64,000 nucleotides of DNA, taken from positions 434,001-498,000 of the forward strand of contig NC_013512.1 in the NCBI RefSeq assembly GCF_000024885.1. Reading direction: 5' to 3'. The translations under genes were made by a program, and so were the position numbers. Source of the stretch: Sulfurospirillum deleyianum DSM 6946 (lineage in GTDB: Bacteria; Campylobacterota; Campylobacteria; Campylobacterales; Sulfurospirillaceae). The notes under the pieces are model-generated. The model made no database searches, was not told where the DNA came from, and saw only the letters and a list, made by a program, of their open reading frames with translations. This document shows, one piece after another, positions 1 through 64,000 of the stretch. How positions within the stretch are numbered: position 1 is the first letter of the stretch; every line of letters starts with the position of its first letter.

Positions 1-1
1 C

Positions 2-274
2 ATTACCCTTGAAAATCATGCGAAGAGTACGCAGTTGGTTGTAAAAGATAATGGAGGTGGCATTACGATTCGACCGATAGAGAAGATTTTCGAGCCTTAC
101 GTGAGTACCAAAGAGCAAAATGAGGGGACAGGCATTGGACTTTATATGGCAAAATTGATTATTGAGAAGAGCATGAAAGGAAGACTAGAAGCTCGAAATG
201 AAAAGGATGGGGCTGTTTTTATTGTAGAAGTTGAGAAAGGCTTCAAAGAGGCGCTTGGCGGGACACCTCTTTGA
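2..274 (+). CDS. Sensor histidine kinase, C-terminal end (partial)
   Basis: Only the ATP-binding end of this gene lies in the window; the frame is open to the left edge. The visible 90 residues hold the HATPase G1 box (DNGGGI), an F-box-like segment (IFEPYVSTK) and the G2 box (GTGIGLYMAK), the usual order in the catalytic domain of two-component histidine kinases. Such kinases autophosphorylate a histidine and pass the phosphate to a response regulator, usually a neighbour. Partner and sensor domain are outside the window, so the signal is unknown. The gene converges with the lipoprotein gene that follows on the other strand. Confidence 0.85.
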   Translation: MTLENHAKSTQLVVKDNGGGITIRPIEKIFEPYVSTKEQNEGTGIGLYMAKLIIEKSMKGRLEARNEKDGAVFIVEVEKGFKEALGGTPL

Positions 275-342
275 AAATAAGAAGAAAATATGAAATTCGC
301 TTCTGGAAGTATAGAAACACAAAGTAAACGATCGGTTAACAA

Positions 343-849
343 TCAGTTGAGGCGGATAGACTCTTCTTGTGGCACACTTAAAACTTGATGGGCTTTGTCT
401 CGTTTACCTGCTGAGGCAGGTTCATGCGCTTTTTTCTTTTTGGTATAGACGGGAGAGGGTGCGATTTTGCCATTTTTAAAATAGGCAGCCTTAATTACGA
501 ACATTTCAGAGACACGCATACCATCAAAAGAGGCATAGACTAAGTCGCCTTCATTGGCAAGAACCGATTTGTGGTTAAAGTTGACATACGGCAATTTGCC
601 ATTGGTGGTTTCAATGCCATCAATCTCATAATTCCATCCCTCGCCATTGCCTGTTTGTTTGAGTGAGAGAATCACCCCTTTTATGTAGTTTTTTCCTACG
701 AGGTTTGAAAGTTTGGGATTGGTGTTTGTTTTTTGATTAGAAACATTTTTTGTGTTAATCTCAGGGGCAGGTGTCTTGGGTTGTGTGGTACAACCTTGCA
801 TAAAGAGCAGTAAAAATGTTACACAAAGAGACGATATAGTCTTTATCAA
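343..849 (-). CDS. Putative lipoprotein of unknown function
   Basis: A 168-residue protein with an N-terminal hydrophobic stretch followed by a lipobox (LLFMQGC, Cys20), so it is probably lipidated and anchored in the cell envelope. After the cysteine comes a low-complexity Pro/Thr/Asn/Lys-rich linker of about 35 residues, then a small domain of about 90 residues (around IKGVILSLKQTGNGEGW) and a basic tail. I do not recognise the domain. It is transcribed away from ssrA, with a shared intergenic region of about 75 bases. Confidence 0.7.
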   Translation of the reverse strand: MIKTISSLCVTFLLLFMQGCTTQPKTPAPEINTKNVSNQKTNTNPKLSNLVGKNYIKGVILSLKQTGNGEGWNYEIDGIETTNGKLPYVNFNHKSVLANEGDLVYASFDGMRVSEMFVIKAAYFKNGKIAPSPVYTKKKKAHEPASAGKRDKAHQVLSVPQEESIRLN

Positions 850-903
850 AGGGTATCCTTTTATATTTTTTGCGATTATAGCAAAAAAGTCGTTTTATTA
901 TGG

Positions 904-909
904 TAAAAT
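904..909 (+). promoter_or_regulatory. Putative -10 element of ssrA
   Basis: The sequence TATGGTAAAAT ends at 909, a good -10 region (TAAAAT) 15 bases before the mature tmRNA end. The same string TATGGTAAAAT occurs ahead of the ATP synthase genes at 61801-61811. No clear -35 is visible, which is common in Campylobacterota. Confidence 0.5.
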
Positions 910-923
910 TGCGTTCCTTCGAT

Positions 924-1301
924 GGGGCTGACATGGCTTCGACAGGAGTAGTTTTAGCTTATGGCTGCATGTCGGGAGTGAGGGTCTTCCGTTACACAAC
1001 CTTCAAACAATAACTGCTAACAACAGTAACTATCGTCCTGCTTACGCGCTAGCTGCGTAAGTTTAACAAATAATGGACTGCTCTCCCCTTTGATGCTATC
1101 TTAGGAGGTCTTGGAGAGTATCATAGATTTGATAGCTATATTACATGAACGCCTTTACATGTAATGAAGTTAAAGGCTCGTTTTGCGTAGTTTTCTGATT
1201 GTTGTACGAAGCAAAATTAAACACTATCAACAATATCTAAGCATGTAGACGTCATAGGTGGCTATTTTTGGACTGGGGTTCAATCCCCCACAGCTCCACC
1301 A
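924..1301 (+). ncRNA. ssrA: tmRNA (transfer-messenger RNA)
   Basis: The 5' end GGGGCTGACATGGCTTCGAC and the 3' end with GGGGTTCAATCCCCC, CAGCTCC and ACCA form the tRNA-like domain; 5' GGGGCTG pairs with 3' CAGCTCC. The tag reading frame at 1016-1060 codes ANNSNYRPAYALAA and stops with TAA, close to the Campylobacter type of tag. tmRNA rescues ribosomes stalled on broken messages and tags the product for proteolysis. The 3' end is the integration site of the island that follows, and the CCA end was kept intact. One TTACATGTAA palindrome lies inside at 1155-1164. The 3' boundary is firm; the 5' end is set by pairing. Confidence 0.95.
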
Positions 1302-1302
1302 T
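1278..1302 (+). other. Left attachment site of the island (attL) in ssrA
   Basis: The last bases of tmRNA, GTTCAATCCCCCACAGC followed by TCCACCAT. The first 17 bases are repeated exactly at 9943-9959, and CCACAGCTCCACCAT (1288-1302) is repeated exactly at 11520-11534. tRNA and tmRNA 3' ends are classic targets of tyrosine recombinases, and the integrase gene starts 187 bases downstream. Confidence 0.85.
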
Positions 1303-1411
1303 GAAAGAAATCTCAACCAATCTTAAATGATGCAAAGAATCCCTTTAAATAGGGATTTTAAAGCATATTCTAATCTCATTTAGTTTAAAATACTCTCAAT
1401 AAATCCCATCC

Positions 1412-1472
1412 TTTTAGGTACGTTTTTAGATACCTAATTCGTATTTTGGATTTACTCCATCTAAAAACGTAC
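1412..1472. repeat. Inverted repeat with candidate integrase arm or operator sites
   Basis: GTACGTTTTTAGAT at 1418-1431 is exactly inverted as ATCTAAAAACGTAC at 1459-1472. The left arm lies in TTTTAGGTACGTTTTT (1412-1427). TTTAGGTACGTTT recurs inverted inside the integrase gene (1718-1730), and TTTTAGGTACGTT recurs near the right end of the island (9864-9876). This fits arm-type sites of the integrase or a regulator controlling it; the role is inferred. Confidence 0.5.
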
Positions 1473-1488
1473 ATTAAAGAGGTTCAAA

Positions 1489-2739
1489 ATGCCTAAAATA
1501 AGCACTTCTCTACTCACAGATAAAGAGATTAAGAATTTTAAACCCGAAGATAAGCCCTACATAAAATCTGACATTAATGGACTTAGAATACTTATCCATC
1601 CAGATGGTCGCAAGATATGGGAATTTGTTTATACAAGCCCAACGCTATATAAAAAACGCAAATCAACCTTTGGAACGTACCCAAAAACCACCCTTAAAGA
1701 GGCAAGAGATAAAAGAGAAACGTACCTAAACCTCATCAAACAAGGCATAGACCCGATAGATGCACAACGTGAAGAGAAAGCTGAAGTAAAACTACAAAAA
1801 GAGAGTGATTTTTCAAACGTGGTCAATCTTTGGTTTCAATCGCAAGAGAGCCACATTGTTCACAGCACCTACAAAAAGAAGAGAGCCTTGTTTGATACAA
1901 CTGTCATTCCTGTGCTCAAACATAAATCAATTGCAGAAATAAAGCATGATGAGCTTGTGCAAATTATCAAAATAAAAGCCATACAAACACCCGAAACAGC
2001 GAAAAGACTTTTAGGCTACTTTCATGACCTTTGGCAGTTTGCATGTACGCATGGTTATTGTGATTTTAATATCGTGCCAAACATTCATGCTAAAAGCGTT
2101 TTACCAAAAATAGTTAAAAAGCACTACGCCTGCATTACAGACCCATCCATCTTGAAACAGCTTGTAAACAGCATTTACACTTATGGTGGACATATTAGCA
2201 CCAAAAATGCTTTAAAGTTCGTTTTACACGTTCCATTGCGTGCAGGTAATCTTGTATCGTTAAAGTGGGCATATGTGGATTTTGAAAAACACCTCATTAC
2301 TATACCGCGCAAAGAGATGAAAGCCAAAAGTGGTGATGATTTTATTTTGCCTCTTTCAGACGAAGCCATAGCTATTTTGCAAGAGCAATATTTGTATACA
2401 TCACACAAAGAATTTGTTTTTGTGGCTGACAATGGCTTGCACATTGATGAAGTGACACCAAGCAGAGCATTGCAACGCATGGGTTTCAATAACGAAACAC
2501 TAGGCAATAAACAACGCTTACACAGCTTTAGAGCCACGTTTCGTTCTTTGGTTGATACACACCAAATGGAACATAGAAGCTCTTATGAAGCCAAAGAAAA
2601 AGTGCTAGACCATATTGTAGGTAGTGGCGTTGAGCGGGCTTACACCCAAAAAGCGATTTATACGGAAGAGATGCGCTTACTCCTTACATGGTGGAGTGGA
2701 TACATCTTGGCAATGATGGACAGCCCTTTAAAAGGATAA
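1489..2739 (+). CDS. int: Tyrosine recombinase / integrase of the ssrA island
   Basis: A 416-residue phage P4-like integrase. The N-terminal 90 residues match the DUF4102 arm-binding type (GLRILIHPDGRKIWEF and FGTYPKTTLKEAR). A core-binding domain follows at about 100-200, then the catalytic domain with Arg251 (PLRAGN), His345 and Arg348 (HSFR), His375 (LDH) and the probable nucleophile Tyr385 (RAYTQ). All expected active-site residues are present, so it is probably functional. It sits directly beside its target ssrA and is followed after 4 bases by the next gene, suggesting co-transcription. It should insert and excise the element using the att repeats at 1278 and 9943. Confidence 0.93.
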   Translation: MPKISTSLLTDKEIKNFKPEDKPYIKSDINGLRILIHPDGRKIWEFVYTSPTLYKKRKSTFGTYPKTTLKEARDKRETYLNLIKQGIDPIDAQREEKAEVKLQKESDFSNVVNLWFQSQESHIVHSTYKKKRALFDTTVIPVLKHKSIAEIKHDELVQIIKIKAIQTPETAKRLLGYFHDLWQFACTHGYCDFNIVPNIHAKSVLPKIVKKHYACITDPSILKQLVNSIYTYGGHISTKNALKFVLHVPLRAGNLVSLKWAYVDFEKHLITIPRKEMKAKSGDDFILPLSDEAIAILQEQYLYTSHKEFVFVADNGLHIDEVTPSRALQRMGFNNETLGNKQRLHSFRATFRSLVDTHQMEHRSSYEAKEKVLDHIVGSGVERAYTQKAIYTEEMRLLLTWWSGYILAMMDSPLKG

Positions 2740-2743
2740 GCAC

Positions 2744-3460
2744 ATGGAAGCAGTAAAAATATCATGGTTCCTTAGAGATTGTTACCCAGAAGGAACCAGT
2801 GACGAAGAGATATTACAACGAGAAGCGGAACTACAACGCACGCAAGATAGAAACCGTAAGCTATTCTATGAAGCCAAAGAGTATTTAAAACGAAATGGCT
2901 CTGGGTTTAAAGAGTTTACTCCTACAGATTATGTTCACAGTCTTACAAAGCAAAAACAAATCTATGATGCGTATTGTAAGGCTTTAGATCCAAAGCATGA
3001 GCCTATAAACATACGAGAGACACTAGGGTTAGACGAAGGTATCCCTCATGCTTTTGAGGACATCCAAGAGCTAGCTTATCATGCAGAACTCTTTTTCAAA
3101 ACCATCTTCAATGTAGATTTAGAGCCAAGGGAGATTGGAGCATTGGCATGTGAAGCTAATTTTAAAGCCTACTTTGAAGAGGGATGTGACTACCTAGAAG
3201 ATAGAGTAAAGCGTTACAAAGAGAACCTCACTATAATGGAGCAAGCATTTATAAATGAAAAAAAGATAAAAATTGCTTGCGAAGTATTGGATACCCTTGG
3301 AGTTAAACATCCTAGAGAGCTTGAGAGAGCCAAGTATGTTATAGACAATTTTCAAGCAAATCAAAAAAGAAAACTACTGATTGAAATCCTCAATGTTAAC
3401 TTTCCATTTATAACCCAAACAACCGTTTTAAACAAAATTTATGAGAGCTCCCTACAATAG
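2744..3460 (+). CDS. Unknown protein downstream of the integrase
   Basis: A 238-residue, charged, mostly helical protein without signal peptide or membrane segment. I do not recognise a family. It starts 4 bases after the integrase stop and so is probably translated from the same message. The stop codon lies within a small hairpin (CTCCCTA / TAGGGAG, 3448-3464) that has no T-run. A role in integration or excision is possible from position only. Confidence 0.6.
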   Translation: MEAVKISWFLRDCYPEGTSDEEILQREAELQRTQDRNRKLFYEAKEYLKRNGSGFKEFTPTDYVHSLTKQKQIYDAYCKALDPKHEPINIRETLGLDEGIPHAFEDIQELAYHAELFFKTIFNVDLEPREIGALACEANFKAYFEEGCDYLEDRVKRYKENLTIMEQAFINEKKIKIACEVLDTLGVKHPRELERAKYVIDNFQANQKRKLLIEILNVNFPFITQTTVLNKIYESSLQ

Positions 3461-3574
3461 GGAGTCCTCAGATTTGCCCCTAAAACTACCCTCAAAATAG
3501 CCACCTTTTTCCCTTGAACATGAGACCCATAGCATTAAAATGCTCTCATCAAAACACAATGAGGAGCACTCGCT

Positions 3575-3754
3575 ATGACACAGACACAAAACGAAAATAT
3601 GCGCATTAAACAAGTAGCGGAAACCTATCCTGTTTCCAGAGCTAGCATTTGGCGATATGTCAAAGATGGGAAAATCAAGGCATACAAAATAACTGATGGC
3701 GTAACAATATTTAAACGCTCAGAGCTTGAGAGCTTTTTTAATGGCGAGAGCTAA
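3575..3754 (+). CDS. AlpA-like HTH regulator / excisionase
   Basis: A 59-residue protein with the pattern of AlpA/MerR-type helix-turn-helix proteins: a first helix (IKQVAETYPVS), a recognition helix (RASIWRYVKDGKI) and a wing ending in FKRSELESFF. In P4-like islands such proteins activate the integrase or act as excisionases. An AGGAG sits about 8 bases before the ATG, and a gene follows after 9 bases. Function is inferred from family and context. Confidence 0.8.
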   Translation: MTQTQNENMRIKQVAETYPVSRASIWRYVKDGKIKAYKITDGVTIFKRSELESFFNGES

Positions 3755-3763
3755 GGTTAGCCA

Positions 3764-3937
3764 ATGCAGAAGATTAGACTCTACATCGATTTTCAAGCAA
3801 CAAGAAATCAGTATCGTTTACGTTTAAAGGGCTCTAATGATGTAGCCCTTTACTGTTCAACTAAGAGGGAAGCGATTAGAGCACGATTGTTTCTGCGTAA
3901 GGTAATACGTGCTTTAGAACCAAGGGGAGAATTATGA
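3764..3937 (+). CDS. Small basic protein of unknown function
   Basis: A 57-residue, strongly basic reading frame (many Arg and Lys). Its stop overlaps the start of the ATPase gene in an ATGA junction, which supports it being a real, translationally coupled gene. The pattern RLYIDFQATRNQYRLRLKG and STKREAIRARLFLRKV resembles the arm-binding N-terminus of some phage integrases, so it may be a DNA-binding protein or a relict. The family is not certain. Confidence 0.5.
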   Translation: MQKIRLYIDFQATRNQYRLRLKGSNDVALYCSTKREAIRARLFLRKVIRALEPRGEL

Positions 3938-5925
3938 AACAAATCCAAGTCAAAAATAGCCCAGTAGCTATTGATAAATTTTGTAGTGAAATGAAAACTA
4001 AATTTGAAAGTTTTGGCATCTTTGCTTCAGAAGGAATTATGAAACTTCAAGAGCAGTTATGTGCTTCTTACAATAAAGTAATTAACGATAATCAAAGCGG
4101 AGAAGAACCTGTGATGTATGTTATGCCTCCCGCAACAGGAACAGGGAAAACTACAAGCATCAAGCTTTACTGTGCAATGATGCCTAAACATATAAGTGCT
4201 TTGATTATTGTCCCTAAAGTTGAACACGCAAAAGACGTTTGTAAATCAATCAATGACTATGCAAATGAAGAGATTGCCTATTGTTCTTATACTGTAACTG
4301 CTGATAACCCTGACCATAGCTTACGAGTTGAGATTGAGTCAATACAAAAGCATCGTATTATTGTCATCACCCATGAACGCTTTAGACGAGACATAAAATC
4401 AAAAAAATCAATCTTGGGATATGCTTCACCCAATGAAGAAAAAGATTGGTTGGGTCGAGTCGAGACTAAGAATAGAGATTTGATAATCGTAGATGAACAA
4501 ATCAACATGATTGAGTCGGAGACGCTAGAGAGTTATGAATTAGAAAAGATGAGTCTTCTTGCAAGGCAACTACCAAACGAAGAGACTAAAAAAATAGTTA
4601 ATACGATTGTTGCCATGTTGAAGAGCCTTATTGATGAGAGCCGAAAGATAACAGCTATCACAGAAGAAAAAAATATGGATTGGAATTTGTTTATTAGTCC
4701 ACTCATTGAAGTTTTAAGCAGCAAGGACACATCTTGGTATAAACTATCAAGAGCAGAATTTTCCTTTCGTAGAAATTATAAAAAAGAGTCTAATGAGATT
4801 GAGCTAAGAGAAGGCTTTATAGATGCACTAAAAAGTTTATGTTTGATACTTGATAGAAAGATGTTTTTTCACAAGCATGGAACCAATTGGACACTTCATG
4901 GAGTGAATTTGCTTTACCATGAGTTTGGAAGCCTAGTTGTCTTAGATGCAACATCAGAAGTTAATAAAAAAATTGAACTGATGAAGGAATGGATTAGCAT
5001 CAAAAATGAAAATCCAAAACATTTTAAAGCAGACAGACGATTGATTGAAAATATCAAAGTTCCAAATCCTAGAACCTACCATAATTGCAAACTTTACCTT
5101 TGTAAAGAAAATTGGGTACGACATTCACGCACTGGCTTAAACATAGACAATGAAGCTGAGTGTAAACTCACTTTAGCACCGTATGTCAAATCAATTAAAT
5201 TAAACATAGAGCCACATGATGATGCTTTGATTATTACCTACAAAGACATAGCAATCACAATGAAAAGCTTAATTGGACTAGAGAATGCAAATGTAATTCA
5301 TTGGGGGAACCACGATGCAACAAATGAGTACAGGCACTGCAATAAGGTTTTTATTGTCGGACTAAATCATTTACCATATAGCGTTATGTTTGAACAGTTT
5401 AGCTTTATTGTCGGTGGTGTAGAAACAGCTTATGAAGTTGAAGAAAATAGAAAAATAGAAATACCAAAACTTGCATCCAGTAAACTTGCCGAAGACATCA
5501 TTCAAGGTGTCTTTAGAAGTAGAGCAAGGGTTTCAAAAAATCATGATGGAAGCCCAGACTCAACAGAGTTTTTTATCTTTTTGGGGAAGGAAACCAATAA
5601 AAACAAAGAGATAATTGATTTAGCTTTAGAAGCTATGCCAAATATTCAAGTTTTAGATTGGGAATTAAAACATTCTGTGGCGATGCCCCCAAAGAAAAAT
5701 AAAGTTAGTGAGCAAATAGAAATGCTTATAGATGTTCTTGAAGCGTATGCCCATGATGGGTACAGTGACGTGCTTCGTGAAACCATTGAAAATAGAATGG
5801 CAGTAACAAAAGTAGTAATGAAAAGATTGCTCTCAAACCAAGTATGTATTAATGAACTTGGAAAAGCAGGTTTCAAATACGTTGCTGGAATTGGCAAAAC
5901 TAAGTCAGTGTTCATAATGCCTTAA
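3934..5925 (+). CDS. Large SF2 helicase-like ATPase of the island
   Basis: A 663-residue protein with a Walker A motif (ATGTGKT, residues 67-73), a DE-type Walker B (IIVDEQ, Asp187-Glu188), a motif III-like LDATSE near 337 and an arginine-rich motif (FRSRARVSK, near 526) in the place of SF2 motif VI. Spacing fits a divergent superfamily 2 helicase or translocase of the DEAD/DEAH fold, though the motifs are loose. It is the largest gene of the element, coupled to the small gene before it and followed by a cluster of inverted repeats. It could serve replication of the excised element or phage defence; the sequence does not decide. Confidence 0.7.
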   Translation: MKQIQVKNSPVAIDKFCSEMKTKFESFGIFASEGIMKLQEQLCASYNKVINDNQSGEEPVMYVMPPATGTGKTTSIKLYCAMMPKHISALIIVPKVEHAKDVCKSINDYANEEIAYCSYTVTADNPDHSLRVEIESIQKHRIIVITHERFRRDIKSKKSILGYASPNEEKDWLGRVETKNRDLIIVDEQINMIESETLESYELEKMSLLARQLPNEETKKIVNTIVAMLKSLIDESRKITAITEEKNMDWNLFISPLIEVLSSKDTSWYKLSRAEFSFRRNYKKESNEIELREGFIDALKSLCLILDRKMFFHKHGTNWTLHGVNLLYHEFGSLVVLDATSEVNKKIELMKEWISIKNENPKHFKADRRLIENIKVPNPRTYHNCKLYLCKENWVRHSRTGLNIDNEAECKLTLAPYVKSIKLNIEPHDDALIITYKDIAITMKSLIGLENANVIHWGNHDATNEYRHCNKVFIVGLNHLPYSVMFEQFSFIVGGVETAYEVEENRKIEIPKLASSKLAEDIIQGVFRSRARVSKNHDGSPDSTEFFIFLGKETNKNKEIIDLALEAMPNIQVLDWELKHSVAMPPKKNKVSEQIEMLIDVLEAYAHDGYSDVLRETIENRMAVTKVVMKRLLSNQVCINELGKAGFKYVAGIGKTKSVFIMP

Positions 5926-5931
5926 AGCCTA

Positions 5932-6325
5932 AATTCAGTGTGGACATTTTTCCCTAATAGAAAAGAAAAAACATTAGGGAATTTTGTCCACACTGAAATT
6001 GCTTAAAGTAGGGCTTTCCCTTCACTTTCTTGGCATTAAAAAGGAACCACCTTCCGTAGGCGTGGGAGAGCATTGGAATGAGGAAATGATAAGCCAAAAG
6101 CGACTGACTGACTTTGGCTTGCCAAAGGCGGGCAGTATCATTTTCGAATGGAACTGCTCTCTCTAAGCCTACGTTTATGAACAATAAATAAAAAAATAAA
6201 AACTTTTTTGGGATACCTCTCAAGCTAGCAACCAAAACAACAATTCCGCCCCTTAAGCCAAAGGCTCACCCCACCGAGGGGGTTCGCTTTCTTTGGCTTA
6301 AGAAACAAAATCAGTTTTGGTTGCG
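5932..6325. repeat. Cluster of three long nested inverted repeats, possible origin
   Basis: No gene is convincing here. Three hairpins follow one another: arms 5932-5958 / 5973-6000 (about 27 bases, core TTCAGTGTGGACA / TGTCCACACTGAA); arms about 6056-6090 / 6137-6173 (CGTAGGC ends, GGGAGAGCA / TGCTCTC inner part, imperfect); and nested arms AGCAACCAAAAC / GTTTTGGTTGC (about 6225-6236 / 6314-6324) enclosing CTTAAGCCAAAG / CTTTGGCTTAAG (6252-6263 / 6291-6302). The first may end transcription of the ATPase gene. Position after a helicase-like gene suggests a replication origin, which is inference. Confidence 0.6.
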
Positions 6326-6403
6326 ATACGAGAACCGAGAACAGGGGCAAAGGAACCAGAGTTGACTCCAAAGGAAGAGTGTAGCGTACCGCTTAACCAC
6401 ATG

Positions 6404-6536
6404 TACCTAATACACGCATACGAATAACATAATTTCTACCAATTTTGATTGGCTCAGCGTACTGATTAAATTTTAATCATATATACCAATTACGCGCAGA
6501 CGAATAGCATTATTTTTGTCTTATTTAATTGGCTCA
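6404..6536. repeat. Direct repeat, 53 bases, spaced 80 bases
   Basis: Imperfect copies at 6404-6456 and 6484-6536 share TACC.A.TAC.CGCA.ACGAATA.CAT.AT and end in ATTGGCTCA. The second copy contains the last codons of the XRE regulator on the minus strand; the first therefore looks like a duplicated 3' end of that gene and its trailer. It may instead mark protein-binding sites. Confidence 0.55.
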
Positions 6537-6781
6537 AAAAACTCATTTATTGAAACATTAAAAAGTATAGACAACCTAAAAAGATGCGACAAATTAAAAT
6601 GCTTTCCATGTTTATAGTTTTCAATATTGGCATAAAAACCTGATGACTTTTGTCCGATAGATAGAGCCACCTCAAGTTGGCTCATCCCCTTTTCATTGCG
6701 TATTCTTTTTACATTATAGGAAACAGTTCTAAAAAACAAATCCTCTTCTTCTGCTGTTACTATATCGGGGATATTCAGCAT
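6521..6781 (-). CDS. XRE/Cro-C1 family transcriptional regulator
   Basis: An 86-residue protein with a helix-turn-helix domain over residues about 20-75: NVKRIRNEKGMSQLEVALSIG, then the recognition helix region SSGFYANIENYKHGK, and a fourth helix around LFRLSILFNVSINEFFE. This is the Cro/C1 fold typical of phage and island repressors. It is divergent from the membrane operon that starts at 6890; the 108-base gap holds repeated operator-like sequences, so it probably represses itself and that operon. Confidence 0.85.
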   Translation of the reverse strand: MLNIPDIVTAEEEDLFFRTVSYNVKRIRNEKGMSQLEVALSIGQKSSGFYANIENYKHGKHFNLSHLFRLSILFNVSINEFFEPIK

Positions 6782-6786
6782 ATAAC

Positions 6787-6865
6787 CATTCCTATAGATA
6801 ATTTTCCCATAAGTTTAGTTGGAGTATAGTTTTCTATCAATTCTTTATAGAAATCATTCCTATAG
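6787..6865. promoter_or_regulatory. Putative XRE operators in the divergent promoter region
   Basis: CATTCCTATAG occurs exactly at 6787-6797, beside the regulator start, and at 6855-6865, just before the 6890 gene. Between them lie ATAGTTTTCTAT (6827-6838) and TATAG..CTATA half-sites (6846-6864). Repeated CTATAG half-sites in a divergent promoter next to an XRE gene are what operator sites look like. Confidence 0.5.
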
Positions 6866-6889
6866 GATTTTATCGGCTATTGGAGAATA

Positions 6890-7744
6890 ATGAAGTTCAA
6901 ATCACTTATCTTATTTTTTAAACAACTAGTCTTTTTACTAATTATGATTTTTCTACCTCATCAACTTATAAGTAAAACTGAAATAACTGAAAACACATTA
7001 AAGGCTTTTGACGAAGCATCTAGCAATCCAAAGAATGATACAACAGGGTTTCAATGGCAAGGTGTTGCTGGAACTGTATCATCTAAGTTATTATATTTCG
7101 ACAACGAAGAGAAGCTTTTTAAGTCAAGGAACAAAGCTAGTACGGTAACCAAAATGGAAGCTATGCGACAAATTTATGATGATGCTAATAATAATTCCGA
7201 AATATCTTTTGATGACAAATATAAAGAACAACAAGGCTTTAGAAAAAACATACTAACTCCAACAATGGTTTATGATATGTTGGTTCCTCTTGGGGGTCAA
7301 GAGCAAGACATAAAGAATGTTTATGAAAGAGCAAAAAGCGAAGAACATCTTACTGCTTTGATTGCTGAAACAACAGATAAAATAAAAAGAAGAGAAGTAC
7401 AAAATGAAATACTAACGGAAGGAGAACAAAATTTTGCACGTGTTGCATCATTAATATTTAGTTTGAAAGGTTTATTTGTCAGTTTACTCTTATTAATATT
7501 TTTTTATATTTTATACAAGCAACTAAAAAATCTCTTGGAAGCAATAAAACAACGAGTATGTAAATACAAAGTTCAAAAAATAGCAGAAGATGAAGCAATC
7601 AGAGCCACTGTTAATAAAGCAGTGAACGAAGATACCGAAGACGGGAAGGAACTACAAGAGCTTATCAATAAAGCAGTTGCAAAAGGCGATACTGAAACCG
7701 CTCAATCATTGCTAGCAATTTTAGAACGTAGAAAAGACAAATAA
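6890..7744 (+). CDS. Unknown membrane protein, first gene of the island membrane operon
   Basis: A 284-residue protein not recognised by family. It has an N-terminal hydrophobic segment (residues about 7-25, signal peptide or anchor), a polar, helix-rich region of about 160 residues, a strong membrane segment at about 186-210 (LFVSLLLLIFFYILYK) and a charged, probably cytoplasmic tail with two short similar repeats (TVNKAVNEDTEDG.E and LINKAVAKGDTET). The next gene follows closely, and the XRE regulator lies divergent upstream. Low-GC, AT-rich codon use fits the island. Function unknown. Confidence 0.65.
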   Translation: MKFKSLILFFKQLVFLLIMIFLPHQLISKTEITENTLKAFDEASSNPKNDTTGFQWQGVAGTVSSKLLYFDNEEKLFKSRNKASTVTKMEAMRQIYDDANNNSEISFDDKYKEQQGFRKNILTPTMVYDMLVPLGGQEQDIKNVYERAKSEEHLTALIAETTDKIKRREVQNEILTEGEQNFARVASLIFSLKGLFVSLLLLIFFYILYKQLKNLLEAIKQRVCKYKVQKIAEDEAIRATVNKAVNEDTEDGKELQELINKAVAKGDTETAQSLLAILERRKDK

Positions 7745-7762
7745 TAGCATATGGATAGGCAG

Positions 7763-8737
7763 ATGAAAAAAATTATTGTATTAATATTCTTAGCTTTTAC
7801 TATTTTGGGGGCAAAAGAAGAAGCAATGCAGATTACTGTTGGCTCTGAAAAATTTTCTATTCCTACGCCAGATAATTTCATAGAAATTAGTAAATTAGCA
7901 CCACAAATTGTTGATGCTTACAAAACCACACTTGGCTATAAAGCTAATATTCGAGGATATTATTTTATAAAGTCTGATTTTGAAAAACTGACAAAAAATG
8001 AAAACGCAAAGACAAAAGAAAGACGAGCAGTCATCTATACACCAACCGCTTATGAAAACATGAATATTAGCCAAAAGCAATTTAAAGAAATAGTCGATTC
8101 AACACTAAAAAAACTCAATATAGACGTTAAAAAAAATGATTTAACAAAACCCAATCAGACAATAGAAACCATACAAAAAAAAATGTCTATCGCAACAAAT
8201 GAAGCCATTAAGAAAGTAAAGACGAATGGTGCTTCTGTTCTTGGTATATCTTTTGAAAATGAAAACAGCTTAGGATATACCATGCTGTTAAAATATGAAG
8301 ATGAATCGAAAAAATCTTATATCCAAGTCATGGATGTGGGGATGATGTTCATCAATGGAAAAGTTCTAGTATCTTCATTTGCTACTGCATATGAAAAAGA
8401 AAGCGATATATCTTGGGTCAGACAAGAATCCAAAACGTGGGTGGATAAAATAATTACAATAAATGCCAACAAACCTACAAAGCAAAGATTATTTTCAACC
8501 TATACCTACGATGAACCAGCTACTAGACCAAGTTCTCTTGAGATGGACGAGAAAGAGAGAAAAGAACTCAATGAGTTTATTTCTAAAGGTGGTTTCACTG
8601 GTTCTCCAAAGACAACATCAGAACTTATTGATAAGCAAAAAGCACAATGGAAGAAAAATGCAGAAATAGAAGAAACCCGCAAAAAAGAAGTGTCGGGAGT
8701 GTCAACATTTTCAAGGTCATCCGAGGGGGTTGATTAG
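7763..8737 (+). CDS. Unknown secreted or periplasmic protein, second gene of the operon
   Basis: An unrecognised protein of 324 residues from the ATG at 7763. That start gives a clean signal peptide (MKKIIVLIFLAFTILGA) after a GGATAGG-type ribosome site; an in-frame ATG at 7751 would add four residues. The mature part has an alpha/beta look, with a region around GASVLGISFENENSLGYTMLL and hydrophobic beta-like stretches to about 230, then a polar, lysine-rich C-terminal tail that may be disordered. It lies between two membrane proteins, so a shared envelope complex is plausible. Confidence 0.65.
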   Translation: MKKIIVLIFLAFTILGAKEEAMQITVGSEKFSIPTPDNFIEISKLAPQIVDAYKTTLGYKANIRGYYFIKSDFEKLTKNENAKTKERRAVIYTPTAYENMNISQKQFKEIVDSTLKKLNIDVKKNDLTKPNQTIETIQKKMSIATNEAIKKVKTNGASVLGISFENENSLGYTMLLKYEDESKKSYIQVMDVGMMFINGKVLVSSFATAYEKESDISWVRQESKTWVDKIITINANKPTKQRLFSTYTYDEPATRPSSLEMDEKERKELNEFISKGGFTGSPKTTSELIDKQKAQWKKNAEIEETRKKEVSGVSTFSRSSEGVD

Positions 8738-8739
8738 TT

Positions 8740-8904
8740 ATGGGTAATGTATTTTCTTTCCTAATGACTTTAGTTCTTTTTGGGGTCGCTAGCATTTTTA
8801 TAGTAGCATCTTCAGTTGTCTTAGAATACGTATTACCATTGTTATTGTTTTGTGGTTTAGTGTTAGGTTTAATTTTGCATATTGTAGACAAGAATAAAAA
8901 ATAG
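8740..8904 (+). CDS. Small two-helix membrane protein, third gene of the operon
   Basis: A 54-residue reading frame starting 3 bases after the previous stop, with GAGGGGG some 11 bases upstream. It is almost wholly hydrophobic: two predicted membrane helices (residues about 5-27 and 31-49) and a short basic end (DKNKK), which favours a cytoplasmic C-terminus. Tight spacing and a hydrophobic pattern unlikely by chance support a real gene. Function unknown. Confidence 0.55.
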   Translation: MGNVFSFLMTLVLFGVASIFIVASSVVLEYVLPLLLFCGLVLGLILHIVDKNKK

Positions 8905-9061
8905 CTTCAAAAAACTCTAAATTTGCATGAGATATTAGAGATGCACCTCATCTCCCACCCTCGAAATAACTATTTCCCCATAGGGCTTCACTAGAGAAGA
9001 GCCAAGCAGAAATATTTTTCTACAAAAGAAATTAATTGAACTTAGTTCTACTAGAGCCAAG

Positions 9062-9743
9062 GCGATTTAAAATCGCGTTCTGTACTGCCTAAAGGTTCAT
9101 TTAAGGCTAAAATCGCCTTAAATTTATCTTGGTTAACGGATTTTAAATCCGAGTGATGTCAAAGCCGATTTCAAATCGGTGCTTAAACCAATTATAAGGA
9201 TTTGAAATCCTTATGTGAACCTTGGGCTCAATGGCTTCGCTATTGGCTATCCAAATGAGAGAGCCAAAGGACTGCTGTCCAAAATAGGCATCAGTATGCC
9301 AAGTGGACAAAGGAATTAGATTGGCTGTCTTTAATGGACATCCAACATTAAAGCTAAGTAGACATGGACTGCTCGCCAAAATTGCTACCAGTATGCGTAA
9401 TTGGCTCTAAGCTTACTATCCATAATGGCGAGTAAGCAAATGATGGTTTTGGGCTTCTACGAGAAATTCGTATTAAGCAAAGGGGGTCTTAGACGGCTCG
9501 CCAAAACGGCTAGCCGTTATACAAGTGGATTTGGTCTGCGCCATAACTCGTACACCATTGGCTCTGATACGCTAGCTAAAATGGTAACCGTGGCTCTAGT
9601 ACGCTACTAATAATTCGTATCGTGCTTTGTGCGCTATCCAAAATTGCCATCGTCTATAACTTCTCGCCAAAATGGCGACAAGCATAACGGTTGTCCAAAA
9701 TAGACATCTGTGTTTTGGACGGCTACTAGAAACAAGTAGCCGT
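9062..9743. repeat. Tandem array of about 19 short hairpins with variable stems
   Basis: No convincing gene lies between 8905 and 9942. Hairpins follow each other at 28-51 bases centre to centre. Group A (9062-9214) has a core like GATTTnAAATC with changing flanks: GCGATTTAAAATCGC (9062), TTAAGGC/GCCTTAA (9101), CGGATTTTAAATCCG (9137), CCGATTTCAAATCGG (9165), and a 21-base palindrome at 9194-9214. Group B (9243-9743) has units of 23-27 bases with a loop near CCAAAAT and usually a 1x1 mismatch in the stem, for example ACGGCTcGCC/GGCtAGCCGT (9493-9517), TTGGcTGTC/GACAtCCAA (9321-9345), ACGcTAC/GTAtCGT (9601-9623), CTTcTCGCC/GGCGAcAAG (9660-9682), ACGGCTACT/AGTAGCCGT (9719-9743). Stem changes are paired, so the fold is kept. 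Confidence 0.8.
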
Positions 9744-9863
9744 TACACGTACAGTAAGGCTTTGGCTTTTGTGGTAGTTCTAAGGTCGTTAGGCTTAATT
9801 TTATAACTATTTTATGATACTATTCAATCTTGATAAATGAGAAATTAAAAACGTAAGATGTGA

Positions 9864-9888
9864 TTTTAGGTACGTTGGAAGGTACGTT
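9864..9888. repeat. Right-end copies of the island's GGTACGTT motif
   Basis: TTTTAGGTACGTT (9864-9876) repeats the motif at 1412-1424 near the left end; a second GGTACGTT is at 9881-9888. Placement just inside both attachment sites fits arm-type integrase sites. Confidence 0.5.
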
Positions 9889-9942
9889 GTGGTTTTTAAA
9901 ACAACGCTTAAATGCCTATATTTAGGTGTTAAAATGCTTTAA

Positions 9943-9966
9943 GTTCAATCCCCCACAGCCCACCAT
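9943..9966 (+). other. Inner attachment site (attR of the inner element)
   Basis: GTTCAATCCCCCACAGC (9943-9959) is identical to the tmRNA 3' part at 1278-1294, followed by CCACCAT with one base missing compared with TCCACCAT. It closes the element that carries the integrase (about 8.7 kb). Confidence 0.85.
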
Positions 9967-9982
9967 TCCATCAAAATTAACC

Positions 9983-10152
9983 AATAGACTTTTTTCATAA
10001 CCCATTGAAAAAAGAGTATCGCTCATAGCACATCACTTTTTAAAATTAAAAACATCGCCATAGCTTTGGCTATGACTCAATTTTGAGTTTTAAAAATTAA
10101 CGCACTCTAACCAAACTCTTTATCTTTTCAAGGGTTATGAAAGAAGTCTAAT
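9983..10152. repeat. MITE-like element of about 170 bases with long inverted ends
   Basis: The left end AATAGACTTTTTTCATAACCC (9983-10003, one string of 21 positions with core TTCATAACCC) is inverted at 10132-10152 (GGGTTATGAA...GTCTAAT), and the pairing continues inward through ATTGAAAA / CTTTTCAA. The middle holds two more hairpins, CATAGC tttg GCTATG (10059-10074) and ACTCAATTTTGAGT (10075-10088). Part of it (10025-10061) recurs with two mismatches at 20673-20709, so it is a dispersed repeat. No coding sequence inside. A non-autonomous transposable element is likely but unproven. Confidence 0.55.
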
Positions 10153-10289
10153 AAGAAAATTGAGCTAATTTTTTACAATTTTGAAGAAAATAAAAAGCAC
10201 TGTAATCAAAAATATTGATAGCCTAAAAGGAAGTAGTGCACGGCTAGAAATGGAAGTAATTGAATCTTATCTTATAATATTTATTTCGA

Positions 10290-10295
10290 TATAAT
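10290..10295 (+). promoter_or_regulatory. Putative -10 box of the fic gene
   Basis: TATAAT within CGATATAATGG, 36 bases before the start codon. The segment is very AT-rich and a second TATAAT lies at 10273-10278, so the exact start of transcription is uncertain. Confidence 0.4.
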
Positions 10296-10331
10296 GGTCA
10301 TTCAAAAACATTTAAAGAGAAGTAGTTAAAT

Positions 10332-11498
10332 ATGATAGAAGAACTAGATAGTAAAAAAATTACGATTCCTGACCCATCTTGGGGAAGTGATTTGGCTAAT
10401 ATTATTTTGGATTTGGAAAAGCTAAGAACTCGACATCTTGGTGGCAATGTTCCTCCATATATTTTTTTTCAGCTTAAAAATATCTTTCAAATTTTAGAGA
10501 CCTTAGGTTCTGCTAGAATCGAAGGGAACAACACCACATTATCTGAGTATGTTGAAAAACTTATTGATACCCATGTCAAAGACGAAAGTGATGATGAAAT
10601 AAAAAATCTAGAGAATGCCATACAATTTATAGAAGAAAACACCGATGAAAAGACTTTTTTTAATCGTGCTTATATCTCAGAGATTCATAAAATTATTACG
10701 AAAGATTTAACCCCACCACCACAGGGGGAAGGTTCTAAATACTCGGGAGAACTAAGAAAACATGATGTGAGCATTAAAAAATCAGGTCACACTCCACCCG
10801 TACATTTTTTACTTCCTGAATACTTTGAAAGATTTGTAGAGTTCATCAATGAAGAATATAAAGAACAATATCAACTTTTGATGGTAGCTATTGCTCATCA
10901 TAGATTTGAATACATCCATCCCTTTGACAACGGAAATGGTCGTATGGGAAGACTTCTAAATTATGCATTTTTAATAAAATTGGGATTTAAAGTAAAACAA
11001 GGAAGGCTTATCAACCCTTCTTCCGTTTTTTATACCGATAGAGACCAATACTATGACATGCTTTCACGTGCTGATAGTTTAGAAACCAATGATTTATTGG
11101 CATGGTGTGAATATTTTTTAAGAGGTCTAAAAAATGAGATTGAAAAAATAGATCATCTTTTAAAAAAAGAGTATGTGCAAAAAGAGATACTTTTACCAAC
11201 GTTAAAAATAGCGCTTGAAAGAGAACATATCACAAAACAAGAATTTGACATCTTGTCTTATCTTATCAAAAAAGATGATATGGCAATGAAAGCTGAAGAG
11301 CTTAGTACATTTGGGATAACAGACTCCAAGAAAAAATCGTTAGTTATCAATAAATTAAGAGATAAAAAAATGATTGTTCCTATAACAGATGGTGGGCGAA
11401 TATACACCGTACGCTTTGTAAACAACTATCTCTTGCGAGGAATTATGCAAGTGTTAAAAGAAAATGGGTTTGTATCTGATTTTTTGAATAATAACTAG
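10332..11498 (+). CDS. Fic-family protein (AMP transferase) with N-terminal inhibitory motif
   Basis: A 388-residue Fic protein. The active-site motif HPFDNGNGRMGR starts at His196, with all residues needed for nucleotide transfer to a target hydroxyl. The self-inhibitory motif SxxxEG/N is present as SARIEGN (residues 60-66), which places it in the class with the inhibitory helix inside the N-terminal part. A Fic N-terminal domain precedes, and a probable winged-helix DNA-binding part fills residues about 290-375. It lies alone between the inner and outer attachment sites, so it is cargo of the older, outer integration. Target unknown; no separate antitoxin is seen, which the built-in inhibitor explains. 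Confidence 0.9.
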   Translation: MIEELDSKKITIPDPSWGSDLANIILDLEKLRTRHLGGNVPPYIFFQLKNIFQILETLGSARIEGNNTTLSEYVEKLIDTHVKDESDDEIKNLENAIQFIEENTDEKTFFNRAYISEIHKIITKDLTPPPQGEGSKYSGELRKHDVSIKKSGHTPPVHFLLPEYFERFVEFINEEYKEQYQLLMVAIAHHRFEYIHPFDNGNGRMGRLLNYAFLIKLGFKVKQGRLINPSSVFYTDRDQYYDMLSRADSLETNDLLAWCEYFLRGLKNEIEKIDHLLKKEYVQKEILLPTLKIALEREHITKQEFDILSYLIKKDDMAMKAEELSTFGITDSKKKSLVINKLRDKKMIVPITDGGRIYTVRFVNNYLLRGIMQVLKENGFVSDFLNNN

Positions 11499-11519
11499 CG
11501 CAAGACATGTTTTGGCTGT

Positions 11520-11534
11520 CCACAGCTCCACCAT
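11520..11534 (+). other. Outer attachment site (attR of an older element)
   Basis: CCACAGCTCCACCAT equals tmRNA 1288-1302 exactly, 22 bases after the fic stop. Genes typical of the core chromosome begin right after it. Together with the copies at 1278 and 9943 it frames two tandem insertions. Confidence 0.75.
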
Positions 11535-11588
11535 CGTAATTATCTTACTTTTTTGTATAATGCTTTTAAATTCTTTTTAGGAGCATAG

Positions 11589-12026
11589 ATGATTTGGTAT
11601 ATTTGGGCAATTTTAGGTGTTTTTGCCATTGTCTTTGAGATTGCCACTCCTACGTTTTTTGCCATCTTTTTAGGCTTAGGCTTTTTTGGCTCCGCACTGA
11701 TTTCCTACTTCGTTCAAGATTCTCTTATTTTGCAAATCATGGTAGCCCTTTTGGGTATGTTTGTGGGTGCCTTTGTCTTTAAAAAAAGGCGCATTGCTGA
11801 TGTTCCCTCTTCTAAAATTGGACAATCGGATGAGTTTATTGGTGTTGGGGGCAAAGTGATTGAAACCATTAGCCCTGAAATAAAGGGACGGGTAAGGCTT
11901 GATATTCCTGTTTTAGGAAGCAGTGAGTGGGATGCCAAAAATATTGCCGATACAACCTTAGAAAAGGGTGTTTTGATTGAAATTGTTGCGATTCATGGGC
12001 ATTATCTTGATGTTCATTCAAAATAA
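11589..12026 (+). CDS. NfeD family membrane protein
   Basis: A 145-residue protein with two or three membrane helices in the first 70 residues (WYIWAILGVFAIVFEIATPTFFAIFLGLGFFGSALI) and a C-terminal small beta-barrel (OB-like) domain (IGVGGKVIETISPEIKGRVRLDIPVLGSSEWDAKN region), the architecture of short NfeD proteins. These lack the protease part of long NfeD and pair with SPFH proteins in membranes. Its neighbour 11 bases downstream is exactly such an SPFH gene. An AGGAG precedes the ATG. Confidence 0.88.
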   Translation: MIWYIWAILGVFAIVFEIATPTFFAIFLGLGFFGSALISYFVQDSLILQIMVALLGMFVGAFVFKKRRIADVPSSKIGQSDEFIGVGGKVIETISPEIKGRVRLDIPVLGSSEWDAKNIADTTLEKGVLIEIVAIHGHYLDVHSK

Positions 12027-12037
12027 AAGGAGTTTAC

Positions 12038-12952
12038 GTGTATAACCTCGATTTGAGCCTCTCATTTTTTGTGATTTTACTTTTAGCAGGAGCGTATCTG
12101 CTCTATCAAATGATTCGCATTGTGCCACAAGGCGAAGAGTGGGTCGTGGAGCGACTGGGAAAATTTCATACCATTTTAAAACCAGGGCTTAATTTTTTAA
12201 TTCCTATTTTAGATCAGGTGCAGGTCAAACTGAATACCAAAGAGCTGATTCAACAGATGAAAGCGCAAGAGGTGATTACGAAAGATAACGCCGTGGTGAT
12301 TATTAGTGCGGTGGTTTTTTATAAAATCAGCGACCCTGCCAAAGCGGTTTATTCGATTGATAATTTTGAATTAGCCGTGGCAAATATGGCAGCGACCACC
12401 CTTCGCTCCGTTATTGGAAATATGGAACTGGATGCTTCTTTGTCAGGCAGGGAAGCCATTAAAGCCTCCGTTTCGGAGAAAATTAGCGACCATTTAGAGC
12501 AGTGGGGCTTATCGCTGACGGCAGTTGAAGTTCAAGACATTCGCCCCAGCGATAATTTACAAGAAGCGATGGAAAAACAAGCCGCCGCAGAGCGAGAGAA
12601 AAAAGCACTCATTATGAAAGCTGAGGGTGAAAAGCAAGCCGCCATTGCCAAAGCAGAGGGCTTAAAACAATCGATGATACTTGAAGCAGAGGGAAAACTA
12701 GAAGCCTCACGCAAAGAGGCAGAAGCCAAAGTAGCCCTTGCCAATGGTGATCAAGCGGCGATGGAAGCCATTAGCTCACAAATCAAAAATGGTGATGCGC
12801 CTAGCTATCTTTTAGCTCAACGCTACCTTGATAGTGTGCATGCTCTAGCCAACTCAAATAACAGCAAAGTGGTCTTTATCCCTTCCGATTTAAAACACTC
12901 ACTAGAGGGCGTTGCGGGTAATCTTAGCACGCTTTTTTCCACACTCAAATAA
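12038..12952 (+). CDS. SPFH/band-7 (stomatin/prohibitin-like) membrane protein
   Basis: A 304-residue protein: one N-terminal membrane segment (residues about 7-25), an SPFH domain (about 30-190, including PQGEEWVVERLGKF and IRPSDNLQEAMEKQAAAEREK) and a long charged coiled coil rich in EAEGEKQA-type repeats. The start is GTG with AAAAGGAG upstream. Such proteins form large membrane-bound rings that organise lipid domains and control membrane proteases; here it forms an operon with the NfeD gene, the usual partner. Confidence 0.92.
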   Translation: MYNLDLSLSFFVILLLAGAYLLYQMIRIVPQGEEWVVERLGKFHTILKPGLNFLIPILDQVQVKLNTKELIQQMKAQEVITKDNAVVIISAVVFYKISDPAKAVYSIDNFELAVANMAATTLRSVIGNMELDASLSGREAIKASVSEKISDHLEQWGLSLTAVEVQDIRPSDNLQEAMEKQAAAEREKKALIMKAEGEKQAAIAKAEGLKQSMILEAEGKLEASRKEAEAKVALANGDQAAMEAISSQIKNGDAPSYLLAQRYLDSVHALANSNNSKVVFIPSDLKHSLEGVAGNLSTLFSTLK

Positions 12953-12954
12953 TC

Positions 12955-12995
12955 TTTACATGTAAAAGAGTCGAAGGGCTTTTTTACATGTAAAA
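12955..12995 (+). terminator. Paired palindromes after the SPFH gene, possible terminator
   Basis: Two TTTACATGTAAAA copies (12955 and 12983) separated by GAGTCGAAGGGC can pair with each other into one long stem after the SPFH stop. There is no strong T-run after the second copy, so terminator function is uncertain. Confidence 0.35.
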
Positions 12996-13022
12996 CCAAC
13001 ACTTTTAAGGAACACCTTTTTT

Positions 13023-14645
13023 ATGCATATTCTCTCCAAAAACGAATCATTAGAACACTCCATTGCAACCATGCAGCGCATTTTAGAAGAGCTTAATTTT
13101 GGGCTTCATTTTACAGAAGAGAAGCACCCATTAAGCCACTGTTACTCTATCAATCTTGCATCAAGCGAGGTTCCACAGCATATCTATTCTAACGGAAAAG
13201 GCGCACTCTCACTCGCTTCAAAAGCCAGCGCACTTGGTGAATACATCGAAAGATTGCAAACCAATAACTTTTTTATTGACTTTCATCTACCCCATCGTGC
13301 TTATTTTCCTGATGAAAAGGTGTTTGAATTTGGGGGAGATTATTTAAATGACTCCTTAAGAGCACTCTACAATTCCCAAAATGAGATGAGCGATGAGGAC
13401 TTTGTTGATTTTAACAGTGATTATGAAGACAAAGTGGTTGCCCTTCCTTTTTTGAGCGAATTAACACAGGAGAAGGTCTACATTCCCATTAATATTTTAA
13501 GCAATTTATACGTCAGTAACGGACTGGCTAGTGGCAATACGCCTGATGAAGCCAAAGTACAAGCGCTCAGTGAGATTTTTGAGCGCTATGTGAAGTTTGA
13601 GATTATTAAAAATGGCTATGCCTTGCCTTCTTTTCCTGAAAAAATCATTGAGCAATTTCCAAAACTTTATGCCGATAGAGAAGCGCTACGAAGTGCTGGA
13701 TTTTTGGTTGAAATTCTGGATGCTTCTTTGGGTGGAAAATTCCCTGTGAGCGCTATTTCACTCATTAACCCAAAAAACAACACGCTGTTTGTCTCTTTTG
13801 GAGCGCATCCTATTTTAGAGGTGAGTTTGGAGCGAACGATGAGTGAACTGATGCAAGGGCGAGGATTAGAAAATTTAGATACCTTTGAAATTCCTACCTT
13901 TGATATGGATTTAGTGAGCGATAGCTTCAACCTTGAGGCACATTTTATTGATTCTAATGGCAAAATGGGCTTTTCTTTTTTAGGTGAAAGCAAAAGTTTT
14001 TCCTATGCTCCATGGTCGTATAAAGGTGAGGGAAGCCAAGCAGAATACACCTTTTTATGCGAGATTGTCAAAGCAATGGGCAAAGAGATGTATCTTAGAG
14101 AGTACACCTATTTGGATTTTTACTCGTGTCAGATGATTGTCCCTAGTCTCTCGGAAGTTTATCCCATTGAAGATATGGTCTACCAAAATCGAAACATAGG
14201 AAAGTTTATTCGTCGTGCTGTTCTTTCCTTTCACACCTACCCAGCCGATGAGCTTTTGGAGATGGTCGAGTCTTTGGAAGATTCTTTGAATATGGAAAAA
14301 TATCTAGGCGTCATCTTTGCGAACAACTTTCACATGTGCGATTTAAAAGCCCAACTGCATCTTCTTTTAGGAAATGAGGAAGACGCACTTGCCTATTTTG
14401 CGCTTAGTTCGCATCCGCTTAAAACACTTTTATGCGAAATGCTCCAATTTCGTCTTCAAAACCTTAAGTGGTCTGAGTATGCTTCCGCATTTTATGCACT
14501 TTTTGGCGAAGAAAACGTTTTACATGTAAAAGCTATTTTGGATAAAAAAGCCTATTTTATCGATGTTTCTTTACATGAACACTATGAAAATATGCTGAAA
14601 ATGTACGATACTTTAGCCGAACAAAAAGCGAAAATGACTCTCTAA
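13023..14645 (+). CDS. ycaO: YcaO-domain protein
   Basis: A 540-residue protein with a YcaO ATP-dependent cyclodehydratase-type domain over about residues 45-400, including ALSEIFERYVKFE and the preceding GKGALSLASKASALGEYIER stretch, in which glutamates bind Mg-ATP. A C-terminal helical TPR-like part (about 410-520) follows, as in E. coli YcaO, which helps RimO methylthiolate ribosomal protein S12. No precursor peptide or partner gene of thiazole/oxazole peptide synthesis is visible nearby, so the housekeeping YcaO role is more likely. A palindrome lies in the gene at 14520. Confidence 0.85.
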   Translation: MHILSKNESLEHSIATMQRILEELNFGLHFTEEKHPLSHCYSINLASSEVPQHIYSNGKGALSLASKASALGEYIERLQTNNFFIDFHLPHRAYFPDEKVFEFGGDYLNDSLRALYNSQNEMSDEDFVDFNSDYEDKVVALPFLSELTQEKVYIPINILSNLYVSNGLASGNTPDEAKVQALSEIFERYVKFEIIKNGYALPSFPEKIIEQFPKLYADREALRSAGFLVEILDASLGGKFPVSAISLINPKNNTLFVSFGAHPILEVSLERTMSELMQGRGLENLDTFEIPTFDMDLVSDSFNLEAHFIDSNGKMGFSFLGESKSFSYAPWSYKGEGSQAEYTFLCEIVKAMGKEMYLREYTYLDFYSCQMIVPSLSEVYPIEDMVYQNRNIGKFIRRAVLSFHTYPADELLEMVESLEDSLNMEKYLGVIFANNFHMCDLKAQLHLLLGNEEDALAYFALSSHPLKTLLCEMLQFRLQNLKWSEYASAFYALFGEENVLHVKAILDKKAYFIDVSLHEHYENMLKMYDTLAEQKAKMTL

Positions 14646-14756
14646 AAGAGTGTTACATGTAAGGATTTATTTCGCCAAAACTCACAGATTTTACACTATA
14701 ATTCCTCATTCATTTAAAGAAGTCTATTAGATTAAAAACTTAAAAAAGGAGTGAGG

Positions 14757-16097
14757 ATGCTCATCATCATTTTGCTGGTGGCTATTGGTTTTATCGTGCT
14801 TTCTACAAGTAAATGGAAGTTGCACCCGTTCTTGGCATTGCTGATTGCGGCGTATGGTATAGCCTTTAGCGTGGGAATGAAATACCCTGAGATTGCCAAA
14901 ACGATTACCACAGGGTTTGGTGGTATTTTGGCGTATATTGGGATTGTTATCGTGCTTGGAACCATTATTGGCGTGGTGCTTGAAAAAAGCGGTGCGGCGG
15001 TGCAAATGGCAAATGTCGTCTTAAAAGTGGTGGGCAAAAGACGTCCTGTATTGGCGATGTCTATCATTGGGTATATTGTCTCGATTCCCGTTTTTTGCGA
15101 CAGTGGTTTTGTTATTTTAAACGCACTTAAACGCTCTATGGTCAAACAGCTTAAAGTCTCAGGGGTTGCTATGAGTGTCGCCCTTGCGACAGGATTGTAT
15201 GCGACCCATACGCTCGTTCCTCCCACGCCTGGTCCTATTGCTGCAGCGGGTAACTTGATGGTGGGAAATTTAGGTTTTGTGATTGTGGTGGGACTTTTTG
15301 TTGCTGTTTTTACCATGTTAGCGGGATATTTTTGGGCAATGAAACAAGGTAAACGCTATACCAGCGGGGAAGACCTTGATGTGGATTTGGAAAAAGATGA
15401 CGATGTCCTTGCCAAATACGGGGAACTTCCTAGTGCCTTCAAATCTTTTGCGCCTATCTTTATTCCTGTCCTTTTGATGGCAATGGAAAGCATTGTTAAA
15501 CTCTCTTTTAAAGATTCAAGCGATATGCTCTGGTATAAAGTCTTTGTTTTCTTAGGTAATCCAGCCAATGCCCTTTTTGTTGGTGTACTGTTTGCCAGTT
15601 TATTGCTACCAAAATGGGATGAAGAGACCCTCTCAGGTTGGGTAGGCGAAGGGGTAAAAAACTCGGGTGAGATTTTGATTATTACAGGTGCGGGTGGCGC
15701 TTTGGGTGCGGTACTTAAAGCCAGTGGTATTGGTGATTATTTAGGGGCGAGCCTTCAAACGCTAAGCCTTGGTATTTTTGTGCCTTTCATCATTTCCGCA
15801 GCCCTTAAAACAGCGCAAGGTTCATCTACAACGGCTTTGGTTGTGACTTCAACCATTATGTATCCGCTTCTAGCAAGTTTGGGTCTGGATAGTGAAATGG
15901 GTAAAGTTTTAACGGTCATGGCGATTGGTGCGGGAGCTTTAACCGTTAGTCACGCTAACGATAGCTTTTTCTGGGTGGTTTCACGCTTTAGCCAAATGGA
16001 CGTTCCCACCGCCTATAAGGCTTACACGATGGCAACTTTAGTTCAAGGTGTTGTGACGATGGGCGTTGTTGCGTTGTTGGCTCTTCTCTTTTTATAG
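14757..16097 (+). CDS. GntP family gluconate/organic acid permease
   Basis: A 446-residue inner-membrane transporter with about 12 hydrophobic segments, HPFLALLIAAYGIAFSVGM near the start and the conserved region CDSGFVILNAL and THTLVPPTPGPIAAAGNL of the GntP family (GntT, GntP, IdnT). The ATG at 14757 is preferred because AGGAG (14748-14752) is correctly spaced from it; an in-frame GTG at 14751 overlaps that site. It is followed by convergent rhlE. No gluconate kinase lies nearby, so the substrate may be gluconate or another hydroxy acid. Confidence 0.85.
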   Translation: MLIIILLVAIGFIVLSTSKWKLHPFLALLIAAYGIAFSVGMKYPEIAKTITTGFGGILAYIGIVIVLGTIIGVVLEKSGAAVQMANVVLKVVGKRRPVLAMSIIGYIVSIPVFCDSGFVILNALKRSMVKQLKVSGVAMSVALATGLYATHTLVPPTPGPIAAAGNLMVGNLGFVIVVGLFVAVFTMLAGYFWAMKQGKRYTSGEDLDVDLEKDDDVLAKYGELPSAFKSFAPIFIPVLLMAMESIVKLSFKDSSDMLWYKVFVFLGNPANALFVGVLFASLLLPKWDEETLSGWVGEGVKNSGEILIITGAGGALGAVLKASGIGDYLGASLQTLSLGIFVPFIISAALKTAQGSSTTALVVTSTIMYPLLASLGLDSEMGKVLTVMAIGAGALTVSHANDSFFWVVSRFSQMDVPTAYKAYTMATLVQGVVTMGVVALLALLFL

Positions 16098-16126
16098 AAG
16101 AGCTCTTACAAAACGCTCAACGCAGG

Positions 16127-16194
16127 AAAGGGCTTTATTAGACTTCTTACAAAACGTATTTTACAAGAACTCTATTTATAAAAGCCCTTTTTCT
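16127..16194 (+). terminator. Possible terminator between gntP-type gene and rhlE
   Basis: AAAGGGCTTT (16127-16136) pairs exactly with AAAGCCCTTT (16181-16190), followed by TTCTC. The loop of 44 bases is long, and the right arm lies in the last codons of rhlE. The loop holds TTATTAGACTTCTT (16135-16148), the same 14 bases as the inverted end of the MITE-like element (10142-10155). Confidence 0.3.
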
Positions 16195-17399
16195 CTTAAC
16201 TTATCTTTTTTACTTTTTCGCTTCCCTTTGATAGGAGCGTTTCCTTTCTCTTTTTGAATCGCCTCGCCTACGAGTTCAAACCCTTTTATCTGCTCTTTAG
16301 TAAGCTTCAAGGCGCATCTTTTCTCTATCAATGCAAAATGTGCTTTATCCTCATGGTCAATCAATGAAATCGCCAAACCCTCTTTTCCCGCCCTGCCTGT
16401 TCGCCCAATACGGTGGATATAATCCTCACTGGAGCGAGGCAAATCAAAATTAATCACACAACTGACATCATCAATATCCAGTCCACGTGAAGCAATATCG
16501 GTGGCAAATAACACACGAATTTTTCGCTCTTTAAACGATTGAAGTGTCCACGTTCTATCTTCTTGAGCCAAATCACCGTGAAAGGATTCGGCGAGAAAAC
16601 TGTGTTTACGAAACTTCACGGCGATATTATCAGCGGCACGCTTATTTGCCATAAAAACCAACACCAAATCCCAATCATTTTCACGCAGTAACTCACGCAA
16701 AAGCGGTGCACGATTTTCTTTATTGACCTCAATAACTCTTTGCGTAATTCGTTGTAGCGTTGGTGCTTCGGCTTCAATGCTCACTTCTATCGCACATGGG
16801 GTAATTCGTGAAGCAATGCGTTGCATTTTTTCAGGATAGGTCGCTGAGAAGAGAAGATTTTGACGTTTTTGAGGTAAGGATTCAAGAATCAATCCCAACT
16901 CCTGCTCAAAGCCTAAATCGAGCATTTTATCGGCTTCATCAAGGACGAAAAAGCTAACACGAGAGAGGTCCATCTGCTTTTTATTTAAAATATCCAGTAA
17001 ACGTCCAGAGGTTGCCACAACGATATCACACCCTTTTTGAATCTCTAAGAGCTGTTCGCCTATCTTCTCCCCACCAATCACACTCACCACTTTTGGCTTT
17101 ACATGTAAAAAAGAACTCAGTGCCACAAACGCCTCTGCCACTTGAACACACAGCTCTCGTGTTGGCGTTAAAACAAGCACTCGTATCCTAGCTTTTCCCT
17201 CGTGCGTTTGTGCGCTCCAGTTCTCCAAAATAGGCAAAACAAACGAAGCGGTTTTGCCACTGCCTGTGTGTGCCTTAGCGACAATATCTTTGTGTTCGAG
17301 TACAAGAGGAATCACGCTTTGTTGAATGGGAGTAGGGTGTGTAAATCCCAGAGCATGAACTGCTTTTTGAAGCGGTGATGAGAGGTGTGAAAATGGCAT
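16176..17399 (-). CDS. rhlE: DEAD-box RNA helicase (RhlE type)
   Basis: A 407-residue RNA helicase with all family motifs in order: Q motif (FTHPTPIQ), motif I (AHTGSGKT), Ia (PTRELCVQ), II (DEAD within FVLDEADKMLDLGF), III (FSATYP), IV/V (ATDIASRGLD) and VI (HRIGRTGRAG). The C-terminal tail is basic and ends soon after the core, as in RhlE proteins. It unwinds RNA at the cost of ATP and is likely to act in ribosome assembly, RNA decay or cold adaptation. It is convergent with the permease gene. Confidence 0.93.
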   Translation of the reverse strand: MPFSHLSSPLQKAVHALGFTHPTPIQQSVIPLVLEHKDIVAKAHTGSGKTASFVLPILENWSAQTHEGKARIRVLVLTPTRELCVQVAEAFVALSSFLHVKPKVVSVIGGEKIGEQLLEIQKGCDIVVATSGRLLDILNKKQMDLSRVSFFVLDEADKMLDLGFEQELGLILESLPQKRQNLLFSATYPEKMQRIASRITPCAIEVSIEAEAPTLQRITQRVIEVNKENRAPLLRELLRENDWDLVLVFMANKRAADNIAVKFRKHSFLAESFHGDLAQEDRTWTLQSFKERKIRVLFATDIASRGLDIDDVSCVINFDLPRSSEDYIHRIGRTGRAGKEGLAISLIDHEDKAHFALIEKRCALKLTKEQIKGFELVGEAIQKEKGNAPIKGKRKSKKDKLREKGLL

Positions 17400-17526
17400 C
17401 TATCTGTTTCCTTGAAGTCTTTATGCCATTGTACGATAATCTAAAAGAGTTTGAAAGGTTAAGAGGGCTTTACATGTAAAAATAAAGTCAAGCCCACTTC
17501 TAAGCGTCTAAAAAGAACGTGATGAA

Positions 17527-17961
17527 TTAAAAGCTCTCTTTAAAACTGATTTTTTTGACAACAAGATTGTCCAGTTCTATGATCGTGAGATGATCCTCTT
17601 TTTTAGGAAAGTAAGCCAGTGCTTTCTCATCTTCTAAAAGACCGATAGCATAAGGATACTTTTTAAATTTTGGCATCATAAACATGCTCATAACCATACT
17701 AGGAACAGCGGTTGCGTCCATCCAATACAATGCGTTGTTCTCACGAAGATAATTAGGATTGGCTTCTAAAAAGGTCTTAAGAGAAGAGCCTTGCGCTTGG
17801 CTATACGCAATGATAATCTGTTTTGTTTGTGGTGTTACCTGTACGGTTTTCTCAAATTGGTCTTTGATAAGAGGCGCTTGGAAGGTAGAGCCTTCTTGAA
17901 GTGTACTTGCCCACAAACCTAGAGGGAGAAGAAAAAAACAAAGGGTAGAGAGAAATTTCAT
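17527..17961 (-). CDS. Exported protein of unknown function
   Basis: A 144-residue protein with a clear signal peptide (MKFLSTLCFFLLPLGLWA, cleavage near residue 18). The mature part has the rhythm of a thioredoxin-like fold (FEKTVQVTPQTKQIIIAYSQAQG, then VPSMVMSMFMMPKF with the proline typical of the cis-Pro loop) but no CxxC motif. So it may be a redox-inactive periplasmic thioredoxin-fold protein; this assignment is tentative. Confidence 0.65.
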   Translation of the reverse strand: MKFLSTLCFFLLPLGLWASTLQEGSTFQAPLIKDQFEKTVQVTPQTKQIIIAYSQAQGSSLKTFLEANPNYLRENNALYWMDATAVPSMVMSMFMMPKFKKYPYAIGLLEDEKALAYFPKKEDHLTIIELDNLVVKKISFKESF

Positions 17962-18128
17962 AATGCATCCTTAATAATAAAAATTATTTAATTGTATCTT
18001 TTATAAGTAAATAATATTTTAACAAAAAGATGTTCATGCTTTATCGTTATATGTAACTTTGAAATTTTGATACACTACTACTAAAATATCATAGCTAATG
18101 GTGTGAAAGAATTTAATAAAGGATGTGT

Positions 18129-19184
18129 ATGCCCTGTGTCAAATGCCAATCAATGCCGTTTATCTCTACGAAAAGTGGAGATGTGATTTTGAGTTGTGAG
18201 GTTCCAGAATTGTGTCAAAAATTGGTCGTTTTTTTTAAGGCAAAGTCGATTCGTTATAGTCTTGAAGATGCTTTTACAATGATTGTTATGGTTGATGGGT
18301 TTAAAACATTTTTAGAGTCTTTAACCCAAACCAATATATTTAATAAACTTGAAAAAAGTGGTATTCGTTGTCTTTTTTTGGAGCCTTCTCAGAGCTTAAC
18401 GCCTACGGTTTTACGACAGATGCGAACACTTCAATATTATCATGATGTTATGGGGGCAAATGCTCTTGCTCTTTTGATTGAAAAGGGTGCTTTAACCACG
18501 CATTTTCAACCAATTATTGATTTGAAAAACGATACGATTTACGGATATGAATCACTTGCTCGTGGTGTTAACGATGATGGTTCGCTTGTCTATCCCGATA
18601 CGCTTTTTCGATGGGCAAAAGAGGGCGATATGCTTTTTTATTTGGATAGAGCGTGTAGGGAAACCTCTTTAAAAACAGCAGCAGTGAAAAATATTCATGC
18701 CAAAGTTTTTATCAATTTTATTCCTACGGCGATTTACGACCCAGAACACTGCCTCCAATCAACAGTAAAATGGGCAAATCAATTAGAATTTGACCCTAAA
18801 AATATCATTTTTGAAGTAACAGAGAGTGAATACGTTGAAGATTTAGAACACCTTTCAAAGATTCTTCAATTTTACAAAGCGCAAGGGTTTAATGTTGCTT
18901 TAGACGATGTGGGAAGTGGGTACTCTTCTTTGACGATGATTGCTAAACTTCAGCCTGATATTGTAAAAATCGATCGTCAAATCATTGATAGAATTGATAC
19001 AAATCCAGCCAATCAAGCGGTCTTTAAAGCCATTGTTTCTTTGGCAAAAGAATCACATATTTGTGTATTAGCAGAAGGTGTTGAACGTGTGGAAGAAGTG
19101 GCATATTGCGCTGCAAATGGAGCAGATTTGGCACAAGGGTATTACTTTGGAAGACCTTCAGCGGAGCCTGTTCGAAAATTGTAG
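18129..19184 (+). CDS. EAL-domain cyclic-di-GMP phosphodiesterase
   Basis: The ATG at 18129 is preferred because AAAGGA lies 6 bases upstream; an in-frame ATG at 18123 would abut it. The protein (351 residues) has an N-terminal part of about 110 residues starting MPCVKCQ with closely spaced cysteines, then an EAL domain: YESLARG (EAL signature as ESL), EVTESEYVEDL, LDDVGSGYSS, DIVKIDR, LAEGVER and QGYYFGRP. The metal-binding acidic residues appear intact, so it should cleave c-di-GMP. There is no GGDEF domain. The cysteine cluster may bind metal or sense redox state. Confidence 0.9.
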   Translation: MPCVKCQSMPFISTKSGDVILSCEVPELCQKLVVFFKAKSIRYSLEDAFTMIVMVDGFKTFLESLTQTNIFNKLEKSGIRCLFLEPSQSLTPTVLRQMRTLQYYHDVMGANALALLIEKGALTTHFQPIIDLKNDTIYGYESLARGVNDDGSLVYPDTLFRWAKEGDMLFYLDRACRETSLKTAAVKNIHAKVFINFIPTAIYDPEHCLQSTVKWANQLEFDPKNIIFEVTESEYVEDLEHLSKILQFYKAQGFNVALDDVGSGYSSLTMIAKLQPDIVKIDRQIIDRIDTNPANQAVFKAIVSLAKESHICVLAEGVERVEEVAYCAANGADLAQGYYFGRPSAEPVRKL

Positions 19185-19186
19185 GA

Positions 19187-19219
19187 AGAGAGCCTTGAAA
19201 ATGGCTCTCTTATTTTTTA
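19187..19219 (+). terminator. Terminator after the EAL gene
   Basis: AGAGAGCC (19187-19194) pairs with GGCTCTCT (19203-19210), followed by TATTTTTT. A standard Rho-independent terminator shape, 2 bases past the stop codon. Confidence 0.75.
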
Positions 19220-19229
19220 CATGTAACGA

Positions 19230-20564
19230 TTATTGAGCAGGTTTATTTATCAACAACTGATCCAAATCCGTTGCCATATCTCCTGTCAAATGCAAGTTAA
19301 AGTGTTCTTGTAAAAATTCAAAAATATCTTCATTGACAAATTGGGGTGGTTTTGGTCCAAGATAGATGTTTTTAATGCCAAGGCTAAAGAGCGCTAAAAG
19401 AATAAGAACCGCTTTTTGCTCCATCCAGCTTAGAACAATCGAAACAGGTAAATCATGGATTGTTACACCCAAAGCGTCTGCAAGAGCGATAGCAATATGC
19501 ACAGCGCCGTTACTATCATTGCACTGACCTAAGTCTAAGTAGCGAGGAATTTCCGTTCCCTCAACCACACCAAAGTCGATGTCGTTAAATCTAAATTTAC
19601 CACAGCTAGAGGTTAAAATCACGCAGTCATTGGGGAGGCTTTCTGCCATAGTTCGAAAGTATTCGCCACCACTTCCTGGAGCGTCACACCCTGCAATCAC
19701 AAAAAATTGTTTGATTTTACCTGCTTTGATGGCATCAAGAATTTGTGGAGCAAGACCCAAAATGGTTTTGTAGTGGTGACCTGTCACGAGTGTTTCATCG
19801 CTATCAAATCCTATAACATCTGGCAAAGCAAGTGTTTGAGCGATCACTTCACTAAAATCATTATGATGAATTTTCTTACCCTCTTTAATGCCCACGATGT
19901 CATAGGTGTAAAGTCTATCAACATAGGTTGAAGTTGATTTTGGAGGTACGATACAGTTGGTATTGACGATAATCGTCCCGCCCCATTTTTCAAACAATTT
20001 AGTTTGGTCAAACCATGACTTACCGATGTTACCTTTGAGATGAGCGTACTTTCTCAGTTCTGGGTAACCATGCGCAGGAATCATCTCTGAGTGCGTATAG
20101 ATATTGATGCCTTTGCCTTCTGTTTGTTTAAGAAGTTCTAAGAGCATATCGAGGTTGTGACCACTCACTAAGATAGCTTTACCTTCTGCTTTGTTTTGAG
20201 AGATACGCACAGGCGTTGGAACACCAAGGTGAGAGGTGTGAGCATCACTTAAGATATCCATCATTTTTACACCCGCAGAGCCGATTTTCATCAGTTGAGC
20301 GATGTGGTCGTCAAAGTTGAAGTTGACATTGGTCAGTGTAAAGTAAAGCGTCTCAGCGATGACATCATCGACCTCTTTGGTATTGGCGCCAAATTCATTG
20401 GCATGTCCTCTATACGCACTAAGTCCTTTAAGACCGTAAATCATAATATCTTGAAGCTTTGCTAGATTCGCATCTTTACCACACGTACCCACTTCTTGAC
20501 CTTTAGAACCACAGCCACCGATTGCGCTCATTGAGCATTGATCACAAAACATGTTTAAAGACAT
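19230..20564 (-). CDS. hcp: Hybrid cluster protein / hydroxylamine reductase, short form
   Basis: A 444-residue Hcp. The N-terminal cysteine set (CDQCSM...GGCG...GTCGK) binds the [4Fe-4S] cluster, and the C-terminal half carries the hybrid-cluster ligands in GCDAPGSGGEYF, LTSSCGKFRF and LGQCNDSNGA. Length is about 100 residues below the 550 of E. coli Hcp, the deletion following the N-terminal domain, which fits the class III forms of anaerobes. Hcp reduces nitric oxide or hydroxylamine under nitrosative stress. An FNR-like box lies 56 bases before the start. Confidence 0.93.
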   Translation of the reverse strand: MSLNMFCDQCSMSAIGGCGSKGQEVGTCGKDANLAKLQDIMIYGLKGLSAYRGHANEFGANTKEVDDVIAETLYFTLTNVNFNFDDHIAQLMKIGSAGVKMMDILSDAHTSHLGVPTPVRISQNKAEGKAILVSGHNLDMLLELLKQTEGKGINIYTHSEMIPAHGYPELRKYAHLKGNIGKSWFDQTKLFEKWGGTIIVNTNCIVPPKSTSTYVDRLYTYDIVGIKEGKKIHHNDFSEVIAQTLALPDVIGFDSDETLVTGHHYKTILGLAPQILDAIKAGKIKQFFVIAGCDAPGSGGEYFRTMAESLPNDCVILTSSCGKFRFNDIDFGVVEGTEIPRYLDLGQCNDSNGAVHIAIALADALGVTIHDLPVSIVLSWMEQKAVLILLALFSLGIKNIYLGPKPPQFVNEDIFEFLQEHFNLHLTGDMATDLDQLLINKPAQ

Positions 20565-20619
20565 TTTTTATCCTCTTTCAAAATTTTCGACATCTTAGCA
20601 AGACGAAAAGAGAAAAACA

Positions 20620-20633
20620 TTGATTTGCCTCAA
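20620..20633 (-). promoter_or_regulatory. FNR/CRP-type binding site upstream of hcp
   Basis: On the hcp strand the sequence is TTGAGGCAAATCAA, one base from the FNR consensus TTGATNNNNATCAA. It lies 56 bases before the hcp start codon, a usual activator position. The regulator may be an FNR, NssR or HcpR type protein; none is in the window. Confidence 0.6.
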
Positions 20634-20672
20634 GCAAAAGTAAAAAAGAGTTTGGAAGTATCTCCATTGTTT

Positions 20673-20709
20673 ATAGCGCATCACTTTTTAAAATTAAAAA
20701 CATCGTCAT
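20673..20709. repeat. Partial second copy of the MITE-like repeat
   Basis: 37 bases (core CATCACTTTTTAAAATTAAA) match 10025-10061 with two mismatches. The bases just before (AAGAGTTTGGAAGTATC) also recall the other copy. The end arms are not seen here, so this is a decayed or partial copy in the intergenic region between hcp and the porin. Confidence 0.6.
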
Positions 20710-20864
20710 CTATTCTTTTACATGTAAACTAAGTGTGTTACGCTTGAATCTTGAAAAAATCGTTACAAAATGATTTCAAAGAGGCTTTTTCCTGAAGGAT
20801 TTATTGTAATTTAGAAAATTTTGTGATAGACTTTCCATGCCTTTAAAAAATTCAAGGAGACAAT

Positions 20865-22163
20865 ATGAAATTAGCTAAACTTAGCTTGGCGGCTATGGTA
20901 GTTGCAGGTCTTGCATCTAGCTCTTTTGCGGCAGATACATTGGCTGACGCATTCAAAAACGGAAAAGTAAAAGGTGAGATCAAAGCATGGTATTTTGACA
21001 AAACAGTTGAAACTGAAACTAAAACTGCAGATGATGAATATGCTAATGTACTTGCATTAGGTCTTGAGCTTAATTATGTAACTGATAGCTTGTATGGCTT
21101 CTATGCAGGTGCGACATTTCAAGGTGCGTCACAACCATGGATTGAAGATGATGCAAAAGCAAGATTTGATAAAGAAATGCATACAAGCGGTGCAGTGCTC
21201 TCTGAAGCATACTTAGGATATAAAATTGGCAAAACCAATGCAAAAATTGGTCGCCAGTACATTTCTACTCCATTAGTAAATGGTTCTGGTTCACGTATTT
21301 TTAAAGAGTCATTTGAAGGTGTGACTGTTGTCAATACTGATATTCCTCAAACAACATTAATCGCTGGTTATGTCAATAAATTTCAAGGTAGAACAAGTGT
21401 TGTTTCTGATAATGGTGATGGTGATGCTCCAACATTTGAAAAAAGAGCAGTATTTAACGGTTTTGATGTAGCTGATTTTGATGGTGCTTATACCGCAGCA
21501 ATTATCAATAAATCAATTACAGGTTTAACCTTAACAGCACAATATGGAGTGTTTAAAGATGTTGAAGCATCCCCTACCGCAATTGCTGATGCTGATGTAT
21601 ACTACACAGAGGCAAACTATGTTCTTCCAGTTGCAGGCTTTAAACTAGGTTTTGATGCAAACTACAGAGGTTCACGCACTGACACTGGGTTAGATGCTAA
21701 GAATCTTGAAGGTGATATGTTCGGTGCGCGTGTATCTATTAAAGATCTTGCAGGTTTTGGTGCATCATTTGCAGCAACAACAACTGATAGTAATGATAAC
21801 GTTATTCTTGGTATGGGTAATGGACCATCTTCTTATACAGGTACACTCATCCGTGCAAGTGCAGAAACAGCTAAATTAAACACAGATGCGTATCTTTTTA
21901 CTGCAACCTATGATTTTAGTAAATTAGGTGCTACAGGTCTTGGTGTTTTAGCGCAATACGGTAAAATTGAACAAGAGAAAACAGGAACACTAAGAACTGC
22001 TGATACAGAATTAACTTCATATGCTGCGGCAGTTACTTATGACGTAGCAGCGCTTAAGGGTCTTTCTTTAGCTCTTCAATATGAGACTCAAGAGAAAGAT
22101 ACAGATGGTGCTAGCAAAGATGACACTGATGAGTTAAGATTTTTGGCAAACTACAAATTCTAA
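20865..22163 (+). CDS. Outer-membrane porin, paralogue 1
   Basis: A 432-residue porin with signal peptide MKLAKLSLAAMVVAGLASSSFA (cleaved after Ala22) and a beta-barrel body of alternating hydrophobic strands that ends in phenylalanine (NYKF), the outer-membrane signature. The order of conserved patches (SEAYLGYKIGKTNAKIGRQYI, FEGVTVVNTDIPQTTLIAGYV) matches the second porin at 23516. It belongs to the Campylobacterota OprD/major-outer-membrane-porin type and should allow diffusion of small solutes. A strong terminator follows, so it is probably monocistronic. Confidence 0.88.
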   Translation: MKLAKLSLAAMVVAGLASSSFAADTLADAFKNGKVKGEIKAWYFDKTVETETKTADDEYANVLALGLELNYVTDSLYGFYAGATFQGASQPWIEDDAKARFDKEMHTSGAVLSEAYLGYKIGKTNAKIGRQYISTPLVNGSGSRIFKESFEGVTVVNTDIPQTTLIAGYVNKFQGRTSVVSDNGDGDAPTFEKRAVFNGFDVADFDGAYTAAIINKSITGLTLTAQYGVFKDVEASPTAIADADVYYTEANYVLPVAGFKLGFDANYRGSRTDTGLDAKNLEGDMFGARVSIKDLAGFGASFAATTTDSNDNVILGMGNGPSSYTGTLIRASAETAKLNTDAYLFTATYDFSKLGATGLGVLAQYGKIEQEKTGTLRTADTELTSYAAAVTYDVAALKGLSLALQYETQEKDTDGASKDDTDELRFLANYKF

Positions 22164-22182
22164 TTTGTACAATGTTTACATC

Positions 22183-22212
22183 TTAGAGGGTGGCACTCGC
22201 CACTCTCTTTTT
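22183..22212 (+). terminator. Terminator of porin 1
   Basis: AGAGGGTGGC (22183-22192) pairs with GCCACTCTCT (22197-22206) around ACTC, followed by a run of seven T: a textbook Rho-independent terminator. Confidence 0.88.
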
Positions 22213-22303
22213 TTATTTCCCAAAATAGGGGTCAGGGCTTTACTTTACACTTTTAGTCACTATTGAAGTTAAAACTGCTCTCTCTTTTTGCACCATAGTA
22301 TGC

Positions 22304-22309
22304 TATAAT
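22304..22309 (+). promoter_or_regulatory. -10 box of the first toxin-antitoxin pair
   Basis: TATAAT in TGCTATAATTGC, 31 bases before the antitoxin start. No clear -35. Partial symmetry (ATAGTATGCTATAAT) around it could be the antitoxin operator. Confidence 0.55.
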
Positions 22310-22339
22310 TGCAGATACATTACACTACAAGGCACTACA

Positions 22340-22567
22340 ATGAAAAAAGCCATTAACATTCGTTTGGATGAAAACCTCATCCATGAAATAGATGCTTATG
22401 CAAAAGAGTTAGATAGAACACGTACGTATATTATTGAAAAAGCGGTGGGAGGTTATTTCGATACTTTAGATGAGATGATTTCCGATAAACGCATCGATGA
22501 AATTAAAAGTGGTCACATGGAAGTTTTTACCTTAGAAGAGACTGCAAAACGCTTAGGACTTCGTTAA
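22340..22567 (+). CDS. Ribbon-helix-helix antitoxin (first pair)
   Basis: A 75-residue protein of the RHH/CopG type: beta strand KKAINIRLDENLIHEID, helix AKELDRTRTYIIEKAVGGYFD, then a C-terminal toxin-binding tail. The toxin gene starts directly after its stop codon. It should bind its own promoter and neutralise the RelE-like toxin. ParD- and RelB-like names both fit such short proteins. Confidence 0.85.
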   Translation: MKKAINIRLDENLIHEIDAYAKELDRTRTYIIEKAVGGYFDTLDEMISDKRIDEIKSGHMEVFTLEETAKRLGLR

Positions 22568-22819
22568 GTGTATCAGATTATTGTTCCAAACATTGTGCTA
22601 AAAGAACTTGAAAATATTGACAAAATAAATCAATTACACATATTTGAAAAAATTAAAGAGTTAGAAGAAGGCAATTTTTCAAACGATAAAGCACTCAAAG
22701 GTAAATACAAAGGTAAATTTCGAAAAAGAGCGGGGAATTACCGCATTATTTACCTTAAAGAGAATGATTTGGTGTTGATTACACTGGTGCGTATTGCACA
22801 TAGAAGCGAAGTCTATTAA
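22568..22819 (+). CDS. RelE/ParE-family toxin (first pair)
   Basis: An 83-residue protein starting with GTG immediately after the antitoxin stop. It shows the RelE/ParE pattern: YQIIVPNIVLKELENID, KIKELEEGNF, LKGKYKGKFRKRAGNYRIIY and LVRIAHRSEVY with the terminal His-Arg and Tyr. RelE-type toxins cut mRNA on ribosomes; ParE-type ones block gyrase. The R..YRI pattern and HR.....Y end are closer to RelE. Confidence 0.85.
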   Translation: MYQIIVPNIVLKELENIDKINQLHIFEKIKELEEGNFSNDKALKGKYKGKFRKRAGNYRIIYLKENDLVLITLVRIAHRSEVY

Positions 22820-22872
22820 TCATGAAAGGGTAACCGTCGTGAAAATTACTTACACTCTGGAAAGATGAGAAC

Positions 22873-22906
22873 ATACTTTTAGCACCTTCTAAAAGTATGG
22901 TATAAT
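22873..22906 (+). promoter_or_regulatory. Promoter and operator of the second toxin-antitoxin pair
   Basis: ATACTTTTAG (22873-22882) is exactly inverted as CTAAAAGTAT (22889-22898), just before a TATAAT box at 22901-22906. An inverted repeat overlapping the -35 region is the expected autoregulation site of the ribbon-helix-helix antitoxin encoded next. Confidence 0.65.
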
Positions 22907-22933
22907 ATGGTAATTTGGCATAAGGATAGTAAA

Positions 22934-23149
22934 ATGACTAAAAAAATAACGATAACTTTGGAAGAAAATCTTATTGATGAATTGGGTCTGGTTGCGCTTG
23001 AGAGTGGAAAGAAAAAAGCTCAAGTGATTCGTGAAGCTTTACAAGAGTACTTTGACGTGCAATCTATCAGTAAAACGGTGCAAGAGTATAAAATGGGAAC
23101 ATTAAAACCTCTTTCACATCACGATATAAGGATTGAACTTGGCTTATGA
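22934..23149 (+). CDS. Ribbon-helix-helix antitoxin (second pair)
   Basis: A 71-residue protein when started at the ATG 22934, which has AAGGAT at good distance and gives the normal N-terminus MTKKITITLEENLIDEL; an upstream in-frame start at 22907 lies in the promoter. The strand-helix-helix pattern with KKAQVIREALQEYFD is that of CopG/RHH proteins. Its 3' end overlaps the toxin gene by 17 bases, so the two are translationally coupled. Confidence 0.85.
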   Translation: MTKKITITLEENLIDELGLVALESGKKKAQVIREALQEYFDVQSISKTVQEYKMGTLKPLSHHDIRIELGL

Positions 23150-23393
23150 AATTGTTTATGACCCAAAGGTGCTTAAACAACTCAAAAAGTTAGACAAAGA
23201 GATAGCCTCTTTGATACTCGATGGCATAGAATCTTTTGCATCAAATCCTGTTTTGACCAAAATCAAAAAACTCAAAACACCTTTTGATGGAGCATATAGA
23301 CTGAGAATAGGTGATTATAGAGTTATTTTTTACCACGAAGAAAATCTCATGCTTATTTCTAAAGTGGCACATCGAAAAGATGTTTACATGTAA
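23133..23393 (+). CDS. RelE-family toxin (second pair)
   Basis: An 86-residue RelE-type protein: YEIVYDPKVLKQLKKLDKE, KIKKLKTPFDGAYRLRIGDYRVIFYHE and ISKVAHRKDVY, with the conserved RLR.GDYRV core and HR...Y end. The likely start is TTG at 23133, inside the antitoxin gene; no ATG fits the frame. The stop codon is part of a TTACATGTAA palindrome (23384-23393). Not closely similar to the first toxin, so this is a second system rather than a fresh duplication. Confidence 0.87.
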   Translation: MNLAYEIVYDPKVLKQLKKLDKEIASLILDGIESFASNPVLTKIKKLKTPFDGAYRLRIGDYRVIFYHEENLMLISKVAHRKDVYM

Positions 23394-23515
23394 AAAAGTT
23401 ACCCCTGATTCTAATCAAAGACTATTTTTTCACCACTGCGTTTATTTGACTTTAGTCAATTTTTTTGTATACTTCTTTTTGTAACCAAACGGTAACACAT
23501 TTTTAAGGAGAAAAT

Positions 23516-24739
23516 ATGAAATTAGCTAAACTTAGCTTGGCGGCTATGATGGTTGCTGGACTTGCATCCAGTTCTTTTGCGGCGGACACTTTGGCGGACG
23601 CATTTAAAAATGGTAAAGTAAATGGTGCTGTTCAAGGGTATTACTGGACAAAAGATACAGGCAATACTACAGCTGAAATTTTTACAACAGGTTTAGACCT
23701 TAGTTATGAGACTGCAAAATTATACGGTTTTGCGTTTAAAGGAACATTCCAATCTTCTTCTTCTCCGTTTATTAATCAAGATGGAAGAGATAATTATGGT
23801 GATATGCACGGTTCAGGTGCGGTGCTTTCAGAGGCATACCTTTCATATACTCTAGGCAAAACAACAGCGCTTGTTGGTCGTATGTATCTTGATACACCAT
23901 TGGTTGCATCAAGTGGTTCTCGTATGACAAAACAATCGTTCGAAGGTGCTGCAATTATCAATACTGACCTTCCAGATACAACATTAATCGCTGGTTATGT
24001 TCAAAAGTTCCAAGATAGAACAGATGGTGATGGTAACATTGGCAAATTCAAAAGAGAATTTGGTACAGGTTCAGGTGTTGCAAATGACTTACATCCTGAA
24101 ATTGAAGATGGTGCATTTACAGTAGCAGCAATTAACAAATCAATCACAGGTCTGACTTTAACAGCAGCTTACGTACAAGCTAACGATTTAAAAGATATTA
24201 TGGATAGATTGAGCATTGCATACGCTGAGGCTGATTATAAAGGTAAAGCAGGTAGCTTTAGTTATGGTTTAGCAGCACAGTACTATGACAATGATTTTGG
24301 TGGCAATGACACAACATATGATGCAAATAATTTATGGGCGACAAAATTAAGCTTAGGTTATGATGCATTTGGTGCGTATGTAGCGTACTCAAAAGTCAAT
24401 GATAAAACCAATGGCTTGGGTGTTGTTTCAGGTCTTGGCGGGGGAGCTGACCTTGCTTACACAGGTTCACCAATTATGTCAAGTAGCTATGAAAATGATA
24501 CTGAAGCCTACAAAGTTGGCGCAACGTATGCCATTATGAAAAATGCCAATGTTGGTGTAAGTTATACCGTTAACGATATTGATAGTGCTGATTATGAAGC
24601 AGCATTTGCTGCGATTGAAGCAGATTATGCGTTTGAGGGTGCACTTAACGGTTTAAATACTGCATTGATTTTTGAAGATGGTAGCAAAGATGCTTCTGGC
24701 AAAAATGCTATGAGACTTAACGTCAACTACAAATTCTAA
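23516..24739 (+). CDS. Outer-membrane porin, paralogue 2
   Basis: A 407-residue porin with the same signal peptide as paralogue 1 (two changes in the first 22 residues) and almost the same DNA over the first 50 or so bases. The conserved blocks (SGAVLSEAYLSYTLGKTTALVGRMYLDTP, IINTDLPDTTLIAGYVQKFQ) and the terminal NYKF match, while predicted surface loops differ in length and sequence. AAGGAG lies before the ATG and a terminator follows. The pair probably arose by duplication and was later split by the toxin-antitoxin genes. Confidence 0.88.
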   Translation: MKLAKLSLAAMMVAGLASSSFAADTLADAFKNGKVNGAVQGYYWTKDTGNTTAEIFTTGLDLSYETAKLYGFAFKGTFQSSSSPFINQDGRDNYGDMHGSGAVLSEAYLSYTLGKTTALVGRMYLDTPLVASSGSRMTKQSFEGAAIINTDLPDTTLIAGYVQKFQDRTDGDGNIGKFKREFGTGSGVANDLHPEIEDGAFTVAAINKSITGLTLTAAYVQANDLKDIMDRLSIAYAEADYKGKAGSFSYGLAAQYYDNDFGGNDTTYDANNLWATKLSLGYDAFGAYVAYSKVNDKTNGLGVVSGLGGGADLAYTGSPIMSSSYENDTEAYKVGATYAIMKNANVGVSYTVNDIDSADYEAAFAAIEADYAFEGALNGLNTALIFEDGSKDASGKNAMRLNVNYKF

Positions 24740-24756
24740 TTCTCTCTTTTGTAACA

Positions 24757-24786
24757 ACCTCGCCTTAGGGCGGGGTTTCTTTTTTA
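24757..24786 (+). terminator. Terminator of porin 2
   Basis: AACCTCGCC pairs with GGCGGGGTT around TTAG (24757-24777), followed by TCTTTTTT. Confidence 0.82.
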
Positions 24787-24894
24787 CACGTTTTTTCTCT
24801 TCTGCTCATTTTTTATACACTTCCACGCTCCTATGAGATTCGATCTTAAGTAACTTTTTAGTACCATTTTCATCAACTACACTAAGGAGTTGAC

Positions 24895-26013
24895 ATGAAG
24901 AAATTGGCGTTACTTGCTACCTCTGCTGCCGTTTTGGCAACGTTTTCTTATGCGAAAGAGATTAATGTGGGTGTTGTTATGGCGATGAGTGGACCATTGG
25001 CCGCTTATGGACAAACTACCTATGAAGGCATTGAGTTTGCAAATTCATTGCAACCAAAATTAAAAAATGGCGATACCATTAAGCTTATTTTGGTCGATAA
25101 CAAAGGGGACAAAGTTGAGACGGCTAATGCAACGACACGTTTAATTAGTTCGGATAAAGTTGTGGGTATTTTAGGAGCGCTTACCAGTACCAATACCTCA
25201 CAGGTTATGGCGATTGCTGAGAAAAAAAGTATTCCTGTTATTGCACCTGTTGCAACCAACGATAAACTCACAGAAAACAAAAAATTTGCAAGTCGTGTCT
25301 GTTTTACAGACTCGTTTCAAGGCGAAGTCGTCGCCAATTATGCGCTGAAAGATTTAAATCTTAAAACAGCGGTTGTGGTTGTTGACCAAGCACAAGTCTA
25401 CTCTTTAGGTCTTGCCAAAGCCTTTAAAGAATCTTTCACAAAAAATGGCGGAAAGATTGTTAAAGAGATTAAGGTAAGCTCAGGCGATAAAGATTTTAAA
25501 GCGGTTGTTTCTCAAATCAAAGCGGCAAATCCTGATTTTCTTTTCTTACCAATGTACCATCCTGAGGTCTCTATGATTGCACGTCAAGCAAAACAAATTG
25601 GTTTAAGTAAGCCAATGTTTTCAACCGATGGTGTTGCCAATCAAACCTTTATTGACTTAGGTGGGGACGCTGTTGAGGGACATATGTTTACAGACTTCTT
25701 TGATTACGGTGCGCCTCCAACTGGGAAATCAAAAGAGTTTATTGCGGCGTATGCTAAAAAAACAGGAAAAGAAGAGGTGAACTCTTTTGTTGCTTTAGGT
25801 GCGGATGCGTATAACGTTATGGTGGATGCAATGAATCGTTGTGAAAATCCATCGGATAGTATTTGTATCAATAACGCTATTAAATCAACGGTTAATTTTG
25901 AGGGTGTTTCAGGCGTGATTAACCTTGATAAAACAGGTAACTCTACACGTTCTGCGGTTATTAAAGTTGTTACCAATGGTAAGGCTGTGTATAAATCAAC
26001 CGTCAATCCTTAA
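24895..26013 (+). CDS. livJ: Branched-chain amino acid ABC transporter, substrate-binding protein
   Basis: A 372-residue periplasmic binding protein with signal peptide MKKLALLATSAAVLATFSYA. The mature part has the Leu/Ile/Val-binding fold: INVGVVMAMSGPLAAYGQ at the start, IKLILVDNKGDKVETAN, VVGILGALTSTNTSQVMAIAEKKSIPVIAP, DKDFKAVVSQIKAANPDFLFLP and a C-terminal FEGVSGVINLDKTGN. It delivers ligand to LivHMGF encoded just downstream. Two cysteines near residues 322 and 328 could form a disulfide. The ligand could also be an amide or urea-like compound, as in relatives. Confidence 0.93.
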   Translation: MKKLALLATSAAVLATFSYAKEINVGVVMAMSGPLAAYGQTTYEGIEFANSLQPKLKNGDTIKLILVDNKGDKVETANATTRLISSDKVVGILGALTSTNTSQVMAIAEKKSIPVIAPVATNDKLTENKKFASRVCFTDSFQGEVVANYALKDLNLKTAVVVVDQAQVYSLGLAKAFKESFTKNGGKIVKEIKVSSGDKDFKAVVSQIKAANPDFLFLPMYHPEVSMIARQAKQIGLSKPMFSTDGVANQTFIDLGGDAVEGHMFTDFFDYGAPPTGKSKEFIAAYAKKTGKEEVNSFVALGADAYNVMVDAMNRCENPSDSICINNAIKSTVNFEGVSGVINLDKTGNSTRSAVIKVVTNGKAVYKSTVNP

Positions 26014-26026
26014 TTTTTCTTACGTT

Positions 26027-26058
26027 TCTCTACCTTTACATGTAAAGGTAGAGATTTT
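26027..26058 (+). terminator. 28-base perfect palindrome after livJ, likely (attenuating) terminator
   Basis: TCTCTACCTTTACA and its exact complement form a 28-base palindrome (26027-26054) followed by TTTT. The centre is TTACATGTAA. It may stop most transcripts after livJ so that the binding protein is made in excess over the membrane parts, which is common in ABC operons. Confidence 0.6.
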
Positions 26059-26110
26059 AGGGTAGTGCCTTATTTTGGGCATTACTCTAAAATTTTTTAG
26101 GAGAATCTAT

Positions 26111-27007
26111 TTGGATTTAACAATGTTTATGCAACAAATGGTCAATGGCTTCAGCCTTGGCAGTATGTATGCACTCATTGCCATTGGTTATACGATGGTG
26201 TATGGTGTATTGCGTCTCATTAATTTTGCCCATGGTGATATTATGATGGTGGGTGGTTTTTTAGGATTTTTTGGCATTGAAGTTTTAGGACTTCCTTTTG
26301 CAGCAGCAGTTCTTTTAGCCATTGTAGGTGCAGCGCTTTTAGGTATGGCAAGTGATAGAGTTGCTTATAGACCCCTTCGTGAAGCTCCTAAAATCTCGCT
26401 TTTAATTACCGCTATTGGCGTGAGTTTTTTTCTTGAAAATGCATTTAACGTCTTTTTTGGAGGCGTACCTCGTGCATTTCCTGTTCCCGCTTACTTAGAA
26501 GTGATGGTGGAATTTTTTGGTTTAATGATGCCAATGTCCGCTGTTATCGTTCCTCTTTTGACAGCGATTTTACTTGGAATAATTTTATGGATTTTATTTA
26601 AAACCAAATATGGTATGGCAATTCGTGCCTTAGCCTTTGATGTTGGTACGGTAAATTTAATGGGAATTGATGCCAATCGTGTGATTACCCTTGTTTTTGG
26701 AATGGGCTCAGCACTCGCTGCTGTGGGGGGTATTTTTTGGGCAGTGAATTATCCTTCCGTAGAGCCTATGATGGGTGTTCTTGTAGGACTTAAAGCCTTT
26801 GCCGCTGCGGTTGTTGGAGGCATAGGTAGTGTGGGTGGTGCCGTGTTGGGCGGTCTTATTATTGGATTTACAGAAGTCGTTGTGGTTGCATTTTTCCCAG
26901 AACTAGGCGGCTATAAAGATGCGTTTGCGTTTATCTTTTTGATTCTTATTTTATTGTTTAAGCCTACAGGCATTTTGGGTATTGATTTTGAAAAGAGTAG
27001 GTTTTAA
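26111..27007 (+). CDS. livH: Branched-chain amino acid ABC transporter, permease LivH
   Basis: The start is taken as TTG at 26111, eight bases after AGGAG; the next in-frame ATG is at 26123. The protein (298 residues) is a multi-helix membrane protein with the LivH patterns QQMVNGFSLGSMYALIAIGYTMVYGVLRLINFAHGDIMM and the EAA-like loop ALAFDVGTVNLMGIDANRVI, followed by GGIGSVGGAVLGGLIIG. It forms the transmembrane channel with LivM. Confidence 0.93.
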   Translation: MDLTMFMQQMVNGFSLGSMYALIAIGYTMVYGVLRLINFAHGDIMMVGGFLGFFGIEVLGLPFAAAVLLAIVGAALLGMASDRVAYRPLREAPKISLLITAIGVSFFLENAFNVFFGGVPRAFPVPAYLEVMVEFFGLMMPMSAVIVPLLTAILLGIILWILFKTKYGMAIRALAFDVGTVNLMGIDANRVITLVFGMGSALAAVGGIFWAVNYPSVEPMMGVLVGLKAFAAAVVGGIGSVGGAVLGGLIIGFTEVVVVAFFPELGGYKDAFAFIFLILILLFKPTGILGIDFEKSRF

Positions 27008-27008
27008 G

Positions 27009-28046
27009 ATGCAGACAATCATGAGTAAAAATATAGTGCTTAAAAGTGCGATGGTTTTAGGCTTTGTTTGGTTTATTTGGTTTGCCAATGGGCATTTTGA
27101 TGAGTACACTATTAGAATTTTAAATAACATTGCTATTTTTGTTATTTTAGCGGTAAGTTACAATTTGATTAATGGCGTGACAGGTCAGTTTTCACTCGAA
27201 CCTAATGGTTTTGTCGCCATTGGTGCATATGTGACAGCACTGTTATTGATTTCTCCGGATAATAAAAGCTATCAGTATGCGATTGAAGATCCGTATCCGT
27301 TTATTATGACCTTAGAGTCAAACTTTGTGGTGGCATTGCTTTTAAGTGGTCTTTTCGCAATGCTCTTAGCACTGGTTCTCTCTTTTCCTGTTTTTAGAGT
27401 TCGTGGAGATTATTTGGCGATTGTCACTTTAGGATTTGGTTTTATTATTAAAATTCTAGCGATTAATCATCCAGCTGTGACCAATGGCTCTTTAGGACTC
27501 AATGATATCCCTGAGTTTTCAAATCTCTATTGGACAGGGGGATTGGCGATTGTTTCGGTGATTGTGGTGCTGAATATTATCAATTCAAAATTTGGTCGTG
27601 CGATGAAAGCCGTGCGTGATGATGAAGATGCAGCTATTGCCATGGGTGTCAATACGTTTAAAGCTAAAACATTCGCTTTTTGTACGAGTGCTTTTTTTGA
27701 AGGTATCGGTGGTGGTTTATTGGCAGCACTTTTAACCAGCATTTCACCTGATTTGTTTGACTTTTTCTTTACCTTTCAACTCTTAATTATCATTGTTTTA
27801 GGAGGACTTGGAAGTACCACGGGTGCAATCATCGGAACGGTTTTGGTTATGGGTGGTAGTGAATGGATGCGCTTTTTGGATGAGCCTATGAATCTTTTTG
27901 GATATGAAACAGTGGCAATGCCTGGAATGCGAATGGTTGTTTTTTCTTTAATTCTTATTTTTATTATGCTATTTGCACGTGAAGGAATCATGGGTAAAAG
28001 AGAACTCACAGATCTTTTTAAATCACGCAAAAAGGGTGGCAAATGA
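27009..28046 (+). CDS. livM: Branched-chain amino acid ABC transporter, permease LivM
   Basis: Starts at ATG 27009, one base after the livH stop; a later in-frame ATG is at 27021. 345 residues with about nine membrane helices and the LivM signature ISYNLINGVTGQFSLEPNGFVAIGAY and the loop MKAVRDDEDAAIAMGVNTFKAK that contacts the ATPases, then GGLGSTTGAIIGT. The gene ends in a 4-base ATGA overlap with livG. Confidence 0.93.
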   Translation: MQTIMSKNIVLKSAMVLGFVWFIWFANGHFDEYTIRILNNIAIFVILAVSYNLINGVTGQFSLEPNGFVAIGAYVTALLLISPDNKSYQYAIEDPYPFIMTLESNFVVALLLSGLFAMLLALVLSFPVFRVRGDYLAIVTLGFGFIIKILAINHPAVTNGSLGLNDIPEFSNLYWTGGLAIVSVIVVLNIINSKFGRAMKAVRDDEDAAIAMGVNTFKAKTFAFCTSAFFEGIGGGLLAALLTSISPDLFDFFFTFQLLIIIVLGGLGSTTGAIIGTVLVMGGSEWMRFLDEPMNLFGYETVAMPGMRMVVFSLILIFIMLFAREGIMGKRELTDLFKSRKKGGK

Positions 28047-28810
28047 TTTTAAAAATTGAAAATGTCACTAAAAATTTTGGCGGGGTGAGTGCGATAAAGG
28101 AGACCAGCTTTGGTGTGGCTCCTAAAGAGATTTTTGGTTTAATCGGACCTAATGGTGCTGGAAAAACCACGATGTTTAACATCATTACAGGCAATTATGA
28201 GCCGAGTTCGGGTTCGGTTATTTTTCGCAATGAAGTTTTAAATGGTCTAAAACCGCATCACATTGTGCGTAAAGGCATTGCAAGAACGTTTCAAAATATC
28301 AGGCTTTTTTCCAGCATGAGCGTTTTAGACAATGTTTTGATTGGCTTTGATTTTCAAGCACGTTATGGATTTTTAGAGTCGATTATTCGTTTTCCTCGTT
28401 TTATCAGTGAGGAAAAGCGCATTAAAACACGTTCTATGGAGATTTTGGATTATTTTGGAATGGGTCATTTTGCGCATGAAAAAGCGGTGGATTTGAGTTA
28501 TGGACAACAACGAAAAGTTGAAATTGCAAGAGCACTTGCAACCAATCCAGAGCTTTTACTCTTAGATGAACCCGCTGCTGGGATGAATCCTTCTGAAACA
28601 GAGGAGTTGGGTGAGTTGATAAAAAAAGCACGGGTGGATTTTGATTTGACGGTTTTAGTCATTGAACACGATATGAAATTTGTCAATCAGTTATGCGATA
28701 AAGTGCTTGTTTTAGATTATGGTAAGACAATTTTTGAGGGAAAACCCGCTGATGCTATTTGCGACCCTGAAGTAATTGCTGCGTATTTAGGAGATTTTCA
28801 TAATGATTAG
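28043..28810 (+). CDS. livG: Branched-chain amino acid ABC transporter, ATPase LivG
   Basis: A 255-residue ABC ATPase: Walker A GPNGAGKT (residues about 34-41), Q-loop region (ARTFQNIRLF), signature LSYGQQRKVEIARAL, Walker B LLLLDEPAAGMNP and H-loop VIEHDMKF. The AAGMNP after Walker B is typical of LivG. Starts inside the livM stop (ATGA) and overlaps livF by 8 bases, so the operon is tightly coupled. Confidence 0.95.
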   Translation: MILKIENVTKNFGGVSAIKETSFGVAPKEIFGLIGPNGAGKTTMFNIITGNYEPSSGSVIFRNEVLNGLKPHHIVRKGIARTFQNIRLFSSMSVLDNVLIGFDFQARYGFLESIIRFPRFISEEKRIKTRSMEILDYFGMGHFAHEKAVDLSYGQQRKVEIARALATNPELLLLDEPAAGMNPSETEELGELIKKARVDFDLTVLVIEHDMKFVNQLCDKVLVLDYGKTIFEGKPADAICDPEVIAAYLGDFHND

Positions 28811-29498
28811 TGTTAAAAATTTGCATGTCTATTATGGACTGATTGAAGCAGTAAAAGGGATTGATTTTGAAGTGAAGGAAGGGGAAATTGTCTCTCTGAT
28901 TGGCTCAAATGGTGCAGGTAAAAGCTCTACGCTTAAGGCATTGCTCAACAGTGTCAAAAAGACAGGTGAGATTAATTTTTTAGGGTATGACACCCGCAAT
29001 CATAAAACCCATACGTTAGTGCAACATGGACTCTCTTTAGTGCCTGAAGGTCGAAAGATTTTCATTAATCTGACCGTAGAAGAGAATCTTCGTATGGGTG
29101 CTTTTAATAATGATGAAAATTACGAGCATCTAAAAGAGGCGATGTATGGGCTTTTCCCACGCATTAAAGATAAGCGTCATCAACTTGCAGGAACCATGAG
29201 TGGTGGCGAGCAACAGATGTTAGCGATTTCTCGTGCTTTGATGGGTGAGCCTAAGCTTTTAATGCTGGATGAACCTAGTTTGGGTTTGGCTCCTAAAATT
29301 GTCGGAGAGGTATTTGAGATTATTCAGCGCTTAAGAAGTGAGGGGATTACGATTCTTTTGGTGGAACAAAATGCTTTTGCAGCGCTTAAAATTTCTGATA
29401 AAGCCTATGTTTTGGAAAATGGAAAAATTGCGATGAGTGGTGTCGCTTCTGATATGATAGGCGATGACGCGATTCGTAAAAAATACCTCGGCGGATAA
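28803..29498 (+). CDS. livF: Branched-chain amino acid ABC transporter, ATPase LivF
   Basis: A 231-residue ABC ATPase: Walker A GSNGAGKSS, LivF-type SLVPEGRKIF segment, signature MSGGEQQMLAISRAL, Walker B LLMLDEPSLGLAP and LLVEQN at the H-loop position, where the usual histidine is glutamine, as normal for LivF. It pairs with LivG to drive the LivHM channel and is the last gene of the operon. Confidence 0.95.
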   Translation: MISVKNLHVYYGLIEAVKGIDFEVKEGEIVSLIGSNGAGKSSTLKALLNSVKKTGEINFLGYDTRNHKTHTLVQHGLSLVPEGRKIFINLTVEENLRMGAFNNDENYEHLKEAMYGLFPRIKDKRHQLAGTMSGGEQQMLAISRALMGEPKLLMLDEPSLGLAPKIVGEVFEIIQRLRSEGITILLVEQNAFAALKISDKAYVLENGKIAMSGVASDMIGDDAIRKKYLGG

Positions 29499-29617
29499 GC
29501 CAAAAATATTTACATGTAAGCCTCTTGTTTAAGGGGTTTACGCTAACTTTAATGATTTATAAACTATTTACTTTAACACGGTAACATAATCCAATTTTTC
29601 TCTAAAAAGGGAGTTCT

Positions 29618-32600
29618 ATGGATTTGGTACTAAAGCGCATTCTTTCCATTAAATCAGCCATCATTTTACTGATGTTATTTGGTTTTTTTAGTGGTTTTGC
29701 AACGTTTGTCGAAAATGATTTTGGTGTAGAAACCAGTTGGGCACTCATTTATACCGCATGGTGGTTTGAGCTAATTCAAGTTGCACTGGGTATTATCTTG
29801 GTGTACAACATCGTGAAATATAAAATTTATACCCTCGATAAACTCCCTTCGTTTCTTTTTCATTTGAGTTTTATTTTTATTCTTATTGGTTCAGGTGTAA
29901 CACGTTACTTTGGCTTTGAAGGATCGTTACATGTAAGAAATGGAATGCAAGAAAATAAAGTGATGTCAAGTGATTCTTTTATTAGTGCTACGGCGTTAAA
30001 AGAGAATAAAACCTATCGTTATAGTCATCCCAAATTGATTTCACAAATCGGAAGTAACAATTTTTCGTTCTCATTTGATGTGGATGGTGATAAGGCTGAT
30101 GTTACGTTTAAAGAGTATTTGACTTACGCAACGAAAAAAGTGGTCGAGGATCCTATGGGAGAGCCTATGATCTCAATGATGCTCAGTGGTTATGGCGAGA
30201 GTCTTAGTGTCAATCTCAAAGAGGGTGAGCGTTATGAAACATCAGAATATATTTTTAGTTTTAATGCCGCACCCAAAGAGAGTAAAAAAGAGGAGATTCG
30301 TTTTACGCTCGAAAATGGAAAATTTTATTTTACAGCGCCTTCTTCTGTTGCATGGTTTAAAATGGCAGAGAATGAAAAAGGTGAATATGCCGCTAGTATA
30401 AAGCACGATTTTACAACAGGGCAACTCTATACGGTTGGAAATATTAATTTTGCGCCAAGATACATTGGTTTAAAAGGTAAAGAAAAAGTAGTTGCCGATA
30501 AAACGCCGATGAATAAAAATGCTATTGTATCTGCTATAGTTGTTGATGTCGCTTTTAAGGGAGAGCATAAAGAAGTGGCTCTTTTTGGTCAGGGGAAAGG
30601 AACTCAGGGTGAGCCTGTAAGGGAAGTTATCGCAGGAGTACCCTTTATGTTTGAGTGGGGTTCTCAGATTTTTACCTTACCTTTTCATATTAAACTCAAT
30701 GAATTTCAATTAGAGCGCTATCCTGGTTCTATGTCGCCTATGTCTTATGCGAGTGAAGTAGAAGTGGTCGATGTTGAAAAAGGGGTACAGATGCCGTTTC
30801 GTATTTATATGAATCATGTTCTTGATTATCGAGGATTTCGATTTTTTCAAAGCTCTTACGATAAAGATGAAAAGGGAACTATCTTATCCGTTAACAATGA
30901 CCCTGGAAAATTGCCAACTTATTTTGGGTATACCTTGTTGTGTTTAGGATTTTTCTTTAATTTTCTCAATGTAAAAAGTCGTTTTAGAAAACTTGCATCT
31001 ATGGTGCAGCGTGATATGGTTAAAGCCAAATCAGTGATAATGTTTGTGGCGCTTGGATTACTTTTGTCGCAAGGAAATTCTCTTCATGCGGTAAGTTTGG
31101 AAGAGAATATACACTTTTTAAAACGCTACGATGCCAAACATGCAGATCAGTTTGGACATTTATTGGTTCAAGGAGCTGATGGTAGATTTAAGCCTATTGA
31201 TACCATTGCGATGGAGATGATGCATAAAGTCTATGCACGTTCAACCTATGAGGGGCTTAGTGCCAATCAAGTCGCCCTGAGTATGATGAGTTCACCCGCA
31301 CAGTGGCAAGATATACCTTTTATCAAAGTGTTTCATCCTGAATTAAAAAAGATTTTGGGTATGGACGAGAAGCAAAAATACGCTTCTTTTAATGATTTCT
31401 TTGAAAAAGAGGGAGATCGTGGGTATAAACTGATTAAATATTCTGAAGAAGCCAATCGTAAAAAACCAGTTCTTCGCAATCAGTTTGATAAAGATGTCCT
31501 CAAGGTTGATGAGCGTGTTAATATCTGTTATATGGTTTATACAGGTGAAATCTTTAGAATGATTCCCAAACAAAATGATGTGGCAAAACGCTGGTTTCCT
31601 CCACAAGATGCGGTGATGCGATTTTCAAAGCAAGAGGGTGATGAAGTTAGAGCGCTTGTTGGTGGCTATTTTGAAGCAATTAGCCTTGGATTGGAGAAGG
31701 GAAATTGGACAGAGGCAAATAAAGCGGTTGAAAAACTAGCTGCGTATCAAGAACAGTATAGCGGAGGTATTACTCCAAGTCTAAAGCGTGTTAATACGGA
31801 AGTTTTCTTCAATCACGCACAAATTTTTGAGCGTTTAACCCCTGTTTATTTACTCAGTGGTCTTGTATTGCTTTGTTTTATTTTTGCAAAAATGCTCAAG
31901 TCATCTTTACGTATTCAAATGCTCTCTCGTATTGTTTTGGTGATTAATGCGGTTGCGTTTATAATACATACAGGAGGACTAGGGCTTCGTTGGTATATTG
32001 CGATGCATGCTCCATGGAGTAATGGTTATGAATCCATGATTTACATTGCATGGGCGATTGCGTTGGCGGGTATTTTCTTCTCACGTCAGTCTGTTGTCTC
32101 TTTAGCTTTAACCTCTATTTTAGCGGGTATCACACTTTTTGTTGCGCATTTGAGTTGGATGGATCCTCAAATCACCACATTGGTTCCTGTTCTTAACTCG
32201 TATTGGTTAAATATTCATGTTTCAGTTATTACGGCAAGTTATGGGTTTTTAGGGTTATGTGCGCTTCTAGGATTTTTCACATTGATTCTTTTTATGTTAC
32301 GAAGCAAAACCAATTCAAAACACAATCAAGAGTTTGATCGAAATATTGTAGAAGCAACACGTATTAATGAAATGGCAATGATTCTAGGATTGAGCCTTCT
32401 AACCGTAGGTAACTTTTTAGGTGGTGTGTGGGCCAATGAGTCATGGGGACGTTATTGGGGATGGGATCCAAAAGAGACATGGGCGTTGGTTTCTATTCTT
32501 ATTTATGCAGGAGTGGTGCATTTTCGATTTGTTCCTAAGTGGAACACCCCTTTTGCTTTTGCTGTAGCCTCTACGGTTTCGTTCTCTGCAATTATTATGA

Positions 32601-32755
32601 CCTATTTTGGGGTGAATTTTTATCTCTCTGGAATGCACTCATATGCCGCAGGTGATCCTGTTCCTATTCCTGCATTTGTCTATTATACTATTGTGATTGT
32701 TGCTGCTGTTATTGCTTTGGCATATCCAAAACGAGATATAGGCAAGGCATTGTAA
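29618..32755 (+). CDS. ccsBA: Fused cytochrome c synthase CcsBA (ResB-ResC)
   Basis: A 1045-residue membrane protein uniting both halves of system II cytochrome c biogenesis. The N-terminal ResB/CcsB half has membrane helices near residues 15-35, 45-70 and 80-100 and a large periplasmic domain to about 440; a further periplasmic segment spans about 490-740. The CcsA half has the heme-handling WWD motif (ESWGRYWGWDPKETWAL, near 938-955) and flanking conserved histidines (MHAPWSNGYESM, GMHSYA). It exports heme and attaches it to CxxCH apocytochromes. Fusion is characteristic of Campylobacterota. A palindrome lies in the gene at 29927. Confidence 0.95.
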   Translation: MDLVLKRILSIKSAIILLMLFGFFSGFATFVENDFGVETSWALIYTAWWFELIQVALGIILVYNIVKYKIYTLDKLPSFLFHLSFIFILIGSGVTRYFGFEGSLHVRNGMQENKVMSSDSFISATALKENKTYRYSHPKLISQIGSNNFSFSFDVDGDKADVTFKEYLTYATKKVVEDPMGEPMISMMLSGYGESLSVNLKEGERYETSEYIFSFNAAPKESKKEEIRFTLENGKFYFTAPSSVAWFKMAENEKGEYAASIKHDFTTGQLYTVGNINFAPRYIGLKGKEKVVADKTPMNKNAIVSAIVVDVAFKGEHKEVALFGQGKGTQGEPVREVIAGVPFMFEWGSQIFTLPFHIKLNEFQLERYPGSMSPMSYASEVEVVDVEKGVQMPFRIYMNHVLDYRGFRFFQSSYDKDEKGTILSVNNDPGKLPTYFGYTLLCLGFFFNFLNVKSRFRKLASMVQRDMVKAKSVIMFVALGLLLSQGNSLHAVSLEENIHFLKRYDAKHADQFGHLLVQGADGRFKPIDTIAMEMMHKVYARSTYEGLSANQVALSMMSSPAQWQDIPFIKVFHPELKKILGMDEKQKYASFNDFFEKEGDRGYKLIKYSEEANRKKPVLRNQFDKDVLKVDERVNICYMVYTGEIFRMIPKQNDVAKRWFPPQDAVMRFSKQEGDEVRALVGGYFEAISLGLEKGNWTEANKAVEKLAAYQEQYSGGITPSLKRVNTEVFFNHAQIFERLTPVYLLSGLVLLCFIFAKMLKSSLRIQMLSRIVLVINAVAFIIHTGGLGLRWYIAMHAPWSNGYESMIYIAWAIALAGIFFSRQSVVSLALTSILAGITLFVAHLSWMDPQITTLVPVLNSYWLNIHVSVITASYGFLGLCALLGFFTLILFMLRSKTNSKHNQEFDRNIVEATRINEMAMILGLSLLTVGNFLGGVWANESWGRYWGWDPKETWALVSILIYAGVVHFRFVPKWNTPFAFAVASTVSFSAIIMTYFGVNFYLSGMHSYAAGDPVPIPAFVYYTIVIVAAVIALAYPKRDIGKAL

Positions 32756-32830
32756 AAGGATTCTTTAAAGAGGGTATTTGTGACCCTCTTTATGTATGCT
32801 ATAATAAGCGCAAAAATTACGAGGCGTATA

Positions 32831-33277
32831 ATGCAAGAGCATTATTTGATTGTTGGCATTGTTGCTGTTATTTTAATTGTTCTTGTCTCTCTCTTCATTG
32901 TTGTCATAAATCTTCAAAAAACTGTTATTGTTGAAAAAAAAACACCTCAAGAGATTAAAGAGGAAGAAGCTCAAAAAATAGCCATAGAAGAACTGGTTGA
33001 AATTGCTGCGAAGCGGACATCTTCAAAAAATGATTTAAGTGCTGCAATTTTGAAAGTGGCACAAGAGTGTCCGTTTCCTAAAAAAGAGAAGGGTGTCACT
33101 CCTAAGCGAGCAAAGGTCTATTTGAATTTTATTCTGTTGATTGCAAGTCATAAGAATACTGATGCGAAAATGATTGCATTTATGAATGAAACGTTGAAAA
33201 AAGTCAATCCAGAATATAAGCAAGAGATTGATATTTATGAAAATGAAGGAATTCATCAAAGAGGAAATAGAATTTAG
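32831..33277 (+). CDS. Small membrane-anchored protein of unknown function
   Basis: From the ATG at 32831 (148 residues) the protein starts MQEHYLIVGIVAVILIVLVSLFIVVINL, one strong membrane anchor, and continues with a charged helical part to about 70 and a helical domain of about 75 residues. A longer in-frame start at 32780 would add an unlikely hydrophobic leader. I do not recognise the family. TATGCTATAATAAGC at about 32796-32810 looks like its own promoter. It ends just before the tRNA cluster, converging with it. Confidence 0.65.
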   Translation: MQEHYLIVGIVAVILIVLVSLFIVVINLQKTVIVEKKTPQEIKEEEAQKIAIEELVEIAAKRTSSKNDLSAAILKVAQECPFPKKEKGVTPKRAKVYLNFILLIASHKNTDAKMIAFMNETLKKVNPEYKQEIDIYENEGIHQRGNRI

Positions 33278-33294
33278 ATAAGAAGGGATGAAAA

Positions 33295-33369
33295 TGGCGA
33301 CCCCAGGGGGACTTGAACCCCCGTTCCCGCCTTGAGAGGGCGGTGTCCTAACCACTAGACGATGGGGTC
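33295..33369 (-). tRNA. tRNA-Glu (anticodon CTC)
   Basis: Acceptor arms GACCCCA / TGGGGTC, discriminator G and encoded CCA. The anticodon loop is CTCTCAA on a CCGCC/GGCGG stem, giving CTC for GAG codons. It is the last gene of a six-tRNA cluster and resembles the TTC tRNA-Glu at 33716, from which it was probably duplicated. Confidence 0.92.
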
Positions 33370-33394
33370 GCACAAGTGTGTATGTTTAGGACAA

Positions 33395-33470
33395 TGGTGA
33401 CCCGTGATGGATTCGAACCATCGACCACCTCCTTAAAAGGGAGATGCTCTACCGACTGAGCTAACGAGTC
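33395..33470 (-). tRNA. tRNA-Lys (anticodon TTT), copy 2
   Basis: Acceptor GACTCGT / ACGGGTC, T-loop TTCGAAT, anticodon loop CTTTTAA (TTT), encoded ACCA. Almost identical to the Lys gene at 33809; the D-loop reads AGTCGGT here and AGCCGGT there. Confidence 0.95.
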
Positions 33471-33528
33471 ATGCTCAGAAAGTTTTATAACAAAACAAAC
33501 AAATTCTGAGGGGAAAATTGTAAAATCG

Positions 33529-33605
33529 TGGCGCGGCGGACGGGGCTCGAACCCGCGACCCCCGGCGTGACAGGCCGATATTCTAACCAACTGAACTACC
33601 GCCGC
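33529..33605 (-). tRNA. tRNA-Asp (anticodon GTC)
   Basis: Acceptor GCGGCGG / CCGCCGC, discriminator G with CCA, anticodon loop CTGTCAC (GTC), T-arm with GGTTCGAGCCC. Cloverleaf is complete. Confidence 0.95.
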
Positions 33606-33612
33606 GCATAAA

Positions 33613-33688
33613 TGGTGGTCGCTATAAGACTCGAACTTATGACATCCACCTTGTAAGGGTGGCGCTCTACCAACTGAGCTAAGCGACC
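33613..33688 (-). tRNA. tRNA-Val (anticodon TAC)
   Basis: Acceptor GGTCGCT / AGCGACC, discriminator A with CCA, anticodon loop CTTACAA (TAC) on CCACC/GGTGG, T-loop TTCGAGT. Complete cloverleaf. Confidence 0.95.
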
Positions 33689-33715
33689 AAAAGGGAACAT
33701 TAGAAAAAGAAGTTA

Positions 33716-33791
33716 TGGCGACCCCAAGGGGATTTGAACCCCTGTAACCGCCGTGAAAGGGCGGGATCCTGGACCACTAGACGATGGGGTC
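33716..33791 (-). tRNA. tRNA-Glu (anticodon TTC)
   Basis: Acceptor GACCCCA / TGGGGTC, discriminator G with CCA, anticodon loop CTTTCAC (TTC) on CCGCC/GGCGG. This is the standard Glu tRNA; it reads GAA and, by wobble, GAG. Confidence 0.95.
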
Positions 33792-33808
33792 GCACAACAA
33801 ACAAAAAG

Positions 33809-33884
33809 TGGTGACCCGTGATGGATTCGAACCATCGACCACCTCCTTAAAAGGGAGATGCTCTACCGGCTGAGCTAACGAGTC
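33809..33884 (-). tRNA. tRNA-Lys (anticodon TTT), copy 1
   Basis: First gene of the cluster. Acceptor GACTCGT / ACGGGTC, anticodon loop CTTTTAA (TTT), encoded ACCA. A near-perfect promoter lies about 30 bases upstream on the same strand. Confidence 0.95.
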
Positions 33885-33914
33885 ATTCACCGTTCTTCTC
33901 GTAATGAGGCTGAA

Positions 33915-33943
33915 ATTATAGAGAAAAATTTTTCATTTGTCAA
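33915..33943 (-). promoter_or_regulatory. Consensus sigma70 promoter of the tRNA cluster
   Basis: On the minus strand TTGACA (33938-33943) and TATAAT (33915-33920) are both perfect and 17 bases apart. The -35 box overlaps the stop codon of the cinA-like gene. It should drive all six tRNA genes strongly. Confidence 0.88.
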
Positions 33944-35049
33944 GAGTTTTTTTCACTTTTTAAAAAAATATTTTCTCCCACATGCAAAAGTAACTTTATC
34001 GCATGCAGTGCGCTTTGGGTTTGGATATATTCTCGATCGCCTTCTAAAAGGAGTCTTTCAACTAGTATAACCCCTTCTTTATTTCGGGCACCCACATAGA
34101 CTGTTCCCACAGGTTTTTCTGTACTTCCTCCTGTTGGACCGGCAATACCACTGGTTGCAATCGCATAATCTGAAAGGCTAGCATTTAAAACGCCCTCTAG
34201 CATTTCTCGTACACACAATTCACTGACTGCCCCAAATCGTTCAATCGTTTCATGACTCACGCCTAACCAAGACTCTTTAATAGCATTGTCATACGTTACT
34301 AAGCCACCATGAAAGACTGAGGAGATACCTGAGTGCTGTGTAAACATGGACGCAAGAAGCCCTCCTGTGCAACTTTCTGCAAGGCTAAGTGTCTGGTTAT
34401 GGTTTTGAAGGCATTGTGAGATATGTTCAATGACATCTGCGTGTAAAATGACCTTTTGAGGGAGCAAAGATGTAACAGCCTTGAAGAAGCTTTCTATATT
34501 GCCGTATTTATTCGAAATGGCTTCAACACTAATCCATCCATCAATAATCGTGGTTGGGGTAATGCGTATTTCATAATTTTGGGCTAGAGGTTCAATGAGA
34601 ATTTTCAAAGAGTCTTCATCCATGTTGACAATAGAGAAAAGAGAGTTTGTATTTTTAGACTCTATAAGCAGGGGAGGGAGTTTGTGTGTCTCCTGCACCT
34701 TGATGACATTGATACGTTTGGTGTCTCGAATAAGAAGATAACTGTTTTTTTCATAATGAATGGTTTTGGATGGAATGAGCATATCACCTTTGAGTTCAAG
34801 TGTCTCTTCTCCAAGCGTGGCAACAACTTTATTAATGAGATTAAAACTCTCAGCCGTGGTGACAATGACCGTCTCTTCGGAACGATTAATCGCCTCTTCA
34901 ATGACATCAAAAAGGTCTTTATCGTTTTTATCGATGTAAACCGTTTGGTCAGGAAAGTCCAAAGATGCCTGAACATGCGAATGAATATAGTTTAAAAAAG
35001 CGTGGTTGTAACGGAGTGCTTTGCCTACGATAATCAAAGAACTTTTCAT
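33940..35049 (-). CDS. CinA-like protein with PncC amidase domain
   Basis: A 369-residue protein. The C-terminal 160 residues are a clear CinA_C/PncC domain (LSLAESCTGGLLASMFTQHSG, TYDNAIKESWLGV, ATSGIAGPTGG, GTVYVG), which deamidates nicotinamide mononucleotide to nicotinate mononucleotide in NAD recycling; the serine of AESCTGG is its nucleophile. The N-terminal 200 residues have the general layout of the COG1058 part of CinA (IIVGKAL...N) but lack its GGLGPT.DD motif, so that half is probably inactive. It is divergent from ileS. Confidence 0.85.
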   Translation of the reverse strand: MKSSLIIVGKALRYNHAFLNYIHSHVQASLDFPDQTVYIDKNDKDLFDVIEEAINRSEETVIVTTAESFNLINKVVATLGEETLELKGDMLIPSKTIHYEKNSYLLIRDTKRINVIKVQETHKLPPLLIESKNTNSLFSIVNMDEDSLKILIEPLAQNYEIRITPTTIIDGWISVEAISNKYGNIESFFKAVTSLLPQKVILHADVIEHISQCLQNHNQTLSLAESCTGGLLASMFTQHSGISSVFHGGLVTYDNAIKESWLGVSHETIERFGAVSELCVREMLEGVLNASLSDYAIATSGIAGPTGGSTEKPVGTVYVGARNKEGVILVERLLLEGDREYIQTQSALHAIKLLLHVGENIFLKSEKNS

Positions 35050-35109
35050 GAAAATACCCTTTTTAAAGTACGTAAAATTAAGAGGTTTCCCTCAATAGAC
35101 CTTTTAGCC

Positions 35110-35115
35110 ATTATA
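35110..35115 (-). promoter_or_regulatory. Putative -10 box of the cinA-like gene
   Basis: TATAAT on the minus strand, 60 bases before the start codon; no good -35 is visible. Confidence 0.4.
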
Positions 35116-35219
35116 CCGTAAGTGCTTCTTAAATCGTTTTTAGATAAACTTGCCTCATTTTAAGAGACGCTTACATGTAAAGTTTTCACAGCTGTATAGC
35201 TTCCAAGGAGAGATTATTA

Positions 35220-37976
35220 ATGGACTATAAAGAGACCTTGCTTCTTCCACAGACAGATTTTCCCATGCGAGGAAATCTTCCCCAAAATGAACCTGCACGT
35301 TATGCAAAGTGGTTTTCCAAAGAAAAGAGCGCTTATGCTAAAATGATTCAAAATCGTGAAAATGCCCCTCAGTCATTTATCTTGCACGATGGCCCTCCGT
35401 ATGCCAATGGGCATATTCACATCGGTCACGCCCTCAATAAAATTCTCAAAGACGTGATTATTAAAACGCATTACTTCTTTGGTGAAAAAGTGCGTTATGT
35501 TCCAGGTTGGGATTGTCATGGTTTGCCTATTGAACAGCAGGTGGAAAAAAACCTTGGTAAAGAGAAAAAAGACGCACTGCCAAAAAGTAAAATTCGTGAA
35601 TTGTGCCGTGAACACGCACGTAAATTTATTGATATTCAGCGAGAAGAGTTTAAATCCTTAGGTGTAATAGGCGATTGGGACAATCCGTATATGACGATGA
35701 AATTTAAATTTGAAGCGGATATTTACAGAGCGCTTTGTGGTGTCGCAGACAAAGGACTTTTAATTGAGCGTAGCAAACCAGTCTATTGGTCATGGGCGGC
35801 ACGTAGTGCTTTAGCTGAAGCGGAAGTGGAGTATGAAGATAAAGAAGATTACTCTATCTTTGTGGCATTTGCCCTCGGTGATGAAGCAAAAGCGAAGTTA
35901 GAGATTAGCTCTGATGCGTCGGTGATTATCTGGACGACAACGCCATGGACATTGCCTGCTAATGTGGGTATCTCCTTTAGTCCTGATGAAAATTACGTGC
36001 TTACTAGCGACGGTTATATCGTGGCGGAGCCTTTACATGTAAAGCTTGTAGAGCAAGGTGTTATAGCGGGTGAGGTTGTTAAAACGTTTAACGCAAGCGT
36101 GCTTGAAAACAGCTTTGCGATCAATCCGCTCAATGCTCGCTCATCACAGTTAATTTTAGGCAATCATGTCACGATGGATGGCGGAAGTGGATGTGTTCAT
36201 ACCGCTCCTGGGCATGGTGATGATGACTACAAAGTAGGGCTTCGTTACGGACTTGAAGTGGTGATGCCTGTGGATGAAAGGGGTTGTTATGATGAAACGA
36301 TCGTTCGTTTAGGACTGCTTCCAAATCCTGAGAGTTTTGTGGGTGAGCATATTTTTAAATGCAATGAGCGTATTTTGGAGCTTTTGGGCAACAGTTTGCT
36401 GAAATGTTCAAGATTCACCCACTCCTATCCCTTTTGTTGGAGAACCCATCAGCCTATCATTTACCGTGCGACCAAGCAGTGGTTTGTGGCGATGGATGAA
36501 GCGGTGGATGGACGTGAGAGTCTTCGTAAAATGGCGATGAAGGAACTGGGGAAAGTTCGTTTCTATCCAAAATCGGGCATTAACCGTTTGGGTTCGATGA
36601 TTGAAAATCGCCCTGATTGGTGTATCTCACGTCAAAGAGATTGGGGTGTTCCTATCGCATTTTTTAGAGATAAAACGACAGGTAAACCGATTTTTGATAC
36701 GAAAGTCGTAGAGCACATCGCTACTATTTTTGAAGAAAAAGGTGCGGATGCGTGGTGGGATTTGGAGATTGCAGATCTTTTGGTTGAGAACAGTGGTTAT
36801 AACCCTGAAAATCTTGAAAAAGTGATGGATATTTTGGATGTCTGGTTTGACAGTGGTAGCACGTGGAAAGCTGTCCTTGAATCTTCAGAGTATGATTCAG
36901 GCAGTTATCCTGCCACAATGTATTTGGAAGGAAGTGACCAACATCGTGGTTGGTTTCAAAGCTCACTTTTGGTGAGTACGGCTAATAACGGCATTGCACC
37001 TTATGCTAAGATTTTAACGCATGGTTTCACCGTCGATGAGAAGGGTGAGAAGATGAGCAAATCTAAGGGCAATGTGGTAGCACCCTCAGATGTTGCGAAA
37101 CAATATGGTGTTGAGATTTTACGTTTATGGGTGGGTACGAGTGAGTACACTACCGATTTGAAAATCAGCGATAATATTTTAAAACAAATCAGCGAGCAGT
37201 ACCGAAAAATCCGAAATACCTTTCGATTTTTATTGGCAAACGTCAATGACCTTGAAGTGTTGATGCCTATTGCGCAAATGGGTGCATTGGATAAGTGGAT
37301 TTTAGCCCATGCCAAAGGGGTGTTTGATGAGGTTGAGGCTTATTTTAGAGAGTATGAGTTCTCTAAAGGGTTTGCACTTCTTAATCATTTTATCACTGTT
37401 GAGCTTAGCGGTATTTATTTGGATATTTCAAAAGATAGACTCTACTGTAATGCTAAAAATGATTCTCTTCGTCTCTCCGCACAGAGTGCGATGGCGTTAA
37501 TCGCCGAGAAATTGATGGCATTAATGGCTCCGACACTCACTTATACCATTGATGAGATGATGGAATACGCCCCTGCTATTTTGAAAAAAGAAAGCGTTTT
37601 TGATGTACTTTACTCACCATTTCCAATGATTGAGAGCAATTTTGATGAAGCGTATATGGTAGAAGCCAGAGAGAAATTTTTTGAGATTGTGGATAACTTG
37701 AAGAAAGAGAAAGTCATTAAATCTACGCTTGAATTGGTCATTCAAACGAAATCACCTAAAATTTCAGCGCTTGAAAAAGTCGATGCGGAAGATTGGTTTA
37801 CGGTGAGTAAAGTGATTGAGCATGATGAAGCAGATGAAATGGGTGTATTTGAAGTGGCGGGCGATAGCTTTAAAATTTTAAAAGCCTCTAAATGCAAATG
37901 TCCACGTTGTTGGAAATACCGCTCAAAAAGCGAAGAAGAGCTTTGCCATCGATGTAATGAGGCACTTCATGGTTGA
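35220..37976 (+). CDS. ileS: Isoleucyl-tRNA synthetase
   Basis: A 918-residue class I aminoacyl-tRNA synthetase that charges tRNA-Ile. The HIGH motif is in [16 protein letters not shown], the editing (CP1) domain follows with the TTPWTLPAN motif, and KMSKS is at residues 611-615 ([10 protein letters not shown]). The C-terminus carries a zinc site CKCPRCW...CHRC. This is the bacterial short form with the C-terminal zinc finger. AAGGAG precedes the ATG. The stop overlaps a small membrane protein gene that links it to gatA. Confidence 0.97.
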
Positions 37977-38093
37977 TTTGAGTGCTCCTGTGGAGCTTAG
38001 CTTTATTTTTGTAACCATTGGTGCTATTTTTGCCTTGATTGGTGTGTGTGTTTATTTGGTAAATCGAAGAACGAAACAGTTAAAGGATATGAA

Positions 38094-38097
<4 letters not shown>
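37969..38097 (+). CDS. 42-residue single-helix membrane protein between ileS and gatA
   Basis: The frame starts 8 bases before the ileS stop and ends in a GTGA overlap with gatA. It codes [10 protein letters not shown], then one hydrophobic helix ([20 protein letters not shown]) and a basic tail (NRRTKQLKD), so a single membrane helix with the C-terminus probably inside. Overlaps on both sides and the strong membrane pattern argue for a real gene; its AAAGGA near the end would serve as the gatA ribosome site. Function unknown. Confidence 0.6.
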
Positions 38098-40911
<2,814 letters not shown>

Positions 40912-40930
40912 TCAAGGATAAGCTGCGTTA

Positions 40931-41016
40931 AACTCTTTTTCTAACAAGAGTTGAGACACGATGGATGCCTCAAAGTTTCACTTTGGTCCATCGGCTCAAA
41001 TTGTTTCCAAAAGAGT
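40931..41016 (+). promoter_or_regulatory. Structured leader with two competing pairings upstream of metX
   Basis: AACTCTT (40931-40937) can pair with AAGAGTT (40946-40952), or the overlapping ACTCTTTT (40932-40939) with AAAAGAGT (41009-41016). Between them stands a long hairpin: TTGAG/CTCAA, CGATGGA/TCCATCG and CAAAGT/ACTTTG (40951-40999). The first pairing and the long hairpin share TT at 40951-40952. This layout, before a methionine gene, suggests a riboswitch or attenuator, but it does not match a SAM riboswitch class I know. It could also be the guaB terminator region. Confidence 0.45.
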
Positions 41017-41055
41017 GCAACTTCGCCTTACATGTAAATGTATACAAGGAACGAT

Positions 41056-42165
41056 TTGAAAATTAAAACAGCCCTTGCTCAGTTTGATGAAGCACTTTAT
41101 TTGGAGAGTGGACGTATTTTAGAGACGTATGAACTCAAATATGAGCTTTACGGTGAAATGAACGAAGACAAAAGCAATGTGATTGTGCTCTTTCATGCAC
41201 TTACAGGCAGTCATCATGCCGCAGGTCGTTATGAGGGTGAAACTAAAGCTGGGTGGTGGGATCCTTTGATTGGCGATGGAAAAGTGATTGATACGACAAA
41301 ATTTTGTGTCATTTGTGTCAATGTTTTAGGAAGCTGTTTTGGCTCCACCGGACCTATGAGCATCAATCCTAAAACCAAAGAGCCGTTGCGTCTTAAGTTT
41401 CCTGTTTTAACCATTAGCGATATGGTCAGAGCTCAGATGAACCTGTTTGCTCGTTTGGGGATTTTAGAGGCGTATGCGATTATTGGAGGCTCAATGGGGG
41501 GAATGCAAGGGCTTTGTATGTCCATTGAGTATCCTCATTTTGCTAAACGGGTGATTTTACTTGCCACCACCTATGCCACAGGACCTTGGGCAATCGCTTG
41601 GAATAAAATTGCGATGGAAGGCATTTCGCATGACCCTCGTTTTAAAGAGGGCAATTATAATCCTGAGGATTTTGAAGAAGAGGGCTTGCATAGTTTTGCC
41701 ATGGGGCGAATGGCAGGACACATTAGTTTTTTAAGTCCGCACTCGATGAATAAAAAATTTGGACGCAACTACGTTGAAACCGATGGTTTGTATGAGCTCT
41801 TTGGGCGTTTTCAAGTGGAAAAGTACATGGAGTACAACGGGTACAGTTTTGCCAAACGGTTTGACCCTTTAAGTTACTTGTATATCATTAAAGCGATGAA
41901 TATTTTTGATGCGATGCGCAATTACGACTCTTTGGAAGATTCGATTAAACATATTAAAGCCAAACTCACACTGATTTCATTTAAGGGTGATTGCCTTTTT
42001 ATGCCCGAAGAGATGGAGATGATTAAAAACACGATGGAAAATATAGGGCGCAGTGAGCGGGTGGATTATATCTGCATTGATAGCAACTATGGGCATGATG
42101 CCTTTTTAGTCGAGTACGATAAGTTTGATTTTTACATTAAAAAAGCATTAGAGGCAAAGGGTTAA
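41056..42165 (+). CDS. metX: Homoserine O-acetyltransferase
   Basis: The likely start is TTG 41056, with AAGGA five to six bases upstream; an in-frame ATG at 41038 lies in a TTACATGTAA palindrome and lacks a ribosome site. The protein (369 residues) is an alpha/beta-hydrolase of the MetX family: VLFHALTGSHHAAG, nucleophile serine in GGSMGGMQ, acid in FKGDCLF and histidine in YGHDAFLVE. It acetylates homoserine for methionine synthesis by direct sulfhydrylation. xseB follows after one base. Confidence 0.93.
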   Translation: MKIKTALAQFDEALYLESGRILETYELKYELYGEMNEDKSNVIVLFHALTGSHHAAGRYEGETKAGWWDPLIGDGKVIDTTKFCVICVNVLGSCFGSTGPMSINPKTKEPLRLKFPVLTISDMVRAQMNLFARLGILEAYAIIGGSMGGMQGLCMSIEYPHFAKRVILLATTYATGPWAIAWNKIAMEGISHDPRFKEGNYNPEDFEEEGLHSFAMGRMAGHISFLSPHSMNKKFGRNYVETDGLYELFGRFQVEKYMEYNGYSFAKRFDPLSYLYIIKAMNIFDAMRNYDSLEDSIKHIKAKLTLISFKGDCLFMPEEMEMIKNTMENIGRSERVDYICIDSNYGHDAFLVEYDKFDFYIKKALEAKG

Positions 42166-42166
42166 C

Positions 42167-42361
42167 ATGCAAGAAGAAAAAGAGAGTTTTGAAGTAAAAC
42201 TAGAGCGTGCCAAAATCATTTTAGAGAACCTTTCTAATCCTGAACTCTCCTTAGAAGAAGGGATGAAAAAGTATCAAGAGGGTATTGCGATTTTAAAAGA
42301 GGCGACGAAGATGCTTGAAGAGGCGAAACTCACTTACACGCAATTACAAGAGAAGGAATAA
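42167..42361 (+). CDS. xseB: Exodeoxyribonuclease VII small subunit
   Basis: A 64-residue protein with the XseB pattern: SFEVKLERAKIILENLSNPELSLEEGMKKYQEGI, then LKEATKMLEEAKLTYTQL. The small subunit forms a helical bundle on XseA. xseA is not in the window. It is placed between metX and the nitrilase-like gene with one to five bases between genes. Confidence 0.9.
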   Translation: MQEEKESFEVKLERAKIILENLSNPELSLEEGMKKYQEGIAILKEATKMLEEAKLTYTQLQEKE

Positions 42362-42366
42362 AAGCG

Positions 42367-43158
42367 ATGAAAATAGCGGCATTGCAACTAAGCACCTTAC
42401 CGATGAGTGAGGCAAAGCTGGATTATTACTTTCGTATTTGCAAACAAGAAGGGGTTGAGGTCGTTTTGCTGAGTGAATACGCACTCAATAGCTTTTTTAA
42501 AGAGTTAGAAAATATGCCCATCTCAATGATTAAAGAGCAATCTAACCATAAAATTGAAGCGTTGAAAAAATTGTGCGCCGTGTATGATTTACATGTTATC
42601 GCTCCCATTGTGAATGTCAAGGGTGATTTTTGTTATAAGTGCAATGCCCATTTTTCACCCAAATCGGTTCATTTTTTTGAACAGCAGTTTCTCATTAATT
42701 ACAAACATTGGAATGAAGAGAAGTTTTTTGCCAATGCTATTTCTAAGTACACTTTACCCCTTTTCTTGCATGGCGGACTTCGTTTTGGCATTGTGAGTGG
42801 GTATGAATTGCATTTTGATATGGTGTGGGTTGAGGTGATGCGTAAAAATGTGGATGTGGTATTAATCCCTACTTCTTCAACCTTTGAGTCCTCAAAACGC
42901 TGGGAAGAGCTGTTAAAACTGCGCTCCATGCTCAACAACGTCTATATTTTACGAGCCAATCGAGTAGGCACGTATAAAGAAGAGGAAACATGGCAGTTTT
43001 ACGGACAAAGTAGTTTGCTTTCTCCTTTTGGTGAAGTAGAGCTTAGCTTAGGCGATAAAGAGGAGATGCTTGTAGCGAGTATTGAGAAAGAGAGCTTAGC
43101 GGAAGCTAGAAAATTATGGGGTTGGAAAAAACACGTACTCAAACGAGAGGCATTATGA
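42367..43158 (+). CDS. Nitrilase-superfamily protein lacking the catalytic cysteine
   Basis: A 263-residue carbon-nitrogen hydrolase fold. The usual triad is Glu-Lys-Cys: the Glu is visible in LLSEYALNSFF and the Lys region in LINYKHWNEEKFF, but where active members have I-C-Y-D/E the sequence reads IVSGYELHFD, so the nucleophile is Gly145. It probably cannot hydrolyse amides and may have a structural or regulatory role, or use another residue. The ATGA junction with the E1-like gene links the two. Conserved loss in relatives would show a real new role. Confidence 0.8.
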   Translation: MKIAALQLSTLPMSEAKLDYYFRICKQEGVEVVLLSEYALNSFFKELENMPISMIKEQSNHKIEALKKLCAVYDLHVIAPIVNVKGDFCYKCNAHFSPKSVHFFEQQFLINYKHWNEEKFFANAISKYTLPLFLHGGLRFGIVSGYELHFDMVWVEVMRKNVDVVLIPTSSTFESSKRWEELLKLRSMLNNVYILRANRVGTYKEEETWQFYGQSSLLSPFGEVELSLGDKEEMLVASIEKESLAEARKLWGWKKHVLKREAL

Positions 43159-43820
43159 TGAACTATTTTCACCGACAAATTCAGCTCTGGGGCGAAGAGA
43201 AACAAGCCTCTTTGCAACATAAAAAAATTGTCATCATTGGGTGTGGAGGGCTAGGAAGCTCTTTAGCCTATGCACTAGGCAGTTCAGGTATTGGTGAGAT
43301 ACATCTCGTTGATTTTGATACGGTGAGTGTGCACAATATTCACCGTCAAATTGCTTTTAAAGTCGGGGATGAGGGTAAGTTTAAAGCCCAAATTGTCAAA
43401 CAAAGCATAGAAGAGCGTTGCCCGTATGTCAAGGTTTTTGCGCATGTTGGACGTTTAGAAGACTTTACATGTAAAGGCATTGGCGTTGATTTAATCATCG
43501 ATGCGACCGATAATTTACCCACACGCGCTTTGATAGATACGTATGCCAAAGAGGTTAAAACCCCGTGGCTTTATGGCTCGGTGGAGGCATTTCATGGGCA
43601 AGTGTGTCTCTTTGAGCAGAGCAGTTTTAAAGCCTTTGCCATCAGTAACAAAACCCCTGAGGGCATTGCAGCACCTATTGTCATGCACATCGCCTCCTTG
43701 CAAGCCAATTTAGCTTTGCGGTATCTTGTGGGTCTTCGTGTTAAAAAAGATTTGCTCTATTATCTTTATTTTAATGATGAGGGTGAACTGATGACTCAAA
43801 AATTGAATATGCCTCATTAA
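43155..43820 (+). CDS. E1-like (ThiF/MoeB/HesA) adenylating enzyme
   Basis: Starts at ATG 43155 in an ATGA overlap with the gene before (a second ATG follows at 43158). The 221-residue protein has the E1 nucleotide-binding pattern GCGGLGSSLAYALGSSGIGEIHLVDFDTVSVHNIHRQ and DLIIDATDNLPTRALI, then PWLYGSVEAFHGQV. It adenylates the C-terminus of a small sulfur carrier such as ThiS or MoaD. No CxxC zinc pair is visible, as in the shorter ThiF/HesA type. The carrier is not nearby. Confidence 0.85.
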   Translation: MMNYFHRQIQLWGEEKQASLQHKKIVIIGCGGLGSSLAYALGSSGIGEIHLVDFDTVSVHNIHRQIAFKVGDEGKFKAQIVKQSIEERCPYVKVFAHVGRLEDFTCKGIGVDLIIDATDNLPTRALIDTYAKEVKTPWLYGSVEAFHGQVCLFEQSSFKAFAISNKTPEGIAAPIVMHIASLQANLALRYLVGLRVKKDLLYYLYFNDEGELMTQKLNMPH

Positions 43821-43848
43821 TTATCTTTACATGTAAAAAGGAAAACCA

Positions 43849-44979
43849 TTGCATTTTGAACCCTATCCCTTTGAAAAACTCAGTGAATTACTTAAAAATA
43901 TAACACCAAATAGTGTGTATCCAGCGGTTTCTTTAACCATTGGTGAACCGCAGTTTGATACGCCTGATTTTATCCAAGAAGCACTCAAACAAAACAGTGC
44001 CTTACTCAATAAATACCCAAAATCCTTAGGCGAAGCGTGTGTGAATGAAGCACAGCGCAGTTTTATGCAAAAGCGTTTTGGTGTGGAACTTAAAGCCAGT
44101 GAGCTTATTCCTACTTTTGGTACCAGAGAGGTGTTGTTTAATTTTCCTCAATATTTTTTATTTGACAAACCAAATCCCGTGATGGCGTACACCAATCCCT
44201 TTTATCAGATTTACGAAGGGGCTGCGATTGCCAGTCGTGCAAAAGTCATTCATTTAAATCTTAGCAAAGAGAATGCGTTTAAGCCTGATATGAACACGCC
44301 AGAGCTTCAAAATGCGGATTTGATTATCTTAAATTTCCCAAACAATCCAACCACTTCTACTCTCTCTTTGGAGGAGTTAAGCGAGTGGGTACGCTTTGCG
44401 CTCAAACATGACATTGTGCTTTTAAACGATGAGTGTTACAGTGAAATTTATGCCGATATAAAGCCAGTATCGCTTTTAGAAGCCTCTTTATATGTAGGAA
44501 ATCACAGCTTTAAAAATATGTTGGTCATTAACTCCATTTCTAAACGCAGTTCCGCTCCTAGTTTACGCTCAGGCTTTATTGCTGGGGATGCAAACATTTT
44601 AAAAGGGTACGCACAGTATCGAACTTATGTGGGTATGGGGATTCCATTGCCGATTCAAATGGCTTCAGTTCTCGCATGGAATGATATGGAACATGTGGAA
44701 CTTACCCGCAAAGAGTATGCTAAAAACCTCTCTTTAGCGCAGGAGATTTTAGGTGTGAAAAAGGTGGATGCAACCTTTTATGTCTGGCTAGAGGTGAGCG
44801 ATGATATAGCCTTTACATGTAAACTTTACGAGACGAAAAATATCAAAGTCTTACCTGGGCGATTTTTAGGACGTGAGGGCATGGGTGAGGGATATGTGCG
44901 CATTGCGTTGGTGGAAAATAGTGAAAAAACAGAAAAAATTTTAAAAGAGATTGCAGCATTTATGAAGGAAAATGATTGA
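43849..44979 (+). CDS. dapC: Class I/II aminotransferase, probably N-succinyldiaminopimelate aminotransferase
   Basis: A 376-residue PLP enzyme starting at TTG 43849 after AAAAGGA. Fold-type I features: LTIGEPQFDTPDF, NFPNNPTTSTLSLEEL, LNDECYSEIY, the PLP lysine in NSISKRSSAPSLRSGF, and a C-terminal LPGRFLGREGMGEGYVRIALV with the substrate arginine. The sequence resembles the DapC type of the lysine pathway, and dapE lies about 4 kb downstream, so a role in diaminopimelate synthesis is likely but the substrate is inferred. Confidence 0.8.
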   Translation: MHFEPYPFEKLSELLKNITPNSVYPAVSLTIGEPQFDTPDFIQEALKQNSALLNKYPKSLGEACVNEAQRSFMQKRFGVELKASELIPTFGTREVLFNFPQYFLFDKPNPVMAYTNPFYQIYEGAAIASRAKVIHLNLSKENAFKPDMNTPELQNADLIILNFPNNPTTSTLSLEELSEWVRFALKHDIVLLNDECYSEIYADIKPVSLLEASLYVGNHSFKNMLVINSISKRSSAPSLRSGFIAGDANILKGYAQYRTYVGMGIPLPIQMASVLAWNDMEHVELTRKEYAKNLSLAQEILGVKKVDATFYVWLEVSDDIAFTCKLYETKNIKVLPGRFLGREGMGEGYVRIALVENSEKTEKILKEIAAFMKEND

Positions 44980-46289
44980 AAAGAAGAGTTCATTTTGTAG
45001 GAATTGGCGGTATTGGACTGTCTGCTTTAGCGAAGTATTTGAAACAAGAGGGTTATGAGATTACAGGCTCAGATATTAAAGCCACAAAAATTACGGCGGG
45101 GTTAGAAGAGTTAGGCATCAAGGTGCGTATTCCTCACAACGCTGATTGTATCACCGATCAAGATTTGGTGGTTTACTCTGCGGTGATTAAGCCTGATAAC
45201 GTGGAACTCGTACGTGCACGTGAAAAAGGGATAAGCGTTATGCCACGCCGTGAAGCGCTTTTGTTTATTTTAAAAGACAGACGGGTTTTCTCAGTCTGTG
45301 GAGCGCATGGTAAAAGTACCACGAGCGCTATGCTTGCCTCATTGATTGAGGGCTCTTTAGTCATTGGAGCGGAGAGCAAACAGTATGGCACCAATATGTA
45401 CTACAAAGAGGGCAATAATGTCATTTTTGAAGCCGATGAGAGTGATGAGAGTTTTTTAAATTCCAATCCTTACATTGCGGTGGTGACGAACGCTGAACCT
45501 GAGCATATGGAGTACTATAACTACGATTTGAACCGTTTTTATGGGGCGTATCGCCACTTTTTACAGAGTGCGAAAATTCGTGTGATTAACGCTGAAGATG
45601 AGTTTTTAAGCACACTGAGTGAGCTTGAAGCCACCAGACTCTATCCCAGTCAAGATATTAAAAACATTCAAACCTTGATGCACGAGGGTGAGCCTTATAC
45701 CTCTTTTGAACTCAAAGATTTGGGACGTTTTGAGGTGTGGGGGATTGGAGCGCATATGGCTCTGAATGCTTCTTTAGCCATTTTAGCGGCGTTGCATGAG
45801 ATGGATGTGGAGAGTGTGCGTGAAAAACTGAAGTTTTATAAAGGGATTAAAAAGCGTTTTGATATTATCGCCAAAGAGGATAATTTTGCGTTAATTGATG
45901 ATTATGGACATCATCCCACAGAAATTAAAGCAACGCTTGGTTCTGCTAAAATTTACGCTAAATTGATGGGGCTTCAAAAGGTAACGGCTATTTGGCAACC
46001 GCATAAATACTCACGCACTATTGATAATTTAGAGAGTTTTGTCTCCTGTTTTGAAGGTGTGGATGAGTTGGTCATTTTACCTGTTTGGAAAGCGGGAGAG
46101 AAAGAAGTTTTTATTGATTTTGAAAAAGAGTTTGCACGCTATGAACCGCTCTTTGCGCCTCGAATTTATCGAAAAAATGATAGTATAGAACTCTTTCCAA
46201 ACGAAGCAGATCACCGTGTGTTTGATGAGGGATTGGTGATTAGTTTTGGTGCAGGGGATATTACCTATCAACTTCGAGGAGTTATCTGA
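44976..46289 (+). CDS. murC: UDP-N-acetylmuramate--L-alanine ligase
   Basis: A 437-residue Mur ligase starting at TTG 44976 in a TTGA overlap with the aminotransferase. It shows the N-terminal UDP-binding part (VHFVGIGGIGLSALAKYL), the ATP motif GAHGKSTTSAML, the metal site (FEADESDESF), NAEPEHMEYY and the C-terminal DDYGHHPTEIKATL. It adds L-alanine to UDP-MurNAc in peptidoglycan synthesis, in the cytoplasm. Confidence 0.96.
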   Translation: MKRRVHFVGIGGIGLSALAKYLKQEGYEITGSDIKATKITAGLEELGIKVRIPHNADCITDQDLVVYSAVIKPDNVELVRAREKGISVMPRREALLFILKDRRVFSVCGAHGKSTTSAMLASLIEGSLVIGAESKQYGTNMYYKEGNNVIFEADESDESFLNSNPYIAVVTNAEPEHMEYYNYDLNRFYGAYRHFLQSAKIRVINAEDEFLSTLSELEATRLYPSQDIKNIQTLMHEGEPYTSFELKDLGRFEVWGIGAHMALNASLAILAALHEMDVESVREKLKFYKGIKKRFDIIAKEDNFALIDDYGHHPTEIKATLGSAKIYAKLMGLQKVTAIWQPHKYSRTIDNLESFVSCFEGVDELVILPVWKAGEKEVFIDFEKEFARYEPLFAPRIYRKNDSIELFPNEADHRVFDEGLVISFGAGDITYQLRGVI

Positions 46290-46630
46290 TGCAACTTTTG
46301 CTTTTTATTGCGATTGTTTTGCTCTTAAGTGCTTTTTGGTACGCTAAAAAAGAGGTTTTATCAACACGCACTAAACTCTTGCTTTTAGGTTGTATTCTCA
46401 TGACGATTGTGGCGGGGGCGTTTTATGAGTGGAATGTCGCTCAAAAAAGCGCACACAATCGAGCCATGCTTAATGCTTTTAAACAGGGAAAAACATTGGT
46501 ATGTGGGCAAAGAGAAGTTCATCAAAAGGATTTTATTTTTGTCAGTGGCACGATGAGTTTTATTCCCAGCGATACCAATAAAAATGATAAAGGTGTCGTG
46601 ATAGACATCTTTACATGTAACTTGAAATAA
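46289..46630 (+). CDS. Small membrane protein of unknown function
   Basis: A 113-residue protein starting on the last base of the murC stop (ATG shares its A). It has two hydrophobic helices (residues about 1-17 and 30-46) and a C-terminal domain of 60 residues with two cysteines (VCGQREV and FTCNLK), the second encoded by a TTACATGTAA palindrome. It sits between murC and mutS2, so it is probably co-transcribed. Not recognised. Confidence 0.65.
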   Translation: MQLLLFIAIVLLLSAFWYAKKEVLSTRTKLLLLGCILMTIVAGAFYEWNVAQKSAHNRAMLNAFKQGKTLVCGQREVHQKDFIFVSGTMSFIPSDTNKNDKGVVIDIFTCNLK

Positions 46631-46632
46631 CC

Positions 46633-48834
46633 ATGGAAAAACTTTTTTCAAAGCTTGATTTGGTCGATTATGCGACCTCTTTTAAGCACTTTTTAGCCCG
46701 AGAAAAACCTCTTTTTATGGAGGGTGATGCTAACTTACATTATAAACTCATTCATGAACTTTTGATGCGTGATCGCCTAAAGCCTTTACCAGAAGTGCCT
46801 AATTTAGATGTCGCACTGATGCATTTAAGCAAACTAGGTGTGCTGAGGCTTTCTGAAATTTTTGCCTTTGTGCAGATAATTCGTTACTTTAGTTACCTCA
46901 AATCCATTTTACGTGAACAGAGTTTGGGTGAATGGATGGAGCGCATTGTTATTCCTTTGGATGTGCGCTCGATTTGTGACTATTTCGATGAAAAAGGAGA
47001 GCTTAGGGCGAGTGTGGATGAACAGTTTGCGCATATTGCGAAAAGCTTGAAAATGATTAAGGAGGAGATGAACTCCACCCTTAGACGTCTCATTTCCACG
47101 GAGAAAATTGCCCTCTACCTTGCCGATAAACAGATACACTACATCAACAATCAAGAAGCGCTTCTAGTGCGTGGCGGGTTTAACCATGTCTTAAAAGGCA
47201 ATGTCATTGGTCGCAGTAGCAGTGGTTTTTTCTATGTGGTTCCAGAAGCGCTTTCAAAATTAGTCAGTCGTGAAAGTGAACTCTTAGATAAAAAAGAGGA
47301 GTTGGTCTACATGTACGCCAAACAAATCTCCTCACTCTTTAGCAAGCAGTTAAAATTTTTAAGCTTTGTCAATAAAGAGTTTGATCGTTTTGATGCCTAC
47401 TATGCCAGAGTTGCTTATGCCAGAGAAAAAGATATGGATTTTGTGCTTCCTTCTAAAGGCAACGCTTTAAAACTGGAAAACTTTGCTCATCCCGCTCTTT
47501 TACATCCAAAGCCTATTAGCATTGATTTTAGTAAACAGGTGTTGATGATAACGGGTGTGAATGCGGGTGGAAAGACCATGCTTTTAAAATCCATTTTGAG
47601 TGCGGCGATTTTAAGCAAGTACCTCCTTCCCATGCGTATAGATGCAAAACACTCGAGTATTGGCTCGTTTAAAGAGGTGTTTGCTATTTTGGATGACCCT
47701 CAAAATGTGAAAAATGACATCTCCACCTTTGCGGGGCGTATGAGCGAATTTAGCAAACTCTTTGGCAAAAAAGCGACCCTTGTGGGCGTGGATGAGATAG
47801 AGTTAGGAACGGACGCCGATGAAGCGGCCAATCTCTTTAAGGTGATGATAGAAAAACTGATTGATAAAGAGATGAAAATCGTCATCACCACGCACCATAA
47901 ACGCTTAGCATCCCTTTTGGCGACACACCCTGAGGTAGAACTTTTAGCCGCTATTTACGATGAAAAAACCGAACGTCCCACGTACAGTTTCTTAAAAGGA
48001 ACGATTGGTAAAAGTTACGCCTTTGAAACGGCTCTTCGGTATGGCATTCCTCAAACACTCGTAGCTGAGGCTAGAGTATTGTACGGCGAAGATAAAGAAA
48101 AACTCAATGATTTGATTCAAAAAAACATTGATTTGGAGCTGAAAATGCGCCAAACCTCTGAAGAGCTAGAGGCTAAATTGCACGAAGTCGAAAAGCTCAA
48201 ACTCTCGTTAAAAGAGGAGAAAGAACGGGTCAAGGATGAGTTTGAGTTGGCGTACTCGAAGATGGCAAAAGAGTTTCAAGAAGCCATTGGTGAAGCCAAA
48301 AAAGCGATTAAAAGTAGTGATACCAAAGAGTCGCATCGTCTTTTAAACAAAGCCAATCAACTCCATCAAGAGACCAAAAAAGTGATTCCTGAGCATAAAC
48401 CTGAACCTTTGGTGGTGGGCGATAGAATTAAATATGGAAGCTCTAAGGGTGTGATTAAGAGCATTAAAAAAGAAGAGGCGATGATTGAGTGCGATGGTAT
48501 TAGCTTACGTGTGCCTCTTTCCAAGCTCAAACGTAGTGGTAATCAGCCAAAAGTTCAACGTGCGGGAGTGAGCATTTCTAAAGAGACTCCTAGTGCTTCG
48601 ATGATTTTGGATTTGCATGGACTCAGAGCCGATGAAGCGATAGAGCGGCTCGATAAATTCTTAAGCGATGCCTTAATGAGTGGCTTTGATGAGGTGCTGG
48701 TCTATCATGGCATTGGCACGGGTAAACTAGCTTATGCGGTCAGAACCTTTTTGAGTACTTACCCTGCATTGGTTTCGTATGGCGATGCGCCAATCAATAT
48801 GGGTGGTTTTGGTGCCACACTGATTAAACTTTAA
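46633..48834 (+). CDS. mutS2: MutS2 / RqcU-type ATPase with Smr domain
   Basis: A 733-residue member of the MutS2 family: a helical clamp region, the ATPase with Walker A TGVNAGGKTMLLK (about residues 306-318) and Walker B VGVDEIELGTDADEAA, a long coiled coil (about 490-580), a KOW-like stretch (DRIKYGSSKGVIKSI) and a C-terminal Smr nuclease domain (DLHGLRADEAIERL, VYHGIGTGKL). No mismatch-reading N-terminal domain. In Helicobacter MutS2 suppresses recombination; Bacillus MutS2 splits collided ribosomes. Confidence 0.94.
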   Translation: MEKLFSKLDLVDYATSFKHFLAREKPLFMEGDANLHYKLIHELLMRDRLKPLPEVPNLDVALMHLSKLGVLRLSEIFAFVQIIRYFSYLKSILREQSLGEWMERIVIPLDVRSICDYFDEKGELRASVDEQFAHIAKSLKMIKEEMNSTLRRLISTEKIALYLADKQIHYINNQEALLVRGGFNHVLKGNVIGRSSSGFFYVVPEALSKLVSRESELLDKKEELVYMYAKQISSLFSKQLKFLSFVNKEFDRFDAYYARVAYAREKDMDFVLPSKGNALKLENFAHPALLHPKPISIDFSKQVLMITGVNAGGKTMLLKSILSAAILSKYLLPMRIDAKHSSIGSFKEVFAILDDPQNVKNDISTFAGRMSEFSKLFGKKATLVGVDEIELGTDADEAANLFKVMIEKLIDKEMKIVITTHHKRLASLLATHPEVELLAAIYDEKTERPTYSFLKGTIGKSYAFETALRYGIPQTLVAEARVLYGEDKEKLNDLIQKNIDLELKMRQTSEELEAKLHEVEKLKLSLKEEKERVKDEFELAYSKMAKEFQEAIGEAKKAIKSSDTKESHRLLNKANQLHQETKKVIPEHKPEPLVVGDRIKYGSSKGVIKSIKKEEAMIECDGISLRVPLSKLKRSGNQPKVQRAGVSISKETPSASMILDLHGLRADEAIERLDKFLSDALMSGFDEVLVYHGIGTGKLAYAVRTFLSTYPALVSYGDAPINMGGFGATLIKL

Positions 48835-48905
48835 GAAAACTTGAGAGAAAAAGATAACCTTAAAAAGAGAATAAATTTTAAACAAGACTCTTTTAGAATG
48901 GAAAA

Positions 48906-50021
48906 ATGATGATAAAAACAGATGAACTTTTTTTAAAACTTTTACGATATGTTTCAATCACACCTGAAGAGGATGGCGCATTTGCCTTTATAAAAGAGTA
49001 TTTGAGTGATTTTGAAGTGATTGAAGTCAATGTAGAAGAGACGAAAAATCTTTTTTTATATAAACGTTTTGGCGAGGGGGCACACCTCTGTTTTGCAGGA
49101 CATATTGATGTGGTGCCTCCAGGGCAAGGCTGGGAGAGTAATCCTTTTGAGCCTGTGGTGAAAGAGGGTGTGGTGTATGCCAGAGGAGCGCAAGATATGA
49201 AGAGCGGTGTGTGTGCTTTTCTTCAAGCGCTTAAACAAGCCAAGACGTTTCAAGGTACGCTCTCAGCTCTTTTAACCAGTGATGAAGAGGGTGATGCCAA
49301 GCATGGAACGATAGAGGTGCTGAAATGTTTAAAAGAGCGCTCTTTCTTGCCTGATTATGCCATTGTAGCGGAGCCGACTTCTGAGAAAGTCTTTGGCGAT
49401 GCGATAAAGGTGGGACGAAGAGGTTCTATCAATGGGGTGATTGAGATTAAAGGAAAACAAGGACATGCGGCTTATCCTGAGAAAACTATCAATCCCGTGC
49501 ATCAAATAGCGCCACTACTCTCTAAACTCGCAGGTCATCAGCTAGATTGTGGCGATGAATTTTTTGGCCCCTCGATGATGGTCATTACGGATATCAGAGG
49601 CGGGATGGAAGTGAGCAATGTCACGCCACAGAATCTCAAAATCATGTTTAACGTACGAAACTCTACCAAAACGACTGCTGAAGCGATTGAGCAGTATATT
49701 TGTGACGTGCTAAACGGGCTTGATTTTACGCTACGTTTGAATCAAACCGCTCATCCTTTTGTAACATCTAAAGAGTCTTTGATTGTCAAAGCCGTTGAAA
49801 AAGCACTTTTACATGTAACGCAAAAATCCCCCAAACTCTCCACGGCTGGAGGTACAAGTGACGCACGTTTTTTTGGTGCGTTTGGGGTAGCCACGATTGA
49901 GTGTGGGGTGGTAAACGATACCATTCATGCGCCCAATGAGTGTTGTCCCTTAAGCGAAGTAGAAGCACTTGAAGCTGTTTTTAACCATGTTATAGAACAT
50001 TTTACAAAGGAAGAAAAATGA
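48906..50021 (+). CDS. dapE: Succinyl-diaminopimelate desuccinylase
   Basis: A 371-residue M20-family metallopeptidase with the zinc ligands in CFAGHIDVVPPG, ARGAQDMKSG and TSDEEGDAKHGT, a dimerisation domain in the middle (RRGSINGVIEIKGKQGHAAYPEK) and the C-terminal ligand in GAPNECC-type IHAPNECC. It frees LL-diaminopimelate, used for lysine and cell wall. ATGA overlap with ridA. A palindrome lies at 49809. Confidence 0.94.
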   Translation: MMIKTDELFLKLLRYVSITPEEDGAFAFIKEYLSDFEVIEVNVEETKNLFLYKRFGEGAHLCFAGHIDVVPPGQGWESNPFEPVVKEGVVYARGAQDMKSGVCAFLQALKQAKTFQGTLSALLTSDEEGDAKHGTIEVLKCLKERSFLPDYAIVAEPTSEKVFGDAIKVGRRGSINGVIEIKGKQGHAAYPEKTINPVHQIAPLLSKLAGHQLDCGDEFFGPSMMVITDIRGGMEVSNVTPQNLKIMFNVRNSTKTTAEAIEQYICDVLNGLDFTLRLNQTAHPFVTSKESLIVKAVEKALLHVTQKSPKLSTAGGTSDARFFGAFGVATIECGVVNDTIHAPNECCPLSEVEALEAVFNHVIEHFTKEEK

Positions 50022-50392
50022 ATGTTATCTCAACTCCCGATGCGCCTTGTGCCATTGGACCTTATTCTCAAGCGATTGTCGCCAATGGAATGGTTTTTAC
50101 GTCAGGTCAAATTGCCTTGCGTCCTGATGGTACATTTTTAGAAGGCGATATTAAGGCGCAAACCACGCAGGTTCTTGAAAATCTTCAAGCAGTGCTCAAA
50201 GAGGCAAAGAGCAGTTTAAATCATGTGGTTAAAACCACCATTTTTTTAGCCAATATGGATGATTTTGCCAGTGTCAATGCCGTGTATGGAAGTTTTTTTG
50301 GTGAGCATAAGCCCGCTCGTAGTACCGTAGCGGTGAAAACATTACCCAAAAATGCTTTGGTGGAAATCGAAGCGATTGCTTTGCAATCTTAA
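50018..50392 (+). CDS. ridA: RidA family enamine/imine deaminase
   Basis: A 124-residue protein of the RidA (YjgF/YER057c) family: APCAIGPYSQAIVANGMVFTSGQIAL, QVLENLQAVLKEA and the conserved arginine in KPARSTVAVKTLPKNALVEIEAIAL. It hydrolyses reactive enamines released by PLP enzymes such as threonine dehydratase. It overlaps the dapE stop by four bases. Confidence 0.94.
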   Translation: MNVISTPDAPCAIGPYSQAIVANGMVFTSGQIALRPDGTFLEGDIKAQTTQVLENLQAVLKEAKSSLNHVVKTTIFLANMDDFASVNAVYGSFFGEHKPARSTVAVKTLPKNALVEIEAIALQS

Positions 50393-50448
50393 AGTGGATA
50401 GATTAACCTATAAATATTAAATTAGTTTAAAGTTTTTGTTGGATGTTT

Positions 50449-50454
50449 TATAAT
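50449..50454 (+). promoter_or_regulatory. Putative -10 box of mqo
   Basis: TATAAT, 44 bases before the mqo start, in an AT-rich gap; a TAGTTTA-like stretch upstream gives no clear -35. Confidence 0.5.
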
Positions 50455-50497
50455 AAAATGCGTTACCCTAAAATCTTAGAGTAGGAAGTTTTTTATC

Positions 50498-51838
50498 ATG
50501 ACAAAAAATCACTATGACGTCTTAGTCATTGGCGGCGGTATCTCAGGAGCAGCTCTTTTTTATGAGCTTGCCAAATATACGGATATTAAGCGTATTGCGC
50601 TTGTTGAAAAGTATGAACGTTTAGCAAAACTTAATTCTGCTGGAACTTCCAATTCCCAAACCATTCACTGTGGTGACATCGAGACAAACTACACCTTAGA
50701 GAAAGCAACCAAAGTCAAAGAGACTGCAAGCATGGTCGCAAAGTATTGTGTACAGCATGGTCATCAGGATAAATTTTTGTTTGCTCATCAAAAAATGGCA
50801 ATCGGTGTGGGTGATGCTGAAGTGGATTATATGCTGAAGCGTTACGAGGATTTTAAAGATCTTTATCCTTATTTGGAAGTCTTTGACAAAGAAAAACTTG
50901 CCAAGATTGAGCCTAAACTTGTCTTTGATCAGTATGGCAAAGAACGTCCTGAAAACATTGTCGGTGTGGGTGTTGAAGGTGGACAGTACAGTACCGTAGA
51001 TTTTGGGCAGATGACAGAAAGTTTGGTCGAAGAGGCGCAAAAAATTGAAGGCAAAGTTGCCGATGTTTTCTTAAATTCACAAGTGACTAGTATCACAAAA
51101 TTGGGTGATATGCATGTCGTGATGACCAAAGATAAAACCTTTACCGCAGATTTTGTCGTGGTCAATGCCGGTGCTCACTCGCTTTACCTTGCGCATGAAA
51201 TGGGCTATGGGCTTGATTTTGCGTGTTTACCCGTTGCGGGAAGTTTTTATATGACCAAGCAAAAAATGTTGAATGGTAAAGTTTACATGGTTCAGCATCC
51301 AAAACTTCCGTTTGCTGCACTGCATGGTGACCCTGATATTTTGGCAGGAGGCTGTACCCGTTTTGGACCGACTGCGTTAGTGCTTCCAAAATTAGAGCGC
51401 TACACAGGGGGTACGTATCTTGATTTTTGGCAGACATTGCAGTTTGATACCAAAGTTGCCAAAGTATTTTATGATTTGATGAAAGACAGCGATATTCGAA
51501 ATTATATTTTTAGAAACTTCTTTTTTGAGGTACCAAAGTATGGTAAAGAGCTTTTTGTGAAAGATGCTCGAAAAATCGTACCTTCCTTACAAATCGAAGA
51601 TATCGAATACGCACATAACTTTGGTGGTGTAAGACCTCAGGTTATTAATAAAACGGAGCAGAAATTGATGTTAGGAGAAGCGAGCATCAATCCGGGTACG
51701 GGTATTATCTTTAACATGACGCCAAGTCCTGGAGCAACCAGTTGTTTAGGCAATGCCCGTCGTGATACACGTATTTTATGTGAATACCTCGGTAAAACCT
51801 TTGACGAAGAGTTATTCAAACAAGAACTCGTTGATTAA
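50498..51838 (+). CDS. mqo: Malate:quinone oxidoreductase
   Basis: A 446-residue FAD enzyme. The N-terminal Rossmann motif is VLVIGGGISGAALFYELAK, followed by the family block LNSAGTSNSQTIHCGDIETNYT that matches the Helicobacter/Campylobacter type of Mqo, and the C-terminal NFGGVRPQVINKTEQ and PSPGATSCLGNA. It is a peripheral membrane enzyme that oxidises malate to oxaloacetate and reduces menaquinone, replacing NAD-malate dehydrogenase in the citric acid cycle. It has its own promoter and terminator. Confidence 0.88.
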   Translation: MTKNHYDVLVIGGGISGAALFYELAKYTDIKRIALVEKYERLAKLNSAGTSNSQTIHCGDIETNYTLEKATKVKETASMVAKYCVQHGHQDKFLFAHQKMAIGVGDAEVDYMLKRYEDFKDLYPYLEVFDKEKLAKIEPKLVFDQYGKERPENIVGVGVEGGQYSTVDFGQMTESLVEEAQKIEGKVADVFLNSQVTSITKLGDMHVVMTKDKTFTADFVVVNAGAHSLYLAHEMGYGLDFACLPVAGSFYMTKQKMLNGKVYMVQHPKLPFAALHGDPDILAGGCTRFGPTALVLPKLERYTGGTYLDFWQTLQFDTKVAKVFYDLMKDSDIRNYIFRNFFFEVPKYGKELFVKDARKIVPSLQIEDIEYAHNFGGVRPQVINKTEQKLMLGEASINPGTGIIFNMTPSPGATSCLGNARRDTRILCEYLGKTFDEELFKQELVD

Positions 51839-51845
51839 ACCTCTT

Positions 51846-51874
51846 AAGAGGCGTGGTTTCACGCCTCTTTTTTT
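51846..51874 (+). terminator. Terminator of mqo
   Basis: AAGAGGCGTG pairs with CACGCCTCTT around GTTT (51846-51869), followed by TTTTT. A strong Rho-independent terminator, 8 bases past the stop. Confidence 0.88.
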
Positions 51875-51885
51875 AAAGAAGTCTG

Positions 51886-52575
51886 ATGATAAATCCTCTT
51901 GATCTTTACGCAAAAATAGAATCCCTCATTGGCTTTGATGCCCAGTATGAAATGCTGTATCAGAACTATTTAGCCCTCTTAAAATCTTTACATGTAAAGA
52001 CTATTTTAGATGTCGGCTGTGGTAATGGAAAATTCTTAAAACATCTCAAAGAGAATGGCTTTGAGGCTTTAGGGATTGATAGAAGTACTAAAATGGTGGA
52101 GCGAGCCCTTGCTTTGGGTGTGAATGCTTCCACCAAGGAGCTTTGTGAATGTGAAGCGGAGGGTTTTGAATGTGTGGTGGCGATTGCGGATGTGCTGAAT
52201 TACATTCCACCCCATGAACTCGATGACTTTTTAAATGCCATTGCTTTTTGCTTGCCAAAAGGGGGCTATTTTGTCTGTGATGTCAATACACTCTATGGTT
52301 TTGAAGGTGTAGCAGAAGGCGTTATGTGTCAGGACAATGGCACACAATTTTTGTGTGTGGACGCAACGTTTTCGAATAAAGAGCTTTTTACCAAAATCGT
52401 TCTTTTTGAAAAGGAAGGTGCGTTATATCGTAAAGAGGAAGGAAACATTATCCAATATTTTCATCCGCTTTCATTTTTTAAAAAACTGACAGCGCTTAAA
52501 TTGGTTTCGACCAAGCCCATCACCCTTTTTGGGGATGCGCCTGATAAAACCATTTTAATTTTTCAAAAGCGTTAA
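51886..52575 (+). CDS. Class I SAM-dependent methyltransferase
   Basis: A 229-residue methyltransferase with motif I ILDVGCGNGKFLKHL (residues about 41-55), motif II GIDRSTKMVERA and the VVAIADVLNYI acidic stretch, then a beta-rich C-terminal part. The substrate is not evident; similar proteins act on small molecules or tRNA. Its last four bases overlap the end of the convergent coiled-coil gene. A TTACATGTAA palindrome lies just before motif I and codes LHVK. Confidence 0.85.
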   Translation: MINPLDLYAKIESLIGFDAQYEMLYQNYLALLKSLHVKTILDVGCGNGKFLKHLKENGFEALGIDRSTKMVERALALGVNASTKELCECEAEGFECVVAIADVLNYIPPHELDDFLNAIAFCLPKGGYFVCDVNTLYGFEGVAEGVMCQDNGTQFLCVDATFSNKELFTKIVLFEKEGALYRKEEGNIIQYFHPLSFFKKLTALKLVSTKPITLFGDAPDKTILIFQKR

Positions 52576-53060
52576 GCCAAATCTTGCAAAAAGGTTGTGA
52601 GCGTTGAGGTTTGCTGTTTCAGTTCATCCTCAGCTTGCATCTTCTCTTGTAACTGTTTACGATACGCATCTAGCATCTCATCTAAACTCGCCAGTGCATG
52701 AGCCCGTTCTTCTCCCACAAGAGGAGTTTGGGCATCTTCACTAAGCCCTAGCTTATCCATAAGCTCTGCTTTTTTCTCTTCAATCATCTTTTCAATTTTT
52801 TCAAAATTGTAATCTTGATAAAATTGAAGCGCACCTTTGGTTCTAAGTGCTTCTTTAAAGGATTCAAGGGCTTCATCTTGTGAAGAAGATGTTAGCGTCT
52901 CAATCGGTGTTTCATTAGATGTTTCTTTTTGCTTAATGCTGATTTCACTCTCTAAAATAGAGGCAAAAGCATTTTTAGCCTCTTCGTTTTTAGTGGCGAT
53001 AGCATTGAGTGTTTGTTGCAAAAAGGTATTCACTCGTATTTTACTCTCATCAAGGCTCAT
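52572..53060 (-). CDS. Coiled-coil protein of unknown function
   Basis: Start chosen at ATG 53060, which has a strong AAAGGAGG seven or so bases upstream on the minus strand; an in-frame ATG 33 bases further up lacks one. The product (162 residues) is highly charged, helical and lacks signal peptide or membrane segments; two coiled-coil stretches lie at about 75-100 and 115-150. I do not recognise it. It lies 77 bases downstream of the CheX gene on the same strand and could belong with it. Confidence 0.65.
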   Translation of the reverse strand: MSLDESKIRVNTFLQQTLNAIATKNEEAKNAFASILESEISIKQKETSNETPIETLTSSSQDEALESFKEALRTKGALQFYQDYNFEKIEKMIEEKKAELMDKLGLSEDAQTPLVGEERAHALASLDEMLDAYRKQLQEKMQAEDELKQQTSTLTTFLQDLA

Positions 53061-53137
53061 ACGTACCTCCTTTGGATAGATACAGCATAACAAGCAAAAA
53101 AGGTTCCCTTAGCATCATCTCGTTACATGTAAAAGAG

Positions 53138-54190
53138 TTATTTGGTGATAAACATGTAAAAAGGTTTTTCATCTAATTGCATATCAATCCAAACGCCATT
53201 GGAACCTAGTGTATCTGCAAGAGCGGCTTGCATTGAGAGGTAGGTTTTAGGAAGTTCAAACAGGACTTTGAGCTCTTTTTTAGAGAAGATAACTTTAGCC
53301 GCACCTGTAATGATATTACAAAATTCTGCAACACCATCGACAATGGCAGCATTGTCTTCCTCATCCACAGGCTCACCCAACATCGCTTCCAAAGAGATGA
53401 GCGCAAGATCTTTAGGAAAAATGAGAAAGAAAATACCGCTAATATCCCCTTTAAATTTCATTGCCGCAATAATCGTTTGAGCAGGAATTTTTTCATTAAA
53501 AGGTCTAATCTCATGTTTTATTTTTTGAGCTTCAAGTCCTGTCATGGTGACCAATGAGTTGACGGCTGTATCAATAAAAACAGGCAAATTGATAATGAGT
53601 TGTTTGGAAAGTCCTAAACTCTTAGGTTGTGAGGCTCCACTTTTAGAGTGATTGACTGCGGTGTGGGTAATAGTCATATCGTATTTTTTAGCCGACGCTT
53701 TGATTCTAAAATCTTCTGCATCATTGGCTTGTACAATAGAATAACCGAGTTTGGAAAGCTCTGCGGTGATTTTGGTCGCATTTTCAGCATCTTCATCATA
53801 AATTAAAACATCAAGCTCTTTTTTAAGAGCATTGGGGTTTAAAAAAAGAAACGCTGTTTGAATATTTTGAAACAGTTTCAAAGAGGTTGCTGCACTTAAG
53901 CGTTTTAGATATGGGAACAGCTCCTTTTTATAATCGCCAATGCTTAGTGGAATTTCAAGCTTATGACTCAGCTTTTCTAATTGCATCACAAGATTTCCTA
54001 GCGCAGGGTCTTCTTTAGCAAATGGAGAATAAGGAGCGTGTTTGAGCGAAATAAAAATGCCTTTAATGCCTCTTTCTTTAAACGTAGAGGCTTGTCCTGC
54101 AATGGTGTTGCACAGTACACTGTTCCGACTTTCTAAAAGTGTTTCATTGTAATGAAAAATTAAAACGGAATGTTGAATGGTATTTGTCAT
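53138..54190 (-). CDS. CheX-type chemotaxis phosphatase with extra N-terminal domains
   Basis: A 350-residue protein. The last 150 residues have the CheX fold: AAMKFKGDISGIFFLIFPKDLALISLEAMLG, then EEDNAAIVDGVAEFCNIITGAAKVIFSKK with the E..N pattern that attacks CheY-phosphate. The first 115 residues recall a STAS-like domain, and the middle (LDVLIYDEDAENATKITAELSKLGYSIVQA) resembles a receiver domain of response regulators. It probably removes phosphate from CheY to tune swimming. No chemotaxis genes adjoin it. Confidence 0.8.
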   Translation of the reverse strand: MTNTIQHSVLIFHYNETLLESRNSVLCNTIAGQASTFKERGIKGIFISLKHAPYSPFAKEDPALGNLVMQLEKLSHKLEIPLSIGDYKKELFPYLKRLSAATSLKLFQNIQTAFLFLNPNALKKELDVLIYDEDAENATKITAELSKLGYSIVQANDAEDFRIKASAKKYDMTITHTAVNHSKSGASQPKSLGLSKQLIINLPVFIDTAVNSLVTMTGLEAQKIKHEIRPFNEKIPAQTIIAAMKFKGDISGIFFLIFPKDLALISLEAMLGEPVDEEDNAAIVDGVAEFCNIITGAAKVIFSKKELKVLFELPKTYLSMQAALADTLGSNGVWIDMQLDEKPFYMFITK

Positions 54191-54307
54191 GCAAATATCT
54201 TATTTGTTAGGATTATAAGTGTTCATGATAGCATAGAAAGCTTTTAAATTCATTGAAAGTGAATAAAAGTTCATCACTTCTACATGATGAATGGCTAAGC
54301 CTTATGA

Positions 54308-54313
54308 TATAAT
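54308..54313 (+). promoter_or_regulatory. Putative -10 box of pyk
   Basis: TATAAT in ATGATATAATTTTG, 53 bases before the pyk start codon; upstream TTCATCACTT gives only a poor -35. Confidence 0.55.
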
Positions 54314-54365
54314 TTTGTAACCATAGCGTGATAAGATAGAATGTATTTTAAATAAAGGAAAAAAT

Positions 54366-55811
54366 ATGGATAAAAAGACCAAAATTTTAGCAACAGTTGG
54401 ACCAGCAAGTGATAGCGTAGAAGTTTTAGAGGGATTAATTCGTGCGGGTGTGAATGTATTTCGCCTCAATTTTAGTCATGGAAGTCACGAATACCACGCC
54501 AGTACCTTAGCAAAAATTAGAGAAGCAGAAGCAAAAGTAGGCAAAAAAATAGGTGTTTTACAAGATATTTGTGGACCTAAAATTCGAGTGGGAAAACTTG
54601 AAGAGGATTTTATGCTTGAAACAGGCGATAGACTCTATTTTACAAAAGAGCAAATTGTAGGCAAAAAAGTAAAAGAGGGTGCTTATGAGCTCTGCATCAA
54701 TCAACCACAAATTTTAGATATGCTCAAAGTGGGTGAGTATATTTATCTTTATGATGGCAATATTCGTGCTAGGGTAGTTGAAACAGGGAAAAATATTGTC
54801 ACAGAAGTTGAGAACAGTGGTAAGCTCTCTTCGAATAAAGGGGTGAATTTCCCCAATACAGTGATTAATATTGAAGTGATTACTCCCAAAGATGAGGCAG
54901 ATCTTTTATGGGGTGCGCAAAATGGGGTTGATTTTGTGGCCGTTTCGTTTGTTCAAAGTGCTAAAGATATTTTACATGTAAGAAATATTTTGAATGAGCA
55001 TAAGTCCCGTTCGCATATTTTTGCTAAAATTGAAAAATTTGATGCCGTTGAGAAAATTGATGAGATTTTAGAAGTGAGCGATGGTATTATGGTGGCTCGT
55101 GGGGATTTGGGTATTGAAGTGCCGTATTACAAAGTTCCAAGCATTCAAAAGAAAATCATTGCCAAAGCCAATGCTGCCTCAAAACCTGTTATTACCGCAA
55201 CGCAAATGTTGCTTTCCATGGCAGAAAAAGAGATGGCAACCCGTGCGGAAATTAGCGATGTTGCCAACGCTGTTTTAGATGGAACGGACGCTGTGATGCT
55301 CTCTGAAGAGAGTGCGATTGGTGTCAATCCTATTCACGTTGTTGAGGTTATGGCAGCAACGATCAAAGAGACAGAGAGTATTTATCCGTATGGAAAATTT
55401 GAGGTTTATCCTTTCTTAGATGAGACAGACATTATCTCTTCCTCAACAGCACGTTTGGCGGATCGTTTAAATGTAGAGGCGATGATTTCACTGACCAGTT
55501 CAGGAAAATCCGCTAAAAAATTAGCGCGCTACCGTATTCGTGCCGATATCTATGCGGTAACGCATGATGAAAAAATTGCACGCTCTCTTACGATTGCATG
55601 GGGTATTAAACCTATTATGAATATAGATACCAGTAATCTCAATGTGATGATTGGTCAAACGCTTCAACGTGGGCTTGAAAAAGGTCTTCTTGATAAAGAA
55701 AAAACGTATATTGTCACCGCAGGACATCCTTCTGGCGTTGAAGGGAGTACGAACTTTATTCGTATTTTGAAAAAAGAACAAATTGAGTATTACACCGATA
55801 TGGTACTCTAA
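54366..55811 (+). CDS. pyk: Pyruvate kinase
   Basis: A 481-residue pyruvate kinase: N-terminal TKILATVGPASDS and FRLNFSHGSHEYH, substrate/metal segment IFAKIEKFDAVEKIDEIL (catalytic lysine), MVARGDLGIEV and ATQMLLSMAEKEMATRAEISDVANAVLDGTDAVMLS, with a complete C-terminal regulatory domain. It makes ATP and pyruvate from phosphoenolpyruvate in glycolysis. A palindrome at 54972 codes LHVR. Confidence 0.96.
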   Translation: MDKKTKILATVGPASDSVEVLEGLIRAGVNVFRLNFSHGSHEYHASTLAKIREAEAKVGKKIGVLQDICGPKIRVGKLEEDFMLETGDRLYFTKEQIVGKKVKEGAYELCINQPQILDMLKVGEYIYLYDGNIRARVVETGKNIVTEVENSGKLSSNKGVNFPNTVINIEVITPKDEADLLWGAQNGVDFVAVSFVQSAKDILHVRNILNEHKSRSHIFAKIEKFDAVEKIDEILEVSDGIMVARGDLGIEVPYYKVPSIQKKIIAKANAASKPVITATQMLLSMAEKEMATRAEISDVANAVLDGTDAVMLSEESAIGVNPIHVVEVMAATIKETESIYPYGKFEVYPFLDETDIISSSTARLADRLNVEAMISLTSSGKSAKKLARYRIRADIYAVTHDEKIARSLTIAWGIKPIMNIDTSNLNVMIGQTLQRGLEKGLLDKEKTYIVTAGHPSGVEGSTNFIRILKKEQIEYYTDMVL

Positions 55812-55906
55812 GATTCATGAGAGATTTATATCTTTAATACTTCCTTAAAGAAGATTTGGGTAGAATCCAAACCTTAAATAAAATCTCTCCCAAGAAGGAC
55901 ATACGC

Positions 55907-56215
55907 ATGTATGCAATTATTAAAAATGGCGGGAAGCAATATAAAGTTCAAGAAGGCGACTATTTAAACGTCGACAAACTTGACGCTCAGCCAAAAGAGA
56001 AAATCGAAGTGACGGAAGTTTTAGCGGTGAATAACGGCGAACTTAAAGTGGGAACACCTTTCGTCAGTGGTGCAGTTGTAGAACTGGTTGTTGTCACAGA
56101 AGGTAAAGACAAGAAAGTCATTACATTCAAAAAACGTAGACGTAAAGACTCAAAAGTCAAGCGTGGTTTTAGAAGACAATATACCAGAGTAAAAGTTGTA
56201 AGCATTAAAGCTTAA
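55907..56215 (+). CDS. rplU: 50S ribosomal protein L21
   Basis: Starts at ATG 55907 ([20 protein letters not shown]), the normal L21 N-terminus, with AAGGA upstream; an in-frame upstream start would add 17 unlikely residues. 102 residues with the conserved basic segment [23 protein letters not shown]. rpmA follows after 39 bases, as in most bacteria. Confidence 0.96.
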
Positions 56216-56254
56216 CCCACAAGCGTTACAAAAGATAAAGATTAGGAGTAACCA

Positions 56255-56512
56255 ATGGCTCACAAGAAAGGTCAAGGAAGTACCCAGAATAATAGAGACT
56301 CAGCTGGACGTAGACTGGGTGTTAAAAAATTTGGTGGCGAGTTTGTACGTGCTGGTAATATTATTATTCGTCAGCGTGGAACAAAAGTACATGTAGGAAG
56401 CAATGTTGGTATCGGTGTAGATCATACAATCTACGCTTTAATTGATGGATTTGTTCAATTCCAACGTAAAGATAAAACACGAAATAAAGTTTCTGTTATT
56501 CCCGCAAACTAA
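56255..56512 (+). CDS. rpmA: 50S ribosomal protein L27
   Basis: An 85-residue L27: [24 protein letters not shown] at the N-terminus, which reaches the peptidyl transferase centre, and [15 protein letters not shown]. The unprocessed MAHKKG start means no Prp-type cleavage leader, as expected for Gram-negatives. Confidence 0.97.
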
Positions 56513-56524
56513 TTCATAATTTCA

Positions 56525-56550
56525 CGAAGAAGAGGGGTTTCCTTCTTCTT
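56525..56550 (+). terminator. Possible terminator after rpmA
   Basis: GAAGAA and TTCTTC with inner GG/CC form a hairpin, followed by TCCTTCC. The tail is not a clean T-run, so it is weak. A palindrome TTACATGTAA follows at 56591. Confidence 0.35.
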
Positions 56551-56643
56551 CCTTCCTCTCAAAATTTAAATACTTTCAATGATTATACTTTTACATGTAA
56601 TGATTAAAAGTATTATGTTTATACAACACACAAAGGTTTTACG

Positions 56644-57750
56644 ATGTTTATCGATCATGTAGCACTCACACTAAGCTCTGGCAAAGGCGGCCCAGGCTGT
56701 GTCTCTTTTCGTAGAGAAAAGCATGTTATTCAAGGCGGACCTGATGGCGGAGATGGTGGCAAAGGGGGCAATGTTTATTTTCAAGTAGATAAAAATACCC
56801 ACACGCTTTCTCATTTTCGTAACAATCAACACCTTAAAGCAAGAAATGGCGAACCTGGTATGGGACGTAAAATGTATGGAAAATCAGGTGAGCATTTAGT
56901 GGTGACTGTTCCCCCTGGTACGCAAGTCATTGATGCAGAAACCAATGAGGTTTTATTGGATCTTTTAGATGAGGGTGATAAACAACTCTTTTTAGAAGGT
57001 GGTATGGGTGGACTTGGTAATACACACTTTAAAAGTTCAACCAATCAACGCCCAGAATTTGCGCAACCAGGTCGAGGTGGACTGACTAAAGCAATTAAAT
57101 TAGAATTAAAACTGATTGCGGATGTTGGACTGGTTGGTTTTCCCAATGTAGGAAAATCAACGCTTATTTCAGTGGTTTCCAATGCTCAGCCAGAAATTGC
57201 CAATTATGAATTTACAACCTTAACACCAAAGCTTGGCGTTGTCGTTACCGATGATTTCCAGTCCTATGTGATGGCGGATATTCCAGGGATTATTGAAGGG
57301 GCGAGTGAAGGAAAAGGTCTTGGGATAGAATTTTTACGTCATATTGAACGTACAAAATTTTTACTTTTCATGATAGATTTAGCCAATTATCGTGACCTTG
57401 AAGAGCAATATAAAACGTTAAAAAAAGAGCTTGAAAAATTTTCTCCTTTATTGGCACAGCGTGATTATGCGATTGCATTAAGTCGTTGTGATACCTTAGC
57501 GCCTGAGGAGATTAATGAAAAAGTAGACCTTTTCTTAAATCTTTTAGGTTTAAACACCAATGATTTGGCACACAAATATAAAGCCAGAGAAGATTTACAT
57601 ACGTATTGTCAAGATGTCTATGAAAGAGATGGCAATCTGCCCTTTTTTGTTATACCCCTTTCCTCTGTTTCTAAAATTAATGTGGATGCTATAAAATATG
57701 CATTATCAGATGTTATTCGAAAGGTACGAGATGAAGAGAGTCGTTGTTAA
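56644..57750 (+). CDS. obgE: Obg family GTPase
   Basis: A 368-residue GTPase: glycine-rich Obg fold in the first 157 residues ([34 protein letters not shown]), then the G domain with G1 GFPNVGKST (about 166-174), G3 DIPGIIEGA and SRCDT in the G4 position. G4 reads ALSRCDT rather than NKxD, as seen in some Campylobacterota. It aids 50S ribosome assembly and stress control. Overlaps proB by 20 bases. Confidence 0.95.
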
Positions 57751-58498
57751 AGTTGGTACGCACGTTTTAAGTGCACAAAACCGTTTAAGCAAAGAGCGCA
57801 TTTTAAATTTAGTTGAGTTTTTAGTGGCACTTATGGAAAAATATGAGGTCATTTTGGTCTCTTCGGGTGCCGTGGCGGCAGGATACAGTATTTTGAAACT
57901 GGATAAAAAACTCCTCCACAATCGTCAAGCCATTGCTGCGGTGGGACAGCCTCAATTGATGTCCACTTACAATAAAAAACTTGAGCGATTTGGTAAAAGT
58001 GGAGCACAGTTACTTCTGACCGCAGATGACTTTGACTCACGTAAGCGCTGTTATCACGCTAAATGTACGATTGATACTTTACTTGAAAATGGCATTTTAC
58101 CCATCATTAACGAAAACGATGCCACGGCAACGGAGGAGTTGGTTTTTGGCGATAATGACCAACTCTCTTCTCGTGTAGCGTACTATTTTGGCGCAGATTT
58201 GTTGATTTTACTCTCTGACATTGACGGATACTATGACAAAGACCCTCATAAGTATGAAGATGCGAAAATGCGAAAAATTGTTCATGAGATTGAGCCAAGT
58301 GAGCTTGAAATGGAAAAATCTGCCAATTTTGCTTTTGCCACGGGTGGCATTGTGACCAAACTCAAAGCGGCACAGTTTTTATTAGAACATCAAAAATCGA
58401 TGTTTATTGCCAGTGGGTTTGATTTGAGTGATGTGAAAAGTTATATGCTAGAAGGCGTTCATAAAGGCGGAACCCTTTTTACATGTAAAAACCGTTAA
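57731..58498 (+). CDS. proB: Glutamate 5-kinase
   Basis: Starts at ATG 57731 ([14 protein letters not shown]), inside the end of obgE. 255 residues of the amino acid kinase fold: [49 protein letters not shown] and [10 protein letters not shown]. There is no C-terminal PUA domain, as usual in this phylum. It starts proline synthesis from glutamate. A palindrome lies in the last codons. Confidence 0.95.
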
Positions 58499-58580
58499 AT
58501 CAAAGTGAACTGCTTCACTTTGATAGGTTTGGAACCGAAGTATGTATGTGAAGAGTGAACATCTGCGAAGGAATGAGAAA

Positions 58581-59501
58581 TTGAAAATAGTTTTTATGGG
58601 TACGCCTTCGTATGCAACAACCATCTTAGAAGCGCTCTGTCTTGAACCTTCTATTGAGGTTATTCTTTTGGTGACTCAAGAGGATAAACCTGTCGGACGA
58701 AAACAGCTTTTAACACCACCGCATACGAAAGCGTGGCTTTTAGAGCAGGGTTTACATGTAGAGATTTTTCAACCTAAAACTCTGCGTTGCAAAGAGGCTC
58801 AGGAGAAAATTGCTGCGTGCCGTCCTGATTTTATTGTGGTCGCCGCATATGGGCAAATTTTACCTCGTGAAGTGCTCGATATTGCTCCATGTATTAACCT
58901 GCATGCCTCCTTATTACCAAAATACAGAGGGGCAAGTCCGATTCAGTCCGCATTACTTGCTGGCGAAGTTTACACAGGTGTGACATCTATGTTGATGGAA
59001 GAGGGATTAGACACCGGTGCCATGCTGGGATTTTCGTATCTTAAAATTGAGCCAGAGCATAATGCATCTTTATTATTTAATGCCTTGTCTTCATGTGCAG
59101 CACGATTGACGTTAACAACCCTTAAAAACTTTGCTGCACTTTTACCGATTCAACAAGTAAGTGCCAATGCAACCCATTGTAAAAAAATTAAAAAAGAGGA
59201 TGGTTTAGTCTCTTTTGAACTTGACGCAATAGAGATAATGAAGCATTTTAAAGCGCTTTCTCCTTGGCCTGGAATTTATTTGGAGTCTGGATTAAAACTT
59301 TTAGATATATGTTTGGTGGATGAGAGCTCATGCAATGCGTCAGTTGGGATGATTGATGGGATTGAAACAGAGGGTATAATCCTTACATGTAAAAAAGGAA
59401 AAGTGCTTCTTAAAATACTTCAACCAGTCTCGAAGAATGCCATGCCTGCAGTGGACTATATTCGAGGAAAGCGATTGGGTCGTGGTGATACATTGGTTTG
59501 A
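58581..59501 (+). CDS. fmt: Methionyl-tRNA formyltransferase
   Basis: The best start is TTG 58581, eight bases after AAGGA, giving the canonical N-terminus (L/M)KIVFMGTPSYA; an in-frame start at 58542 would add 13 foreign residues. 306 residues: folate-dependent domain with INLHASLLPKYRGASPIQ (catalytic Asn-His), EEGLDTGAML, and a C-terminal domain ending RGKRLGRGDTLV. It formylates initiator Met-tRNA. The 3' end overlaps birA. Confidence 0.94.
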   Translation: MKIVFMGTPSYATTILEALCLEPSIEVILLVTQEDKPVGRKQLLTPPHTKAWLLEQGLHVEIFQPKTLRCKEAQEKIAACRPDFIVVAAYGQILPREVLDIAPCINLHASLLPKYRGASPIQSALLAGEVYTGVTSMLMEEGLDTGAMLGFSYLKIEPEHNASLLFNALSSCAARLTLTTLKNFAALLPIQQVSANATHCKKIKKEDGLVSFELDAIEIMKHFKALSPWPGIYLESGLKLLDICLVDESSCNASVGMIDGIETEGIILTCKKGKVLLKILQPVSKNAMPAVDYIRGKRLGRGDTLV

Positions 59502-60117
59502 AACGCTTGAATCCACACATCATTATTTAATAACAGCGTTACGAAATGGTACTCTTTTCGCTCCGTGTGGCGTTGGTGCAGATATCCAAACCAACGGGGT
59601 TGGTAGTCGAGGAAATCGTTGGATTGGAGAAGGGGGCAATCTCTTCTTCTCCTTTTGCCTCGAAGAAAAAGCGTTACCTTTAGATTTACCTTTAGCCTCC
59701 GTTTCCATTTATTTTTCTGCACTCATGAAAGAAATTTTAGCGGAACAAGCATCGAAGGTATGGTTGAAATGGCCCAATGATTTTTATCTTGATACACAAA
59801 AAATTGGCGGGATGATTACGACTAAAATTGGTTCGAATATTGTCGGGTCTGTTGGATTAAATATCGCTTTTGCCCCTGAAAATTTTGGTAAATTAGATAT
59901 TGCCATTGCCCCAGCGCTTTTGGCAAAAATGCTGGTCGAAAAGATTACAGAAAAGAAAACATGGAAGAAAGTTTTTAGTAATTATAAGATAGAATTTGAC
60001 AAAAATCGAAGTTATTCTTTTCATTTAGATGGCAAGTTGGTCTCTTTAAAAGATGCGATATTGTGTGATGATGGCTCTATTGAGCTAGAAAATAAAAAGG
60101 TGTACAGTTTACGATGA
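59485..60117 (+). CDS. birA: Biotin--[acetyl-CoA-carboxylase] ligase
   Basis: Start is probably GTG 59485 (or 59482), within the end of fmt, giving (V/M)IHWFETLESTHHYL, the normal beginning of a biotin ligase domain; an upstream in-frame ATG at 59437 is deeper in fmt. 210 residues with the biotin-binding loop VGSRGNRWIGEGGNLFFS and LKWPNDFYLDTQKIGGM. No N-terminal DNA-binding domain, so it is not a biotin repressor. ATGA overlap with parA. Confidence 0.9.
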   Translation: MIHWFETLESTHHYLITALRNGTLFAPCGVGADIQTNGVGSRGNRWIGEGGNLFFSFCLEEKALPLDLPLASVSIYFSALMKEILAEQASKVWLKWPNDFYLDTQKIGGMITTKIGSNIVGSVGLNIAFAPENFGKLDIAIAPALLAKMLVEKITEKKTWKKVFSNYKIEFDKNRSYSFHLDGKLVSLKDAILCDDGSIELENKKVYSLR

Positions 60118-60899
60118 GCGAGATTATAGCGATAGCAAATCAAAAAGGCGGTGTTGGTAAGACAACGACTGCTATTAATTTGGCTGCCTCCTTAGCAGTT
60201 GCTGAAAAGCGCGTGTTATTGATCGACATTGATCCTCAAGCCAATGCTACCACAGGTCTTGGGTTTCATCGAAGCGATTATGAGTACAACATTTATCACG
60301 TTCTCATTGGGAGAAAGCGCCTTTCACAAGTTATTTTAGAGACCTCTCTTTCCACTTTACATGTAGCACCCTCAAACATTGGATTGGTTGGTGTTGAAAA
60401 AGAGTTTTATGATAACAATACCAAAGGGCGAGAACTTATCTTAAAGACCAAAATTGAAGAGATTCGAGATCAGTACGACTACATTATCATTGATTCTCCT
60501 CCTGCACTTGGAAGTATTACGATTAACGCACTGAGTGCTGCAAATTCAGTTATTATTCCGATTCAATGTGAGTTTTTTGCATTAGAAGGACTTGCACAGC
60601 TTTTGAATACGGTAAAGCTGATTAAAAAAACCATCAATCCAACCCTTGAGATTAAAGGTTTTTTACCAACAATGTACAGTACGCAAAACAATCTTTCAAA
60701 ACAGGTTTTTGCTGATTTAAAAGAACATTTTAAAAACAAGCTTTTTTTAGATAAAGAGAGTGCCTCATACGTCGTGATTCCCCGAAATATTAAATTGGCT
60801 GAATCTCCAAGTTTTGGCAAACCTATTATTTTATATGATGTTGAATCTCCTGGTTCAAAAGCCTATCAAAATCTTGCCAATTCTATTTTAGTGAGTTAA
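60114..60899 (+). CDS. parA: Chromosome partitioning ATPase ParA (Soj)
   Basis: A 261-residue deviant Walker ATPase: IIAIANQKGGVGKTTTAINLAASLA, LLIDIDPQANATTGLG, YIIIDSPPALGSITINAL. With ParB it moves the chromosome origin during division. It begins within the birA stop and is followed after one base by parB. Confidence 0.96.
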   Translation: MSEIIAIANQKGGVGKTTTAINLAASLAVAEKRVLLIDIDPQANATTGLGFHRSDYEYNIYHVLIGRKRLSQVILETSLSTLHVAPSNIGLVGVEKEFYDNNTKGRELILKTKIEEIRDQYDYIIIDSPPALGSITINALSAANSVIIPIQCEFFALEGLAQLLNTVKLIKKTINPTLEIKGFLPTMYSTQNNLSKQVFADLKEHFKNKLFLDKESASYVVIPRNIKLAESPSFGKPIILYDVESPGSKAYQNLANSILVS

Positions 60900-60900
60900 T

Positions 60901-61755
60901 ATGAGTACAAAAAAAGTTTTAGGTCGAGGATTAAGTGCTATTATAGAAGACGTTGAAGAGGCGTATAAACAAGATATTGAACAAGCTAAAGATTTGGTAC
61001 GCGAAATTGATATAGAGCGTATTACAGCAAATCCTTATCAACCCCGCGTGACGTTTAATGAAACAGCGTTAAAAGAGTTAAGTGAATCAATTAAACGACA
61101 TGGTCTTTTGCAACCTATCATCGTAGTTGCTAAAGACAATGATTATATGCTTTTAGCAGGCGAGAGACGTTTACGTGCGAGTAAATTAGCAGGATTTACA
61201 AAAATCAAAGCGATTGTAGCTGATATTGAATCCAAAAATTTGCGAGAACTTGCGCTCATTGAGAATATTCAAAGAGAAGATTTAAATCCTATTGAACTAG
61301 CAATTGCTTATAAAGAGTTGATTGAAGAGTATCAAATCACACAAGATGGACTTTCTGAAATTATTCATAAAAGTCGTACCCAAATTACCAATACCATTCG
61401 TCTGTTATCGTTAAGTGAACAAACAAAAAAATATTTGGCTGAAGGCGTTATTTCCCAAGGACATGCAAAAGTTTTGGTTGGACTTGAGCCTAAGGATGAA
61501 GAGACGGTTGTTAACACTATTTTAGGTCAAAAATTAAGTGTGCGTGAAACAGAAGCACTGGTAAAAAAGTTAAAAAACAGTGAAGAACCTGTTGGTAAAA
61601 AAGAAAAAACCACTATTAACGTCTCTGAAGAACTGGAAATGGTCTCAGTACGCCTAAAAGAGCTTGGTTTTGAGGCTAAACCAAAATCAAATACTATTAC
61701 GATTCATTTTAAAAATGGTGAATCAATTCATACTTTTTTAGAACGTTTCCAATAA
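60901..61755 (+). CDS. parB: Chromosome partitioning protein ParB (Spo0J)
   Basis: A 284-residue ParB: N-terminal LGRGLSAIIED, the CTPase/clamp domain with NPYQPRVTFNETALKELSESIKRHGLLQPI, LLAGERRLRASKLAG (GERRxR box) and ENIQREDLNPIE, a helix-turn-helix (TQDGLSEIIHKSRTQITNTIRLLSL) and a C-terminal dimer domain. It binds parS sites. I did not find a clear parS palindrome in the window. Confidence 0.96.
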   Translation: MSTKKVLGRGLSAIIEDVEEAYKQDIEQAKDLVREIDIERITANPYQPRVTFNETALKELSESIKRHGLLQPIIVVAKDNDYMLLAGERRLRASKLAGFTKIKAIVADIESKNLRELALIENIQREDLNPIELAIAYKELIEEYQITQDGLSEIIHKSRTQITNTIRLLSLSEQTKKYLAEGVISQGHAKVLVGLEPKDEETVVNTILGQKLSVRETEALVKKLKNSEEPVGKKEKTTINVSEELEMVSVRLKELGFEAKPKSNTITIHFKNGESIHTFLERFQ

Positions 61756-61800
61756 ATTAATCTATTTTTGTCACACGTTTAATAAACTATTTTCCTTTAC

Positions 61801-61811
61801 TATGGTAAAAT
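61801..61811 (+). promoter_or_regulatory. Putative promoter of the ATP synthase operon
   Basis: TATGGTAAAAT, identical to the -10 region of ssrA (899-909). It lies 89 bases before atpF' in a 144-base gap after parB. Confidence 0.5.
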
Positions 61812-61899
61812 TCGCCAAAATTTTCTAAAAGTAACTTTAACTTGTATCAAAAAAAATCTTAAAAATTGAGTCTCATCTCGAGCCAAAGGAGCAAGAATT

Positions 61900-62322
61900 A
61901 TGTTGGATATCATACCAGCACTCTTACTAGTGACTGGAACTGTATTTTTAGTTTTGTTGATTGTTCTTAACAAAACATTATATAAACCACTCTTAGAGTT
62001 TATTGATAATAGAAATAACTCTATTAACCGTGATTTAGAAAATGCAGGAAAAAATGCTAGTGACGTTGTTGCCTATTACCAAGAAATAGAAACAATTTTG
62101 TCTGAAGCCAAGTTTGAAGCTGCAAAAATTCGTGAGGCTGCGATAAACGAAGCAAATGAGAAAGCTTTGAAACGTATTGAGCAGAAGAAAAATGAACTTG
62201 AAGTTCAAACAGGCGTTTTCTTCACAACGTTAGAATCAGAAAAAAATGAGTTTAAAAATAGTTTAATGGCACAAATGCCTCTTTTCAAAGAGAGCGTTCA
62301 TGCAAAATTAAACACAATTTAA
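61900..62322 (+). CDS. atpF': F0F1 ATP synthase subunit b'
   Basis: A 140-residue b-type stalk protein: one membrane helix (residues about 8-25, ALLLVTGTVFLVLLIVLN) followed by a long charged coiled coil. Two b-like genes in a row (b' and b) are usual in Campylobacterota, where they form a mixed peripheral stalk. First gene of the operon, with AAAGGAG upstream. Confidence 0.9.
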   Translation: MLDIIPALLLVTGTVFLVLLIVLNKTLYKPLLEFIDNRNNSINRDLENAGKNASDVVAYYQEIETILSEAKFEAAKIREAAINEANEKALKRIEQKKNELEVQTGVFFTTLESEKNEFKNSLMAQMPLFKESVHAKLNTI

Positions 62323-62333
62323 GGAGATAAAAA

Positions 62334-62849
62334 ATGAAGATCAATTATTTTTTACTCTTGTTAACACCTATTGCCCTTTTAGCCAGTGGTGGTGAGGGAA
62401 GTGGTGGAACAGATATTTTTCCAAGAACCGTTAACTTTTTAATCTTTGTTTCAATCATGTATTACTATGTTGCGAATGATCTTAAAGCATGGTATGTAGG
62501 TCGAAAAAATGAGATTGCAACGAAGTTAGATTCAATTCAAGTTAAACTTAAAGAGTCTAATAGCAAAAAAGAGATAGCCCTTGCAAAAGTTGAAGAAGCA
62601 AAAGTAAATGCAAAAAATTTGATTGAAACTGCTAAAAAAGAGGCAGTTTTACTGACAGAAAAAATTGCACAAGAGGCAGATGCAGAACTAAGTAATTTAG
62701 AAAAAGCATTTCAAGATCGTATGGCAATAGAACAGCGTAGAATGCAAAGAGAAATTATCTCAAATGTCTTAGACGAGATGTTTAAAGAGGGTTCTATTAC
62801 TCTAGGCGATGATGAGATGGTTAAAATTGTGAATAAGAAGGTTGCATAA
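62334..62849 (+). CDS. atpF: F0F1 ATP synthase subunit b
   Basis: A 171-residue b subunit. A signal-like hydrophobic start (INYFLLLLTPIALLASGG) precedes a second helix (RTVNFLIFVSIMYYYVA), followed by the coiled-coil stalk. The leader may be cut off, as proposed for relatives. Its stop overlaps the atpH start by one base (TAATG). Confidence 0.92.
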   Translation: MKINYFLLLLTPIALLASGGEGSGGTDIFPRTVNFLIFVSIMYYYVANDLKAWYVGRKNEIATKLDSIQVKLKESNSKKEIALAKVEEAKVNAKNLIETAKKEAVLLTEKIAQEADAELSNLEKAFQDRMAIEQRRMQREIISNVLDEMFKEGSITLGDDEMVKIVNKKVA

Positions 62850-63379
62850 TGAGTAGTGCAATAGCAAAAAAATATGTCAATGCCCTTATGAAAGGCTGTA
62901 CCAACGATGAATTGGTAGAAATTTCAAATGAACTATCTACTTTAAGCCATCTGTTTAGCCTTGATAAGTTTAACAATATTGTTCTTTCTCCTCATGTATC
63001 AAAACATGCTAAGGCGGAGTTTGTGGTTTCATTGTTAACGCTAAAGAATGTAAAATTAACGAATTTTGTTAAACTCTTAAACAACAATGATAGACTTAAA
63101 TTAATACCTTCTATTGCAGATGAACTTAAATACCAGCTAGCACTGAAAAATAACAAGTTCGTTGGTACTATTTCTACAAGCTTTGCGATGAATGAAAGAC
63201 AAATAAAACTTCTAGAAGATAATTTTAGTAAAAAATTTGGTGCGAGTATTTCGTTAAAAAATAGTGTCAATGCGTATCCTGGTATTAAGGTAGAGTTAGA
63301 TGATTTAGGGATAGAAGTACGTTTTTCTCTTGAGCGACTCAAAGCTCAAATGAGCGAACATATTTTAAAAGCAATTTAG
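62849..63379 (+). CDS. atpH: F0F1 ATP synthase subunit delta
   Basis: A 176-residue delta subunit: helical N-terminal domain (IAKKYVNALMKG) that caps the alpha subunits, and a C-terminal part ending in the family pattern PGIKVELDDLGIEVRFSLERLKAQMSEHILKAI. Placed between b and alpha as in the standard order. Confidence 0.92.
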   Translation: MSSAIAKKYVNALMKGCTNDELVEISNELSTLSHLFSLDKFNNIVLSPHVSKHAKAEFVVSLLTLKNVKLTNFVKLLNNNDRLKLIPSIADELKYQLALKNNKFVGTISTSFAMNERQIKLLEDNFSKKFGASISLKNSVNAYPGIKVELDDLGIEVRFSLERLKAQMSEHILKAI

Positions 63380-63420
63380 TATATTTTAGAAGAATAAACA
63401 AAGAAAGATAAGGAGTAATT

Positions 63421-64000
63421 GTGGGAGCAAAAATGAAAGCTGATGAGATCAGTTCAATCATTAAAGAGCGTATTGAAAACTTTGAACTCAATGTTGACAT
63501 CGAAGAGACAGGAAAAGTTATTTCCGTTGCGGATGGTGTTGCAAACGTTTATGGGTTAAAGAACGTTATGGCTGGTGAAATGGTTGAGTTCGAAAATGGT
63601 GAGAGAGGAATGGCACTTAACCTTGAAGAATCAAGTGTAGGTATTGTTGTTCTTGGAAGCTGTAATGAGATTAAAGAGGGTTCTTCTGTTAAACGATTAG
63701 GAAAGCTTTTACGTGTACCTGTTGGTGAAGCGCTTGTTGGTCGTGTTGTTAACTCATTGGGAGATCCTATTGATGCAAAAGGACCAATTAACGCTACTGA
63801 GACACGTTTCGTTGAAGAAAAAGCACATGGTATTATGGCGAGAAAATCCGTACATGAGCCTCTTCAAACAGGACTTAAAGCAATTGATGCCCTTGTTCCC
63901 ATTGGTCGTGGACAAAGAGAGTTGATTATTGGTGATAGACAAACAGGTAAAACAACGATTGCTATAGATACTATCATTAACCAAAAAGGTCAAAATGTTA
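63421..64000 (+). CDS. atpA: F0F1 ATP synthase subunit alpha (partial, runs off the window)
   Basis: The start is GTG 63421, five bases after AAGGAG, giving (V/M)[20 protein letters not shown], the usual AtpA start; an ATG four codons later fits less well. The 193 visible residues include the N-terminal beta-barrel ([14 protein letters not shown]) and the Walker [10 protein letters not shown] near position 63931. The gene continues past the right edge. Confidence 0.96.

Follow-up and report, generated by a model that had tools for sequence, protein, structure and literature searches.

The control region of a three-gene operon in Sulfurospirillum deleyianum, rather than the ORF1–3 proteins, is the conserved feature of this operon. 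Partners of related repressors are exchanged while the predicted operators are kept, and whole repressor blocks are swapped between plasmids; we therefore conclude, with a probability of roughly 70%, that the XRE gene and its bidirectional operator-promoter constitute a portable, autoregulated cassette with exchangeable cargo, and that the operon is cargo of its host element. All positions refer to the window, i.e. the whole stretch of 64,000 nucleotides that was analysed.

Operon and divergent regulator

The operon comprises ORF1 (6890..7744, plus strand, 284 aa), ORF2 (7763..8737, plus strand, 324 aa) and ORF3 (8740..8904, plus strand, 54 aa). ORF1 and ORF2 are separated by 18 bp (6 bp if ORF2 starts at an alternative upstream ATG at 7751, giving 328 aa), ORF2 and ORF3 by 2 bp. 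With hydrophobic segments at residues 5–23 and 185–203, ORF1 is predicted to consist of an N-terminal hydrophobic segment, a periplasmic region, a TM helix and a cytoplasmic helical-hairpin tail of ~80 aa. ORF2, which also carries an N-terminal hydrophobic segment, is a predicted secreted or periplasmic protein, and ORF3 a predicted inner-membrane protein in which two hydrophobic stretches were seen by eye and one (31–49) was called by a 19-residue scan. The three tightly spaced genes described in the first-pass annotation (6890–8904), coding for one protein anchored in the membrane, one secreted and one with two helices, were thus recovered. Divergent from ORF1 and 108 bp apart lies the gene of an 86-aa Cro/C1-type (XRE) regulator (6521..6781, minus strand), from its Pfam match and the family survey below a putative autorepressor. 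Its product matches HTH_3 (PF01381) with 31.1 bits, above the gathering cut-off of 23, in agreement with the proposed regulator sharing the intergenic region. The repeated sites noticed there, CATTCCTATAG, occur in exactly two copies in the 2.31-Mb genome, both between the XRE gene and ORF1. For all four genes the annotated frame was favoured by codon statistics.

As had been supposed, the families of ORF1–3 could not be recognised: no credible family was obtained from Pfam or NCBIfam, the best PHROGs match (E 0.034) was a family of unknown function, and the PADLOC defence models gave no match up to E 1. A match of RLL (PF10036) to ORF2 was below cut-off and was rejected. The predicted structures reached a pLDDT of 38 for ORF2 and 54.5 for ORF1; Foldseek returned nothing at E ≤0.001 for the ORF2 model, with TM-scores <0.3 among the 50 matches listed, and no fold is claimed. 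The best hit of a PDB sequence search (E 0.22) was disregarded. Relatives of ORF2 were found neither in 43 other family and 396 other phylum genomes nor in the first genome-contig scan, viral contigs, plasmids or phages; the sole weak match in the phylum (G303) is an unrelated 631-aa protein. For ORF1, two orphan genes (L005, L009) were detected, which have only the TM helix and the cytoplasmic tail in common with it and show neither ORF2 nor an XRE in the fetched flanking stretches. Further ORF1 matches were rejected, one in G016 as a histidine-kinase-like protein and those in G017 and G028 for covering the same region with the same weak score, and weak matches of the tail profile in G193, G200 and G303 were left out of the relative count.

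These searches bear on the reading that the three genes make up a hitherto undescribed envelope system for defence or competition, to which the XRE is merely a dedicated regulator. Such a system would fit the tight operon, the membrane and secreted topology and the mobile-element location, but ORF2 has no counterpart in 43 of the 44 family genomes and in 396 of the 397 phylum genomes, the ORF1 relatives are confined to TM helix and tail, and a PADLOC match is absent. Across these 44 and 397 genomes ORF1 and ORF2 occur together nowhere else, and absence of joint conservation had been named in advance as the outcome refuting a three-gene system. Accordingly, that part of the first-pass annotation fell, while the reading as accessory cargo of an island, regulated by an XRE, stood; we regard the three-gene system as improbable. 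On phage defence, the results weigh neither for nor against.

Integrated element

The tmRNA gene (924..1301, plus strand, identified by ARAGORN), kept in 24/24 genomes of the genus, has a small element integrated at its 3′ end, which carries the operon as cargo. The left attachment repeat GTTCAATCCCCCACAGC (1278..1294, plus strand) lies within the tmRNA 3′ end, and repeat matching located an internal copy at 9943..9959 (plus strand), which closes the integrase-bearing element on the right. An outer right junction TCCACAGCTCCACCAT (11519..11534, plus strand) is continuous with the empty site of the near relative G031. The suggested island location is hence borne out by the tmRNA 3′ end, the attachment repeats and the empty site. 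The element encodes a 416-aa tyrosine integrase (1489..2739, plus strand, PF13356/PF00589), with integrases 57–63% identical to it in three congeneric genomes, a 59-aa AlpA/excisionase-like HTH_17 protein (3575..3754, plus strand, PF12728, phrog_66) and a 663-aa DEAD-box helicase-like protein (3934..5925, plus strand). The helicase is common to two other integrative elements (L025, L026), and its family was found only in these three elements, from two genomes (G000, G015), and as one distant match on a 141-kb viral contig; further short, weak matches from outside these genomes (E 1e-5 to 8e-4) were disregarded. In L025 and L026, too, an XRE stands opposite envelope genes, namely an outer-membrane barrel and several small membrane or secreted proteins, respectively, an arrangement which would also suit the three-gene reading. 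The tRNA/tmRNA site, tyrosine integrase, AlpA-like and helicase-like proteins and XRE regulator resemble those of phage satellites and small integrative elements; as a difference, neither a satellite packaging or capsid gene nor a relaxase was noticed.

The stretch from the operon to the right end of the element holds a non-coding, hairpin-rich array (8905..9830), in which codon statistics favour no frame. In the genus, it has no relatives except at the integrase-arm end (query 906–1022; G013, G025, G032), and Rfam matches, all under gathering scores, were rejected. The earlier idea that the array acts together with the operon was not upheld, as no link was found.

Predicted operators and promoters

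On the XRE side of the intergenic region, an imperfect inverted repeat TTCCTATAGATAATTTTCCCATAAG (6789..6813) is a predicted operator and overlaps the predicted XRE −10 region TAAACTTA; on the operon side, sequence comparison points to a second operator, the inverted repeat CTTTATAGAAATCATTCCTATAGG (6843..6866). The predicted XRE promoter, TTGATA-17-TAAACT (6812..6840, minus strand), is a consensus match only, and it overlaps the predicted operon promoter, TTTTCC-17-TATAGT (6802..6830, plus strand). The latter was read from the sequence; its −35 is weak, and the promoter scan did not list it. The predicted operators are 68 bp apart, compared with 68–70 bp in several loci of the same subgroup. 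The window thus displays the pattern of the family, duplicated CTATAG-centred inverted repeats with one at each intergenic end; paired sites of this kind are present beside the XRE gene and are conserved.

The XRE family in Campylobacterota

The XRE family is present in 151 of 328 Campylobacterota genomes sampled, with up to 9 copies per genome. With seeds removed, 81 of 86 independent XRE loci were divergent from the upstream neighbour, compared with 76 of 324 control genes. The spacing is usually ~100 bp and falls between 75 and 130 bp in 55/81 loci. No relatives were found among 120 candidate IMG/VR stretches, and only two weak Listeria phage matches were seen.

The partners form 50 BLAST clusters of unrelated families. 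An N-terminal hydrophobic segment was predicted for 44/76 partners and 117/427 controls (p 4.5e-7) and, counted by cluster, for 27/47 (p 7.6e-5). It is missing in 32/76 partners (~40%), including a response regulator, an HSDR_N protein and a DUF1643 protein, so that an envelope role is not general. Furthermore, the envelope share in the window's XRE subgroup (12/20) is no higher than in the rest (35/60).

Duplicated CTATAG-centred inverted repeats flank predicted overlapping divergent promoters in family regions. CTATAG occurs in 42/77 family intergenic regions against 4/180 control gaps, and TAAACTTA in 27/81 against 4/180. Among 41 nonredundant regions, 10 scored 11 and 5 scored 9–10, near the values of shuffles; consequently, operators are not recognisable everywhere. 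Operator counts refer to 81 regions from 92 loci, as only loci with a divergent gene no more than 330 bp away were kept. Genes were called with a simple in-house script, which mis-called some XRE starts (L093, 53 aa; L109, 52 aa; L149, 38 aa, partner unrecognised); for L093, the operator analysis used the L025 coordinates instead. One XRE locus close to a contig end, G263:C96, was left out, and of the two XREs in G087:C6 the better one was taken.

Exchange of repressor block and partner

For XRE pairs at 70–80% identity, partners were unrelated in 83/94 cases and related in 11/94, and the shared exact operator-region word averaged 16 bp, compared with a mean of 8.5 and a maximum of 14 for shuffled sequences. 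Judged from these words, related repressors retain operators while partners vary. The reverse exchange was found in the Arcobacteraceae plasmids pAFAEC, pM830MA and pCNAC48, in which one 182-aa lipoprotein stands opposite three different repressor/operator blocks: the partner genes are 98–99% and next genes 96–99.5% identical, whereas the XRE-operator blocks are only 45–64% identical and the palindromes differ. Conversely, pCNAC48 and Kiel 2759 have XRE blocks 94.5% identical next to different lipoproteins. An annotated divergent partner was present in 9/9 plasmid records. Family membership, divergence, spacing, predicted operators and both exchange types all emerge from comparison.

The divergence and spacing might alternatively stem from a small number of vertically inherited XRE loci, with no portable cassette. 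The clustering of partners (largest clusters 11 and 9 members) would agree with this, as would the 35 of 58 pairs above 80% XRE identity with a common partner family. However, at 70–80% identity such pairs are rare, as given above, and exchange runs both ways inside near-identical plasmid flanks, which makes vertical inheritance very improbable.

Discussion

In the portable cassette proposed here, the XRE gene and ~100 bp of bidirectional operator-promoter DNA would move as one unit. Two inverted-repeat operators would bracket two overlapping, back-to-back and presumably mutually exclusive promoters. Bound repressor would shut its own gene and the divergent partner, and expression of the partner would therefore follow where the repressor is lacking or overwhelmed, e.g. 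right after arrival of the element in a new cell. By comparison, repressor and operator co-vary, giving specificity classes, and are swapped as one block, and the partner is swapped independently of this block. The XRE could also activate one of the two promoters instead of repressing it. In a limited open-access collection searched with limited terms, no description of such a cassette was found in titles or abstract starts.

Phage immunity repressors (CI/Cro, RstR of the CTX phage) combine a small HTH repressor, a divergent gene, operator-repressor specificity classes and exchange of immunity blocks. The cassette resembles them in having an HTH repressor opposite a divergent gene, apparent specificity classes and block exchange, but its partners are accessory genes and the family was not seen in the phages searched; against the RstR model (NF041951, NCBIfam) the XRE scored 15.3 bits, under the cut-off of 80. 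In plasmid kil-kor systems a repressor silences a potentially harmful, often envelope, gene, and the kor repressors act globally across a single plasmid. The cassette repressor may likewise keep a potentially harmful, often envelope, gene silent, although each cassette stands opposite a single partner, be it a gene or an operon.

The autoregulated divergent layout, the unrelated, often envelope, partners and the multiple copies per genome would also be explained by a selfish module of the addiction or kil-kor type, in which the unrepressed partner is harmful, loss of the repressor alone is deadly and the cassette is thereby stabilised. Loss of the whole element, however, takes both genes, so that no post-segregational killing would result unless the partner outlasts the repressor, and several partners resemble ordinary signalling proteins (GGDEF, response regulator, MCP). 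We consider this module unlikely.

It is also rather doubtful, somewhat more so than the addiction module, that the XRE is a restriction-modification (R-M) controller (C protein) or a derivative that has lost its R-M genes. Size and fold fit, weak PADLOC control-protein matches (E 0.0015) were obtained, and one family partner has an HSDR_N domain; yet no methyltransferase or endonuclease was recognised among the scanned element proteins, and nearly all partners are not R-M proteins. According to a report on C.Kpn2I (PMC6237814), its promoters are divergent and overlapping, as predicted here with two operator sites; the ~80-aa XRE fold class and the divergent partner are shared with the cassette, as presumably are self-regulation and the two-site operator. 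In contrast to C proteins, the cassette's partners are not R-M genes, its predicted operators lie at both intergenic ends, ~68 bp apart, instead of in one C-box, and repression of both genes by the XRE is what we infer.

With regard to the cargo in the window, we tentatively suggest that ORF1–3 form an envelope-spanning assembly, with ORF1 as anchor, ORF2 in the periplasm and ORF3 as a small inner-membrane component, which might alter the cell surface and so serve in the exclusion of, or competition with, other elements or phages. More speculative still is the notion that the Campylobacterota cassettes act as exchangeable immunity groups for accessory envelope genes: the cargo would be silent with a matching repressor and on without it, so that the cassette would tell self from non-self upon entry; diversifying selection with recombination would exchange the block and retain the cargo, or vice versa.

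A single small regulator family serves as a marker for many uncharacterised accessory genes, often of the envelope, in a phylum which includes relatives of Campylobacter, Helicobacter and Arcobacter. Since its operators can be read off the sequence, a catalogue of repressor specificity classes and of partner genes is within reach, and the natural allele exchange in near-identical plasmid flanks offers ready pairs for asking whether repressor classes behave like phage immunity groups.

The mobile element at the tmRNA gene

The genome of the window consists of one contig of 2.31 Mb. The 3' end of the tmRNA gene lies at 1301 and the attachment repeat GTTCAATCCCCCACAGC was located by repeat search at 1278–1294 and 9943–9959. 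In G031, a compared genome whose tmRNA is 99.5% identical to that of the window, the following gene begins ~55 bp past the tmRNA, and the sequence after the tmRNA picks up again at ~11519 in the window. This empty-site layout together with the resumption at ~11519 indicates that ~10.2 kb were inserted, as two units. The first unit (1278 to ~9960) carries an integrase, an AlpA-like protein, a helicase-like protein, the XRE gene, ORF1–3 and a hairpin array, and the second (~9960–11520) a Fic-domain gene (PF02661). A counterpart of the Fic protein with 94% identity is encoded 0.8 kb beyond the tmRNA of G033, and the DNA of the region is 91% identical between both genomes across 1317 bp. The Fic unit (9960–11520) stands apart as a second unit in tandem, bounded by attachment repeats and lacking an integrase of its own; possibly it was moved by the integrase of the neighboring unit.

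The intergenic region 3' of the helicase gene (5926–6520), which contains a 28-bp inverted repeat at 5931–6000, is strongly folded (z −7.4) and is a possible origin. The non-coding array at 8905–9830 is rich in hairpins, with varied palindromes, GATTTNAAATC cores and CCAAAAT repeats, and as single-stranded DNA is much more strongly folded than shuffles (z −8.5); except for the integrase-arm end, no relative was found among 23 other genomes of the genus.

The helicase family recurs in two further elements, L025 in the same genome and L026 in G015. L025 is flanked by a 125-bp duplication of the fliP 3' end (89% identical) and one end of L026 is near a tRNA-Arg. ArdA was identified in L025 by domain test (PF07275) and in L026 by resemblance only. 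The XRE of L025 faces an outer-membrane barrel gene (PF02462, PF13505) and that of L026 several small hydrophobic or secreted proteins. The region 3' of the L025 helicase is likewise structured (z −6.1).

Conservation of ORF1–3

Gene content, spacing and hydrophobic segments of ORF1 (6890–7744), ORF2 (7763–8737) and ORF3 (8740–8904), all on the forward strand, were borne out by re-analysis of the sequence, and codon statistics favored the annotated frames. The first-pass annotation had further regarded the three genes as a good candidate for an undescribed system; searches with ORF1 and ORF2 as queries (ORF3 has only 54 residues) did not show the three to be a conserved system. ORF2 was found in one of 44 family genomes, its own, and the only other match among 397 phylum genomes was spurious. 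ORF1 has two relatives, of 320 residues in G011 (L005) and 257 residues in G289 (L009), both with a signal-like start, a differing periplasmic region, a transmembrane helix and a conserved tail (IAxDExIR...LQxLINKAxxKGDxExAQxLLxIL), which was modeled, with moderate confidence, as a helical hairpin; neither ORF2 nor XRE is present at these loci. On stretch L012 of G011 (5461–9066) the ORF1 relative stands amid small toxin–antitoxin-like genes, PIN-like, nucleotidyltransferase/HEPN-like and BrnT-like by resemblance only. The topology of ORF1–3 may point to an envelope assembly and their setting to exclusion or competition, a tentative assignment of low confidence.

The XRE family and its partners

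A profile built from four XREs (window, L025, L026 and L077) matched at E 1e-8 or better in 151 of 328 phylum genomes, with up to nine matches per genome. We examined 92 loci (30 from the search, 60 down the ranked list with one skipped, L077 and the window), of which 90 were counted, two having no upstream gene on the stretch. The upstream gene was divergent at 85 of the 90, with a median spacing of 104 bp. After removal of the four seeds divergence was found at 81/86 XRE loci versus 76/324 control genes of the same loci, and the spacing was 75–130 bp in 55 of these 81.

The partners within 300 bp (n = 80) fell into 50 BLAST clusters, whose representatives gave scattered Pfam assignments, mostly one match each: GGDEF, MCP, response regulator, HSDR_N, DUF1643, SHOCT (two), Opacity/OMP barrel, PDZ, Excalibur, FIST and others. 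PADLOC returned one mads_2 and one type IIG enzyme match. An N-terminal hydrophobic segment was present in 44/76 partners versus 117/427 control genes (p 4.5e-7; by cluster 27/47, p 7.6e-5). In L077 (3201–4549) the partner operon encodes a 56-residue membrane protein and a 370-residue lipoprotein with DKDGFN repeats, and lies ~7 kb from the G027 tmRNA. The genome of the window has a third cassette (L123, C1:934430), which shares the operator class of the window; its partner lipoprotein also occurs in G014 and G019. Cross-talk between this cassette and the switch in the window may occur.

Operators and promoters

The repeated sites reported for the promoter region shared by XRE (6521–6781, reverse strand) and ORF1 were recovered: CATTCCTATAG is present there twice, 68 bp apart, and these are the only copies genome-wide. 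Across the family, CTATAG occurred in 45/81 XRE–partner regions versus 4.25 expected from shuffles (42/77 without seeds) and in 4/180 further intergenic segments taken from these loci; for TAAACTTA the counts were 27/81 versus 4/180. Repeated 14-mer pairs with 13 or 14 matches were found in 13/41 nonredundant regions versus 2/205 shuffles. In the subgroup of the window, defined by a FYANxEN-like motif (20 loci), the alignment order is CTATAGAAATGATTTCTATAG, ATTG with TATA-rich DNA, and TTAAACTTATAGAAAACTTTTCTATAGGAAT directly before the XRE start. Its control region thus appears to comprise two inverted repeats around predicted overlapping promoters: in the window, TTGATA-17-TAAACT for XRE by promoter scan and, on our own reading of the sequence, a putative operon promoter TTTTCC-17-TATAGT. 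Other subgroups have different palindromes, e.g. TTCACTATAGTGAA-like, AACTAACTATAGTTAGTT, ACTTGTTATAACAAGT and ACTCTATTATAATAGAGT, and by eye the recognition-helix region varies along with them.

Two-way exchange of cassette and partner

Among XRE pairs of 70–80% identity the partners were unrelated in 83/94, and the exact upstream words shared by the same pairs averaged 16 bp (shuffled mean 8.5, maximum 14). Nine plasmid records carry the XRE family (Aliarcobacter 4, Arcobacter 3, Sulfurimonas 1, Sulfuricurvum 1), each with a divergent annotated partner 100–165 bp off. On pAFAEC, pM830MA and pCNAC48 alike the partner is the 182-residue lipoprotein WP_026806861.1; partner gene and next gene are 98–99% and 96–99.5% identical, and the XRE–operator block is only 45–64% identical, with XREs at 42–50% and differing palindromes. 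Between pCNAC48 and the Kiel 2759 plasmid the block is 94.5% identical and the lipoproteins are different. The records should not be counted as nine independent cases, since seven of them encode one of these two lipoproteins. The named plasmids show exchange both ways, of XRE–operator block and of partner. On Sulfurimonas aquatica pSULFM1 (L183, 1–2311) the partner is a 442-residue lipoprotein-like protein, and a caspase-family gene lies farther on, on the same strand.

Proposed mechanism

The nearest documented regulator is the control protein C.Kpn2I, with overlapping divergent promoters (PMC6237814). Linked R-M genes, the hallmark of that regulator, were not recognized among the scanned proteins of the element. 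In the proposed model, XRE would occupy both operators, which would place it over the −10 and start regions of the two promoters, and would thereby hold its own gene and the partner low. Where the repressor is absent, as upon entry into a new cell, both promoters would fire, and the partner would be made early and then drop as repressor accumulates. Alternatively, XRE may work as an activator, or the cassette may have an addiction role. The swapping of the repressor–operator block inside fixed flanks resembles what selection for new specificity would produce, and has a counterpart in phage immunity regions.

Follow-up and report, generated by a model that had tools for sequence, protein, structure and literature searches.

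What keeps a tandem series of hairpins folding alike while the letters of their stems change from one unit to the next? The question is raised by an array of short hairpins in Sulfurospirillum deleyianum DSM 6946, contained in the window studied here, a stretch of 64,000 nucleotides that corresponds to positions 434001–498000 of a single-contig genome of 2,306,351 bp (coordinates below are those of the window unless the genome is named). A tandem series of this kind, in which geometry and loop are kept but the letters of the stem are not, is an uncommon internal trace of structural selection, with one locus serving as its own alignment. An earlier note, made from the bare letters, had described such an array and attributed it to selection on structure and not on protein.

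The island and its genes

The array lies 3′ of a predicted membrane operon and just within the right end of an ssrA-borne island, the location first proposed for it. The island has its left attachment site in the 3′ end of ssrA, the tmRNA gene (924–1301, plus strand; ARAGORN, and Rfam RF00023 with 164 bits), and a second copy of this end, GTTCAATCCCCCACAGCCCACCAT, at about 9943–9966 on the plus strand marks the right end (attR). The island encodes, also on the plus strand, a tyrosine integrase with a P4-type arm-binding domain (1489–2739; Pfam PF13356 and PF00589) and a DEAD/ResIII-type helicase of 663 aa (3934–5925; Pfam). Two plus-strand direct repeats, AGGTACGTTG, at 9867–9889 are likely arm-type sites of the integrase, and the same stretch is common to other Sulfurospirillum islands. 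Beyond attR, a third ssrA-like end at ~11518–11534 closes a tandem segment (9970–11540), and the segment between the two ssrA-like ends holds a lone Fic gene (10332–11498) that matches the SoFic defence model. The 663-aa helicase has a distant homologue at genome positions 1131789–1135156, adjoining another tyrosine integrase, which suggests that the genome carries another island of related type.

The membrane operon (6890–8904, plus strand) runs upstream of and parallel to the array. Its first protein, a membrane protein of 284 aa (6890–7744, plus strand), is without a Pfam family and has a C-terminal tail of ~55 residues, ending KGDxExAQxLLxIL, in common with proteins of two other genomes of the order; these tail-sharing membrane proteins (ORFs L053 9643–10416 and L054 9077–10039) occur across genera, and their outer parts are unrelated. 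The second, an orphan protein of 328 aa (7751–8737, plus strand) that is predicted to be exported, is likewise without a Pfam family. It had no relative in 399 genomes of the order and no match in GTDB contigs, and a single-sequence structure prediction was uninformative (pLDDT 38). A search of viral contigs with the helicase, the integrase and both membrane-operon proteins returned no match.

A second strongly structured non-coding stretch occurs in the same island, in the gap between the helicase gene and an HTH gene (5930–6390), with a fold z of −7.3 for the folding window that starts at 5881 and −3.2 for the one at 6241, and with a long hairpin, GTGTGGACA...TGTCCACAC, at ~5940–5990. Downstream (3′) of the HTH gene, direct repeats CACGCATACGAATAACATAATTT / ACGCGCAGACGAATAGCATTATTT and adjacent copies of ATTGGCTC at 6400–6520 form an operator- or origin-like region. 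Similarity between the intergenic region 6380–6560 and the array was not above that of shuffles.

Anatomy of the array

The array consists of five early palindromes (9059–9215) followed by fourteen paralogous units (9243–9743), all given here on the plus strand; the extent and number first reported were about right. The GATTT-N-AAATC core that, itself or as a close variant, was originally ascribed to all the early elements is present in four of the five, whose outer pairs differ: palindrome 1 (9059–9079, GATTT-A-AAATC, −6.1 kcal/mol), palindrome 3 (CGGATTTTAAATCCG, 9137–9151, −5.3 kcal/mol), palindrome 4 (CCGATTTCAAATCGG, 9165–9179, −4.4 kcal/mol) and palindrome 5 (TATAAGGATTTGAAATCCTTATG, 9193–9215, −7.7 kcal/mol). 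The second (9099–9123, −8.8 kcal/mol) is instead a perfect hairpin of 9 bp, a 7-nt loop (TAAAATC) and 9 bp, and its 25-nt frame matches that of the later units. On the minus strand, a sigma-70-like promoter scoring 11/12 (TTCACA-17-TATAAT) lies at 9191–9219, within palindrome 5, and points leftward out of the array.

Twelve of the fourteen later units have a common frame, made up of an outer stem of 4 bp, a position 5/21, an inner stem of 4 bp and a 7-nt A-rich loop close to CAAAATN. Written from 5′ to 3′ in these segments, the series opens with u1 (9243–9267, TTGG C TATC CAAATGA GAGA G CCAA), u2 (9271–9295, ACTG C TGTC CAAAATA GGCA T CAGT) and u3 (9321–9345, TTGG C TGTC TTTAATG GACA T CCAA), the latter two with 8/8 pairs. 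Unit u4 (9368–9392, ACTG C TCGC CAAAATT GCTA C CAGT) has the same frame and flanks as u2 and a weak fold (−2.1 kcal/mol), and is followed by u5 (9412–9436, CTTA C TATC CATAATG GCGA G TAAG). The twelve units of the common frame align ungapped at 25 nt; the other two differ by an indel, u6 (9454–9477, CTTC TACG AGAAATT CGTA TT AAG) having a variant frame and u8 (9532–9557, TGGT C TGCG CCATAACT CGTA C ACCA) a frame of 26 nt. Between these lies u7 (9493–9517, ACGG C TCGC CAAAACG GCTA G CCGT). The fold is weak again in u9 (9568–9592, TACG C TAGC TAAAATG GTAA C CGTG; −2.1 kcal/mol), and u11 (9630–9654, TGCG C TATC CAAAATT GCCA T CGTC) barely folds at −0.6 kcal/mol with its loop motif intact. The remaining units are u10 (9600–9624, TACG C TACT AATAATT CGTA T CGTG), u12 (9659–9683, ACTT C TCGC CAAAATG GCGA C AAGC), u13 (9687–9711, ACGG T TGTC CAAAATA GACA T CTGT; 8/8 pairs) and u14 (9719–9743, ACGG C TACT AGAAACA AGTA G CCGT; 8/8 pairs, with C-G at the mismatch position).

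Mean column identity is 66% over the 25 nt. Among the 12 aligned units, T6, A13 and A20 are invariant, and conservation reaches 90% or more for C5 and A14, the inner stem starting with the invariant T-A pair; the stems vary, whereas the loop and C5-T6...A20 are conserved. A 1×1 mismatch had been described as usual at one place in the stem, commonly C opposite T. Most units do keep this place, position 5, which is C (once T), but its partner may be T, C or G, so that the position is sometimes paired. The linkers shorten along the array, from 25 nt to 3 nt. Several units are mosaics beyond the u2/u4 pair: u7 and u14 have the same outer stem and flanks with different tips, u6 and u14 have the same upstream linker and tip with different outer stems, and u10 resembles the 5′ half of u14 fused to the 3′ half of u6.

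Pairing beyond chance

Hairpin density against shuffled controls, which the earlier note had offered as a criterion, would have been misleading. Unrelated coding windows given the same scoring contained 10–11 hairpins per ~540–650 nt, and a dense-hairpin region in L266 proved to be an amidase gene; because coding DNA reaches similar counts, raw density is a poor statistic. Such generic counts are what would be expected if the hairpins were due to chance in a window merely rich in short inverted repeats, an explanation that is rendered highly improbable by the fold of the region and by tests of pairing. The 706-nt stretch gave fold z scores of −9.4 as plus-strand RNA, −6.4 as minus-strand RNA and −11.9 as plus-strand single-stranded DNA (20 shuffles each), far below the scores of long intergenic gaps elsewhere in the window or at related loci, which reached at most −4.4.

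For a choice of units blind to pairing, sites were selected for their match to the loop-side motif CTNNCCAAAAT, up to 2 mismatches being allowed, and the array contained nine of them. At least six of eight pairs were formed in 8/9 of these, compared with 5.1% of 8,997 background sites. All 362,880 reorderings of whole 3′ arms among the nine motif-selected units were then evaluated. The outer stem formed 34/36 pairs against a permuted mean of 18.8 (p = 2.2e-5), whereas the inner stem alone gave a weak, non-significant signal (28/36 pairs, mean 25.3, p = 0.14); the two stems jointly gave p = 5.5e-6. Sliding the arms by 1–4 bases reduced pairing from 62/72 to 19–31/72. The 12 aligned units, which were partly chosen for pairing, contained 30 double-change cells against 11.5 after shuffling, a number reached by 0/500 shuffles.

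The array is thereby confirmed as real and beyond chance, and structural selection, or at least historical constraint, is supported, carried mainly by the outer stem. The attribution to structure and not to protein stands on the motif-selected pairing and the arm permutation. The claim that stems differ in ways that preserve pairing is borne out for the outer stem but not significantly for the inner stem alone, and the claim of a conserved fold has to allow for the weak folding of the units at 9368, 9568 and 9630.

The folded strand

Arms that differ between units and match within a unit imply that a single strand, whether RNA or DNA, folds at present or did so formerly. A dimer binding double-stranded DNA would need constant arm letters, and therefore cannot explain arms that vary yet remain symmetric. 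Several features favour a plus-strand RNA: A makes up 57% of the plus-strand loop bases (48/84), as unpaired RNA would be expected to show, the RNA fold is better on that strand, G+C rises to 44% in the unit region from 31–36% in the flanks, and the upstream operon is parallel, with no plus-strand terminator-like site found between 8905 and 9058. GC enrichment of long intergenic regions is an established indicator of templates for structured RNA (PMC8632094). G-T pairs outnumber A-C mismatches by only 6 to 2, too small a difference to be significant as an indicator of strand, and no clear plus-strand promoter was found for the array.

Our preferred reading, a tentative one at somewhat short of an even chance, is that the array encodes a multi-hairpin RNA, which would be transcribed from the plus strand and show repeated loops to a protein. 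The RNA would most likely be made as a long 3′ tail of the membrane-protein operon, or else as a separate transcript. In each unit, the A-rich loop of 7 nt (CAAAATN) would be carried by a stem whose C/pyrimidine position and invariant U-A pair are at a fixed distance. Loop and geometry, and not stem letters, might then be read by a protein, encoded by the island, by the host or by an invading element, and the many copies could bind or titrate it in the way that CsrB-type sponge RNAs do. In a related but very improbable version, the transcript would be cut into ~14 small hairpin RNAs, or would supply antisense RNAs acting via the CAAAAT loops. The regular units and short linkers, chiefly at 9592–9743, would suit such processing, and some linkers are complementary to loop-like sequence, which hints at alternative pairings; this complementarity is, however, marginal (permutation p about 0.04), and the island showed no recognisable family of dedicated nucleases or effectors.

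The weak folds of u4, u9 and u11 count against a present function of every unit, and a fossil array is possible because these three units barely fold. In its full form, this explanation holds that the array is a palindromic repeat family produced by local duplication and recombination in the island, that switches of template from one arm to the other have restored its symmetry, and that it is now decaying without function. It would accommodate the mosaic units and the occurrence of the array in a single genome of those sampled, and is the most serious competitor of the RNA reading, although we consider it unlikely on balance. Copying of arms would give perfect palindromes, whereas the imperfect position 5/21 stays put in most units; conservation is highest in the loop motif; and the genome contains no further copy at a model E<=1.

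The folded strand could also be DNA, with the hairpins serving, much as attC sites do, as repeated, structure-recognised sites when the island is replicated, transferred or rearranged. The array lies directly inside attR of an integrative element, its fold z as single-stranded DNA is −11.9, varying yet symmetric arms need a folded strand of either kind, and the tip/frame mosaics could stem from recombination. Against these points, there are no attC R boxes paired at the spacing required, and no cassettes separate the units. Inspection of the six largest of ten tyrosine-recombinase frames recognised no integron integrase (one is XerH-like), no HUH relaxase family was present among the Pfam-scanned island genes, and the one Y1 transposase of the genome is 124 kb away with palindromes that do not match. 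We regard recognition as single-stranded DNA as doubtful, less probable than decay. A broader proposal, more speculative still and distinctly improbable, is that the array represents a new class of repeat RNA (or single-stranded DNA), in which modules, namely exchangeable outer frames and tips, would multiply and recombine, shape and loop word being inherited while stem letters diversify, so that the mobile island would carry a multivalent code of shapes.

Search for relatives

The array is an orphan, self-aligning structural array with no relative in the databases and genomes searched. At the Rfam gathering score, positions 1–12000 of the window yielded only the tmRNA, and a permissive search gave chance matches alone. 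BLAST searches with the array found no relative in plasmids, in phages or in 44 genomes of the family, the family matches with E below 1e-6 being integrase arm sites. A covariance model returned 12 matches at E<=1 in the organism's own genome, all within the array, and no more than one chance match per other genome in 44 family and 399 order genomes. No array was present at the right ends of sister islands, in nine islands with related integrases or at the second helicase locus of the genome. A two-unit DNA pattern run on viral contigs and GTDB contigs gave no relative among the matches listed, of which the densest were simple tandem repeats of Nostoc and the others were chance-like. In these Nostoc-type genomes (Nostoc and Komarekiella; L143, L152, L160 and L124), a tandem unit of ~23 nt, CGCCRAAATAGCAAATGMGNT, is matched by the loop pattern; these are unrelated simple repeats.

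If the preferred reading is correct, the array would be an unclassified multi-hairpin RNA on an island of the Campylobacterota, a group in which C. jejuni is reported to be without CsrB-type sponges. If the strand is DNA, it would be an array of structure-read sites outside integrons. Either reading, if true, would make the locus a compact test object for recognition of shape alone.

Comparison with known systems

The sponge RNAs CsrB and RsmZ resemble the array in having many hairpins with differing stems and a common loop motif (CAAAATN in the 14 units here). The geometry of the array is stricter, however, and its motif is not that of CsrA, whose binding sequence GGA occurs in 0/14 loops. 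Since no loop carries GGA and homologues of CsrB/C are reported absent from C. jejuni (PMC4894983), the array is not a member of this family.

Integron attC arrays are also tandem sites in a mobile element in which the arms vary and the folded hairpin is kept, as it is here (outer stem, p = 2.2e-5). Sites of the attC type are about 57–140 nt long, whereas the array units measure 25 nt and have no cassettes between them; no pair of boxes RYYYAAC ... GTTRRRY 40–160 nt apart was found on either strand. REP/BIME elements with their RAYT transposases have in common with the array short, imperfect, clustered palindromes, and a RAYT-like Y1 transposase is present in the genome. The array units are, however, neither dispersed (12/12 model matches lie inside the array) nor constant in the stem, and array model R1 matched nothing in the 3.3 kb around the Y1_Tnp gene. 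This sole RAYT-like gene (L269; genome 310039–310365) has at its flanks an inverted repeat, GGGTCAGGGCTTTACTTT / AAAGTAAAGCTCTGACCC, that is unrelated to the array units. The array bears neither a REP signature nor paired attC boxes, as had been surmised.

CRISPR arrays likewise have short palindromic units at regular spacing. A CRISPR array was rejected, in agreement with the earlier note, as there is no constant repeat and the longest exact repeat is 12 nt; cas families were absent from the seven or eight island proteins examined with Pfam and PADLOC. For a type III toxin–antitoxin system with ToxI repeats, no ToxN family was found among the scanned island proteins, and the next gene downstream is Fic, beyond attR. 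The mode of recognition proposed here is like that of IRE-like and phage operator hairpins, in which what is read is the loop sequence together with a defect at a set distance, the stem letters being free; those hairpins are single or paired elements, whereas the locus described here is an array of 14 units.
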